A DNA stretch of 43,548 nucleotides, from contig JARLHC010000030.1 in assembly GCA_031292455.1 (NCBI GenBank), positions 1-43,548 of the forward strand, given 5' to 3'. Of the stretch, positions 1 through 43,548 are shown in pieces. The position numbers and the translations under genes are program-made. A model generated the notes under the pieces. It was not told the DNA's origin. It worked only from the letters and a program-made list of their open reading frames with translations, and made no database searches. Source of the DNA: Ignavibacteriaceae bacterium. GTDB taxonomy: Bacteria; Bacteroidota; Ignavibacteria; Ignavibacteriales; Ignavibacteriaceae. Every line of letters starts with the position of its first letter. Positions within the stretch are counted from its first letter, which is position 1.

Positions 1-629
1 ACAACTTGCTTATTTAAGCCTCCATCTGTTGTTTTATTAAGTATACCATTTTCGGTTGAGAAGAGGACCTGATCATTAAAGGGACTTAGGGAAAAGGCAT
101 TTAAATAACCAGCAGTATCCCATGAGGCTCCGCCTGTTGTGCTTTTAAATAAAAATCTACTATCAATTGTACAATATACAAGACTGTCATTCTGATGTGA
201 AATTCTTATAAAATCACCATCATTAGTCCAAAATTGGAAAAGTCCAGAAATCCCATCAAATCTTTCCACAAAAGCAGAACCGTCGACTCCGCCAGAACTA
301 CCACAAACAATAAATTTACGAGGGTTCTTTTCCCAGAAATCAAAACTATTAACAATCCTCCACCCTCCCTCCAAATATATGTTGTAATAGGAGCCATCAA
401 TCTGAAATAATGAATCTATATGATTAACAGTATTCAAAAGATAGATATCATTGCTATAATTACTGTTAAATGAATCCACCTGGGATGAAGAAATCCTGTA
501 AAGAAGATTTGTGATCCCGTTATAATCTTCCATTCCGTTTAATTCAGAAATATGGGGATACACATTCTGTGCGTACAAGGCAAAGGGAGTATGAAATAAT
601 AAAATAAGGAAGTAATACCAATATTTCAT
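1..629 (-). CDS. Secreted BNR/YCF48-like repeat protein, 5' part only
   Basis: An open frame runs on the minus strand from an ATG at 627-629 to the left edge of the window without a stop (about 209 codons), so the gene is cut there. The first ~20 residues (MKYWYYFLILLFHTPFALYA, then QN) form a typical signal peptide, so the product should be exported. The visible body ends with phrases such as KSTTGGASWDTAG and NKTTDGGLNK. These match the T-x-x-GG-x-x-W type of motif found in BNR/sialidase-like and YCF48-like beta-propeller proteins, which are often secreted in Bacteroidota relatives. What it binds cannot be told, and any C-terminal sorting domain lies outside the window. A terminator (712-735) separates it from clpP upstream, so it probably has its own promoter in 630-711. 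Confidence 0.75.
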   Translation of the reverse strand, partial: MKYWYYFLILLFHTPFALYAQNVYPHISELNGMEDYNGITNLLYRISSSQVDSFNSNYSNDIYLLNTVNHIDSLFQIDGSYYNIYLEGGWRIVNSFDFWEKNPRKFIVCGSSGGVDGSAFVERFDGISGLFQFWTNDGDFIRISHQNDSLVYCTIDSRFLFKSTTGGASWDTAGYLNAFSLSPFNDQVLFSTENGILNKTTDGGLNKQV

Positions 630-711
630 AATTCAAATTGAAACAGATATTAATATAGTGTAATATTAATAGGAAATAGATAAAGAAGCAAATTGATTGG
701 GAGGGAAGGGA

Positions 712-735
712 AAAGGCTGTCATAAGACAGCCTTT
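712..735 (-). terminator. Rho-independent terminator after clpP
   Basis: A perfect 10-bp stem, AAAGGCTGTC (712-721), pairs with GACAGCCTTT (726-735) around a 4-nt loop. It starts 8 nt past the clpP stop. On the minus strand the T run after the stem is short, whereas the plus-strand side has five T. It probably ends the tig-clpP transcript. Confidence 0.7.
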
Positions 736-742
736 TTAAGGA

Positions 743-1369
743 TTATTTTTTATCCAGGCCTATACGTTTGGAGAGGATATTGTCGATCAGCTTATATTCT
801 TTAGCTTCTTCGGCTGTAAGGAAGTAATCCCTGTCGCAGTCGTGTGTAATCTGTTCGAAGGATTTGCCTGTATGTTCGGCAAGAATCTTGTAGAGAGTAT
901 CTCTTGTTTTAAGCATTTCCTTTGCATGAATCTCGATATCAGAAGTTTGTCCCTGCAATCCGCCGATCCATGGCTGGTGGATTAATATTTTAGAATTTGG
1001 GAGAGAAGTTCTTTTACCTTCAGCGCCACCTGCAAGAAGTATAGCTCCCATGCTTGCAGCCATTCCGACACAGATAGTAGCTACACTTGGTTTAACATAT
1101 TTCATCGTATCATAAATAGCCAAACCTGCCGAAACGCTTCCGCCAGGGGAATTGATATAGAGGTTTATGTCTTTTTCAGAATCCTCTGCTTCAAGAAAGA
1201 TAAGCTGAGCGATAGTAAGACTGGCTACATGATCATCGATAGCAGTGCCGAGGAATATGATCCTTTCCCTTAAGAGCCGGGAATATATATCCATTCCACG
1301 TTCGCCGCGTCCGGTTTGTTCAATTACATACGGTACGAGCTGATTAAAAATTTCAATTTTATCCTTCAT
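743..1369 (-). CDS. clpP: ATP-dependent Clp protease proteolytic subunit ClpP
   Basis: Serine peptidase subunit (family S14) that forms the barrel of the ClpXP/ClpAP protease in the cytoplasm. With the start at 1369 it has 208 residues, normal for the family. The triad is visible: Ser106 in GMAASMGA, His131 in [10 protein letters not shown] and Asp181 in [10 protein letters not shown]; the oxyanion/substrate strand is NSPGGSV. An upstream ATG at 1384 would add five residues, but the ATG at 1369 is preceded by GAGGAG seven bases away, so 1369 is the likely start. The gene begins inside the last codons of tig (overlap 1359-1369), so the two are co-transcribed and probably translationally coupled. 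clpX, the usual third member of tig-clpP-clpX, does not follow; a terminator does. Confidence 0.97.
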
Positions 1370-2684
1370 GTTCGTGCTCCTCATGATTGTGAATATGAGA
1401 TTTATCAGGTTCTACTTTTTTAATATTATTATTTTCTTTCAAGAATTGAAAGACCTTATTTTCTATAATTTTAGATGAATAATTGGATGACTTATAATAA
1501 GTAATGAGCTTTTCAACTGCAATACCAGTTTCGGCCGCATCTTTAGCTGCGAGTTGGTTTAATTCCTCATCGCTGATTGATATGTCTTCCTGTTTTTGAA
1601 TAGCCTCTTTAAGGATATACCATTTTACTTCAACTTCGGCAGATTTTGCCAATCGTTTTTTACCCTCTTCCTTATCATATTTTTTATAGCCCTGTTTCTT
1701 AGCTTCTTCTTCTTCGCGCTTGACATAATCTTCAAGGACATTAGCCAGAAGTGATTTAGGAGGATTAAATTCATTATTACTGATAATCTGGGTGATGAGC
1801 TTGTTCCTTAAAATGTCATCAATCTGATGTTCATAATAACTCTGAATATCATTTCTGATCTGTTCTTTTAATTCAGGTTCAGTTGAAACTTTATCTTTGG
1901 TTACTTTTTTTATTAAAGCTTCATCCAGTAGGGGAATTATTGATTTTTTGATGGCTTTAATAACTGCATTATACTCAAGAACTTCCGTAAATTTTTCATC
2001 CACACCCTCTTTATTCTTTATAGTACGGACATCATTGAATGTGAATTTGAAGGATTCGCCGACTTTTTTGTCTTTAGAATTTTCAATTATTTCCTTAGCA
2101 ACTCTTTGGTTAGAGAGATCGATCTGCAGGGATTCCTGTTTACTTCCTTCGAATGGTTTTCCATCTTTGTCGACTCTCTGAATATCAACATCCAGGGTAC
2201 AATCATCTCCGGAAACAACATCAGAAGGTTCAAAAGTTTCATTAGCTTTCAGGATATGTTTTATTTCGTGTTCTACATCTTCATCTTTGGCTACCAGGTC
2301 GGGGACTTCAATATCAAGTCCTTTATAGTCCTTAGCTTCAATCTGAGGGAGAACTTCATAGGTGATTTTGAAGAATAAGCTTTCGCCCGGGACAAATTTA
2401 ATATCAGTAATAGCAGGTTTTCCGATAGGGTGGAGATGATTTTCCTCTGCAACATCCCAGAATTTCTTACCTGCTACTTTTTCAGAAGCTTCCTGCTCGA
2501 ATGCATCGCCGAACATTTTTTTCAGAAGTGGAGCGGGTACTTTTCCTTTTCTAAAGCCGGGGATTTGCAGTTTTTTAGTTTGTTTCTGAACCTCAATATC
2601 CAGGTCTTTTTTAATTTCATCGAATGTATAGGTTACTTCCAGTTCTTTTTCTGAAATATTTACATCATTGATCTTAAATTCCAA
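1359..2684 (-). CDS. tig: Trigger factor (ribosome-bound chaperone)
   Basis: Trigger factor of 441 residues, the usual length. It binds the ribosome near the tunnel exit and shields nascent chains. The N-terminal ribosome-binding domain carries the signature GFRKGKVP at residues 43-50. A divergent FKBP-like region lies around residues 150-240, followed by a helical SurA-like C-terminal domain with charged coils. The last residues, [12 protein letters not shown], form a His/Glu-rich tail that could bind metal; the same DNA also contains the clpP ribosome-binding site and start. A tRNA-Leu gene lies 46 bp upstream on the same strand, and clpP overlaps downstream, so tRNA-Leu-tig-clpP may be one transcript. 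Confidence 0.96.
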
Positions 2685-2730
2685 AATTACCTCGTTAATC
2701 TGTTATTAAATGGGAATAAATAATAAGAAG

Positions 2731-2813
2731 TGCGAAAGCGGGGACTCGAACCCCGACACCGGTTAGGTACTAGATCCTAAGTCTAGCGCGTCTGCCAATT
2801 CCGCCACTCTCGC
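2731..2813 (-). tRNA. tRNA-Leu (anticodon UAG)
   Basis: An 83-nt class II tRNA read on the minus strand. The acceptor stem GCGAGAG pairs with CTTTCGC (one G-U pair) and the discriminator base is A at 2731. The anticodon arm is CTAGA-CTTAGGA-TCTAG, which puts UAG at positions 34-36. The T arm contains GGGGTTCGAGTCCCC, and there is a long variable arm as expected for leucine. CCA is not encoded (the next bases are CTTC), so the 3' end must be added by the CCA enzyme encoded at 8703-10112. Confidence 0.95.
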
Positions 2814-2825
2814 ATCTTAAAATAT

Positions 2826-2853
2826 ATTGTAACACTAATTCTAAAATAGTCAG
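2826..2853 (-). promoter_or_regulatory. Possible sigma70-type promoter for tRNA-Leu-tig-clpP
   Basis: On the minus strand a CTGACT hexamer (2848-2853) is separated by 16 bp from TACAAT (2826-2831). This would place the transcription start about 6-7 bases before the tRNA 5' end at 2813. The match is reasonable but read by eye only. Confidence 0.4.
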
Positions 2854-2907
2854 TAAATATAAGTTTAACTGTTTTGTTTAGCAAATTGAAATAGGGGAGG
2901 AATCATA

Positions 2908-2933
2908 AAAAAGGAGGCAAAAGCCTCCTTTTT
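2908..2933 (-). terminator. Rho-independent terminator after radical SAM gene
   Basis: AAAAAGGAGGC (2908-2918) pairs perfectly with GCCTCCTTTTT (2923-2933) around AAAA, and the minus-strand side continues in A/T. It lies just past the stop of the radical SAM gene ending at 2938. It also insulates that gene from the tRNA promoter region. Confidence 0.85.
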
Positions 2934-2937
2934 AGAA

Positions 2938-4140
2938 CTAATTTTTAGGTAATTCCTTAGGATAAGATCTGATATTGTGGCCGTATTTCAGTTGTTCCTC
3001 CATTCTGCAGGACCATACAAGCTGACCGTTCCAGACAGTGATATCGGGGCAGCCATCACACATGCTCTGGCGTCCATCTTCCAGGAAATCAACGGGCTGG
3101 ATGATCATAACCGACTGATAATGGAGTCTTCTGAACAGGTTTAGAGGATTCTTAATAAAATTAAAGAATGTTTTTCTCAGGCCTTTATCGAAAAGACCGA
3201 GAAGGAGCATTGACTTACCTTTACGAGTCATTTTGGGGGTAGAATAGGCAAGATATCTATCGAACATTAAGTGGTGGAATGTCTGAATAATTTCCATCGA
3301 TTTCTTACCCATATAACCGTAGATTTTTTTCTTAGTACCCAATCGACCGCTCAGGAGCCATTTAAATGAATCGGGTTTCTCAGAACCGTTCAGGTAGGCG
3401 CAGCTATCAAAATCCGGGTATTCATTCTTGATAAGCTCATAGATTTCTTCTGCTTTTATATCAGTTCTTTCTACTTCTTCCTCGTTGTAAACAAATTCAC
3501 CCATATCAATCTTTTTAGGGCCGAGATAGAAATCAACTTTTGAATTATTTACAGCCCTGTAAAGGATGAAAACCATAACCTGAACTTTATCAATATTTTT
3601 TTGTCCCCATTTAACAAGCTCAGGGATATACTTCATAGTGTCTTCATATACAGTGGAATTGAAAGAGCATGATATATTGCCTGCTTCAGCTAACATAGAA
3701 GCGTAATGATACCTTAGTTCATTAAGCTCGACTTCGTTTTTATCTTTCCAGCCGGGGCGGTTTTGTTTACTATCGATATGGAAAGTAAAACCGTATACTC
3801 CAGCTTTTTTTAATTCAAGAAGAAGTTCTTTAGTTAAAGCGAGACCGTTAGTATTTAATATAGGTTTCAAGCCTTTGGCTTTTACCATTTGAACAATTTG
3901 AATTATTTCGGGATGTGTTAAAGGATCGCCCCCTGCTATAGAAACACCGTCACACTTTCTTAACCGTGTAAAAACGTTTAGCTCTTCCTCGATTGTCTGA
4001 AGAGACTTATGTACATTCTCATTCTTGCGATAACATCCATCACAGTGAAGATTGCATTTAGCGGTTGGTTCAAGCCATGAAATAGAATTGTCGGTTAAAT
4101 TCCATGGAAGCCTGTAGTAATCGAGATGGTTAAGTTTCAT
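2938..4140 (-). CDS. Radical SAM protein with C-terminal cysteine cluster
   Basis: A 400-residue radical SAM enzyme, cytoplasmic. The [4Fe-4S]/SAM motif CNLHCDGC has Cys29, Cys33 and Cys36, preceded by LEPTAK. The SAM-binding GGDP follows in SIAGGDPLTHPE. Near the C-terminus Cys361, Cys364 (MCDGC) and Cys378 (WSCRMEE) could ligate a second iron-sulphur cluster, as in SPASM/twitch-type enzymes, although the spacing is not the textbook one. The reaction is unknown. No precursor peptide or obvious substrate gene is adjacent. It stands alone between a terminator and a 197-bp divergent intergenic region shared with the PP2C gene. Domain call firm, function open. Confidence 0.88.
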   Translation of the reverse strand: MKLNHLDYYRLPWNLTDNSISWLEPTAKCNLHCDGCYRKNENVHKSLQTIEEELNVFTRLRKCDGVSIAGGDPLTHPEIIQIVQMVKAKGLKPILNTNGLALTKELLLELKKAGVYGFTFHIDSKQNRPGWKDKNEVELNELRYHYASMLAEAGNISCSFNSTVYEDTMKYIPELVKWGQKNIDKVQVMVFILYRAVNNSKVDFYLGPKKIDMGEFVYNEEEVERTDIKAEEIYELIKNEYPDFDSCAYLNGSEKPDSFKWLLSGRLGTKKKIYGYMGKKSMEIIQTFHHLMFDRYLAYSTPKMTRKGKSMLLLGLFDKGLRKTFFNFIKNPLNLFRRLHYQSVMIIQPVDFLEDGRQSMCDGCPDITVWNGQLVWSCRMEEQLKYGHNIRSYPKELPKN

Positions 4141-4337
4141 AGAAATACCTACTATTTAATTAATCATTTAAAATTATAAGTTTATTTTGTTCAAAGCAAT
4201 TGTTTTTTATTAATGTATTACATTAATGTATTTTAATCCGATAATAAAGTGAAATAAAATATCAAATTGAGTAAGTATTTTACCTGCCAAGTAATTATAT
4301 TTGATCTACTGTTTTATTCAAATTTAATTCTTGGTTT
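4141..4337. promoter_or_regulatory. Divergent intergenic region (radical SAM / PP2C)
   Basis: This is 197 bp of AT-rich DNA between two divergently transcribed genes, so it should hold both promoters. On the plus strand TATATTTG at 4296-4303 fits the Bacteroidota -7 element TAnnTTTG, about 35 bp before the PP2C start. I could not find a well-spaced -33 element, so the exact promoter is uncertain. A short repeat (attaatgtattacattaatgt, around 4210) is also present. Confidence 0.35.
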
Positions 4338-5057
4338 ATGAATTACAAATATTTTACGGTTACCAACATCGGTTTAAAGCGTTCGGATAATGAGGATTCT
4401 TTAGGAATATTTGAAATTGAAAATGGTATTCTTGCAATAGTTTGTGATGGATTAGGTGGAAACAAAGCCGGGGAAGTTGCTTCACAATTAAGTGTAAATA
4501 CCGTATATGAATTCTTTAAATCTTCGACTGAGAGTGATTATTCAAAGAGAATTAAATCTGCAATAGCCCAGGCAAACAAAAGGATTATAGATAAGGCGTC
4601 TACCAGTGATGATTTCAAGGGAATGGCAACCACAATTGAAGTATTATTTCTTTTAAATAATACAGCTTACTGCGGCCATGTAGGGGACTCGCGTACATAT
4701 AATCTGCTTAACGGTAAATTAGAACAATTAACAAAGGATCATTCGTTTGTTCAAAAACTGATTGACGAAGGATTCCTTACAAACGTTGAAGCAGAAAATC
4801 ATCCAAACAGAAATATAATAATGCGTGCGCTTGGGGATAATTCCGCAATCGAAATAGACTTAAGTAAAATCAGTCTTAATCCCTCGGATGATATTCTTTT
4901 CTTTTTGTGCACAGACGGTGTTACAACCGTAATAAAGGATAATGAGTTAGAAGAGATACTGACAGATTATGATAAAATAAATAGTACGCTGTCTGATATG
5001 ATTGAACAAAGGGGAGCTCCTGATAATTTCTCATTTATAGTCATTAAAAATACATAA
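4338..5057 (+). CDS. PP2C-family serine/threonine phosphatase (Stp/PrpC type)
   Basis: A 239-residue, Mn/Mg-dependent PPM phosphatase with no extra domains, the size of bacterial Stp1/PrpC enzymes that reverse Ser/Thr kinase phosphorylation. The metal and phosphate motifs appear in order: R15-x-DNED (residues 15-20), VCDGLGG with Asp37, GHVGDSR with Asp117, LTKDHS, MRALG, LCTDGV with Asp193, and GAPDNFS with Asp229. All catalytic aspartates are present, so it should be active. No Hanks-type kinase lies in the window, so the substrate is unknown. The next gene, murA, is 93 bp downstream on the same strand. Confidence 0.93.
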   Translation: MNYKYFTVTNIGLKRSDNEDSLGIFEIENGILAIVCDGLGGNKAGEVASQLSVNTVYEFFKSSTESDYSKRIKSAIAQANKRIIDKASTSDDFKGMATTIEVLFLLNNTAYCGHVGDSRTYNLLNGKLEQLTKDHSFVQKLIDEGFLTNVEAENHPNRNIIMRALGDNSAIEIDLSKISLNPSDDILFFLCTDGVTTVIKDNELEEILTDYDKINSTLSDMIEQRGAPDNFSFIVIKNT

Positions 5058-5150
5058 CGGACAGGAAGCAGTGATTCAGAGATTGCAAAGGGCAGGGAGA
5101 GAAGGGAAACAGATTTGTATAAAATATTAAAATATTAATCATCATTCATT

Positions 5151-6416
5151 ATGGATAAATTTGTTATACGCGGTGGAAATAAATTAGAAGGGGAGGTTAC
5201 AATAAGCGGTGCAAAGAATGCCACACTGGCATTAATGCCTGCCACCCTGTTAGCTCCGGGCAATTATAGTCTTTATAACACACCCGAATTAAATGATGTA
5301 TATACAATGATGAAGTTGTTAACTCACTTAGGGGTGGCAGCAGAATTCAGGGACAATTTATTAAAATTAAATACTGACAATATTATCAGTCAGGATGCTC
5401 CCTATGAACATGTAAAGAAAATGCGGGCCTCGGTATATGTTTTAGGTCCTCTTTTAGCAAGGTTCGGATTAGCAAAAGTGTCATTACCCGGCGGATGTTC
5501 ATGGGGGCCTCGTCCGATTAATCTTCACCTGGAAGGTTTAAAGAAAATGGGTGCAGATATAGAACTTTCGGGGGGATATATAATAGCAAAATCTCCCCGT
5601 CTGCATGGTTCTAAAATCAGCTTTGACATTTCGTCCGTAGGTGCTACAGGGAATATTTTGATGGCGGCTGTATTAGCGAAGGGGGAAAGTAGTATAATTA
5701 ATGCAGCTATTGAACCGGAAATAATTAATCTTGTCTGTTTTCTGGAAAAAATGGGAGCACGAATTGAGGGAATTGGAACCCCTAATCTGCATATTGAAGG
5801 AGTGGATGAATTAAAATCGGCAGATATCGATACGATTCCCGACCGGATTGAAGCAGGTACAATTCTGATAGCAGCTGCAATAACGAGAGGGAAGGTAAAA
5901 TTAAATAATATAAAAGCAGAGCTGCTTCTTTCTATATTGAATAAACTTGAGAATAGTGGATGTAACCTTATATATAATAATGAATACATTGAAATTGATG
6001 GAGTAAATAATAATATTAATCCGATCGATGTTACTACTTCAGCATTTCCGGGATTCCCTACAGATATGCAGGCTCAATGGACAGCCTATATGGCATTAGC
6101 TAGTGGAGTTTCAACAGTTACCGACACTATTTATCTTGACAGGTTTAAGCATGTTCCGGAACTCCAAAGGTTGGGAGCAAGCATTACGATTAATGAAAAC
6201 AGTGCCATAATTAAGGGTGTGAAAAAATTGATGGGAGCAAAAGTGATGTCAACAGATCTCAGAGCAAGCGCCAGTCTTGTTTTAGCGGGGCTTGCAGCTC
6301 AGGGGACTACAGAAGTATTAAGAGTATATCACCTGGACAGGGGATATCAAAGGATAGAAGAAAAGCTTAAATTTCTCGGAGCGGATATAGAAAGAGTAGA
6401 AGGAAAAGAATTTTAG
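5151..6416 (+). CDS. murA: UDP-N-acetylglucosamine 1-carboxyvinyltransferase MurA
   Basis: First committed step of peptidoglycan synthesis: transfers enolpyruvate from PEP to UDP-GlcNAc in the cytoplasm. It is 421 residues long, standard for the family. The N-terminal GAKNA motif (residues 20-24) and the catalytic loop PGGCSWGPRPINLH with Cys116 are present. A cysteine at this position predicts fosfomycin sensitivity. DRIEAGT and the C-terminal DLRASASLVLAGLAA also match the EPSP/MurA fold. The membrane peptidase-like gene starts five bases after its stop, so they are very likely co-transcribed. Confidence 0.97.
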   Translation: MDKFVIRGGNKLEGEVTISGAKNATLALMPATLLAPGNYSLYNTPELNDVYTMMKLLTHLGVAAEFRDNLLKLNTDNIISQDAPYEHVKKMRASVYVLGPLLARFGLAKVSLPGGCSWGPRPINLHLEGLKKMGADIELSGGYIIAKSPRLHGSKISFDISSVGATGNILMAAVLAKGESSIINAAIEPEIINLVCFLEKMGARIEGIGTPNLHIEGVDELKSADIDTIPDRIEAGTILIAAAITRGKVKLNNIKAELLLSILNKLENSGCNLIYNNEYIEIDGVNNNINPIDVTTSAFPGFPTDMQAQWTAYMALASGVSTVTDTIYLDRFKHVPELQRLGASITINENSAIIKGVKKLMGAKVMSTDLRASASLVLAGLAAQGTTEVLRVYHLDRGYQRIEEKLKFLGADIERVEGKEF

Positions 6417-6421
6417 ATAAA

Positions 6422-8629
6422 ATGTCATTCAAAAGCGATAAAAGATTTGTAATATCTGTTTTTATTATAATCCTGTTTAATTTACTGCTTATCAAGACCC
6501 CTCTAACCTCAATTTTCGGCTATGAATTTTCGGTTTTTAATTCTGTAATACTGGTGATTATAACAGGCCTATTGACAATTTCATATCTGAAGCGTGAAGA
6601 AAACTATTTAAACAAATTGCTTCAGATATCTCCAGGGTTGTTGGTAATTCCAATAGCAATTTCAGTAATAAATTCACTGCTTACAACAACTTGTTCACTG
6701 GCGGACGGATTTCTGTTTTACCTGGTGATAACCGTACCCTCTGTATTAATTGGAAGTTCTCTGGGATTATTTGCATTTTACATTTATCCCCGCCATCCAA
6801 GAATTCTTTTTATAATTCTTATCCTGCTAACAGCTTTTATTCCTGTAATAGAAATATATTATTATCCACAGATCTATTTCTATAATCCACTTGCAGGATA
6901 TTTCCCTGGAACAATCTATGACGAAGGATTAAGCGTAAGCCGGACGTTAGTTATTTACAGGATAATTAACGTAATATTTTTTCTATCAATATTCTATTCT
7001 ATAAACCTCATAATTAAGAAAAAATCAGGAATCAACAGACTAATAATTGGAGTCGTGGTTTTAGTTATTGTAACGGCATTTATAATCTGTTCTCCATATT
7101 TAGGGTTTTCGACTAATAAATGGAAGGTAGAATCATCTCTCAGGGGAAAATGTTACACAGAACATTTTGAAATAATATATGACACTTCAATTGATACGGC
7201 ATATCTGAAAAATGAGATCATAAATCATGAGTACTATTATTTCGAGCTAAAGAAATTCTTTCAGGATGAACCGGACAGAAAGATTACTTCTTTTATATTT
7301 AAGGACAACAAACAAAAAGGTGAATTGTTCGGCTCTGAAAATGCTGATGTTGCAAAGCCCTGGTTATTCCAGATATATACATCTTCGGAATCTTACGACC
7401 ATACATTAAGGCATGAAATAGCACATGTCTTTACAGCTTCATTTGGAACCACACCTTTTAAAATAGCAAGCAGCTTTAACCCTGCTTTAATTGAAGGGAT
7501 AGCAGAAGCAGCAGCACCTTTTTATGGCACATGGTATTTAGATCAGATTGCTGCCATAGCATATAATAATAACTTTAGGCTCAAATTAGAAAATCTTTAC
7601 AGCGGGTTTAATTTTTTCGGACAGACATCCGGGCTATCGTATGTTTATGCAGGTTCCTTTACCAACTATCTGATAAACCGGCACGGCATAGAGAAGTTTA
7701 AGGAATGGTATAAGGGGAAACCATTCACAGAAGTTTATGATTCCAGTTTAACGGAAATAGCTGACAATTATTATGAACATCTGAGTCACCTCGGTTTTAC
7801 GGGCAAACAGAATACTGCCCAGTATTATTTCGGCAGACAGACGATATTCTCGAAATTCTGTCCCAGGTACATAGCTGATCAATTACGGAAGGGATGGGAG
7901 AATTATAATGATAATCATTTTGCTGAGTCGGAAGAAATATTTGCTCATATAAACGGCATCACGCATAACTATTCTGCATTATACGGGCTCGCACTCTCCA
8001 AAGTTAAACTTAAAAAAGAAGAAGAGGCGCTGACATTAATTGAGAATGAATTACCGAATTACAAAAACAGCTCATATTATTTCAGCCTTGAATTATTGAC
8101 CGGGGATCTCCGGGTCATGAATGAAAAATATGAGAAAGCAAGGGACAAATTTTACGAGTTAAACGGACAGAACCCCGATCTTCATTTATATTATTTGTCC
8201 AAACTGCGGATTAATTTATCCGCGAATAAATCTTTAATATACAATTACATTACCGGAACAGATTCGGCCAAGTATGAAATCCTGAAAAATTATAATTCAG
8301 ATTCATACGATTACTCTTCGTTCCCGGTCATGATTGATTTAGCAGTACTTCTTGGCAGACCTTATAAAGAAGTAATAGAAATTTTTAATAAAAATATTAT
8401 TGTAAATGATATTGAAAGCAGTTACGGTGCGTATTACCTGTCAAATTACATGATGGAAAATCTCGATTACACAGGGGGAAGAAAGCTGGCGGCACTTGCC
8501 GGCAGGTTCAGAGATTCAGATGGGATTGAATTATTTCTTAGATCCAATTTAATAAAGGCCAACTGGATTTATCTAAATTATGACAAAATCATGAAAAATA
8601 TGATTTTTGTTAACAGTCCGAAAAGCTGA
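6422..8629 (+). CDS. Membrane protein with HExxH metallopeptidase-like domain and TPR-like tail
   Basis: A 735-residue protein with three parts. Residues 1-225 hold about six or seven hydrophobic membrane segments. Residues ~240-460 form a gluzincin-like domain (peptidase MA-type) with HEIAH (His331, Glu332, His335) and a downstream LIEGIAEAAA that offers Glu358 as third zinc ligand. Residues ~480-720 are helical with TPR-like spacing. The layout suggests a membrane-anchored protease or protease-like sensor whose catalytic domain sits outside the cytoplasm; the substrate is unknown. It follows murA by five bases, hinting at an envelope role. A smaller protein with the same HExxH/EGIA arrangement is encoded at 21279-22103. 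Confidence 0.8.
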   Translation: MSFKSDKRFVISVFIIILFNLLLIKTPLTSIFGYEFSVFNSVILVIITGLLTISYLKREENYLNKLLQISPGLLVIPIAISVINSLLTTTCSLADGFLFYLVITVPSVLIGSSLGLFAFYIYPRHPRILFIILILLTAFIPVIEIYYYPQIYFYNPLAGYFPGTIYDEGLSVSRTLVIYRIINVIFFLSIFYSINLIIKKKSGINRLIIGVVVLVIVTAFIICSPYLGFSTNKWKVESSLRGKCYTEHFEIIYDTSIDTAYLKNEIINHEYYYFELKKFFQDEPDRKITSFIFKDNKQKGELFGSENADVAKPWLFQIYTSSESYDHTLRHEIAHVFTASFGTTPFKIASSFNPALIEGIAEAAAPFYGTWYLDQIAAIAYNNNFRLKLENLYSGFNFFGQTSGLSYVYAGSFTNYLINRHGIEKFKEWYKGKPFTEVYDSSLTEIADNYYEHLSHLGFTGKQNTAQYYFGRQTIFSKFCPRYIADQLRKGWENYNDNHFAESEEIFAHINGITHNYSALYGLALSKVKLKKEEEALTLIENELPNYKNSSYYFSLELLTGDLRVMNEKYEKARDKFYELNGQNPDLHLYYLSKLRINLSANKSLIYNYITGTDSAKYEILKNYNSDSYDYSSFPVMIDLAVLLGRPYKEVIEIFNKNIIVNDIESSYGAYYLSNYMMENLDYTGGRKLAALAGRFRDSDGIELFLRSNLIKANWIYLNYDKIMKNMIFVNSPKS

Positions 8630-8702
8630 ATCCTATATTGGGAGCAATGTGATCTGATCCTTTAGCTTTACTTGTTTTATGCGTAATTTAAATGCTTAAT
8701 TA

Positions 8703-10112
8703 ATGATAAAAAAAATGAATTTTGAGTCCAGGTTACAACATTATTCCTTTTTATCTGCCTGTACAGAGACTGCCGGAGAGTTGGCCACGCAAGTTTTTAT
8801 AATCGGCGGTTTTGTTAGGGATTTAGTATTAGGCAGGGAAAGCAGTGAGATTGATTTTCTGGTTTTAGAGAATGGGACCGACTTTGCAACAACATATGCC
8901 GGAAAGCTTGGCGTTAAGAATGTTACTGTTTTCAAAAATTTTGGTACTGCACATTTCAGATATCAGGAATATGACCTTGAGTTTGTGGGAGCCAGAAAGG
9001 AATCTTACGAACGGAATAGCAGGAAACCAACCGTGTTTACGGGTTCATTTTCAGATGATATAAACCGGAGGGATTTTACAATAAACACTCTCGCCATTTC
9101 ATTAAATAAAGATAATTACGGGGAGCTTATAGATACCTACGGAGGGATGATTGATATTGAGAATAAACTTATTAGAACTCCGATAGATCCTTTCATTACA
9201 TTTGATGATGATCCGCTAAGGATAATGAGAGCTTTCCGATTTGCTTCACAGCTAAATTTTCAGATTGACGAAACAGTACTGCAGGCCGCTAACAAATTAA
9301 GGGATAGGTTGAAAATTGTTTCGCAGGAAAGGATAACGGATGAATTCCTGAAAATACTTTCGTCAGATGCACCGGCAACAGGTTTAATTCAACTTTATAA
9401 ATCCGGCGTATTAGAAATAATATTTCCCGAAATAGCCAACCTGGCGGGAGTAGATCAGAGGCAGGATTATCATCATAAGGATGTTTTTTATCATACCTGC
9501 ATGGTAGTTGATAATATCTCTAAAATGACGGATAACATCTGGTTAAGGTTTGCTGCGCTTGTACATGATATTGCCAAACCGCAAACCAAAAAGTTTGTTG
9601 AAGGAACAGGGTGGACATTCCACGGACATGAAGAGCTCGGCGCCAGAATGATTAAAACATTATTCAAAAGAATGAAGCTTCCATTCAACAAAATTGAATA
9701 TGTAGAAAAACTTGTACGGCTACACCTGAGACCAATAGCTCTGGCAAAAGAAGAAGTAACCGATTCTGCAATCAGAAGGTTAATAGTAGCAGCTGGAGAG
9801 GATCTTGCAGATCTGATTATATTATGCCGGGCTGACATTACAAGCAAGAACCAGGAGAAAGTAAGCAGGTATCTTGAAAACTATGAAAATGTTATGAAAA
9901 AAGTTTGGGAAGTGGAAGATAAAGACAAGCTTCGTGCATTTCAGTCTCCGGTTAACGGGGAAGAAATTATGCGGATATGTAATTTGTCTCCTTCAAGGCA
10001 AGTAGGAGAGATAAAATCGGCAATAGAAGAAGCAATCCTTGACGGTAAAATCGGAAACAATTATGACGAAGCGTTGGCCTACCTTATGGAAATTAAAAGG
10101 ATTATGCTTTAG
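8703..10112 (+). CDS. cca: CCA-adding enzyme / tRNA nucleotidyltransferase with HD domain
   Basis: Adds or repairs the 3' CCA of tRNAs. It has 469 residues. The nucleotidyltransferase head shows GGFVRDLVLG followed by the catalytic EIDFLV (DxD-like), then RRDFTINTLA and DPLRIMRAFRFA. The C-terminal part has an HD phosphohydrolase domain with LVHDIAKP and FHGHEELGA. The single tRNA gene in this window lacks CCA, which fits a need for this enzyme. Two starts are possible, ATG at 8703 and ATG at 8715; neither has a clear ribosome-binding site. It may be a full CCA-adding enzyme or one half of a split CC-/A-adding pair. Confidence 0.93.
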   Translation: MIKKMNFESRLQHYSFLSACTETAGELATQVFIIGGFVRDLVLGRESSEIDFLVLENGTDFATTYAGKLGVKNVTVFKNFGTAHFRYQEYDLEFVGARKESYERNSRKPTVFTGSFSDDINRRDFTINTLAISLNKDNYGELIDTYGGMIDIENKLIRTPIDPFITFDDDPLRIMRAFRFASQLNFQIDETVLQAANKLRDRLKIVSQERITDEFLKILSSDAPATGLIQLYKSGVLEIIFPEIANLAGVDQRQDYHHKDVFYHTCMVVDNISKMTDNIWLRFAALVHDIAKPQTKKFVEGTGWTFHGHEELGARMIKTLFKRMKLPFNKIEYVEKLVRLHLRPIALAKEEVTDSAIRRLIVAAGEDLADLIILCRADITSKNQEKVSRYLENYENVMKKVWEVEDKDKLRAFQSPVNGEEIMRICNLSPSRQVGEIKSAIEEAILDGKIGNNYDEALAYLMEIKRIML

Positions 10113-10240
10113 CAGGTTAAAATTATTCTCGGATATTCGCCGTACATGTAGTAATAGTACCGTTCATAAATTACCGGAAGAAAATGGGGAATATTGTAAT
10201 ATTTTTGTTTTCGTAAACCTTTAACTCATTGGAGCAAATG

Positions 10241-11596
10241 ATGCGAATCTTGATCAGTACATTCTTTATAGTTCTCTTATCTGTTACAGGATATAGTCAA
10301 AAATTGCTAACATTGGAAGAAGCAGTAAATATTGCTTTACAAAGAAATACCCAGCTTCAGAAATCTGTAAATAGTATAGATTCATATCAGTCAAATGTAA
10401 AAGCTGCATATGGAAGCCTTTTACCGACTCTGGGAGTTCAGGGAAACTGGCAGTGGGCCAGATCTGAAACCAAGGGGGGGTTATTTCCATTACAGAACGG
10501 CGGTTTTATTTCACTACCTGATATAAAAACTATTTCTGAAACAAGGAGCTATAATGTGGGAGCCGGAACTAACTGGACACTATTTGACGGTCTTTCTAAT
10601 TTAGCAACTGTATCCCAGAGTAAAAATAATCTTGAATCTGCTCAGTTATCTCTTTCAAGGTTAAAACAGACAATCGTTTATCAGACAATAAGCAACTATT
10701 ACGATATTATTAATGCAGGCGAGCTGTTAAAAGTTAAAGAAGAAGATGTTAAGTGGAACGAGAAAAATCTTGAAACAATAAATGAAAGGAATAAACTGGG
10801 TGCAGTTACAATGGCTGATGTTTATTCGCAGCAGGTAAAAGTTGGCAATGCAGAACTGGCTGTAATACAGGCAAAAAATAGTCTTGAAACGGCAAAAAGC
10901 ACATTGCTTTATTATCTGGGGCTGGATGTACTTGATAATTACAGCTTTTCCGATTCATTATCTCAGGCAGACAGGGATTTGATCGGGAAACATGATAAAA
11001 CAAATTACCAGGATTTATCCGACCTGGTTTCAAAATCATTAAGCTCCCGGTATGATTATCAGAGCGCAAAACTTAGTTTGGAAAGCGCATTGAACGGAGT
11101 TACAATTGCCAGAGGCGGTTATTTTCCCAGCCTGACAAACAGTAACAGCTTTTATACTTATTCAGATCAGCCAAGCACTTTATTCCAGAACAGAAACTAT
11201 ACAGTAGCGCTTGCTTTGAACATTCCTATTTTTTCCGGATTCTCAACCGAGAACCGGGTAGAGCTTGCGCAGGTAAGTGCAATGAATTCGAAAGCTGATC
11301 TTTCTGATCTTGAAAAAGATATAAAAAGGAATATTCAGAAGACTTATCTTGATCTTCAGGCAGCCGAAAAGAGTCTTGAGGTAAGTAAAGGAAATGTTGC
11401 AGCGGCAGAAGAAAGCAGGCGTATCCAGCAGGAAAAATACGCTCTTGGCTCAAGCACACTGCTTGACGTACTGGTTGCAAATTCAGACTACCTTACAGCC
11501 GAGACAAATTTAATAAATGCTGAGTATGCATATATAGTTTTAAGCGAGCAGGTTAAATATCAGCTTGGCATTCTTGATTATACTAAATACGAATAA
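10241..11596 (+). CDS. TolC-family outer-membrane efflux protein
   Basis: An outer-membrane channel component of a tripartite exporter, 451 residues from the ATG at 10241. That start is chosen because GGAG (10231-10234) lies six bases upstream and the product then begins with a clean signal peptide (MRILISTFFIVLLSVTGYSQ). ATG at 10238 and an upstream TTG at 10229 are weaker options. Two outer-membrane efflux (OEP) repeats can be followed, each with long heptad-like helices rich in Ala, Gln, Leu and Ser, for instance LTLEEAVNIALQRN near the N-terminus and LGSSTLLDVLVA near the end. It is the first gene of the export operon, and the adaptor gene begins 23 bp later. Confidence 0.92.
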   Translation: MRILISTFFIVLLSVTGYSQKLLTLEEAVNIALQRNTQLQKSVNSIDSYQSNVKAAYGSLLPTLGVQGNWQWARSETKGGLFPLQNGGFISLPDIKTISETRSYNVGAGTNWTLFDGLSNLATVSQSKNNLESAQLSLSRLKQTIVYQTISNYYDIINAGELLKVKEEDVKWNEKNLETINERNKLGAVTMADVYSQQVKVGNAELAVIQAKNSLETAKSTLLYYLGLDVLDNYSFSDSLSQADRDLIGKHDKTNYQDLSDLVSKSLSSRYDYQSAKLSLESALNGVTIARGGYFPSLTNSNSFYTYSDQPSTLFQNRNYTVALALNIPIFSGFSTENRVELAQVSAMNSKADLSDLEKDIKRNIQKTYLDLQAAEKSLEVSKGNVAAAEESRRIQQEKYALGSSTLLDVLVANSDYLTAETNLINAEYAYIVLSEQVKYQLGILDYTKYE

Positions 11597-11619
11597 ATTT
11601 TAACAAAGGAGTATTTTCC

Positions 11620-12918
11620 ATGGCTAACGGAAAACAAAAAAAATCTAAAAAGAAAATATATATATTCGGCGGGATCGGGGTAGTAATTATCGCACTGATT
11701 CTGTTTGCCCTGTTTGGGGGAAACAAAGAAGAAATTGTACAGGTACAGACTGAACCGGTTGCTAAGAGAGATATTACGCAAACTGTTTCTGCTACGGGAA
11801 AAATCAACTCCGAATTTAAAGTTACCATCACACCAGAGGTGACAGGAGAAATCGTATCTTTGCCTGTTAAGGAGGGAGACCTGGTTAAAAAAGGACAATT
11901 GCTGATAAAGATCAAAGCGGATGCGTATGTTGCCCAGCAGCAGAGAGCCGAAGCTAATTTATCATCTGCGAAATCCTCTCTCGCATTAAATAAAGCACAG
12001 CTGGATAAGATTACGGCAGATTATAACAGAACAAAAGAAATGCATATAAAAAAACTTGCCAGCGATTCTGATCTTGAAACAGCTAAAAGCACTTATCTGA
12101 GTGCGGTAGCAAATTATGAAGGCGCACAGGCTACTATTCTTCAGATGGAAGCCAGTCTGAAAGAAACAAACCAGTCCCTTTATAAAACTACTATCAATTC
12201 TCCTATGGATGGAACAATCAGCCAGCTTAATGTTCAGTTGGGCGACAGGGTATTAGGGAGCGGTTTCAGCCAGGGAACTGATATAATGACGGTCTCTGAT
12301 CTCAGAAGCATGATTGCTACAGTTCAGGTTGATGAAAATGATGTTGTCCTGGTTGCATTAGGCGACACTGCAAGAATTAAAGTTGATGCTTATGGCGACA
12401 GGATATTTAAGGGTACTGTTTACCAGATAGGAAATAGTGCAACTGCAACCGGCACCGGAACACAGGAACAGGTTGTTAACTTTGATGTAAAAATAAGATT
12501 GATTGATGCCGATCCGGGATTAAGACCAGGCATGTCGTGTAATGCTACAATTGAAACACAAACAATAAATAATGTACTAAGCATTCCGATCCAGAGTGTT
12601 ACGGCAAGAAGCGAGGACCAAAAAACAGATGAGACAAAAAAAGATGAGGATAACAGCAACAGTAATGTTATTGATAAAAAGGAAAAGAAGGCAACTGTAA
12701 CCAAACCTAAAGAAGTGGTTTTCGTTGTCCAGAATAATAAAGCGAAAATGAAAGAAGTTAAAACCGGGTTAAGTGATGATAATTATATTGAGATTAAAGA
12801 AGGTCTTAAGAATGGTGAAATGGTTGTATCCGGAAGTTATCGTGCAATATCAAGAGACTTAAATGATGGTTCTAAAGTCAAGCTGGAGGAAAAGAAAACT
12901 ACTTCAGCCAAGAAATAA
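11620..12918 (+). CDS. HlyD/MacA-like periplasmic adaptor (membrane fusion protein)
   Basis: A 432-residue adaptor linking an inner-membrane ABC exporter to a TolC channel. A Lys-rich N-terminus is followed by one membrane helix (residues ~13-33) that looks uncleaved. A lipoyl-like half (SATGKINSEFKV, GEIVSLPVKEGDLVKKGQLL) leads into a coiled-coil hairpin around residues 103-185, and the second lipoyl half is INSPMDGTISQLNVQLGDRV. Beta-barrel and membrane-proximal domains follow. Residues 331-365 are an unusual highly charged, low-complexity insert (rich in Lys, Asp, Glu, Asn, Ser) between strands of the membrane-proximal domain. A strong AAGGAG lies eight bases before the ATG. MacA is the closest familiar relative. 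Confidence 0.93.
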   Translation: MANGKQKKSKKKIYIFGGIGVVIIALILFALFGGNKEEIVQVQTEPVAKRDITQTVSATGKINSEFKVTITPEVTGEIVSLPVKEGDLVKKGQLLIKIKADAYVAQQQRAEANLSSAKSSLALNKAQLDKITADYNRTKEMHIKKLASDSDLETAKSTYLSAVANYEGAQATILQMEASLKETNQSLYKTTINSPMDGTISQLNVQLGDRVLGSGFSQGTDIMTVSDLRSMIATVQVDENDVVLVALGDTARIKVDAYGDRIFKGTVYQIGNSATATGTGTQEQVVNFDVKIRLIDADPGLRPGMSCNATIETQTINNVLSIPIQSVTARSEDQKTDETKKDEDNSNSNVIDKKEKKATVTKPKEVVFVVQNNKAKMKEVKTGLSDDNYIEIKEGLKNGEMVVSGSYRAISRDLNDGSKVKLEEKKTTSAKK

Positions 12919-12930
12919 TACGGAATAAAA

Positions 12931-13650
12931 ATGAATATAATTAATATAGAACATATAGCTAAAATCTATCAGGTCGGAAGCGAAGAAGTATTTGCTCTTA
13001 GGGATGTTTCCCTTAGGATTGATAAGAATGAATATGTGGCAATAATGGGTCCATCCGGATCGGGCAAATCCACGCTGATGAACATACTTGGATGTCTTGA
13101 CACACCTACTTCCGGAAAATATGATTTTAACGGATTAAGTGTAAGTCAAATGAACGATAATCAGCTGGCTAAAATTAGGAATAAGGAGATCGGATTTGTG
13201 TTCCAGACATTTAATCTTCTGGCAAGATCCGATGCGGTCCATAATGTTGAGCTTCCTCTTATTTATGCAGGCATGCCCACTCACGAAAGGAAAGAAAGGG
13301 CTAAGCAGGCGCTTATAGATGTAGGCTTAACTGACAGAATGCACCATAAGCCAAATGAATTATCCGGCGGGCAGCGTCAAAGGGTTGCATGTGCACGAGC
13401 CCTTGTTACACGCCCCTCTATCATACTTGCTGATGAACCGACCGGTAACCTGGACTCAAAAACAGGTGAGGAAATTATGTCGCTTTTTAATGATATTTAT
13501 GAAAAAGGAAATACGATTATTCTTGTAACTCATGAGGAAGACATTGCCAAACATGCAGCCAGAATAATAAGACTAAAAGATGGTTTGATTGAAACCGATG
13601 CCCTTGTTGAGCACAGATATATCCCCAAACCAAAAGCTGCTGTAGTCTAA
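12931..13650 (+). CDS. MacB/LolD-type ABC transporter ATP-binding protein
   Basis: A 239-residue stand-alone ATPase of the MacB/LolD/FtsE class, which powers mechanotransmission exporters from the cytoplasmic face. Walker A is GPSGSGKST (residues 40-48), the Q-loop lies in VFQTFNLL, the signature is LSGGQ (144-148), Walker B is IILADEPTG (catalytic Glu169), and the switch histidine is in VTHEE. It starts 12 bp after the adaptor gene and ends 16 bp before the first permease. It is the only ATPase for three permeases in this operon, so it is probably shared. Confidence 0.95.
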
Positions 13651-13666
13651 TTAATAGGAAAAACCG

Positions 13667-14902
13667 ATGAATAAATTTTGGTTTGAATTCAGAGAAAGCT
13701 TGTTTATTGCTCTCAGGGCCATCAGGGGAAACAAAATGAGATCAATGTTAACTATGCTTGGAATTATTATCGGCATCTGGGCTGTTGTTGTAATGACAAC
13801 TGCCATCCGCGGTATTGATAATTCATTTAAGAACGGCATCAGCGCACTTGGCACGGATGTTTTATATCTTGATAAATGGGCATGGTTTACTAATCAGGAC
13901 TGGTGGAAGATAAAAAACCGCCGAAATATTACTATGGAGCAATATGACAAATTCAAGGAGATGGTGAAACTTCCTGTTGCCACTGCACCGGTAACCAATA
14001 GCAGGCAGACGATTAAGTACGGTGACAGGATGATCGAAAGTGTCTTTCTGAATGGTTCAACTGCAGATTACCTGAAGACTACAAATTTTACCTTCGATCT
14101 TGGAAGATTTTATTCCGACATTGAAAGCAAGGGTTCCCGCTATGTGGCAGTTATCGGGAGTGAAATTTCCAAGAACCTGTTTCCACGCGGCGATGGCCTG
14201 GATAAAACTATTAAAATAGGAGGAGTGGATTATAAGATAGTTGGAGTTCTTGCAGAGCAGGGAAGTTTCATACTAGGCCCCTTTAACCCTGATCAGCAGG
14301 TGTTTGTACCGATAGGTACTATATTCCAGAACTTCCAGGGACATTCAAATGGTACAATTACATTTAATATCCGTGCGGCCAGCCCGGCGATGGTGGAGGA
14401 TACGAAAGCTGAAGCTGAAGGTGTAATGCGGCAGATAAGAGGTCTGCAATATAACCAGGAAAATGATTTTTCGATCAACCAGCAGGAGGGTCTGATGGAT
14501 AATTATAACAAGGTGGTAGGAGTTATCCAGATTGCCGGTTTGTTTATTACAGGACTCTCGCTTTTTGTCGGTGCAATAGGGATCATGAATATAATGTTTG
14601 TTTCAGTTAAGGAAAGGACCAAAGAAATCGGGTTAAGGAAAGCAATAGGTGCAAAGAGAAGGACAATACTTGGTCAGTTCATACTTGAATCCTCAACCAT
14701 CTGCTTAATGGGAGGTATTATTGGAATGCTCCTGGCAATACTGACAAGCATGCTTATAAAACAATATATCTCAACATCTATAAGTTACAGCTCGGTTATC
14801 ATTGCTATAACCATTTCACTTATTACCGGAGTTGCTGCCGGATTTGCACCGGCCTATACAGCGGCAAAGATGGATCCCGTTGATGCCTTAAGGTATGAAT
14901 AA
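13667..14902 (+). CDS. MacB/FtsX-type ABC permease (first of three)
   Basis: A 411-residue permease with the MacB architecture. One membrane helix follows RGNKMRSMLTMLGIIIGI near residues 23-45. A large extracytoplasmic domain (about residues 50-280) carries a typical VAVIGSEISKNLFP segment. Three C-terminal helices include GIMNIMFVSVKERTKEIG and the end motif DALRYE. It lacks a fused ATPase domain and so must use the separate ATPase upstream. It is clearly more distant from the two permeases that follow than they are from each other, which suggests it is the other half of a heterodimer. Confidence 0.93.
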   Translation: MNKFWFEFRESLFIALRAIRGNKMRSMLTMLGIIIGIWAVVVMTTAIRGIDNSFKNGISALGTDVLYLDKWAWFTNQDWWKIKNRRNITMEQYDKFKEMVKLPVATAPVTNSRQTIKYGDRMIESVFLNGSTADYLKTTNFTFDLGRFYSDIESKGSRYVAVIGSEISKNLFPRGDGLDKTIKIGGVDYKIVGVLAEQGSFILGPFNPDQQVFVPIGTIFQNFQGHSNGTITFNIRAASPAMVEDTKAEAEGVMRQIRGLQYNQENDFSINQQEGLMDNYNKVVGVIQIAGLFITGLSLFVGAIGIMNIMFVSVKERTKEIGLRKAIGAKRRTILGQFILESSTICLMGGIIGMLLAILTSMLIKQYISTSISYSSVIIAITISLITGVAAGFAPAYTAAKMDPVDALRYE

Positions 14903-14905
14903 TTC

Positions 14906-16138
14906 ATGAAAATCGTACAGGCTCTGCAGTTATCAATACAATCATTAAGAGGGAACAGGCTAAGAACAATGCTGACTGTTCTTGGCGTTGTAGTCGGCAT
15001 CTTTTCAATAATTGTGATAATGACTGTAATAACAATGCTGCAGTCAAGTATTGAAAACGGAGTTTCACAGCTTAATAAAAATACATTCCAAATTCAGAAA
15101 TTCCCGGTGGTCATGGGAGACGGGCCGGGTTCAAGAGATAAATACAGGAACCGCAAAGATCTGACACTGGAAGATTATGACCGGCTTAAAGAATTATTGA
15201 CCATGGCCAAATATATCGGTGCCGAACAATGGCAGTTCGGCAAAGTAGTCAAATTCGGCAACCAGCAGACAAACCCTAATATCCAGGTAGCCGGTGTCAA
15301 TCTTGATGCAGTAAAAACGAATAACTGGAATATCGATTACGGAAGGGAACTTAGGGAAACCGATCTCCAGTATTCAAGCGATGTATGCCTTATCGGCGGT
15401 GAAGTAGTTGCTAAAGTATTTTCCAAAGTTTTCCCGATAGGCCAGACTATAAGAGTTGACGGACACCCGTTTCAGGTAATAGGAGTAATTGAAAAACAAC
15501 CCCAGCTATTCGGCGAAAGCAGGGATAACTATATTGTAATGCCCATAACTACTTTCCAGGGAATTTACGGCAGAAGAAACAGTTCTATCAATATTACTGT
15601 TACATCAGAAAGCAAAGAGAATTATGATGCTACAATTGAAGCTGCAATCGGATACATGAGGACGATCAGGAAAGTTGAAGCCGGAAAAGACAATGACTTT
15701 GATATATTCAGTAATGAATCTTTAATGTCAATGATTAATAACATGACTGACGGTGTAAAAATTGGTGCGCTTGCTGTTTCCGTTATTGCACTTTTGGCAG
15801 CAGGTGTGGGGATTATGAATATTATGCTTGTTTCGGTAACAGAACGAACCCGGGAAATCGGAATACGTAAAGCGATAGGTGCAAGGAAATCTAATATCCT
15901 TCTGCAGTTCCTGTTTGAAGCTGTAATCCTTTGCTTTTTCGGTGGAATTATTGGTATTATGCTTGGCATTGGCATAGGGAATCTGGCCGGATCTTTTCTG
16001 AATGCACAGGCTGCGATACCATATAATTGGGTGTTGATTGGCTTATCTTTATGCGTTGTTGTGGGCATAATTTTTGGTACTTATCCGGCGTACAAGGCAT
16101 CCAACCTTGATCCAATTGAAGCTCTCCGTTATGAATAA
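14906..16138 (+). CDS. MacB/FtsX-type ABC permease (second of three)
   Basis: A 410-residue permease with the same fold as its neighbour: first helix after RGNRLRTMLTVLG, an extracytoplasmic MacB-type domain, then three helices with GIMNIMLVSVTERTREIG, ending in EALRYE. It starts three bases after the previous stop. Its sequence is very close to the next gene (14906 versus 16217 products), with long identical stretches such as SIIVIMTVITMLQSSIENGV and DFDIFSNES. The two therefore come from a tandem duplication. Confidence 0.93.
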   Translation: MKIVQALQLSIQSLRGNRLRTMLTVLGVVVGIFSIIVIMTVITMLQSSIENGVSQLNKNTFQIQKFPVVMGDGPGSRDKYRNRKDLTLEDYDRLKELLTMAKYIGAEQWQFGKVVKFGNQQTNPNIQVAGVNLDAVKTNNWNIDYGRELRETDLQYSSDVCLIGGEVVAKVFSKVFPIGQTIRVDGHPFQVIGVIEKQPQLFGESRDNYIVMPITTFQGIYGRRNSSINITVTSESKENYDATIEAAIGYMRTIRKVEAGKDNDFDIFSNESLMSMINNMTDGVKIGALAVSVIALLAAGVGIMNIMLVSVTERTREIGIRKAIGARKSNILLQFLFEAVILCFFGGIIGIMLGIGIGNLAGSFLNAQAAIPYNWVLIGLSLCVVVGIIFGTYPAYKASNLDPIEALRYE

Positions 16139-16216
16139 TATTATTAGTATAAAATCTTATTCCATTCTTTACTATTTTTAGGACTGAAAAAATTTATATC
16201 AGTGTTTAAGGGTTCT

Positions 16217-17449
16217 ATGAAACTGAGCCAGATTATAGCAGTATCCCTGCATTCATTAAGGAGCAATAAGCTCCGTACATTTCTTACTGTCCTTGGAATT
16301 GTGGTAGGCATATTTTCCATAATAGTTATAATGACAGTAATAACTATGCTCCAGTCGTCAATTGAAAATGGGGTTTCATTCCTGAGTAAGAATACATTTC
16401 AGATAAATAAATTTCCCGCAATACATTCGGGAGGTCCCGGCGCATGGCAGAAATACAGGAATAGGAAGGATATTACCATTGAAGAATTTGAACGGTTGAA
16501 AGATGTAATGAAAACGGCAAAATATTTAGGGGCAGAACAATCGATCGGTGGAAAAGTTATTAAATCCGCAACAACTAAAACCAATCCGAATATATCTGTA
16601 ATTGGTGTTACAATTGAAGCTTATATGACGCACAATGTTACGATTGCAGAGGGAAGAACTCTTACTGACCTGGATGTTGATCACTCTACTTACTGCTGTT
16701 TGCTCGGCAATAGTGTTACTACAAAGATATTTCCAAATTCAAATCCAATAGGCCAGATTATAAAAGTTGACGGCTATCCGCTTCAGGTGGTCGGAACTTT
16801 TGAACCCCAGCCGGCATTATTCGGGCAGAACATGGACAGCTATATCATCATCCCGATTACTACCTATGGTGCCATGTACGGTAAAAACAACAGGAGTGTC
16901 AGCATTACTATAATGTCCAAAAGCAAAGAAGACTATGATGCAACTATTGAAGCCGCCATCGGCTATTTCCGTACAATACGGAAAGTGCCCCCCGGAAGTG
17001 ATAACGATTTTGATATCTTCAGCAATGAATCTATAATGGGACAGATAAATGATATTACTGGCGGTGTAAAAATCGGAGCTATTGCAGTTTCAATTATTGC
17101 GCTGCTTGCTGCAGGTGTAGGCATTATGAATATAATGCTGGTATCGGTTACGGAAAGAACAAGGGAAATTGGTATAAGGAAAGCTGTCGGTGCCAAAAAA
17201 ATGAATATACTTCTCCAGTTCCTTATAGAAGCAATCGCACTCTGTATTATCGGAGGCATCATCGGGATTATTATGGGAGTTGTGGTGGGGAATATTGCAG
17301 GGTCTTTTCTTAATGCAGAAAGCGCTATACCAATCAACTGGATTATTATCGGAATGACATTATGCGTTGTGGTAGGAGTTGTTTTCGGAACTTACCCTGC
17401 ATATAAGGCCTCTAACCTTGATCCTATTGAAGCTTTAAGATATGAGTGA
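16217..17449 (+). CDS. MacB/FtsX-type ABC permease (third of three)
   Basis: A tandem paralogue of the preceding permease, 410 residues from the ATG at 16217. An upstream GTG at 16202 would add five residues, but TAAGGG sits just before 16217 and the N-terminus MKLSQIIAVSLHSLRSNKLR then aligns without gaps with the paralogue. It shares GIMNIMLVSVTERTREIG and the end EALRYE. Differences concentrate in the extracytoplasmic domain, so substrate or partner specificity may have diverged. A 63-78 bp gap, the largest inside the permease run, separates it from the second permease. Confidence 0.92.
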   Translation: MKLSQIIAVSLHSLRSNKLRTFLTVLGIVVGIFSIIVIMTVITMLQSSIENGVSFLSKNTFQINKFPAIHSGGPGAWQKYRNRKDITIEEFERLKDVMKTAKYLGAEQSIGGKVIKSATTKTNPNISVIGVTIEAYMTHNVTIAEGRTLTDLDVDHSTYCCLLGNSVTTKIFPNSNPIGQIIKVDGYPLQVVGTFEPQPALFGQNMDSYIIIPITTYGAMYGKNNRSVSITIMSKSKEDYDATIEAAIGYFRTIRKVPPGSDNDFDIFSNESIMGQINDITGGVKIGAIAVSIIALLAAGVGIMNIMLVSVTERTREIGIRKAVGAKKMNILLQFLIEAIALCIIGGIIGIIMGVVVGNIAGSFLNAESAIPINWIIIGMTLCVVVGVVFGTYPAYKASNLDPIEALRYE

Positions 17450-18567
17450 CAGCTATGCTTGACAAAAAAACTATCAACACATGGAAATACCATCTGCAGG
17501 ATGAAATAGATGCTTCTTTCTTATATAAGCATCTTGGAGCAATGGTTGATAATGAAAAGAACAAAAGGATTTATCTTTCACTTGCCTCGGTTGAAGATAA
17601 ACATGTTGCCGCATGGAAAGATCTTCTTGAAAAGAACCAGATTAAGTTAGGTCCTGATAAACCATCGTTCAAAGCAAAATCACTTTACCTTCTATCCAAA
17701 CGTTTCGGTTATTCTTTACTTACCAAACTTATGCTTAAAGAAGAAGCTACCGAAGTTAAGTCATATATGGGGCTTTATAATGAAAGCCCGGCAGGACCTA
17801 CAAAAAATATTGCGTTAAAACTGGCGCAGGATTCGGCGGAACATGCAAACAGGCTGATGAGTTCCGGAGGAATTTCTGAAGAACCATGGCACAATTCTGA
17901 AACCGGCGGCCTTTTAAGAAATATTGTTTACGGATTTAATGATGGACTGACTGCAAACTTCGGTCTTATTGCAGGAATTATTGGCGCCAGTGCAGCTCCC
18001 CATATAATTCTTGTTTCAGGAATTGCAGGAATGATAGCCGATTCGTTATCCATGGGTGCCTCTGGTTATCTGGCTGCTGTAAGTGAAAAGGAAGTTTATG
18101 AACATGAAAAAAGCATGGAAGCTGATGAGATAAAGTTAATGCCCGAACTTGAAATTGAAGAACTTGCTTTAATTTATGAAGCCAGGGGAATGGAAAGGGA
18201 AAAGGCTGTTCAGCGCGCAACAGAAACTATGAGCAATCCGGAACAGGCTCTTAACGATAAAATGCGTGAAGAGCTTGGTATGACTGAAAATACTTCAAGC
18301 CCCCTCAAAGAGGGTTGGATAACCGGTACTGCAACTGCAATAGGTGCAATTATACCAATCATCCCATTCTTCTTCTTCAGCGGTGCTATAGCTGTCTGGC
18401 TTTCACTCGCAGTTGCCATGCTAACCCACTTTGGAGTTGGAGCCGCCAGAAGTTTCTTTACAGGACGTGGGATATTCCGGAGTGGACTTGATATGTTTAT
18501 CGTTGGTATGGGCGTAGCAGTAGTCGGATACTTTATCGGGGAACTTGTATCTAAATTTCTCATGTAA
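17446..18567 (+). CDS. Ferritin-like/VIT1 (CCC1) membrane metal transporter, MbfA-like
   Basis: A 373-residue fusion. The N-terminal ~140 residues form a rubrerythrin/ferritin-like four-helix bundle with Glu/His motifs in YHLQDEIDASF, VEDKHVAAW, EEATEVKSYMG and DSAEHANRL. The C-terminal ~230 residues are the VIT1/CCC1 domain with about five membrane helices (YGFNDGLTANFGLIAGI, SMGASGYLAAVSEKEVYEHE, then three helices after the EE-rich cytoplasmic segment). Known proteins of this architecture (MbfA) export iron and give peroxide resistance; manganese is an alternative. The GTG start overlaps the stop of the last permease (GTGA); an ATG at 17455 is the other candidate. Coupling to the exporter operon is the unusual point. 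Confidence 0.88.
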   Translation: MTAMLDKKTINTWKYHLQDEIDASFLYKHLGAMVDNEKNKRIYLSLASVEDKHVAAWKDLLEKNQIKLGPDKPSFKAKSLYLLSKRFGYSLLTKLMLKEEATEVKSYMGLYNESPAGPTKNIALKLAQDSAEHANRLMSSGGISEEPWHNSETGGLLRNIVYGFNDGLTANFGLIAGIIGASAAPHIILVSGIAGMIADSLSMGASGYLAAVSEKEVYEHEKSMEADEIKLMPELEIEELALIYEARGMEREKAVQRATETMSNPEQALNDKMREELGMTENTSSPLKEGWITGTATAIGAIIPIIPFFFFSGAIAVWLSLAVAMLTHFGVGAARSFFTGRGIFRSGLDMFIVGMGVAVVGYFIGELVSKFLM

Positions 18568-18597
18568 ATTATAATCATCAATTTTTCGGATAGACGA

Positions 18598-19491
18598 GTG
18601 AAATTATTAATATTTTTGTTCCCAATATTGATCTGTTCTCTTATCGGATGCAGTAAAAAAACTGAAACCGATCATGTCTATAGCGCAGTTATTACAAACT
18701 GGCATAATCAAAGAATTGAAAGACTTAAAACACAAAACGGGTGGCTTAATCTTGCAGGGCTTTTCTGGCTAAAACAGGGTGAGAATAGCTTCGGAAGTGA
18801 TCCTTCTAACTTAATTATCTTTCCTAAAGGCGCTCCCGGTAAAATTGGTTCTATTGTGTTAAAGGATTCTGTAGCTCTGATTAAAGTTAATGATAACACG
18901 GATGTATTTATTAATGGGAATAAAGTTAAGGAAGCTCTGCTTGAAAATGATTTGAGTAAAAACCCCACTGTTATGTCCGCCGGATCGTTTAAATGGACTA
19001 TAATAAAGAGAGGGGACAAATACGGAATTCGCCTGCGCGATCTTAATTCTCCTCTTGTAAGAAATTTCCCCGGTGTCGATACATACCCGATTGATAAATC
19101 ATGGAGAATCAATGCTTTATATAAAAAATTCCCATCACCCGTTAAAATAACTGTTCCAACTATAATCGGAACTGTCGAAGAAAATAGTGTTAACGGTGAT
19201 CTTATTTTTACAAGAGAAGGCAAAGCTTATTCATTAGTCCCCATAATTGAGGACAACAGTTATTTTATAATATTTGCCGATGAAACAAACGGCGAAGAAA
19301 CTTATGGTGCAGGCCGGTTCCTTTATGCAGATTTGCCGGATTCAAATGGAAATGTAATTCTGGATTTTAATAAAGCTTACAATCCTCCCTGTGCATTCAC
19401 AAAATATGCAACTTGTCCTTTACCACCGAAAGAAAACTATCTGCATATGAAAATAACGGCGGGTGAAAAGAAGTACGGCCCGGGGCATTAG
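18598..19491 (+). CDS. DUF1684 family lipoprotein
   Basis: A 297-residue exported lipoprotein. A GTG start gives a short signal sequence ending in the lipobox LIGC (Cys18), so it should be membrane anchored. The body follows the DUF1684 pattern: WHNQRIERLKTQNGWLNLAG at the start, a middle beta-rich part, and a cysteine-containing end around YNPPCAFTKYATCPLPPKEN. The biochemical role of DUF1684 is not established to my knowledge. It is 30 bp downstream of the metal transporter on the same strand. Its last four bases overlap the stop region of the convergent methyltransferase gene. No clear ribosome-binding site precedes the GTG. Confidence 0.85.
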   Translation: MKLLIFLFPILICSLIGCSKKTETDHVYSAVITNWHNQRIERLKTQNGWLNLAGLFWLKQGENSFGSDPSNLIIFPKGAPGKIGSIVLKDSVALIKVNDNTDVFINGNKVKEALLENDLSKNPTVMSAGSFKWTIIKRGDKYGIRLRDLNSPLVRNFPGVDTYPIDKSWRINALYKKFPSPVKITVPTIIGTVEENSVNGDLIFTREGKAYSLVPIIEDNSYFIIFADETNGEETYGAGRFLYADLPDSNGNVILDFNKAYNPPCAFTKYATCPLPPKENYLHMKITAGEKKYGPGH

Positions 19492-20327
19492 CCGCTTTTC
19501 CTGCAGTCGATGCAGACAAAAGGAATTGTTATCCGCAGCTCTCCTTTTGACTGTGAATATTGGTTAAGTTTTTCTTCCAGTAGTTTGAATATCATCCCCC
19601 TTTTGTTTTGCGGAACAATCTTAACCCAGCTATCCAGGAAAGCAATTTTAATAAAATAATGATTAAGAAATGCAGTACCGTTCAGATACTTCATATAAAA
19701 ACTTTGTTCAATTATCCGCTTAACTGTAAATCTGTTTTTTCTTACCTGTCTTAAATTCTCTTGCAATGTTTTTCTCTTCTCTTTTATATGAAGTTCCATT
19801 TTAGCTGCACTATCATTTAGTTTCTGATCCGTTAAAATTTGGCGGAAAAGGGAATAAAACTCCTTCATTGAGCCGGGGAGGTTTACTGTAAAAACAAGCT
19901 GTCCGTCCTTCTTCATAGTCCTGTAACATTCAGACAATACCTTCATCTGGTCAGAACAGTTATTCAGACCGTTGTTGGAAACTATAAGATCAAAATAATT
20001 ATCCTCTGTGGGAATATTCTCAGCCACACCGTTTATGATCCGGATATTATTTACCCCCATTATTTTAGCTTTCGCTTTCAGTCTTGCAGTCGCAGCTTTC
20101 CATGGATCAATACCGGTTACTTCAGAATCCGCGCCAAACCTTTGAGCCAGCTCCAACATCGGATATCCTGCTCCGCACCCGATATCCAAAATCCTCGCTT
20201 TGTTTTTATAAATAACCGTATCGAGCAGAACCGCCCCAAAGTAAGAGGACCATAAAGGCATCTCATCAAAAGCGGATACAATTTTCGGATCAGAAAGATC
20301 GTATTTCTGGTGCAGGTAATTCTTCAT
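19488..20327 (-). CDS. Class I SAM-dependent methyltransferase
   Basis: A 279-residue Rossmann-fold methyltransferase. The SAM-binding loop ILDIGCGAGYP is at residues 46-56, followed by VTGIDPW (acidic ribose-binding Asp) and FDLIVSNNGLNNC (motif IV region). This resembles UbiE/arsenite-type methyltransferases, but nothing fixes the substrate. It lies five bases downstream of the transglutaminase-like gene on the same strand, so the pair is an operon. Its 3' end converges on the DUF1684 gene with a four-base overlap and no terminator is visible. Confidence 0.85.
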   Translation of the reverse strand: MKNYLHQKYDLSDPKIVSAFDEMPLWSSYFGAVLLDTVIYKNKARILDIGCGAGYPMLELAQRFGADSEVTGIDPWKAATARLKAKAKIMGVNNIRIINGVAENIPTEDNYFDLIVSNNGLNNCSDQMKVLSECYRTMKKDGQLVFTVNLPGSMKEFYSLFRQILTDQKLNDSAAKMELHIKEKRKTLQENLRQVRKNRFTVKRIIEQSFYMKYLNGTAFLNHYFIKIAFLDSWVKIVPQNKRGMIFKLLEEKLNQYSQSKGELRITIPFVCIDCRKSG

Positions 20328-20332
20328 ATAGC

Positions 20333-20947
20333 TTACTTCCTTTTCTTTGCTTTATATAATCCCTCAGGGACGGCACCTGCAAAACAGAGATCAATTAATT
20401 CCTTATCAGCCGTACTCAGGTTAAGCAGCGATTTCCTGTCCAGTATCGGGTAATGCTTTACAGTATAAAGGTAATCGCCTATGAAATCAAGGTTCTCATC
20501 TGTTGTTATCCAGTTAAATTTATCAAACCGCGATAAATTTATCGGAACTGAGTAACTTCGTAGTGATTTCTCCCCATGTATATTAAAATAAAATTCAAAG
20601 TAAGATAAAATCAGTTCCCTCAGTGAAGAATAAACAGGTTCCCTGAACCTTAAAGTCGTTGTATTAGATTTAGCTACCGCACCAAAACAATTGTTGTGCT
20701 TAAATATTGCTATAACATGGTCGTCATCGTTTATTGTAAGAAAATCAACGATCAAAGGTTTATGCCCAAGTGCCTTTAATGCGGCAGCAGCAAACAGAGC
20801 CCCCTCAAAACAGTTGGCCTTTTGCATCCGCATTACTTTTGCAGGTGAGTTAGTACCATGATCCGGGTTGTATCTTACACTATTCAGAAAAAGCTGTATA
20901 TCATGCGGTTTCTTGAATTTCTTAAAGTATTCAAATTCAGGATTCAT
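20333..20947 (-). CDS. Conserved protein with transglutaminase-like Cys/His arrangement
   Basis: A 204-residue soluble protein without signal peptide. Residues 44-100 look like a transglutaminase/cysteine-protease core: Cys46 in ANCFEGALFAAAALKALGH at a helix start, His77 in DDDHVIAIF on a following strand, and a polar residue near GAVAKSN as possible third member. I recall similar hypothetical proteins with the same NCFE, DDDHV and FREPVYSSLREL segments, but no assigned function. It is the first gene of a two-gene minus-strand operon with a methyltransferase. The fold is inferred from motif order only. Confidence 0.65.
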   Translation of the reverse strand: MNPEFEYFKKFKKPHDIQLFLNSVRYNPDHGTNSPAKVMRMQKANCFEGALFAAAALKALGHKPLIVDFLTINDDDHVIAIFKHNNCFGAVAKSNTTTLRFREPVYSSLRELILSYFEFYFNIHGEKSLRSYSVPINLSRFDKFNWITTDENLDFIGDYLYTVKHYPILDRKSLLNLSTADKELIDLCFAGAVPEGLYKAKKRK

Positions 20948-21278
20948 ATTTTTATGGATATATTATAAGAAAAATGAAATTTATTAAAAAATCAGGTTAT
21001 ATGGTAATACTTACCTTGGTCTATGCTTCTGCTACTATGATCATACCCACAGAATACCCGCAGAATACTCACAGATGCGGATTCATCCTCTATCCTTGTA
21101 TAATTCTCATTTGCAGCTTAAATATTGCGATTAAATTAAAATAAAACTAATTTTATAATGATTATATATTATTAAGATTTGAACTTTCTAAGCCGGATTC
21201 GTCTCTATACTAATCATTCGTAAAAGATTCCATTATTTTCACTGAATTAACAAGCTAAATCAAGAATAATCTTTTATA
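20948..21278. other. 331-bp divergent intergenic region with degenerate short repeats
   Basis: No convincing gene. It must contain the promoters of the transglutaminase-like gene (minus) and the HExxH gene at 21279 (plus). Around 21045-21080 it holds a repeated CAGAATAC (21050-21057 and 21061-21068) followed by CACAGATGCGGA. This looks like a worn copy of the short CACAGA/CGCAGA-type repeats seen between genes in many environmental bacteria. A 56-codon open frame at 20974-21144 spans this stretch. Confidence 0.4.
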
Positions 21279-22103
21279 ATGAAGAAAAAGATAAAATATT
21301 CAATCTTAGTTGTTATAATTCTTTTAATCGGCATTCTATTCTATGAGCTTCTTTGGGGAAAACTATTTCCTTATTCTCCGGTTATAATTGGTTTCTCAAA
21401 ACATGAAATGTCAAATACAATCATATATGTTCAAAACGGAGCTGATTATACTGATTTCACAAAAATTGATACTTTAACTCCCCCGGTAGAGCAATTTCAT
21501 CAGTTGAGATTTCTGCAAAAACCTGAAATATTCATTTTCAGAGATAGTCTTAGCTATATTCATCGTTCAGTTTCCAGGGCCAGGTTCTATGCTTTTTATG
21601 ACAGAAGGGTGTTTATTTCACCATGGGCTGTTAGGGAGAATAAGGAAGGTATAATCTCCCTCGAAATTTATCTGAAACATGAATTATCACATACTTTGCT
21701 GCTGCAGAATATGGGAATCTTAAATGCATACAGATCGCCAAGGTGGTTTCTGGAAGGGATAGCAGTTTATAGTGTCAATCAGATGGGCACTTCATGGTAC
21801 CCGGCAAAGCAGGAAACTTACAGGTTAATAAAGCTCGGCAATTTTATGCCCCCTGAATATTTTGATACTAAGAAAGAAGATCAGGTCAGACTTAATGTAA
21901 AATATAGAATGACATTTATATATTCAGAGTTCGCATGTATTGTCGATTATATAATTATGAATTATGGAAAGGAAAAATTCATGATATATATGAAATCCCT
22001 TCTTAAGAATTCAAACCACGATGAAGTGTTCAAACAGGTTTACGGAATAAGTTTTAATAATTTATTAATGGAATTCAAAAATCACGTTAACACTACTTTA
22101 TAA
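21279..22103 (+). CDS. Membrane-anchored HExxH metallopeptidase-like protein
   Basis: A 274-residue protein with one N-terminal membrane helix (residues ~7-27) and an extracytoplasmic gluzincin-like domain. The zinc site is visible as HELSH (His134, Glu135, His138) plus FLEGIAVYS with Glu159 as the third ligand. The same arrangement occurs in the larger protein at 6422-8629, which adds more helices and TPR-like repeats. Probably a peptidase MA-type enzyme acting in the periplasm; substrate unknown. The next gene begins 18 bp downstream. Confidence 0.78.
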   Translation: MKKKIKYSILVVIILLIGILFYELLWGKLFPYSPVIIGFSKHEMSNTIIYVQNGADYTDFTKIDTLTPPVEQFHQLRFLQKPEIFIFRDSLSYIHRSVSRARFYAFYDRRVFISPWAVRENKEGIISLEIYLKHELSHTLLLQNMGILNAYRSPRWFLEGIAVYSVNQMGTSWYPAKQETYRLIKLGNFMPPEYFDTKKEDQVRLNVKYRMTFIYSEFACIVDYIIMNYGKEKFMIYMKSLLKNSNHDEVFKQVYGISFNNLLMEFKNHVNTTL

Positions 22104-22121
22104 TATTAACCGGATAATTGT

Positions 22122-22997
22122 ATGAATATACTAAAATTATTCTTTGCCGTAGCTTTTAGTTCTGTAATTTGTTTCTCACAGACAAATATTGCAGATGTTC
22201 TCTATCCCCGTTCTCCCGATACTCTTGTTTATTCTGATTTTCCCGCATATACTCTCGATGAATTAAATAATATTCAGAATAGTATTGAAGCTCCCAAAAT
22301 GCCTAATGACAATTGTCAATTCAGAACATCAGATTTCCTCGATACATCCAGAACACAGTATTTCAGAAAAATCGATCTGAATGGTGATGGACAGTTGGAT
22401 ATTATTTATTCACTAAATTATTGCGCCGATGAGTTGCTTAATCTAATCTGGATTAAACAAAATAATATTTACAAGTTTTCCACCGCTTATTATGGAACTA
22501 TAAGTCGTCTTATCAAAAATCAAAACAAAGACTATTCCTTATTAATCAGGACAGGCTATTGCTGTGGCGGTTATGTCGGCTATTATAGATTATATAGTCC
22601 TTTTGACTTTGATAAAGATATTATAAGGTTTATTGAAAAACGGATCAATATATGCGAATTTATTAACACTCAATTCCCAACTGATAAAATCTCTCCACGA
22701 AAATTCGTCATCTTAAATGATAAAGCTCCCTTAAGAACATCGCATGAAATAAATAATTCTCTGGATAGTTTAAGAAGTCATGCTGAAATAAATATTGCTG
22801 TCTATGGCAATATTGTCGCCGAATATATCCAGGGAAGTACAGGTAAATTAATTAGTGAATTTTCAGATAGCCTGGGGGAACATTGGTATTTCGTACTAAT
22901 GGATAATAAAAACCTGATGAATTATAACAGGTTCTATAGGGATAATGATACTTATAAATGCGGATGGATAAATTCAAAGGATATCAAGATTCTGTAA
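22122..22997 (+). CDS. Secreted protein with possible EF-hand-like motif and SH3-like C-terminus
   Basis: A 291-residue protein I do not recognise as a named family. A signal peptide ends at CFSQ (about residue 20). A Ca-binding-type motif DLNGDGQLDI sits in the first third; the middle contains GYCCGGYVGYY. The last ~75 residues (NIAVYGNIVAEYI, GEHWYFVLM, YKCGWINSKDIKIL) have the look of a bacterial SH3 domain with the typical W-x-x-V and GW-I pattern. It probably acts in the periplasm or outside. It follows the HExxH gene closely, so the two may work together. Confidence 0.65.
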   Translation: MNILKLFFAVAFSSVICFSQTNIADVLYPRSPDTLVYSDFPAYTLDELNNIQNSIEAPKMPNDNCQFRTSDFLDTSRTQYFRKIDLNGDGQLDIIYSLNYCADELLNLIWIKQNNIYKFSTAYYGTISRLIKNQNKDYSLLIRTGYCCGGYVGYYRLYSPFDFDKDIIRFIEKRINICEFINTQFPTDKISPRKFVILNDKAPLRTSHEINNSLDSLRSHAEINIAVYGNIVAEYIQGSTGKLISEFSDSLGEHWYFVLMDNKNLMNYNRFYRDNDTYKCGWINSKDIKIL

Positions 22998-23042
22998 CTG
23001 CTCTGCGTTATTAAATATAAAATAATTTAGCTTGGAGTCGGT

Positions 23043-23612
23043 ATGAATACTGGAACCAGAAATACTATTCTCCGGATTGCTATTACAATAGTTTGCTTCA
23101 TCCTTTTAGGACTATTGGTATTTGGCAAGTATATACTTATTCCTAACAATACAGGATTCAATTTCACCATATTTGGAATTTCTGCCATTCTTTTTTATTA
23201 CTATCGTATCATAAGCAGCACAAAAAATTATATCCTGCTGGGGACTTTATATTCCATAATAATGATCATTATATTTCAAAGAAGTTCGCACCTTCTGGTT
23301 CTTAGTAGAAATTTCTGCTGGTTTCTGTTAATCGGGTTGTTATCAAATTATCATGCTCTGGCCGAAAAAAAAGAATGGTATGGTAAATCGAAAGCATGGA
23401 TAATTACAATCTGGCTTGCCGGCTTTATTTGTGTATATGCCGTCATGACTTTCTTAAATATTTTTGTGTATCGTTATTATCCGTTAAATGATAGAATAAC
23501 AATTTTGCTTTACTTAAAACAGATCGTAAAAATAGGCGGTGTATTAGGTTTTGGTATCGGATTAGGTCAATTTTTAAGCGGATATTTGATCAGGGAAAAA
23601 CATGAAGATTAA
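23043..23612 (+). CDS. Polytopic membrane protein of unknown function
   Basis: A 189-residue protein that is almost all hydrophobic, with about five or six membrane segments (for example ITIVCFILLGLLVFGKYIL near the N-terminus and IVKIGGVLGFGIGLGQFL near the C-terminus). I see no motif that identifies a family. Its last 11 bases overlap the start of the oxidoreductase gene, so the two are translationally coupled. A GGAGTCGGT stretch shortly before the ATG can serve as ribosome-binding site. Confidence 0.7.
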   Translation: MNTGTRNTILRIAITIVCFILLGLLVFGKYILIPNNTGFNFTIFGISAILFYYYRIISSTKNYILLGTLYSIIMIIIFQRSSHLLVLSRNFCWFLLIGLLSNYHALAEKKEWYGKSKAWIITIWLAGFICVYAVMTFLNIFVYRYYPLNDRITILLYLKQIVKIGGVLGFGIGLGQFLSGYLIREKHED

Positions 23613-24267
23613 AGCTATAATATTTGGTGCTACAGGAATGGTAGGGGAGGGAGTTCTCCTCAAAGCGCTCGAACATCCTAATGTTGAATCCATCTTGGTG
23701 GTTGGCAGAAGACCCTGCGGCAGGAAAGATCCTAAACTGAAGGAAATAATTCATAATGATTTCTATGACTATTCGCCCATAAAAGATAAACTTTCCGGAT
23801 ATAATGCTTGCTTCTTTTGCCTTGGCGTATCATCTGTGGGAATGAAAGAAAAAGATTATTATCGCGTTACTTACGATCTTACAATCCAGGCCGCAACCGT
23901 CTTATCTAATCTTAATCCGGATATGACTTTCTGCTATGTTTCAGGAGCAGGTACTGATAGTTCGGAAAATGGAAAATTGATGTGGGCAAGAGTAAAAGGC
24001 AAAACTGAAAACGATTTATTGAAACTCCCTTTTAAAGCTGCATATATGTTCAGACCCGGATTCATGAAACCGGTCGATGGCCAAAGAAATATTAAATCAA
24101 TTTTTAAGGTGGTAAAGTTTTTATATCCGGTATTTAAGTCTGTTTTTCCTAATGGAGGATGCAGGCTTGAAGATCTTGGCAGTGCAATGATCCGGGTTTC
24201 TAATACCGGATTTTCAAAACATATTCTTGACAACAGGGATATCGATAAACTTGCAGATCTAAAATAA
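23602..24267 (+). CDS. NAD(P)-binding TIP30/epimerase-like oxidoreductase
   Basis: A 221-residue Rossmann-fold protein. The dinucleotide-binding motif GATGMVGEG is at residues 9-17, followed by VVGRRP, where the basic pair suggests NADP. FFCLGVSSVGMKE and CYVSGAGTDSS resemble the atypical short-chain dehydrogenase group that includes HTATIP2/TIP30 and YbjT-like proteins. The substrate is unknown, and catalytic Tyr-x-x-x-Lys is not obvious, so it may be a binding or regulatory protein. It overlaps the membrane protein gene by 11 bp. Confidence 0.8.
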   Translation: MKIKAIIFGATGMVGEGVLLKALEHPNVESILVVGRRPCGRKDPKLKEIIHNDFYDYSPIKDKLSGYNACFFCLGVSSVGMKEKDYYRVTYDLTIQAATVLSNLNPDMTFCYVSGAGTDSSENGKLMWARVKGKTENDLLKLPFKAAYMFRPGFMKPVDGQRNIKSIFKVVKFLYPVFKSVFPNGGCRLEDLGSAMIRVSNTGFSKHILDNRDIDKLADLK

Positions 24268-24356
24268 GGGGTCAGGAATTCCTATTGCATGATGATTGAT
24301 AGTTCTATTGTAATTTAATAGATTTGTTTACCTTTAATCACAATACGCAGAGTAAT

Positions 24357-24860
24357 ATGAAAAATATCCTGTTTCTACTAACCCTTACTGTTTTGATATT
24401 CGGATGCAATTCAAAGAAAGCGGAAGAATATATGAAACTGGCTAAGTCGTGCATTGAGCAGCATAAAATTCCTGAAACTATAAAAGCTTATGAAATGCTT
24501 GTTAAGGAATTTCCCAAGGACTCACTTGCTCCGGAAGCACTTTATCAGTTAGGAACTATATATCAGAATAAAATGGTTCCAAATATGAAAGAGAAGGATT
24601 CATTCGAAAAAGCGGTACAAATTTATAAATCTGTGTTCGAAAAATATCCTGATAGTAAACGGGCTCAAATTTCACTGTTCATGGCAGGATTCATCCAGGC
24701 TAATGAATTAAGAAATTATCAGGAGGCTACTGCTACTTATAATCTGTTCCTGCAGAAATATCCTAAAAGCGATATGTCGGCTGCAGCTAATGATGAAGTT
24801 AAAAATATGGGGCTGACCCCAGAGCAAATTCTTGAAAAGAATATTGTAACTACCAAATAA
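24357..24860 (+). CDS. TPR lipoprotein, BamD/YbgF-like
   Basis: A 167-residue lipoprotein from the ATG at 24357; a longer reading from a TTG at 24324 would spoil the signal sequence. The signal peptide MKNILFLLTLTVLIFGC ends in a lipobox with Cys17. The rest is helical with tetratricopeptide spacing: TIKAYEMLVKEFPKDSLAPE, a second repeat with IYKSVFEKYPDSKRAQ, and a third with TYNLFLQKYPKSDMS. This resembles BamD or YbgF/CpoB but is shorter than BamD. The stop overlaps the DUF58 start by one base (TAATG), so the two are coupled. Confidence 0.82.
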   Translation: MKNILFLLTLTVLIFGCNSKKAEEYMKLAKSCIEQHKIPETIKAYEMLVKEFPKDSLAPEALYQLGTIYQNKMVPNMKEKDSFEKAVQIYKSVFEKYPDSKRAQISLFMAGFIQANELRNYQEATATYNLFLQKYPKSDMSAAANDEVKNMGLTPEQILEKNIVTTK

Positions 24861-25765
24861 TGGAAAAAAGCCAGGACTTCAGATCGTACCTTAATCCTGC
24901 TATTATATCAAAACTTAATTCACTTGAATTAAAAGCACGATTAGTTGTCGAAGGATTTATGGTAGGGCTTCACAGGAGTCCATATCACGGTTTCAGCGTA
25001 GAGTTTACACAACACCGCCCATATATGCAGGGGGATAGTCTAAAGGATGTGGATTGGAATGCATACGGCAAAACAGATAAATATTACATTAAGCAGTATG
25101 AGGAGGAGACTAACTTAAAAAGTTACCTCCTTCTTGATACAAGCAAATCAATGGGATATTCTTCTGAAGGAAATGTAACAAAACTCGAATATTCAGTTAC
25201 ATTAGCAGCCGCCCTTAGCTACCTTATGATTAAACAGCAGGATGCAGTAGGACTTGCTCTTTATGCCGAAAGGATAAATAAGTTCTTTCCTCCAAGGGCA
25301 TCCAAATCATACTTGCAGGAAATACTTAAAAGCCTGGCCATTGTAGAAGCTTCAGATAAAACAAATACAGCTTCTTCACTAAATTCAGTAGCTGAGAAAA
25401 TTAACAGAAGGGGACTGGTGATTATCTTCTCCGATTTCTTTGATGATGTGAATTCAACACTTACAGCACTCAAACACTTCAGGTATAAGAAAAATGAAGT
25501 GATTGTTTTCCATATACTTGATCCGATGGAGCGAAGTTTTGCTTTCGGAAAGGATGCAGTTTTTAAAGACCTGGAAACGGCTGAGGAGATAACCACTCAG
25601 CCATACCAGATTCAAAAAGTTTATAAAGAGGCAATGGTTGATTTTATAAATAAAATTAAAACCGAATGTTTTAATTCAAATATCGAGTACAATTTAATCG
25701 AAACATCCACCCCTTTTGACAAGGCACTCTTCAACTATTTGCAGAAGAGAACCATGCTTTATTAG
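24860..25765 (+). CDS. DUF58 family protein
   Basis: A 301-residue soluble DUF58 protein with a von Willebrand A-like fold. Family landmarks are HGFSVEFTQHRPYMQGD, DVDWNAYGKTDKYYIKQYEE and the MIDAS-like LLLDTSKSMG (DxSxS). DUF58 proteins often sit next to MoxR ATPases and vWA proteins in systems thought to insert metals or fold partners. No MoxR gene is present in this window, so the usual partner is missing locally. It is coupled to the TPR lipoprotein gene upstream and converges with the phosphohexomutase gene, overlapping by four bases. Confidence 0.88.
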   Translation: MEKSQDFRSYLNPAIISKLNSLELKARLVVEGFMVGLHRSPYHGFSVEFTQHRPYMQGDSLKDVDWNAYGKTDKYYIKQYEEETNLKSYLLLDTSKSMGYSSEGNVTKLEYSVTLAAALSYLMIKQQDAVGLALYAERINKFFPPRASKSYLQEILKSLAIVEASDKTNTASSLNSVAEKINRRGLVIIFSDFFDDVNSTLTALKHFRYKKNEVIVFHILDPMERSFAFGKDAVFKDLETAEEITTQPYQIQKVYKEAMVDFINKIKTECFNSNIEYNLIETSTPFDKALFNYLQKRTMLY

Positions 25766-27114
25766 AACATTTCTTTTATTTCGTTAAAATACTTTGTTGA
25801 AAGCTGTTCTGCTAAGTCCTTATTTCCGGCCTCTGTAATGATCCTTATTATCGGTTCGGTATTCGATTTTCTGAAATGAACCCAATGATCTGCAAAATCA
25901 ATTCTTAATCCATCCTCACTATTAAGATTTGCTCCCGAGTATTTTACGACTAATTTCTTAATTATAACGTCCGGATTTACTTTTCCTAATACAATTTTCT
26001 TCTTTGCAATAAAATAAGAGGGAAGTGTTAACTTAAAATCTGCTATGCTCCCTCCAAATTCAGTTAATTGCTGCAAAATAAGCGCTATTCCTACTAAAGC
26101 ATCCCTGCCGTAATGAAGTGCAGGATAAATAACCCCGCCGCTTCCTTCACCACCTATAATTGCGTTAACTCCTTTCATCTTTTTAACTACATTGGCTTCA
26201 CCTACAGCAGAACGATAGACTTTGCATCCGAATTTAGATGCTATATCATCTATTGATCTTGTAGTCGATAAATTAACAACTGAATTTCCTTTTTGCTTTG
26301 ATAAAATGAAATTAACGGCTGTAGCTATAGTATTTTCTTCTCCATATGGCGTACCATCATTGCTAATCAGAACTAACCTGTCCACATCAGGATCAACAAC
26401 AATTCCCAGGTCTGCCTTATGTTCGGATACTGTTTTCATCGTTTTGGTCAGATTTTCCGGAAGGGGTTCTGGTAAGCGTGTAAATATACCGGTTTTCTCA
26501 CAATCCAGCTCAATTACTTCACATCCAAGCTCTTTCAGAAATTCTGGGATTACGTATACCCCTGCTCCGTTAACACAATCGGCTACAACTTTGAATTTCC
26601 TTTTCCTTATCTGCTCAATATTTATATACTTAAGATTAAGCACATCATGAACATGTCTTTTTAATCCTTCCTCATAAAGAGTAAACTTTCCCAGCTGCTC
26701 CCAGGGAACAAAATTATTCTGTGCCGTATTAAGCAGCCCAAGAAGTTTAACATTTTCTTCAGGGGTCATAAATTGGCCTGTACTATTTAACAATTTCAGG
26801 GCATTCCACTCATTGGGGTTATGGCTTGCAGAAATTGCAATCCCCCCCTGTGCTTTTAATGTTTTTACTGTATACTGAACGGTAGGTGTCGGACATATTC
26901 CAATCTCTATTACATTTAATCCTTTTGCAAGTAATGTCCCTATGACTACAGATTTAACCATTTCTCCTGTAATTCTTGCATCCCTTCCGACTACAACTGT
27001 CCCTTTGCCAATAAAATCAGCATATGCCGATGTATATTTTACTAATACCTGCGGATCCAATCCATCTCCTACAATTCCCCTTATTCCCGATATACTAACC
27101 ATTAAAGTGGGCAT
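25762..27114 (-). CDS. glmM: Phosphohexomutase, phosphoglucosamine mutase GlmM-like
   Basis: A 450-residue alpha-D-phosphohexomutase. The four family sites are present: phosphoserine loop GIAISASHNPNEWNA with Ser97, metal loop DPDVDR (Asp241, 243, 245), sugar-binding GGEGSGG with Glu323, and the phosphate-binding FRKSNTEPIIRI near the C-terminus. Most likely it makes glucosamine-1-phosphate for UDP-GlcNAc synthesis, upstream of MurA in the pathway. A phosphomannomutase/phosphoglucomutase cannot be excluded, because the sequence has features of the archaeal-type GlmM/PMM group. It is transcribed alone. Confidence 0.85.
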   Translation of the reverse strand: MPTLMVSISGIRGIVGDGLDPQVLVKYTSAYADFIGKGTVVVGRDARITGEMVKSVVIGTLLAKGLNVIEIGICPTPTVQYTVKTLKAQGGIAISASHNPNEWNALKLLNSTGQFMTPEENVKLLGLLNTAQNNFVPWEQLGKFTLYEEGLKRHVHDVLNLKYINIEQIRKRKFKVVADCVNGAGVYVIPEFLKELGCEVIELDCEKTGIFTRLPEPLPENLTKTMKTVSEHKADLGIVVDPDVDRLVLISNDGTPYGEENTIATAVNFILSKQKGNSVVNLSTTRSIDDIASKFGCKVYRSAVGEANVVKKMKGVNAIIGGEGSGGVIYPALHYGRDALVGIALILQQLTEFGGSIADFKLTLPSYFIAKKKIVLGKVNPDVIIKKLVVKYSGANLNSEDGLRIDFADHWVHFRKSNTEPIIRIITEAGNKDLAEQLSTKYFNEIKEMF

Positions 27115-27214
27115 CTAACCTCCAAATTTGAAAATAACTGATACTAAAATATGAAAAAGAAATAATTATAAGGCATTAAATATCTGATAACTGATGTCAT
27201 ATTAAATAAAGTAG

Positions 27215-27472
27215 TTCCTATTTTTTGATTTCCAACCCGATTCAATTCCTGTTCATTATTATCATTCTAATGTTGACAGTGATGAAGTAATCTATTAAGT
27301 TTTTGGTGATTTTATGTCAGGGATAGGTGTTAAGGAAGGTTCGGTAACATTGCATCCAATAGGGATACCGCATGCACCTCAGTACGGTAAAACCGAAGCA
27401 TTCGTAGGTAAAAAAGAAACCAATGAATATGCAATTATGGTTGTTACATTTAATCCACTTAAAGTAACCTAA
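27215..27472 (+). pseudogene. hmgA: Remnant of homogentisate 1,2-dioxygenase (C-terminal part)
   Basis: Reading one frame from 27215 gives about 85 codons with one internal stop (TAA at 27296-27298, at a place where the family has tyrosine). The fragments DFQPDSIPVHYYHSNVDSDE and, after the stop, GSVTLHPIGIPHAPQYGK then KKETNEYAIMVVTFNPL match the C-terminal cupin of HmgA. That includes the YYH, DE and PHxP residues around the iron site. Full-length enzymes have roughly 380 residues; everything upstream of an in-frame TAG at 27212 is gone. The gene is therefore truncated and interrupted. It lies 58 bp before the aminotransferase gene, on the same strand. Family match is from memory. Confidence 0.75.
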
Positions 27473-27530
27473 ATATAAAGGAAACTATGGTGGGCTATTA
27501 TTCACATTATGGATAGAGAAAAAATAAATT

Positions 27531-28670
27531 ATGATACAAATTCCAAAACACGTAAAAAACCTTATACCCTATAAATCAGGGAAACCTATTGATGAACTTG
27601 TAAGGGAAAAGGGACTAAGTAAAATTGTAAAACTCGCTTCTAACGAAAATCCTCTGGGTCCATCACCCAAAGCTGTGGAAGCTATCAGGAAAAATATCAA
27701 TGAAATTCACAGATATACAGATCCTTCTGCTTACTCACTTGTTAATGCAATCGCTGCGAAAATAAATAAGAGACCGGGCCAGATTGTAACATGCAGCGGA
27801 TCCGATTCCCTCATTCAGTATTTAATTACTGCTTTCAGTGATGATGAAGATGAACTGATTACATCAGAAGGTACTTTTATCGGCTGGTATGTTAATGCTA
27901 ATAAATTTGGAAGGAATTCCATTTATACACCATTAAATAAATACCAACTTGACCTTGACGCTATTGCCAATGCTATTAATAAGAAAACAAAGATCATTTA
28001 CCTGGCTAATCCTAATAATCCCACAGGAACAATGTTCACCAAAAAACAATTTGAAGAGTTTATGCTCAAAGTGCCTGATAATTTGCTTGTGGTATTGGAT
28101 GAGGCATATTCAATTTATGCCGGATCTTATCCCGGCTACATCAATGGACTGGATTACGACCTTGATAATCTGATTGTATTAAGAACTTTATCGAAAGCAT
28201 ACGGACTTGCGGGAATCAGAATAGGATATGCCGTTGCAAAAGAATATCTGATTAAGGAAATGTATAAAGTAAAACTTCCGTTTGAGCCTAACTATCTTGC
28301 CCAGGTGGCAGCTATCGCTGCTCTGGAAGATGATGACTTTCTGCAAAAAATAGTTGCGCTAAACACACTTTCCCTTAATAGAATGAGAAAGAAGTTCGAT
28401 GAATTGGGAATAGAATATGTGCCCACGTATGCAAACTTCTTCCTTATGCTCTTTTCATCAGAAAAATTTGCCGTTGACTTTAATAATGAATGTCTTAACA
28501 GGGGGCTGATATTGAGACCCGTGAATAGCTTCGGAATTACAAATGGAATAAGGATAAATTCCGGAACCGGGGACGAAACTGAATTTGCTCTGAATATTAT
28601 CGAAGAGATTTATACAAAAATGACTGGTAGTAAATATAAAAACCATCCTGCTGAAGCAGGAATCATATAA
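27531..28670 (+). CDS. hisC: HisC-type PLP-dependent aminotransferase
   Basis: A 379-residue fold-type I aminotransferase of the histidinol-phosphate aminotransferase group. Landmarks are KLASNENPLGPSP near the N-terminus, LANPNNPTG (residues 158-166), LDEAYSIY with Asp190 and Tyr193, the PLP lysine Lys222 in RTLSKAYGLAGIR, and Arg230. It would interconvert imidazole-acetol phosphate and histidinol phosphate, but many HisC-like enzymes also act on tyrosine and phenylalanine. No other histidine gene is near. It sits between two decayed genes of the homogentisate type (27215-27472 and 28684-28998), so an aromatic aminotransferase role is a real alternative. A small hairpin (CCTGC-TGAA-GCAGG) lies at its 3' end but has no T run. 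Confidence 0.87.
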   Translation: MIQIPKHVKNLIPYKSGKPIDELVREKGLSKIVKLASNENPLGPSPKAVEAIRKNINEIHRYTDPSAYSLVNAIAAKINKRPGQIVTCSGSDSLIQYLITAFSDDEDELITSEGTFIGWYVNANKFGRNSIYTPLNKYQLDLDAIANAINKKTKIIYLANPNNPTGTMFTKKQFEEFMLKVPDNLLVVLDEAYSIYAGSYPGYINGLDYDLDNLIVLRTLSKAYGLAGIRIGYAVAKEYLIKEMYKVKLPFEPNYLAQVAAIAALEDDDFLQKIVALNTLSLNRMRKKFDELGIEYVPTYANFFLMLFSSEKFAVDFNNECLNRGLILRPVNSFGITNGIRINSGTGDETEFALNIIEEIYTKMTGSKYKNHPAEAGII

Positions 28671-28683
28671 TAATTTAATATAA

Positions 28684-28998
28684 ACCAGGGAGTGGGTAAT
28701 TCAATCTGTTACTTTTATTATGGAGAAGCAGGTATGTCTTGCTTCTTCAGTATACCTCCCGAAGATAAATGAATTTGAGAAAAGCGGCTTTACCGCGATT
28801 CCTTCAAATATAGTTAGACTATTCCGGGTTAAAGAATCTCCTATACAGATGGAATGTAAATTCATGTAAATGATAAATGTCGGCGAAGAGGGCGGATCAG
28901 CAAATATTGCTGTTTATGAAGTAGAGGTGCTTGCATATCCCGAATCTTTATCACAATTTTACAATATAAAACCATTAAACAATTGTCCGGGACAATAA
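28684..28998 (+). pseudogene. Remnant of a flavin reductase-like (FMN-binding) protein
   Basis: One frame from 28684 to the TAA at 28996-28998 gives about 104 codons with one internal stop (TAA at 28866-28868). The text includes QVCLASSVYLPKINEFEKSG, FTAIPSNIVRLFRVKESPIQ and, beyond the stop, GEEGGSANIAVYEVEVL. This matches the middle of flavin reductase-like split-barrel proteins, where NEFEKAG, IPS and RVxESPVQxEC are typical. Both ends are missing relative to a family length near 200 or more residues. In Bacteroidota such proteins often neighbour homogentisate dioxygenase genes, which agrees with the remnant at 27215. The family match is from memory. Confidence 0.75.
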
Positions 28999-29339
28999 TG
29001 AATTTTGAAAAAGAAATAATTGAAGATATCGTAATCGAAAAAGTTATTCTTAAAAGAGCTACTTATAAAGAAGCAGAGGAGTTCAGAAATCTTGTCCATA
29101 ATGATATTGAAGCAGGATGGCATAATATTGTTATCGATATGAATTTATGTGAATATATGGATTCATCCTTCCTGGGAGTTTTGATAAATTCGCTTAAGGA
29201 ATTGGAAAAGGTAAATGGTAATCTCAAACTTGCATCTGTTCATGATGATGCACAGACAATTCTTGAAATTACCAGGATGTCGGATGTATTTAATATCTAC
29301 CCGGATAAAGAAGAAGCCATCAAAAGCTTTAGGTCATAA
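28998..29339 (+). CDS. STAS-domain anti-sigma factor antagonist
   Basis: A 113-residue single STAS domain like SpoIIAA/RsbV. The phosphorylation loop is CEYMDSSFLGVL with Ser56 in the expected position; the usual DSSGLG has Phe in place of Gly here. Such proteins bind anti-sigma kinases or other regulators depending on phosphorylation. No anti-sigma kinase or sigma factor gene is adjacent. The start chosen (ATG at 28998) overlaps the stop of the flavin-reductase remnant (TAATG) and has GGGA five bases upstream; a TTG at 28983 is less likely. It could now depend on the promoter of the decayed locus. Confidence 0.87.
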   Translation: MNFEKEIIEDIVIEKVILKRATYKEAEEFRNLVHNDIEAGWHNIVIDMNLCEYMDSSFLGVLINSLKELEKVNGNLKLASVHDDAQTILEITRMSDVFNIYPDKEEAIKSFRS

Positions 29340-29402
29340 TAAATATAATCTCTCAATCAGGCCTTAATAAATTATCAAATTCAAATAAAACAGAGATATG
29401 CT

Positions 29403-30692
29403 TTGAATATATCAGCAGAAATAAAAACAGTAAAAACACAGTTCCATAAATCTTTCTGGATTGCAAATGTTATGGAGCTGTTCGAACGGCTTGCATATTA
29501 CGGACAGGCAACTATCCTTAGCATATTCCTGAGAAATACTTTAAAGTTTAATGAAGTACAGGCAGGACAGCTGTCTTCAATATTCGGAGGTCTGATATAT
29601 TTTCTTCCGATATTTGCCGGTGCTCTTGCTGATAAGTATGGATTCAAAAAAGCTTTCTCATTTGCATTCTTTGTATTATCTATAGGTTATTTCCTTATTG
29701 GATCCACCGGTATGGCTATGTTTTCTGGTGTTTACAGCAGCAGCAGTTTGTTTATCGTATTAACCTGTATCCTGATATTTACTGCAATAGGGGGTTCATT
29801 TATAAAACCAAGTGTACTTGGAACCATTGCACTAACATCCAAACCTGAATCTAAATCATTAGGTTATGCAATATATTACTGGCTGGTTAATATTGGAGCT
29901 GCTATCGGACCTGTGATTGCATACTTTGTAAGGAATTCGATTGGAATACAGGGTGTCTATATAGTTTCAGCATTAAGCTGTTTCCTAATGTTCCTGGTTA
30001 CTATGTTCTTCTTTAAGGAACCTGAAGAAGAAACTGCCAAAGAAAAGAAATCAATAAAGGATGTATTAAGACATATGGTACTTGTTCTTAAAAGGTTTCG
30101 CTTTATTATTTTCCTTTTAATATTCTCTCTCTATTGGATGATGTTCTGGCAGATATTTATAATCATCCCATTTTATGTTACTGACTTCATTTCAAAGGAT
30201 GCTCCCTTTGAAATTATTGAATCAGTTGATGCATGGGGGATTATATTCCTTCAGTTAATTATCAACCGCCTTACAAAAGGATTAGCTCCTATAAACGCAA
30301 TTATCGTAGGATTTGCATTTACAATATTAGCCTGGGGAGTAATTATGATTCATCCTTCAATTGTGATGATTATTGCAGGTATGGTGATATTCTCAATAGG
30401 TGAACAGACACAGGCACCCCGTTATTATGAATATATTGCTGATCTTGCTCCAAAAGGTCAGGCAGCATTATTCCAGGGATTCGCATTTCTTCCTATTGCA
30501 ATAGGTTGGGCATTCGGAGGAACTTTGGGAGGCTGGCTTTATAAAACCTTTGCTAAAGAATCAAATCAGCCATCGATGATCTTTCTTATCCTGCTATGTA
30601 TCGGTGTAGTAACAACCATTTTTATGTTTCTATACAATTTATATATTAAAAAATACCCAGCTAAGGAGATTAAGAACGCAGCATTCAATTAA
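29403..30692 (+). CDS. MFS transporter, POT/PTR2 peptide transporter-like
   Basis: A 429-residue inner-membrane transporter with about 12 helices. The POT family proton-coupling motif ExxER is present as ELFERLAYYG in helix 1, and the second POT signature appears as FAGALADKYGFKKA. This suggests proton-driven uptake of di-/tripeptides or similar compounds, although the protein is shorter than most POT members and the substrate is open. The frame starts with TTG at 29403; the next ATG is inside the first helix, so TTG is likely real, with AGAG about eight bases upstream. Confidence 0.85.
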   Translation: MNISAEIKTVKTQFHKSFWIANVMELFERLAYYGQATILSIFLRNTLKFNEVQAGQLSSIFGGLIYFLPIFAGALADKYGFKKAFSFAFFVLSIGYFLIGSTGMAMFSGVYSSSSLFIVLTCILIFTAIGGSFIKPSVLGTIALTSKPESKSLGYAIYYWLVNIGAAIGPVIAYFVRNSIGIQGVYIVSALSCFLMFLVTMFFFKEPEEETAKEKKSIKDVLRHMVLVLKRFRFIIFLLIFSLYWMMFWQIFIIIPFYVTDFISKDAPFEIIESVDAWGIIFLQLIINRLTKGLAPINAIIVGFAFTILAWGVIMIHPSIVMIIAGMVIFSIGEQTQAPRYYEYIADLAPKGQAALFQGFAFLPIAIGWAFGGTLGGWLYKTFAKESNQPSMIFLILLCIGVVTTIFMFLYNLYIKKYPAKEIKNAAFN

Positions 30693-30777
30693 ATTGATTA
30701 AAATCAGGGGTTTAATGGCTGGTATCTTTTAATTTAATCACTATTTTAGATATATTTGTATTCAACTGAAGGGAAAA

Positions 30778-31581
30778 ATGGCTCATATAAATATTCTTTT
30801 TATTGGAGATATTGTCGGAAAACCGGGAATGGATCTCGTTCAAACCTGGCTGCCCGGTTTAATTCAGAAATATAAAGCAGATCTTGTGGTCGCCAACGGT
30901 GAAAATGCTTCAGACGGTAAAGGATGCACGGCAAAAGAAGGAAAGGCATTATTTGAACTTGGTATTCATGTTTTAACCGGTGGAAACCATACCTGGGATA
31001 AATTTCAGTCACAGGATTACCTTAAAGCTGAACCCAGAGCACTCCGACCGCTTAATTATCCCAAAGGAACATATGGAAACGGTTACTGCATTGTTGAAAC
31101 AAAGAAGGGTAAAGCAGCAGTTTTGAATATGCAGGGGAGGACGTTTATGTCAAGCATTGACTGTCCTTTCAGGGCATCCGATTGGGTGCTCCCGAAAATT
31201 CAAGCTGAAACTAAGGTAATTTTACTTGATTTCCACGCCGAAGCTACTGCCGAAAAAATATCTATGGTCTATTATCTTGATGGTAAAATAAGCGCTTTGG
31301 TCGGAACACATACTCATGTTCAGACATCTGATGAAAGGATATTTCCAAACGGGACCGGTTACATTACAGATGTAGGAATGACTGGCCCTTATGAATCCGT
31401 TATTGGCATGAAAACTACCCCTGCAATCAACAGGTTTATTTACCAGACACCACAGAAATATGAGACTGCAGAAAATGATGTCCATTTATGTGCTATGTAT
31501 TTTAAAGTTGACCAGGAAACAGGAAAAACTGTTGAGCTTGAAAGGATTCTTTTCCCTGATTTTATCAGAAAAGTTGATTGA
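30778..31581 (+). CDS. ymdB: YmdB family metallophosphodiesterase
   Basis: A 267-residue calcineurin-like enzyme of the YmdB group (TIGR00282 type). Metal-binding motifs are FIGDIVGKPG near the N-terminus, VVANGENASDGKG, TGGNHTWDK, DFHAEATAEK and VGTHTHVQTSDE. Known members hydrolyse 2',3'-cyclic nucleotides and influence biofilm and stress behaviour in Bacillus. Length is standard. The DNA methyltransferase gene begins three bases after its stop, so it heads a tightly packed run. Confidence 0.94.
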   Translation: MAHINILFIGDIVGKPGMDLVQTWLPGLIQKYKADLVVANGENASDGKGCTAKEGKALFELGIHVLTGGNHTWDKFQSQDYLKAEPRALRPLNYPKGTYGNGYCIVETKKGKAAVLNMQGRTFMSSIDCPFRASDWVLPKIQAETKVILLDFHAEATAEKISMVYYLDGKISALVGTHTHVQTSDERIFPNGTGYITDVGMTGPYESVIGMKTTPAINRFIYQTPQKYETAENDVHLCAMYFKVDQETGKTVELERILFPDFIRKVD

Positions 31582-31584
31582 TCC

Positions 31585-32595
31585 ATGGTAAACTTTGCCT
31601 TACCCAGAATTGATAATGACCCTGCTCTCCATGACCTCTTCCTTCCTTATTGCCGAATAAAAGAAGGGGAGATCTGGATTGATAAAAATGAAAAGCATAA
31701 AGTCGGATGCATAGATTCAGTTAATAAGAAGCAGATTGAAAAGCTGATGGGTGGAGAGAAAGCTGCTTTAGCTGTGCAGGATCCTCCTTATAATTTCGTG
31801 GCATTTGAAGAAAAAAAACTCTCTGAGTTTATTGATTGGTGCAGGTTGTGGATAAATATTTCCAAAGATATTCTTAAAGAGGATGCTTCACTTTATATTT
31901 GGCTTGGTGCGGACCAGAATAATCACTTTCAGCCATTACCGGATTTTATGAGGATGATGAGTTCTACAGGATTTACATCACGAAGTTTCATAACAATGCG
32001 GAACCAGAGAGGCTACGGAACACAAAAGAACTGGATGTCAGTACGACAGGAACTCCTCTATTATGTCAAAGGAAACCCAGGGTTTAACGTTGAAGCTGAG
32101 TATACTGATATTCCTAAAATATTAAAGGGATATTATAAAACTGTGAATGGTAAGGAAACTGATAACATAGAGAGGGGAAAATCTGAAAATATAAGAGCCG
32201 GAAATGTATGGGTCGATATTCAGCAGGTCTTTTACAGGATGGAAGAGAATGTAAATGGATGCTATGCACAGAAACCTCTGAAATCAATTGAAAGGATTGT
32301 TCAGGCTAATAGCAACAAAAGAGAAATTGTAATAGACCTCTTTGCGCATTCAGGCACTACGCTTATAGCTGCGGAAAAATTAGACAGGAAATGTTTCACA
32401 GCAGATATTGATCCTGTATATTGCGAAATTACTATAAGACGTCTGGAAAATTACAGGAATAATAATAAGTCCGGATGGCAGAACTCAAATCCCTTTGCAA
32501 AAGAAATTATAAATGATAAAAAAATTCTAAATTATCTTTATAAGAATTATAGCATTGATACTTCTTCAATTAAACCGAAAAAGATTGCTGTATGA
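31585..32595 (+). CDS. Orphan beta-class DNA methyltransferase (N6-adenine or N4-cytosine)
   Basis: A 336-residue site-specific DNA methyltransferase. The catalytic motif IV is DPPYN (Asp66-Tyr69) and lies before the SAM-binding motif I region DLFAHSGTTLIAAEKL (around residues 251-266) with ADIDP after it. This order defines the beta class, like CcrM. DPPY favours N6-adenine. No endonuclease, specificity subunit or Vsr gene is adjacent. It is wedged between ymdB (3 bp) and folD (ATGA overlap), so it is expressed with housekeeping genes, which suggests a regulatory or maintenance role rather than restriction. The recognition sequence cannot be read from the gene. Confidence 0.9.
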   Translation: MVNFALPRIDNDPALHDLFLPYCRIKEGEIWIDKNEKHKVGCIDSVNKKQIEKLMGGEKAALAVQDPPYNFVAFEEKKLSEFIDWCRLWINISKDILKEDASLYIWLGADQNNHFQPLPDFMRMMSSTGFTSRSFITMRNQRGYGTQKNWMSVRQELLYYVKGNPGFNVEAEYTDIPKILKGYYKTVNGKETDNIERGKSENIRAGNVWVDIQQVFYRMEENVNGCYAQKPLKSIERIVQANSNKREIVIDLFAHSGTTLIAAEKLDRKCFTADIDPVYCEITIRRLENYRNNNKSGWQNSNPFAKEIINDKKILNYLYKNYSIDTSSIKPKKIAV

Positions 32596-33470
32596 TCTTA
32601 ATTGACGGCAAAAAAATTGCCGGAGAAATAAAAGAGGAAATTAAAAGCAAAGTAACCGGTCTGGTTAAAGAAGGTAAAAAAGTACCCGGACTTGTAACAA
32701 TATTGGTTGGCGATGATCCCGGTTCTCAAATATATGTTAATAACAAGCATAAAGCTTGCAGAGAAGCCGGCATGAGGTCCAAATCAGAAATATTCAATGC
32801 ACAGGTTAGTGAAAAGGAGCTGCTTGATGTAATATCTTCATATAATAATAATGAAGATTATCACGGCATACTTGTCCAGCTTCCACTGCCGGCAAATATA
32901 AATAAAGATAATATTATTGAGGCTATATCGCCTAAGAAAGATGTCGACGGGTTGCATCCGGTAAGTATCGGGAACCTGGTTGCGGGTAAAGATACTTTTA
33001 TTCCATGTACTCCTGCAGGTATTCAGGAATTACTTAAACGGTATAATATTGAAACATCCGGCAGGCATGTTGTGGTTCTTGGAAGGAGTAACATTGTCGG
33101 TAAGCCTGTTGCTAATCTTATGATGCAGAAAAACAAATATGCAAATGCAATTGTTACTGTATGTCATTCTGCTTCAAAAGATTTAGCGCAATATACCAGA
33201 ACGGCAGATATACTTATAGCTGCAATAGGAAAGCCAAACTTCGTTAAAGAGAATATGGTAAAGGAAGGGGTCGTAGTAATTGACGTAGGAATAAATAGAA
33301 TTAAGGATGATACTCATCCTAATGGTTCAAGAGTAGTAGGCGATGTGGATTTCTCTGGTGTTTCCGGGAAAGCCTCATATATAACCCCCGTTCCGGGTGG
33401 AGTAGGGGTTATGACGGTTGCCATGCTGCTGATAAATACTTATAAAGCTTATTTAAAATATGGTGGTTAA
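32592..33470 (+). CDS. folD: Bifunctional methylene-THF dehydrogenase/cyclohydrolase FolD
   Basis: A 292-residue cytoplasmic enzyme of one-carbon metabolism converting 5,10-methylene-THF to 10-formyl-THF. Signatures are [18 protein letters not shown] with the catalytic lysine region, [25 protein letters not shown], and the NADP-binding [11 protein letters not shown]. The C-terminal motif reads GGVGVMT rather than the common GGVGPMT. The start overlaps the DNA methyltransferase stop by four bases. Confidence 0.97.
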
Positions 33471-33471
33471 A

Positions 33472-34338
33472 ATGGATTATCCAATTTCAGAAGATGTTTC
33501 AAAAGAGTTCCTTGAAAAAGTATTAAGGGATTTCTATAATCAGGGCGAATCCTGTAAAGGATGGGAAACTAATGTTGTTACTCAGCCCCGTGCAGTTAAA
33601 AATATTGTTGAGACGGGTGCCTCAAGAATAGCAGCCGGACCCGGTGTAGGACAGGTTCTTGCAGATAAAAATCTGGCCAGGAAAATTGACCATACTCTGC
33701 TTAAACCAGACGCTAAACCTGAGGAGATTAAAGCACTCTGCGAAGAAGCAAAGAAATATGTGTTCGCCTCTGTCTGCGTTAACCCATGTTATGTTGCTCT
33801 TTGCTATGAGATGTTAAAAAATACTGAAGTTAAAGTATGTACCGTTATCGGCTTTCCGCTGGGATCAACTACTACAGAAGTTAAAAGATTTGAATCTGAA
33901 CAGGCAATATATAACGGTGCTACTGAAATAGATATGGTTATAAATGTCGGTCAGTTGCAGGAAGGGAATTATGATTATGTAGCAAACGACATCAAACAGG
34001 TTGTAAATGCAGCTCATAACCATGGCGCCATATGCAAGGTTATTCTTGAGACAGCCCTGCTGACAGATGAAGAAAAAATCAAAGCATGCGTTATATGTAA
34101 AGAAGCAGGAGCCGATTTTGTTAAAACATCTACAGGATTCAGTAAAGGCGGCGCTACCGTAGGCGATATAGCCTTAATGAAATATGTAGTAGGCAGCGGA
34201 ATAGGTGTTAAAGCTTCCGGCGGTATCCGCAGTCGCGAAGATGCAGAGAAAATGATTGCTTCAGGAGCCGACAGGGTCGGAGCCAGCGCAAGCGTCAAAA
34301 TAGTATTAGGCGAAAAAGCTGAGAAAGGGAATTATTAA
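33472..34338 (+). CDS. deoC: Deoxyribose-phosphate aldolase DeoC with N-terminal extension
   Basis: Cleaves 2-deoxyribose-5-phosphate to glyceraldehyde-3-phosphate and acetaldehyde. From the ATG at 33472 it has 288 residues; GGTGG precedes it by five bases, while the ATG at 33460 (inside folD) has no ribosome-binding site. The aldolase barrel begins at KIDHTLLKP and includes [20 protein letters not shown], the Schiff-base lysine in [10 protein letters not shown] and the second lysine in VKASGGIR. The first ~70 residues are an extension with [20 protein letters not shown], seen in some DeoC homologues and of unknown role. Confidence 0.95.
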
Positions 34339-34393
34339 TTCTTGATGAATATTATAAGCTACGTATGCACTAAATCGGTTAGAACAGGTATTT

Positions 34394-34624
34394 ATGCATC
34401 TTGAAATTATTATACATAATACCGATGACGGGTGTACTGCAGAAGTTCCATCGCTGAAAGGATGTGAAACCTGGGCTCCTGATGAAGATACTGTTTTATC
34501 AAAGATAATTGAGCTTGCCGCCTATTATCTTAAAACCGATCAGAAGTCATTTAAAATTGATAAAGCCAGGCGAAGCAGATCTAAAACTATTTATAAATTA
34601 ATCTTCGATAAATCAGAGTCGTGA
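34394..34624 (+). CDS. Small HicB-like protein without HicA
   Basis: A 76-residue protein with the HicB/UPF0150 N-terminal fold: strand LEIIIHNTDDGCTAEVPSL, then KGCETWAPDEDTVLSKIIEL, which follows the usual VPxLxGCxTxG-(D)-T pattern. HicB is normally the antitoxin of HicA, but no HicA gene is present on either side, and this protein lacks a DNA-binding C-terminal domain. It ends in a Lys/Arg/Ser-rich tail. AGGT lies shortly before the ATG. Its stop overlaps the GTG start of trmH (GTGA), so it is translated together with an RNA methyltransferase gene and is probably not a toxin-antitoxin module here. Confidence 0.72.
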   Translation: MHLEIIIHNTDDGCTAEVPSLKGCETWAPDEDTVLSKIIELAAYYLKTDQKSFKIDKARRSRSKTIYKLIFDKSES

Positions 34625-35211
34625 GAGAATTTAAGTCTGAAAAAAGACTAAATAAAATTAAAGCCGTTGCTATGGCCCGGCAGTATTCGCTCCATCTGGT
34701 TCTGGAAAATGTCCACGATCCTCATAATGTTAGTGCTGTACTAAGAACTTGCGATGCAGCAGGAATTCCTGAAGTCTCCCTCCTCTACTATCTTGAAAAA
34801 TTCCCCCGCATAGGAAAGAAATCATCCGCCTCTGCGGTAAAATGGATTCAAAAAGAAAAATACACCGATGTAAAAGAATGTTACGGCAGCTTAAGAAGCA
34901 AAGGATTCAAAATATATGCTACTTCATTGACAAGCGGTGCACTTAACCTTTATAACGTTGATCTTTCAGAAAAATGTGCAATTGTATTGGGCAATGAACA
35001 CAGGGGAGTATCTGATGAAGCTGCTGAGCTTTCAGATGATAAATTGTACATACCTATGTTTGGAATGGTGCAGAGTCTCAATATATCTGTTGCCGCCGCA
35101 ATTATTATATATGAGGCGGTAAGGCAGCGGCTTGAAAAAGGGCTGTACAATGAAAGCTCGCTTAATAAAAAAGAACTCGACAAAGTAATTGATGAATGGT
35201 GCAGCAAATAA
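34621..35211 (+). CDS. trmH: tRNA (guanosine-2'-O)-methyltransferase TrmH, SpoU family
   Basis: A 196-residue SPOUT-class enzyme. The three SpoU motifs are present: NVHDPHNVSAVLRTCDAAG (motif 1 with catalytic Arg), IVLGNEHRGVSDEA (motif 2) and LYIPMFGMVQSLNISVAAAI (motif 3, trefoil knot). The end of motif 3 is almost the same as in E. coli TrmH, which makes Gm18 in tRNA, so that role is likely. It uses a GTG start overlapping the HicB-like gene, and its stop overlaps aroA (TAATG). Confidence 0.92.
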   Translation: MREFKSEKRLNKIKAVAMARQYSLHLVLENVHDPHNVSAVLRTCDAAGIPEVSLLYYLEKFPRIGKKSSASAVKWIQKEKYTDVKECYGSLRSKGFKIYATSLTSGALNLYNVDLSEKCAIVLGNEHRGVSDEAAELSDDKLYIPMFGMVQSLNISVAAAIIIYEAVRQRLEKGLYNESSLNKKELDKVIDEWCSK

Positions 35212-36491
35212 TGGAACAATCCTTTAATAAAATTAACCGCATTAAAGGAACATTAAATATTCCGGGCGATAAATCAATTTCACATCGCTCAGTTATCTTC
35301 TCTTCTCTGGCCGAAGGGAAGTCTGTTATTTATAACCTTGGAAACGGTGAAGACGTAAAATCAACTATTAGCTGCTTTGCCGCAATGGGAGTTGAATTTA
35401 TTCCCGGCAATGCTTCTTTAATCGTTAATGGATGCGGATATAAGAAATTTATAAAACCATTGGCTCCGTTGTTCGCCGGGAACTCAGGTACAACTACAAG
35501 ATTGCTTACCGGCGTTCTTGTGAACCAGAACTTTGATTCTGAAATTACAGGGGATGAATCATTATCAAATCGTCCTATGAAAAGGATAATAACCCCCCTG
35601 ACTCAGATGGGTGCAAAGATTTCCGCCGCTTCAAATGGTACTCTTCCTATAAAGATATCTGGCTCGCAGAAATTACATCCTATAGACTATGAGCTCCCTT
35701 TGGCTAGCGCACAGGTAAAAAGTTCGGTAATCCTTTCAGGACTCCATCTTGAAGATGAAACTAAAGTAATAGAAAAGACTGAATCACGTGACCATACTGA
35801 ACGGATGCTGGGTCTTAAAATATCTAACAAAGATGGCAGTAAAATAATCCATGTTTCAAAAAAAAATTATCCTTCTGCAGGTGAATATATTGTCCCGGGT
35901 GATATTTCAACAGCAGCATTCTTTCTGCCACTTGCCCTGTTAACTCATAATTCAGAATTGCTTATTAAAAATGTTTCTATAAATGAAACACGCATCGGTA
36001 TAATTACAATATTGAAGTCTATGGGGGGAAATATAACTGCCGAAAATATAAAACATAATTCAGGAGAGATTTCGGGCGACCTTCTTCTCAAATCCAGCTC
36101 ATTAAAAAATATAGAAATTCCCAGGCATATCATTCCTAATATTATTGATGAGATACCTATTCTGGCTGTTGCGGGAGTAATTGCCGACGGGAAATTTTCT
36201 ATACGTAATGCGAAAGAATTAAGAGGGAAAGAATCTGACAGGATAAGCGCTGTATGCTATAATCTTAAACTGCTGGGATTAAATGTAACTGAATTTGAGG
36301 ATGGATTTGAATTCGATGGTGTGATAAAGAATCAATATCCTGTCTTCGATAGCTTTGGAGACCACAGGATTGCTATGTCTTTTGGTATTTTATCACTATT
36401 ATTGTCAAACGGTGGAAAGATAAATAATTTTAATTCTGTAAATATTTCAAATCCGGATTTTATAAAGCAATTGAAAACTATTTCCAGGTAA
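35211..36491 (+). CDS. aroA: 3-phosphoshikimate 1-carboxyvinyltransferase (EPSP synthase)
   Basis: Sixth step of the shikimate pathway, 426 residues from the ATG at 35211 that overlaps the trmH stop; an ATG at 35196 would add five residues. Motifs: [14 protein letters not shown] near the N-terminus, [10 protein letters not shown] (PEP/shikimate site), [17 protein letters not shown] with the catalytic Glu/Lys region, and [10 protein letters not shown]. The PEP-binding loop GNSGTTTR has Thr at the position that is Ala in the glyphosate-sensitive E. coli enzyme, suggesting a class II-like variant, but this is uncertain. The ATPase gene follows four bases later. Confidence 0.96.
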
Positions 36492-36495
36492 AAAA

Positions 36496-37596
36496 ATGGC
36501 AGAGGTAATTCTTAAAAATGTTTCTAAAGTATATGATGGGGGGAAGCCGGCAGTTAAAAATGTTAATATAGAAATAAAAGATAAAGAGTTTGTTGTGCTA
36601 GTTGGCCCCTCCGGCTGCGGCAAGTCTACCACTCTGCGAATGATTGCTGGCCTTGAGGAAATAACTGAAGGAGATATTTATATCGATGGCAAAAGAGTTA
36701 ACGATGTGTCCCCTAAAGACCGCGACATTGCTATGGTATTCCAGAACTACGCACTCTATCCCCACATGACGGTCTTTGAGAATATGGCCTTTGGCCTTAA
36801 ACTCAGAAAATTCCCTAAAGAGGAAATTAAAGCAAGAGTTACTGATGCCTCTAAAATACTTGGACTGGAAGAATTCCTCCAAAGAAAACCAAAAGCTTTA
36901 TCAGGCGGACAAAGACAAAGAGTAGCTGTAGGCCGCGCTATCGTAAGGAAACCGAAAGTATTTCTTTTTGATGAACCTCTGAGTAATCTTGATGCTAAAC
37001 TTAGAGTGCAGATGAGAACTGAAATATCTAAACTTCATCACTCACTTGAAGCTACTATGATCTATGTTACTCACGACCAGACCGAAGCAATGACAATGGG
37101 CGATAAAATTGTGATCATGAAGGATGGTGTCGTTAACCAGATTGATACTCCTCTGAACCTTTATAACTATCCTTCAAATAGATTTGTAGCCGGTTTTATC
37201 GGCAGTCCATCTATGAATTTTATTGAAGGCCGCATTATTGATAATAATGCATTGGGCTTTATCAGCAAGGGGAGTGGCTTGCAGCTTAAATTAAATTCCG
37301 GATATGAAAAAAAACTGAACGGATTTACTAATAAAGATATTTGGCTTGGTATCCGCCCTGAAGATATTTATGATATCCATGCTGTGGAACGTCCGTCTTT
37401 TAATAAAATTGATGTAAATCTTGAGGTAGTGGAACCAATGGGAAATGAGATATTCCTTTATTTTCCCATAGATGGGATTCAGTTTACTGCAAGAATACCT
37501 GCACGGGAAAAACCTGAGCCCCATAAAAAAAGTGAGTTATATTTTGATACCGGTAAGCTTCATTTCTTTGATAAAGAATCAGAGATTGCAATATGA
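36496..37596 (+). CDS. UgpC/MsmX-type ABC transporter ATP-binding protein
   Basis: A 366-residue ATPase of the carbohydrate-uptake (CUT1) class. Walker A is GPSGCGKST (residues 37-45), the signature is LSGGQ (135-139), Walker B is VFLFDEP (Glu160), then [13 protein letters not shown]. After residue ~240 come TOBE/OB-fold domains with [11 protein letters not shown], as in MalK, UgpC and MsmX. No permease or solute-binding protein gene is nearby, which fits a multi-transporter ATPase like MsmX. It ends at a strong terminator (37609-37638). Confidence 0.93.
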
Positions 37597-37608
37597 TTAT
37601 GTCTTAAT

Positions 37609-37638
37609 AAAAAAGCGGCCCTGTTAGCCGCTTTTTTT
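37609..37638. terminator. Bidirectional terminator between convergent genes
   Basis: AAAAAAGCGGC (37609-37619) pairs with GCCGCTTTTTT (from 37627) around a seven-base loop, with T runs on both strands. It sits between the plus-strand ATPase gene ending at 37596 and the minus-strand DUF6600 gene ending at 37663, and should serve both. Confidence 0.9.
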
Positions 37639-37662
37639 ATAGTAAATAATTAGTGGAGATTA

Positions 37663-38856
37663 TTACTTGCGTTCTCTTCCGTTATCTTTATTATCGCTTT
37701 TCTGTTCAGTCCTCTGCTGTTTTTGCTCTACCTGCTGTCTTACCCTTGGCTGCTGATCAGCTCTTTGTCTCTGCTGAACCTGCTGTTGTCTTGGCGTGTT
37801 CTGCTGGTTAACCTGCTGCCTCTGCTGTTGGTTGCTATTCTGTCTTACCTGCTGTCTTTGAATGTTCTGTTGATTAACCTGTTGCTGCCTCTGACGATTC
37901 TGCTGATTTATATTCTGTCTCTGTTGCTGTTGTCTCTGAACATTCTGCTGTTGCCTGTTCTGATCAGCCGTTCTGGTAATAACCGGAGTCTGTATCTCTC
38001 TTGTTACATTATTATTTGTAACTGAATTCCTTTCGCCTAAATTTACATTCGATGTCTCAAGTGTTGTTCTTCTGTCCGACCTCTTAAAATCTATATCCCT
38101 TACGTTATTCCTGGTAATGTCCTGACGTGTAGCAATGTATGTCTTTATTACATTTCTGTCTGTATTTCTTATAGCATCCTGGGGATTGGTAACTCTTACA
38201 ATCTCTCTTGTTTTGATCGGCCGTCCGCTCCTTTCCCTCACTACATCATAACCAACTCCTCTATTAATAACACGCCCGTTACTATAATCATAATCAGTCC
38301 TGAACTTTGTTTCATTATAAATTCTATACCTGTAAGATGGAGCTGCATAATAATTGTAAACATTACGGTCGCAGAAATGATTGTACGCTACAAAATTCCA
38401 ATAACCGTAAGGAGCATGATATTCATGCGTAAAATGAAGTCCTACTCCAATCGTAAATACACCGTAAGGAGATAAAGGAGCCCAGCCCACATAATTATCA
38501 TCATAACGCCATTCTACCCATGCCGGTGCCCATTGATCATCAGGAACCCATATCCATCCGTAATAGTCATCATTGTACCATCTGCCGTAATGGTAGGTAA
38601 TATACCCAAAAGGTTCATCGGAATTCCAATACCACCCGTCTGCTGTCCATTCCCATCTGCCTAATGTGTATGGCGCCCAGTTGGTACCAATAAAATCTGG
38701 CTGCCATGCTGTCACACCATCATTAAGTTCAATCCATTGTCCATATGGTTCTAATGCAGTGTAAAAATAGCCGTCATTACCTAATTCAACTGCTGCTCTG
38801 GATTGGAAAGCTGCGGCTGCAATTATTACAAATATGAACAATATTATCTTTTTCAT
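37663..38856 (-). CDS. Exported DUF6600-type protein with Q/R/N-rich tail
   Basis: A 397-residue exported protein. The start at 38856 has GAGGT seven bases upstream and gives a clean signal peptide (MKKIILFIFVIIAAAAFQSRA); a GTG at 38868 is the alternative. Residues ~25-150 contain repeated Trp/Tyr-rich units such as YGQWIEL, LGRWEWTADGWYW, YGRWYNDDYYGWIW and VEWRYDDNYVGWAPLSPYG, typical of DUF6600 (WxPY-type) proteins. From about residue 300 on the sequence is almost only Gln, Arg, Asn and Val (QQQ, RQQ, NQQN units), a basic, probably disordered tail. Function unknown; periplasmic or surface location is inferred. Confidence 0.85.
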   Translation of the reverse strand: MKKIILFIFVIIAAAAFQSRAAVELGNDGYFYTALEPYGQWIELNDGVTAWQPDFIGTNWAPYTLGRWEWTADGWYWNSDEPFGYITYHYGRWYNDDYYGWIWVPDDQWAPAWVEWRYDDNYVGWAPLSPYGVFTIGVGLHFTHEYHAPYGYWNFVAYNHFCDRNVYNYYAAPSYRYRIYNETKFRTDYDYSNGRVINRGVGYDVVRERSGRPIKTREIVRVTNPQDAIRNTDRNVIKTYIATRQDITRNNVRDIDFKRSDRRTTLETSNVNLGERNSVTNNNVTREIQTPVITRTADQNRQQQNVQRQQQQRQNINQQNRQRQQQVNQQNIQRQQVRQNSNQQQRQQVNQQNTPRQQQVQQRQRADQQPRVRQQVEQKQQRTEQKSDNKDNGRERK

Positions 38857-38987
38857 TTTGAACCTCACTATTTGACCTCAGTTACTCAATCTGAATGCCA
38901 GACTTTTTCTTCGTTTTTATTAAAAAACTATATAATTGTAATATAAAATGTAGTAAAATAATCCCTCGTTGAATAGAAAAATAGACA

Positions 38988-40133
38988 CTACCTCTTAATT
39001 TTCTTTTCTTTCCATATATAATTTCCAAATAACCCGGAAATTCCTGCAATCAGTATATATGGAATGTGTAAGAATTCCGCCCAAATAAAAGGTTTTAAGA
39101 TTGATGTGCCGAACAACTTCTTTGCTCCTGTCCTTAGTATCATGAACTCCGGAATTGCCTTAAGGATAAAACATAAAACCAGCGAAAATAAAAACATAGG
39201 ACTGATACAGATACCTAAAACTATCTGCACCGGGAATGATAAATAGAATAAGAAAATTAAAATGAGTTTAAGTATCAATAAATGATCCGTATAGAATAAT
39301 CCCTTGCTTGCCCACCTTTTCCTTTGCTGATAAAACTGTGAGAAACTTCTGCTTGCTGATGTCTTTACTATTGCATCTTTGTTCATGCAGAACTTAATCT
39401 TAAATGAGCTCTCACTCTTTATCTTCTGCATCAGCAGTTCATCATCTCCTGAAGATAAAGAGTGCTTGTAGGAAAAACCATCAACCTGGTAAAACGCTTT
39501 TCTCCTGTATGCTATATTTGCCGCATTGCATATCAGCGGCTTATTTATTCCTATCAGCCCTGCACCTGTAAGAACAAGACCGGCAAACTCAAGCCTTTGT
39601 GCTCTTTCAAAAAAGCTTTGTCCTATAGTAAATTCCACTGGCCCTGATACAAATCCGGTCTGCTTATCAAACTGACTTACTAAAGTTCTAAGCCATTTGG
39701 AAGTATGTATGCAGTCTGCATCGGTAGTTACTATTATATCCCCTCTGGCTTTTTCTATTCCGTATCGTATAGCTCTCTTTTTATGCAGATATTTTGAATA
39801 ATCCTCCGGGACGGATAATATAATAACATTGGAAGATTTCCTCGCATTGCTTAATAATCCCGGCGAATCATCATCAGAAAAATCATTTATGTATATAACT
39901 TCAAATTTATCTTTCGGATAATCCTGCATCTCAATGCTTGTTAATGATTCAAGAATATTATCGGATTCATTCCGGAAGGGAATTATTACAGAAATAAAAT
40001 CGTCCGGTATTGTCTTATACACAGTAAAGGGAGAATTTGCAATTAGTGTCCTAAGCCCGTGGTAAATATCAAGTAAAAAAAATGAATAATGAATAAGTAG
40101 AAGTGCTGTAATTGTAACAATTATTTCAATCAT
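38988..40133 (-). CDS. Membrane-bound family 2 glycosyltransferase
   Basis: A 381-residue processive-type GT2. One N-terminal membrane helix (residues 1-22) precedes the catalytic domain: FISVIIPFRNESDNI, INDFSDDDS, TTDADC (Asp138/Asp140), GDDELLM and QQRKRW (269-274, the QxxRW motif). Three C-terminal helices follow. QxxRW suggests transfer of several sugars or a lipid-linked sugar. It is the last gene of a three-gene minus-strand operon, overlapping the YbhN-like gene by eight bases. The glycan is unknown. Confidence 0.9.
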   Translation of the reverse strand: MIEIIVTITALLLIHYSFFLLDIYHGLRTLIANSPFTVYKTIPDDFISVIIPFRNESDNILESLTSIEMQDYPKDKFEVIYINDFSDDDSPGLLSNARKSSNVIILSVPEDYSKYLHKKRAIRYGIEKARGDIIVTTDADCIHTSKWLRTLVSQFDKQTGFVSGPVEFTIGQSFFERAQRLEFAGLVLTGAGLIGINKPLICNAANIAYRRKAFYQVDGFSYKHSLSSGDDELLMQKIKSESSFKIKFCMNKDAIVKTSASRSFSQFYQQRKRWASKGLFYTDHLLILKLILIFLFYLSFPVQIVLGICISPMFLFSLVLCFILKAIPEFMILRTGAKKLFGTSILKPFIWAEFLHIPYILIAGISGLFGNYIWKEKKIKR

Positions 40134-41112
40134 TATTTCTCTTAAGCAGTAAAAACAAACCGATTACCGATGGTATCAGCATGTTTATTAAAAAAAGGAA
40201 AATTGAAGCATTAAACCCCGCACTATTCGGCTCTCCGAAAATATGCAGAAAAAATACCGAAGCCCCTTCCCTTATCCCTAATTCCCCTAACGAAACAGGA
40301 GGGATAATTGTCTTGGCAAACATTACAAGGTTCCCGGCCCATATATAATGTATAAAATTAAAATGTCCTGAAAATGCCGCAGCCAGCAGCGCAAACTGTA
40401 AAATAAAACAGGTATAAAAAGCAATTGAAATAAATACCATCTGCGTAGTATAATGCCGGTCAAGTTCCTTAAGTACCATTAAATTATCAAAGATCTTTTT
40501 AATGCGGGGCGATTTGCTTATCCGGTTGAACAATACACTGTCCCAGAACCTTGGATCAAGCACAATAACATACGCAGCATAGAATAAAATAAAAGTAACA
40601 ATAAATAATGATCCTGTTAAATAAACAGAAACATTATAATAATAATGCATAAACAATATGCTCGCCATTGACCCGAAACCCGTCACCGCCATAAGCGGGA
40701 AGAACTTGTCTATAAACGTTGCTACGGCAATTTTAATTACTGGCTTATCCTTAAATGCGGCAGCCCTTCCGAAATACTCTCCGATTCTTGCGGGAGTAAA
40801 CACTCCCCCTGAAAATCCATAGAACAACGATAATAGCACCTTCTTATTGCTCTTCTCATCAAGCAGGTAAACGCACGTAATCTTCCATTTAAGAAATTGG
40901 AGATAAATATTTATGAATGCAAGCAGTACGGTAACTGCAATTAAGGTAATATTTGCATTCCGTAATGCAGCCAGAATATCAGCGAAATTAACTTTTAATA
41001 TAATGTATAAAAGAAGTCCCGCCGCAATTGCTATTTTAATTATATTAAGCAGCAGACCCTTATAGCGCCCTGAAAAAACAAAAATAATTTTATGTAATAC
41101 TACATCCGGCAT
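40126..41112 (-). CDS. AglD/YbhN-type (UPF0104) membrane protein, flippase-like
   Basis: A 328-residue polytopic protein with about eight membrane helices, matching the membrane half of lysylphosphatidylglycerol synthases (AglD/YbhN group): an N-terminal IKIAIAAGLLLYIILKVNF, LLSLFYGFSGGVFTPARIGE (the conserved small-residue and Arg segment), and PPVSLGELGIREGASVFFL near the C-terminus. There is no aminoacyl-transferase domain. Members often travel with glycosyltransferases and are proposed to move or handle lipid-linked sugars. It abuts the radical SAM gene with no spacer and overlaps the GT2 gene by eight bases. Confidence 0.87.
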   Translation of the reverse strand: MPDVVLHKIIFVFSGRYKGLLLNIIKIAIAAGLLLYIILKVNFADILAALRNANITLIAVTVLLAFINIYLQFLKWKITCVYLLDEKSNKKVLLSLFYGFSGGVFTPARIGEYFGRAAAFKDKPVIKIAVATFIDKFFPLMAVTGFGSMASILFMHYYYNVSVYLTGSLFIVTFILFYAAYVIVLDPRFWDSVLFNRISKSPRIKKIFDNLMVLKELDRHYTTQMVFISIAFYTCFILQFALLAAAFSGHFNFIHYIWAGNLVMFAKTIIPPVSLGELGIREGASVFFLHIFGEPNSAGFNASIFLFLINMLIPSVIGLFLLLKRNND

Positions 41113-42129
41113 CTAATTCTCTATCTCAAAGATGTTCATCTTAAGTCCTTCAGTGCAGTTTGTACACATCCCTATGCCTTCTCTGTATTGAAGCAGCCTA
41201 TCCCTGAAATTATTCAGCTCCTTCGACTTCCATATTTCCTTAAACGATTTTCCGTTTAATATCCCTGCTTCAAATAAAGCATCCTTATCAAAACAGCAGG
41301 GGACAACACGTCCATCCCACGTTATCACCGATGTACGCCATAATGCAAAACAATGGTTCTGCTGCTTATTCTTTATCCTGAAATTATTATTCTCAAGTTT
41401 ATATCTCATGTACTTTGGATTCGTCGGCAGAAACTTAACCGCATTTTCATAAGAAGATACCTGCATTGTCTTAAAGATCACCTTATCAACTCCGCTTTCC
41501 TTCCCGTACTTTATCACATCCTCAAGCTGACTCTCATTCTGTTTCATCACGATAAACTGAAGTTCAACATACGGCAGCTTCTTCCTCAACTCCCGTTTCC
41601 TGCGTGTCAGCGCCTTTAGTCCTGCATCCGCCTGTGCAAATGTTCCCCCAATCCTGTATCGCTGGTAACTCTCCTCATCCAGGCCATCCATTGAAAAGAT
41701 AAGTTTGTCTGGCGCGTTTTCCAGTATATAGTCAACATTCTTTTCGGTAATAAAATGTCCATTTGTGGAAATTGATGAATAGATATTGTTATCCCGTGTA
41801 TATCTTATCATTTCCGGAAGCTGCTTATTTATGTACGGCTCTCCCTGGAAAAATAGCTGAACATAAAAACCCGTATCCTTAATCTGATCGATTAGAATTT
41901 TATACTCATCTGATTTAAGTAGTCCCAGCGGACGGGTTAATGCACCAAGTCCTGATGGGCACTCCGGACATTTAAGGTTGCAGTGATTTGTCGGCTCAAT
42001 CGAATATGATACAGGCATCCCCCATACAATTGGTCTTCGCATAATACGCGACAAATAATAAGATGAAATAATGCTTATAGCATTAAACATCCTCTTAAAA
42101 GTAAAATATCTTAATATATTTATTTCCAA
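41113..42129 (-). CDS. Radical SAM enzyme with SPASM-like C-terminus
   Basis: A 338-residue radical SAM protein. The cluster motif is CNLKCPEC (Cys50, Cys54, Cys57) after SYSIEPTNH. The C-terminal region has Cys260 (HCFALW), Cys278-Cys279 (GRVVPCCFD), Cys322 and Cys325 (CTNC), an arrangement like SPASM domains that hold auxiliary clusters. SPASM enzymes act on peptides, cofactors or sugars, and some glycan clusters contain them. It is the first gene of a radical SAM, flippase-like, GT2 operon, so a role in making an unusual lipid-linked or glycan product is inferred. No precursor peptide is visible. Confidence 0.9.
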   Translation of the reverse strand: MEINILRYFTFKRMFNAISIISSYYLSRIMRRPIVWGMPVSYSIEPTNHCNLKCPECPSGLGALTRPLGLLKSDEYKILIDQIKDTGFYVQLFFQGEPYINKQLPEMIRYTRDNNIYSSISTNGHFITEKNVDYILENAPDKLIFSMDGLDEESYQRYRIGGTFAQADAGLKALTRRKRELRKKLPYVELQFIVMKQNESQLEDVIKYGKESGVDKVIFKTMQVSSYENAVKFLPTNPKYMRYKLENNNFRIKNKQQNHCFALWRTSVITWDGRVVPCCFDKDALFEAGILNGKSFKEIWKSKELNNFRDRLLQYREGIGMCTNCTEGLKMNIFEIEN

Positions 42130-42243
42130 CTGTACCTTAGTTTTACCATGTAAAATAGCTAATTATTTCTTTTCCTGAAAACAGGTATATTCCTGTATCA
42201 GTTATTAAAAATTGAAATAAAACCTAAATCTAAGGACTGTAAA

Positions 42244-43002
42244 ATGAACGTTAAAGGAAATATAGTTTTAATTACCGGCGGTGCTACCGGTATCGGATTA
42301 TCATTGGTAAAAGAATTTGTCCGGGCTGGTAATGAAGTTATTATATGTGGCAGGCGTCAGGATAAACTCGATGAAGCTAAAAAACTATACCCTGCAATCC
42401 ACACTAAGCAATCCGATCTTTCTCTCTCTAAGGATAGGGAAGCCCTGTATAATTGGATAAAAAAAGAATTCCCGAAACTTAACATTCTCATAAACAATGC
42501 AGGCATTCAGAGGGGGATTGATTTCCGGAAGGGGATTGAGACCTTAATGACAATAGATAACGAGATCGCTATTAACCTCGAAGCTCCTATACAGCTTTGC
42601 GCCTACTTTGTTCCGCTCCTTCAGACTCAGAAGGAATCCGCTATAATAAACGTAACATCGGGACTCGGCTTTATCCCCTCCGTTGCTATGCCTGTTTACT
42701 CGGCAACAAAAGCCGCCCTCCACTCCTTTACAGTTTCCCTGCGGCGTCAGCTTAAAGATACATCCGTTAAAGTTTTCGAAATTATCCCACCTATGGTAGA
42801 TACCGATCTCGATAAAGGTGAGCGCAAAAAAAGAGGTCTTACATATTTCGGTATTACCCCTGAACAGACCGCCGAAGAATCATTCGAAGCAATTAAAAAA
42901 GACGAATACGAATTTGCTGTTGGCGAAGCAAAGAATTTCAGAACAGGTGCCAAGCAGAACTTCGAAGATAATTTCGACCGTATGAATAAATATTTTAAAT
43001 AA
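42244..43002 (+). CDS. Short-chain dehydrogenase/reductase, DltE-like
   Basis: A 252-residue classical SDR. The cofactor motif is TGGATGIG (residues 11-18), followed by CGRR, which suggests NADP. The structural motif is NNAG in LINNAGIQRG, and the catalytic set is Ser in NVTSGLGF with Tyr-x-x-x-Lys in PVYSATKAALHSF. NNAGIQR resembles proteins annotated as DltE, but there is no dlt operon here and the substrate is unknown. AAGGA lies eight bases before the ATG. A small membrane-peptide gene follows 15 bp later. Confidence 0.9.
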   Translation: MNVKGNIVLITGGATGIGLSLVKEFVRAGNEVIICGRRQDKLDEAKKLYPAIHTKQSDLSLSKDREALYNWIKKEFPKLNILINNAGIQRGIDFRKGIETLMTIDNEIAINLEAPIQLCAYFVPLLQTQKESAIINVTSGLGFIPSVAMPVYSATKAALHSFTVSLRRQLKDTSVKVFEIIPPMVDTDLDKGERKKRGLTYFGITPEQTAEESFEAIKKDEYEFAVGEAKNFRTGAKQNFEDNFDRMNKYFK

Positions 43003-43017
43003 TATACTGGAGTTGAT

Positions 43018-43170
43018 ATGCATATAATAGCAAGATTCATCTTCCTCGGTATTTGTATCCTGCTCGCATTCCTGCTACTAATTCATTTACTAACAATAAT
43101 GTTTAGCAGTGTCATCTTCGCACTTAGCTTAATAACCATGGGTTTGATCTCCAGATCCCGTCCAAAATGA
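43018..43170 (+). CDS. Small 50-residue membrane protein
   Basis: An open frame of 50 codons starting with ATG at 43018, preceded by GGAG six bases upstream, a better ribosome-binding site than most genes in this window. The product has two hydrophobic stretches, FIFLGICILLAFLLLIHLL and SSVIFALSLITMGLI, and a basic end SRSRPK, so it could be a membrane hairpin with its C-terminus inside. It lies 15 bp after the SDR gene and is probably co-transcribed. I do not recognise a family. The stop codon is the first base triplet of a palindromic element. Confidence 0.6.
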   Translation: MHIIARFIFLGICILLAFLLLIHLLTIMFSSVIFALSLITMGLISRSRPK

Positions 43171-43281
43171 GACATATCGACTAAAAACACCCCTATATCC
43201 TGAGCGAGAGATCATCGAGAGATGATTGGGAGATGAACAGCTTGGTAACGACTCCTATACTCTCCCAATAAAACTGTCTCA
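43168..43281. repeat. Palindromic element with nested inverted repeats
   Basis: Outer ends TGAGACA (43168-43174) and TGTCTCA (43275-43281) are inverted copies. Inside, ATTGGGAGA (43225-43233) and TCTCCCAAT (43261-43269) form a perfect 9-bp inverted pair around 27 bases. ATCATC-GAGA-GATGAT (43211-43226) forms a small hairpin, and GAGAGAT occurs twice. The stretch is richer in G and C than the AT-rich DNA to its right and encodes nothing convincing. It could be a REP/MITE-like interspersed element or a structured 3' end of the upstream transcript. Confidence 0.5.
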
Positions 43282-43413
43282 AAATGTAACTTTTTGATAT
43301 AGTTCTTCGTGTAAATAAGTGTCGTGTATTTATCAAATGTTAAAATAATTATTGCTAATAATAATAGTATTTGGTTAATTAAAAATAACAGATTTATTAT
43401 TTTCGTATAAAAA

Positions 43414-43548
43414 ATGAAAATATACTTTCCACCCATTGCCCCCTTACTTTTAATTTTTCTGCTTAGTATTACCTGTAATTATATTGCCTCGGATTTTCAT
43501 TATATAGGCAAAACTTTAGGATGGAGTTCTTTTATACATTTTAAAATA
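43414..43548 (+). CDS. Start of an exported protein, cut by the window edge
   Basis: An ATG at 43414 opens a frame that stays open to the last base (45 codons). The first ~22 residues, MKIYFPPIAPLLLIFLLSIT then C, look like a signal peptide, possibly with a lipoprotein-type cysteine at residue 21. The rest (SDFHYIGKTLGWSSF) is too short to identify. The region before it (43282-43413) is AT-rich and non-coding and probably holds its promoter. Confidence 0.5.
   Translation, partial: MKIYFPPIAPLLLIFLLSITCNYIASDFHYIGKTLGWSSFIHFKI

Follow-up and report, generated by a model that had tools for sequence, protein, structure and literature searches.

The window analyzed here comprises 43,548 nucleotides of contig JARLHC010000030.1 from an Ignavibacteriaceae bacterium (assembly GCA_031292455.1, here genome G000). 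Its positions 27115-29000 are bordered by a minus-strand glmM-like gene (25762..27114) and a plus-strand STAS-domain gene (28998..29339), and hold one intact open reading frame with broken pieces on both sides. The glmM-like gene, which forms the left border of the site in relative G017 and others as well, reached 504 bits with the archaeal-type phosphoglucosamine mutase model TIGR03990 (cut-off 439) and missed the bacterial glmM model (199.5 bits, cut-off 447.55). On the right border, the listed STAS reading frame opens at a TTG (28983) ahead of the ATG at 28998 that corresponds to the start in relatives. Everything between these borders is on the plus strand. First comes an hmgA remnant (27221..27469) equivalent to residues 287-369 of 387, with an in-frame stop at 27296; the tail of this piece resumes in another frame and continues to about 27512, so a frameshift is present besides the stop. 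The intact gene follows (27531..28670), encoding an aminotransferase of 379 amino acids that is labeled hisC by TIGR01141 and that we assign below to the HisHb/HisC2-type aromatic aminotransferases. Directly behind it lies a flavin reductase remnant (28672..28923, residues 76-159 of 330) with two in-frame stops, one at 28681 and one at 28867; neither FAH nor the beginning of the flavin reductase is left ahead of it. The last piece (28925..28984) is a putative C-terminal tail of an acetoacetate-CoA ligase, resembling the C-termini of whole ligases in relatives. In a scan for promoters and terminators, 6 promoter-like sites were found vs. 9.4 in shuffled sequences, and the 4 terminator-like sites (1.1 in shuffles) were all on the minus strand and thus uninformative for a plus-strand gene. 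Elsewhere in the window, an N6/N4 DNA methylase gene (31585-32595, PF01555) is 82% identical to that of same-genus G001, and an ABC ATPase gene is followed by three consecutive MacB/FtsX-type permease genes (12931-17449).

The first-pass annotation of this DNA had proposed that HmgA and flavin-reductase-like remnants on one strand flank an intact aminotransferase, and tblastn with the proteins of relatives agrees. All 21 HmgA queries matched the first remnant (best 73.5% identity, E 7.6e-40), and all 12 flavin reductase queries, including one truncated where its contig stops, matched the second (best 59.5%, E 6.4e-29). Pfam and NCBIfam models barely detected either piece (Flavin_Reduct at E 0.039, below its cut-off, and no match to an HmgA model), so the proof rests on the relatives' proteins. 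By sequence similarity, both remnants are confirmed as real, in the named order and on the named strand, far above chance.

The idea that this is an eroded homogentisate/tyrosine locus was borne out in relatives, where a whole operon occupies the same site. Gene clustering of 23 relative loci, the histidine locus of G000 and the window gave the following order in G017: TPR, DUF58, glmM on the minus strand, an Nth-like gene, Lrp, hppD, hmgA, the aminotransferase, FAH, flavin reductase, acetoacetate-CoA ligase and STAS. G039 has the same order at the same site, without a recognized Lrp; in the remaining aminotransferase carriers, the operon is elsewhere or the contig ends short of glmM. The comparison with relatives that the first-pass annotation had suggested showed hppD, hmgA and flavin reductase next to the aminotransferase as complete genes in the same order. 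The window retains the operon's outer genes in place; FAH, hppD, Lrp and the Nth-like gene of the equivalent G017 site are absent from it. Genome-wide, no whole HPPD or HmgA turned up in G000 (96.7% complete): TIGR01263 had no match at 1e-10 and PF04209 none at 1e-3, PF04209 being a weak detector here that misses open HmgA frames such as that of G021. The HmgA of the G021 genus (L041 10063-11235), whose frame is open, stands farther from the outgroups over its C-terminal part (0.25 vs. about 0.16). In the operon of G089 (L252 9979-12974), the ligase directly follows FAH, and no flavin reductase was found.

Erosion has gone further in the same genus. In G001, only 130 bp separate glmM from STAS, and the ends of this gap resemble window positions 27120-27164 (83% over 46 bp) and 28925-28984 (85% over 60 bp), the latter being the putative ligase tail. 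No aminotransferase match was found in G001 at E 1e-60. With remnants in the window and near-total loss in G001, one genus thus shows the loss of the operon at two stages. The loss had been called recent; this stands in a relative sense only, the HmgA remnant still being 73% identical to its relatives, and no date can be derived from it.

Across a set of 79 genomes, the aminotransferase (E 1e-60) was found in 17 and HPPD above its family cut-off in 21. Both occurred in 14, the aminotransferase only in 3 (G000, G016, and G042), HPPD only in 7 and neither in 55, a co-occurrence with a Fisher P of 4.6e-8 when kinship is ignored. Seven relatives carry an hppD-hmgA-FAH operon without the aminotransferase (L053-L059). 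All seven have an indolepyruvate-oxidoreductase-alpha-like match, vs. 0 of 14 genomes with both operon and aminotransferase (kinship again ignored).

Outcomes like that in the window were found elsewhere in the family. In a survey of 80 genomes, the aminotransferase was found at E 1e-110 in 25, and the locus was inspected in all 25; the survey was keyed on this gene, so that FAH, flavin reductase and ligase genes surviving as orphans fall outside the count. A whole hmgA lay upstream in 16 loci, an hmgA piece ran off the contig in 2 (G107 and G095) and the contig was cut earlier in 2 (G093 and G094). Neither hppD nor a whole hmgA stood beside the aminotransferase in the other five, namely the window, G042, G092, G016, and G108, which belong to five genera, and in each of these the aminotransferase frame is open (in G042 as far as the contig end). 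By contrast, HPPD was accompanied by adjacent HmgA and FAH in every one of 21 control genomes (0 of 21 without them).

These five loci differ in what is left. In G042 (L040 1087-1332), a deletion has joined the 19-codon start of hppD in frame to the hmgA end, from residue 326 on; this fusion contains one stop and directly precedes the aminotransferase. In G092 (L253 1786-4340, on a 5.5-kb contig), only Lrp, aminotransferase and STAS were found of the operon, with Lrp adjoining the aminotransferase. The neighbors on both sides in G108 (L257 8785-9954) are those of its congeners, and hppD, hmgA and FAH are gone. The G016 aminotransferase (L051 8918-10024) stands alone with no remnant found at the locus, and here a transfer or move of the gene is as likely as a loss. 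Genome-wide searches for HPPD found none in G042 and G016; G092 and G108 were judged at the locus only. In the aminotransferase tree, G042 and G108 are nested among operon-bearing congeners, and the window and G092 fall in a polytomy that also contains operon-bearing rows; G089, a congener of G092, carries the operon. Read by eye from this tree, the pattern would correspond to four separate in-place losses (G000, G042, G092, and G108). The putative ligase tail, the near-total loss in G001 and the apparently like outcome in four other genera go beyond the first-pass annotation. A search of titles and abstracts in one literature collection returned no report of repeated survival of the aminotransferase after loss of the tyrosine operon.

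Selection on the surviving gene was assessed from relative rates at codon positions 1+2, measured against the copies that four near relatives have in whole operons, with 10 further reference sequences for the aminotransferase, 17 for HmgA and 8 for flavin reductase. The window aminotransferase showed no excess change (rate difference +0.001, 95% interval -0.014 to 0.016); both remnants did (HmgA +0.047, 0.009 to 0.091; flavin reductase +0.111, 0.061 to 0.17). Its end branch in the tree (0.32) is similar in length to those of the operon-bearing G043 (0.33) and G089 (0.31), and exceeds that of G017 (0.23). The remnants hold 3 stops in 167 codons; the same density predicts 6.8 stops over the 379 codons of the aminotransferase, which has none (P 0.001, assuming equal neutral time). 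As judged from these substitution patterns, the aminotransferase is shown to have been under normal constraint while its neighbors decayed. One could still suppose that the gene is a leftover that has not yet decayed and does nothing the cell needs, as the loss of the aminotransferase from G001 and the long branch of the G108 copy (0.37 vs. 0.19 for G109, and longer than its congeners) might suggest. Such idle persistence is nevertheless unlikely given the lack of excess change in the window copy beside two remnants that both have it, the lack of stops, and the open frames in five genera without adjoining oxygenase genes.

The surviving protein is a class I/II PLP-dependent aminotransferase (PF00155, 4.4e-56). 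Residues Asn163, Asp190, Tyr193, Lys222, Arg230, Arg329, and Arg341 do not vary among the 15 operon-type sequences; roles for these conserved active-site residues are given in PMC4703992, with positions paired by eye in a structure-match alignment. The hisC label comes from a TIGR01141 score of 304.6, above the cut-off of 276.55, and the HisC from the histidine operon of the same genome scores 349.2. That second hisC, which the first-pass annotation had suggested looking for, lies on contig C59 in a full operon (hisG, D, C, B, H, A, F, IE). It shares with the window protein the family and the NCBIfam label, but differs in its setting, in a Tyr/Tyr pocket, and in sequence, the two being 32% identical. 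Among 12 genomes tested for hisD, 6 gave no match, and 5 of these are aminotransferase carriers (G039, 78% complete; G043, 85%; G016, G007, and G018, 99-100%).

The pocket residues also separate the two types. Phe116 and Phe251 of the window enzyme are found in all 15 operon-type sequences, and Tyr/Tyr in 7 of 7 histidine-operon HisC sequences. This parallels the contrast between Tyr127/Tyr261 in HspAT and Phe110/Phe246 in ArAT described in PMC4703992. However, the PDB entries that match best bear the title histidinol-phosphate aminotransferase (3get, 196.7 bits; 3ffh, 166.6 bits), ahead of a phenylalanine aminotransferase (4r2n, 142.3 bits), and 3get and 3ffh likewise have Phe at both positions, so the pocket alone is not decisive. 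In a tree built by a quick method from 98 of 102 rows (four short homolog fragments were left out), histidine-operon HisC sequences fall on one side with a support of 100, and the window enzyme lies within a clade of tyrosine-catabolism copies.

Relatives in named genomes were found by a scan with the alignment, of which the best 80 of at least 590 candidates were retained; a scan with the single aminotransferase protein found none. The closest of these best 80 is from an Ignavibacteriales bacterium (67% identity, L136). Phe occupies both pocket positions wherever these homologs are aligned (75 and 78 of the 80, the rest being gaps). Genes for pheA, tyrA, aroA, DAHP synthase or serC lie near 56 of the best 80, HPPD, HmgA or FAH near 10, and none of these near 14. 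A tblastn search with seven histidine proteins found a his gene near only one of the 80, a hisA piece at the edge, and that homolog is among the 56 with Phe/Tyr-biosynthesis or serC neighbors.

That the window enzyme might be a true or back-up histidinol-phosphate aminotransferase is suggested by its TIGR01141 score above the cut-off, by the titles of its best PDB matches, and by the ability of HisC2-type enzymes to stand in for HisC: PMC11535334 describes PA3165 HisC2 as dispensable for histidine synthesis, yet a HisC2-type homolog as complementing an E. coli hisC mutant. We consider this very improbable in view of the hisC in the genome's own his operon, the carriers without hisD, Phe in place of Tyr at two pocket positions, the separate clade in the quick tree, and the single hisA piece near the best 80 of at least 590 named homologs. 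Because the genome has its own his-operon hisC, carriers lack hisD, the pocket is of the Phe type and the clade is catabolic, the window aminotransferase is very likely not a HisC. Almost certainly, it is instead an aromatic amino acid aminotransferase, with Tyr/Phe as the presumed substrate, which upholds the proposal that an aromatic enzyme rather than a HisC is the surviving member of the locus. It is scarcely credible that the erosion is an artefact introduced when a metagenome bin was assembled: the 171 contigs of G000 do indicate that it is probably a bin, but the site lies at 27-29 kb inside a 43.5-kb contig, its borders and order agree with same-genus G001 on both sides, and mis-assembly would not produce the stops and drifted codons of the remnants.

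The enzyme type itself is known already. In PMC1173090, HisHb of the pheA-hisHb-tyrA-aroF supraoperon is described as an aromatic aminotransferase close to, and sometimes identical with, the histidine enzyme. The window enzyme resembles HisHb/HisC2 in sharing its side of the tree, apart from his-operon HisC, in Phe at both pocket positions, in the hisC label, and in having aromatic rather than histidine genes as neighbors. It differs from the system as described there in having sat in a degradation operon (hppD-hmgA-FAH). Trp119 is found in 15 of 15 operon-type sequences, vs. Tyr in 61 of the best 80 of at least 590 named homologs. M. tuberculosis ArAT (Rv3772, PDB 4R2N), formerly annotated as HspAT according to PMC4703992, is similar in that its Phe110/Phe246 align with Phe116/Phe251 of the window enzyme in the 142-bit match. 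In an alignment read by eye, Asp92 replaces its Val86 and Gly118 its Leu112 in the window enzyme, and the operon differs. The homogentisate pathway hppD-hmgA-FAH is represented by P. putida work cited in PMC1173090. As in that pathway, hppD, hmgA and FAH form one operon in the relatives, and the window remnants are its parts. Unlike it, the relatives' operon adds flavin reductase, acetoacetate-CoA ligase and the HisC2-type aminotransferase, and the window copy is broken.

Taken together, we favor, with a probability of about 0.86, the explanation that the site is an eroded tyrosine/homogentisate degradation operon whose survivor, a HisHb/HisC2-type aromatic aminotransferase, has been kept for reversible transamination. 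Deletions to either side of a single gene have removed hppD, FAH, the greater part of both hmgA and the flavin reductase, and all but a trace of the acetoacetate-CoA ligase. The survivor would once have catalyzed the first step, from tyrosine (the presumed substrate) and 2-oxoglutarate to 4-hydroxyphenylpyruvate and glutamate, and may have been kept for reversible exchange between aromatic amino acids and 2-oxo acids, which would need no oxygenase. In about four lineages (G000, G042, G092, and G108), in-place deletions around the aminotransferase, with selection keeping the gene for some oxygen-independent task, could amount to a recurrent, parallel reuse of a catabolic enzyme; we hold this tentatively, at somewhat less than even odds. 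Points that weigh against the favored explanation as a whole are the TIGR01141 hisC call, the PDB titles, the complementation by HisC2, the absence of the aminotransferase from G001, and the seven operons without it.

Candidate roles for the retained enzyme were sought in the rest of the genome. Elsewhere in G000, genes for prephenate dehydratase, an aminotransferase, prephenate dehydrogenase and a DAHP-synthase-like protein lie in a row. A requirement for the window enzyme in Phe/Tyr synthesis is weakened by this biosynthetic cluster having its own aminotransferase, which also leaves the need for the window enzyme unexplained and so counts against the favored explanation. Indolepyruvate oxidoreductase was considered as a possible user of the product. 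None was found in G000 at E 1e-60, only G016 matched among the 17 aminotransferase carriers of the 79-genome set, and no match in that set passed the family cut-off, and this candidate was rejected. That G000 yielded no such user of the product is a further point against the favored explanation. Nitrogen exchange or keto-acid salvage may be the simplest remaining role for the aminotransferase.

The first-pass annotation had further suggested that oxygen-dependent tyrosine breakdown was lost on a move to anoxic life. As stated, this idea was rejected on gene presence: G000 encodes a COX1-family protein of 554 amino acids (C47), a second one of 747 amino acids, and cytochrome bd (C148). The 554-residue protein we take to be probably an A-type oxidase. 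In same-genus G001 (93% complete), a 742-residue COX1-family protein and cytochrome bd were found, and none of the 554-residue kind. As genes for oxygen respiration are present in G000, the loss of the pathway is not explained by the loss of such genes.

The automatic hisC label thus appears to be wrong for a whole enzyme class in these bacteria. It would mislead predictions of histidine synthesis, as the five tested carriers without hisD illustrate. The family also offers a natural series, from the whole operon to the aminotransferase alone to nothing, for exploring why a degradation pathway's first enzyme should be worth keeping after the pathway itself has disappeared.
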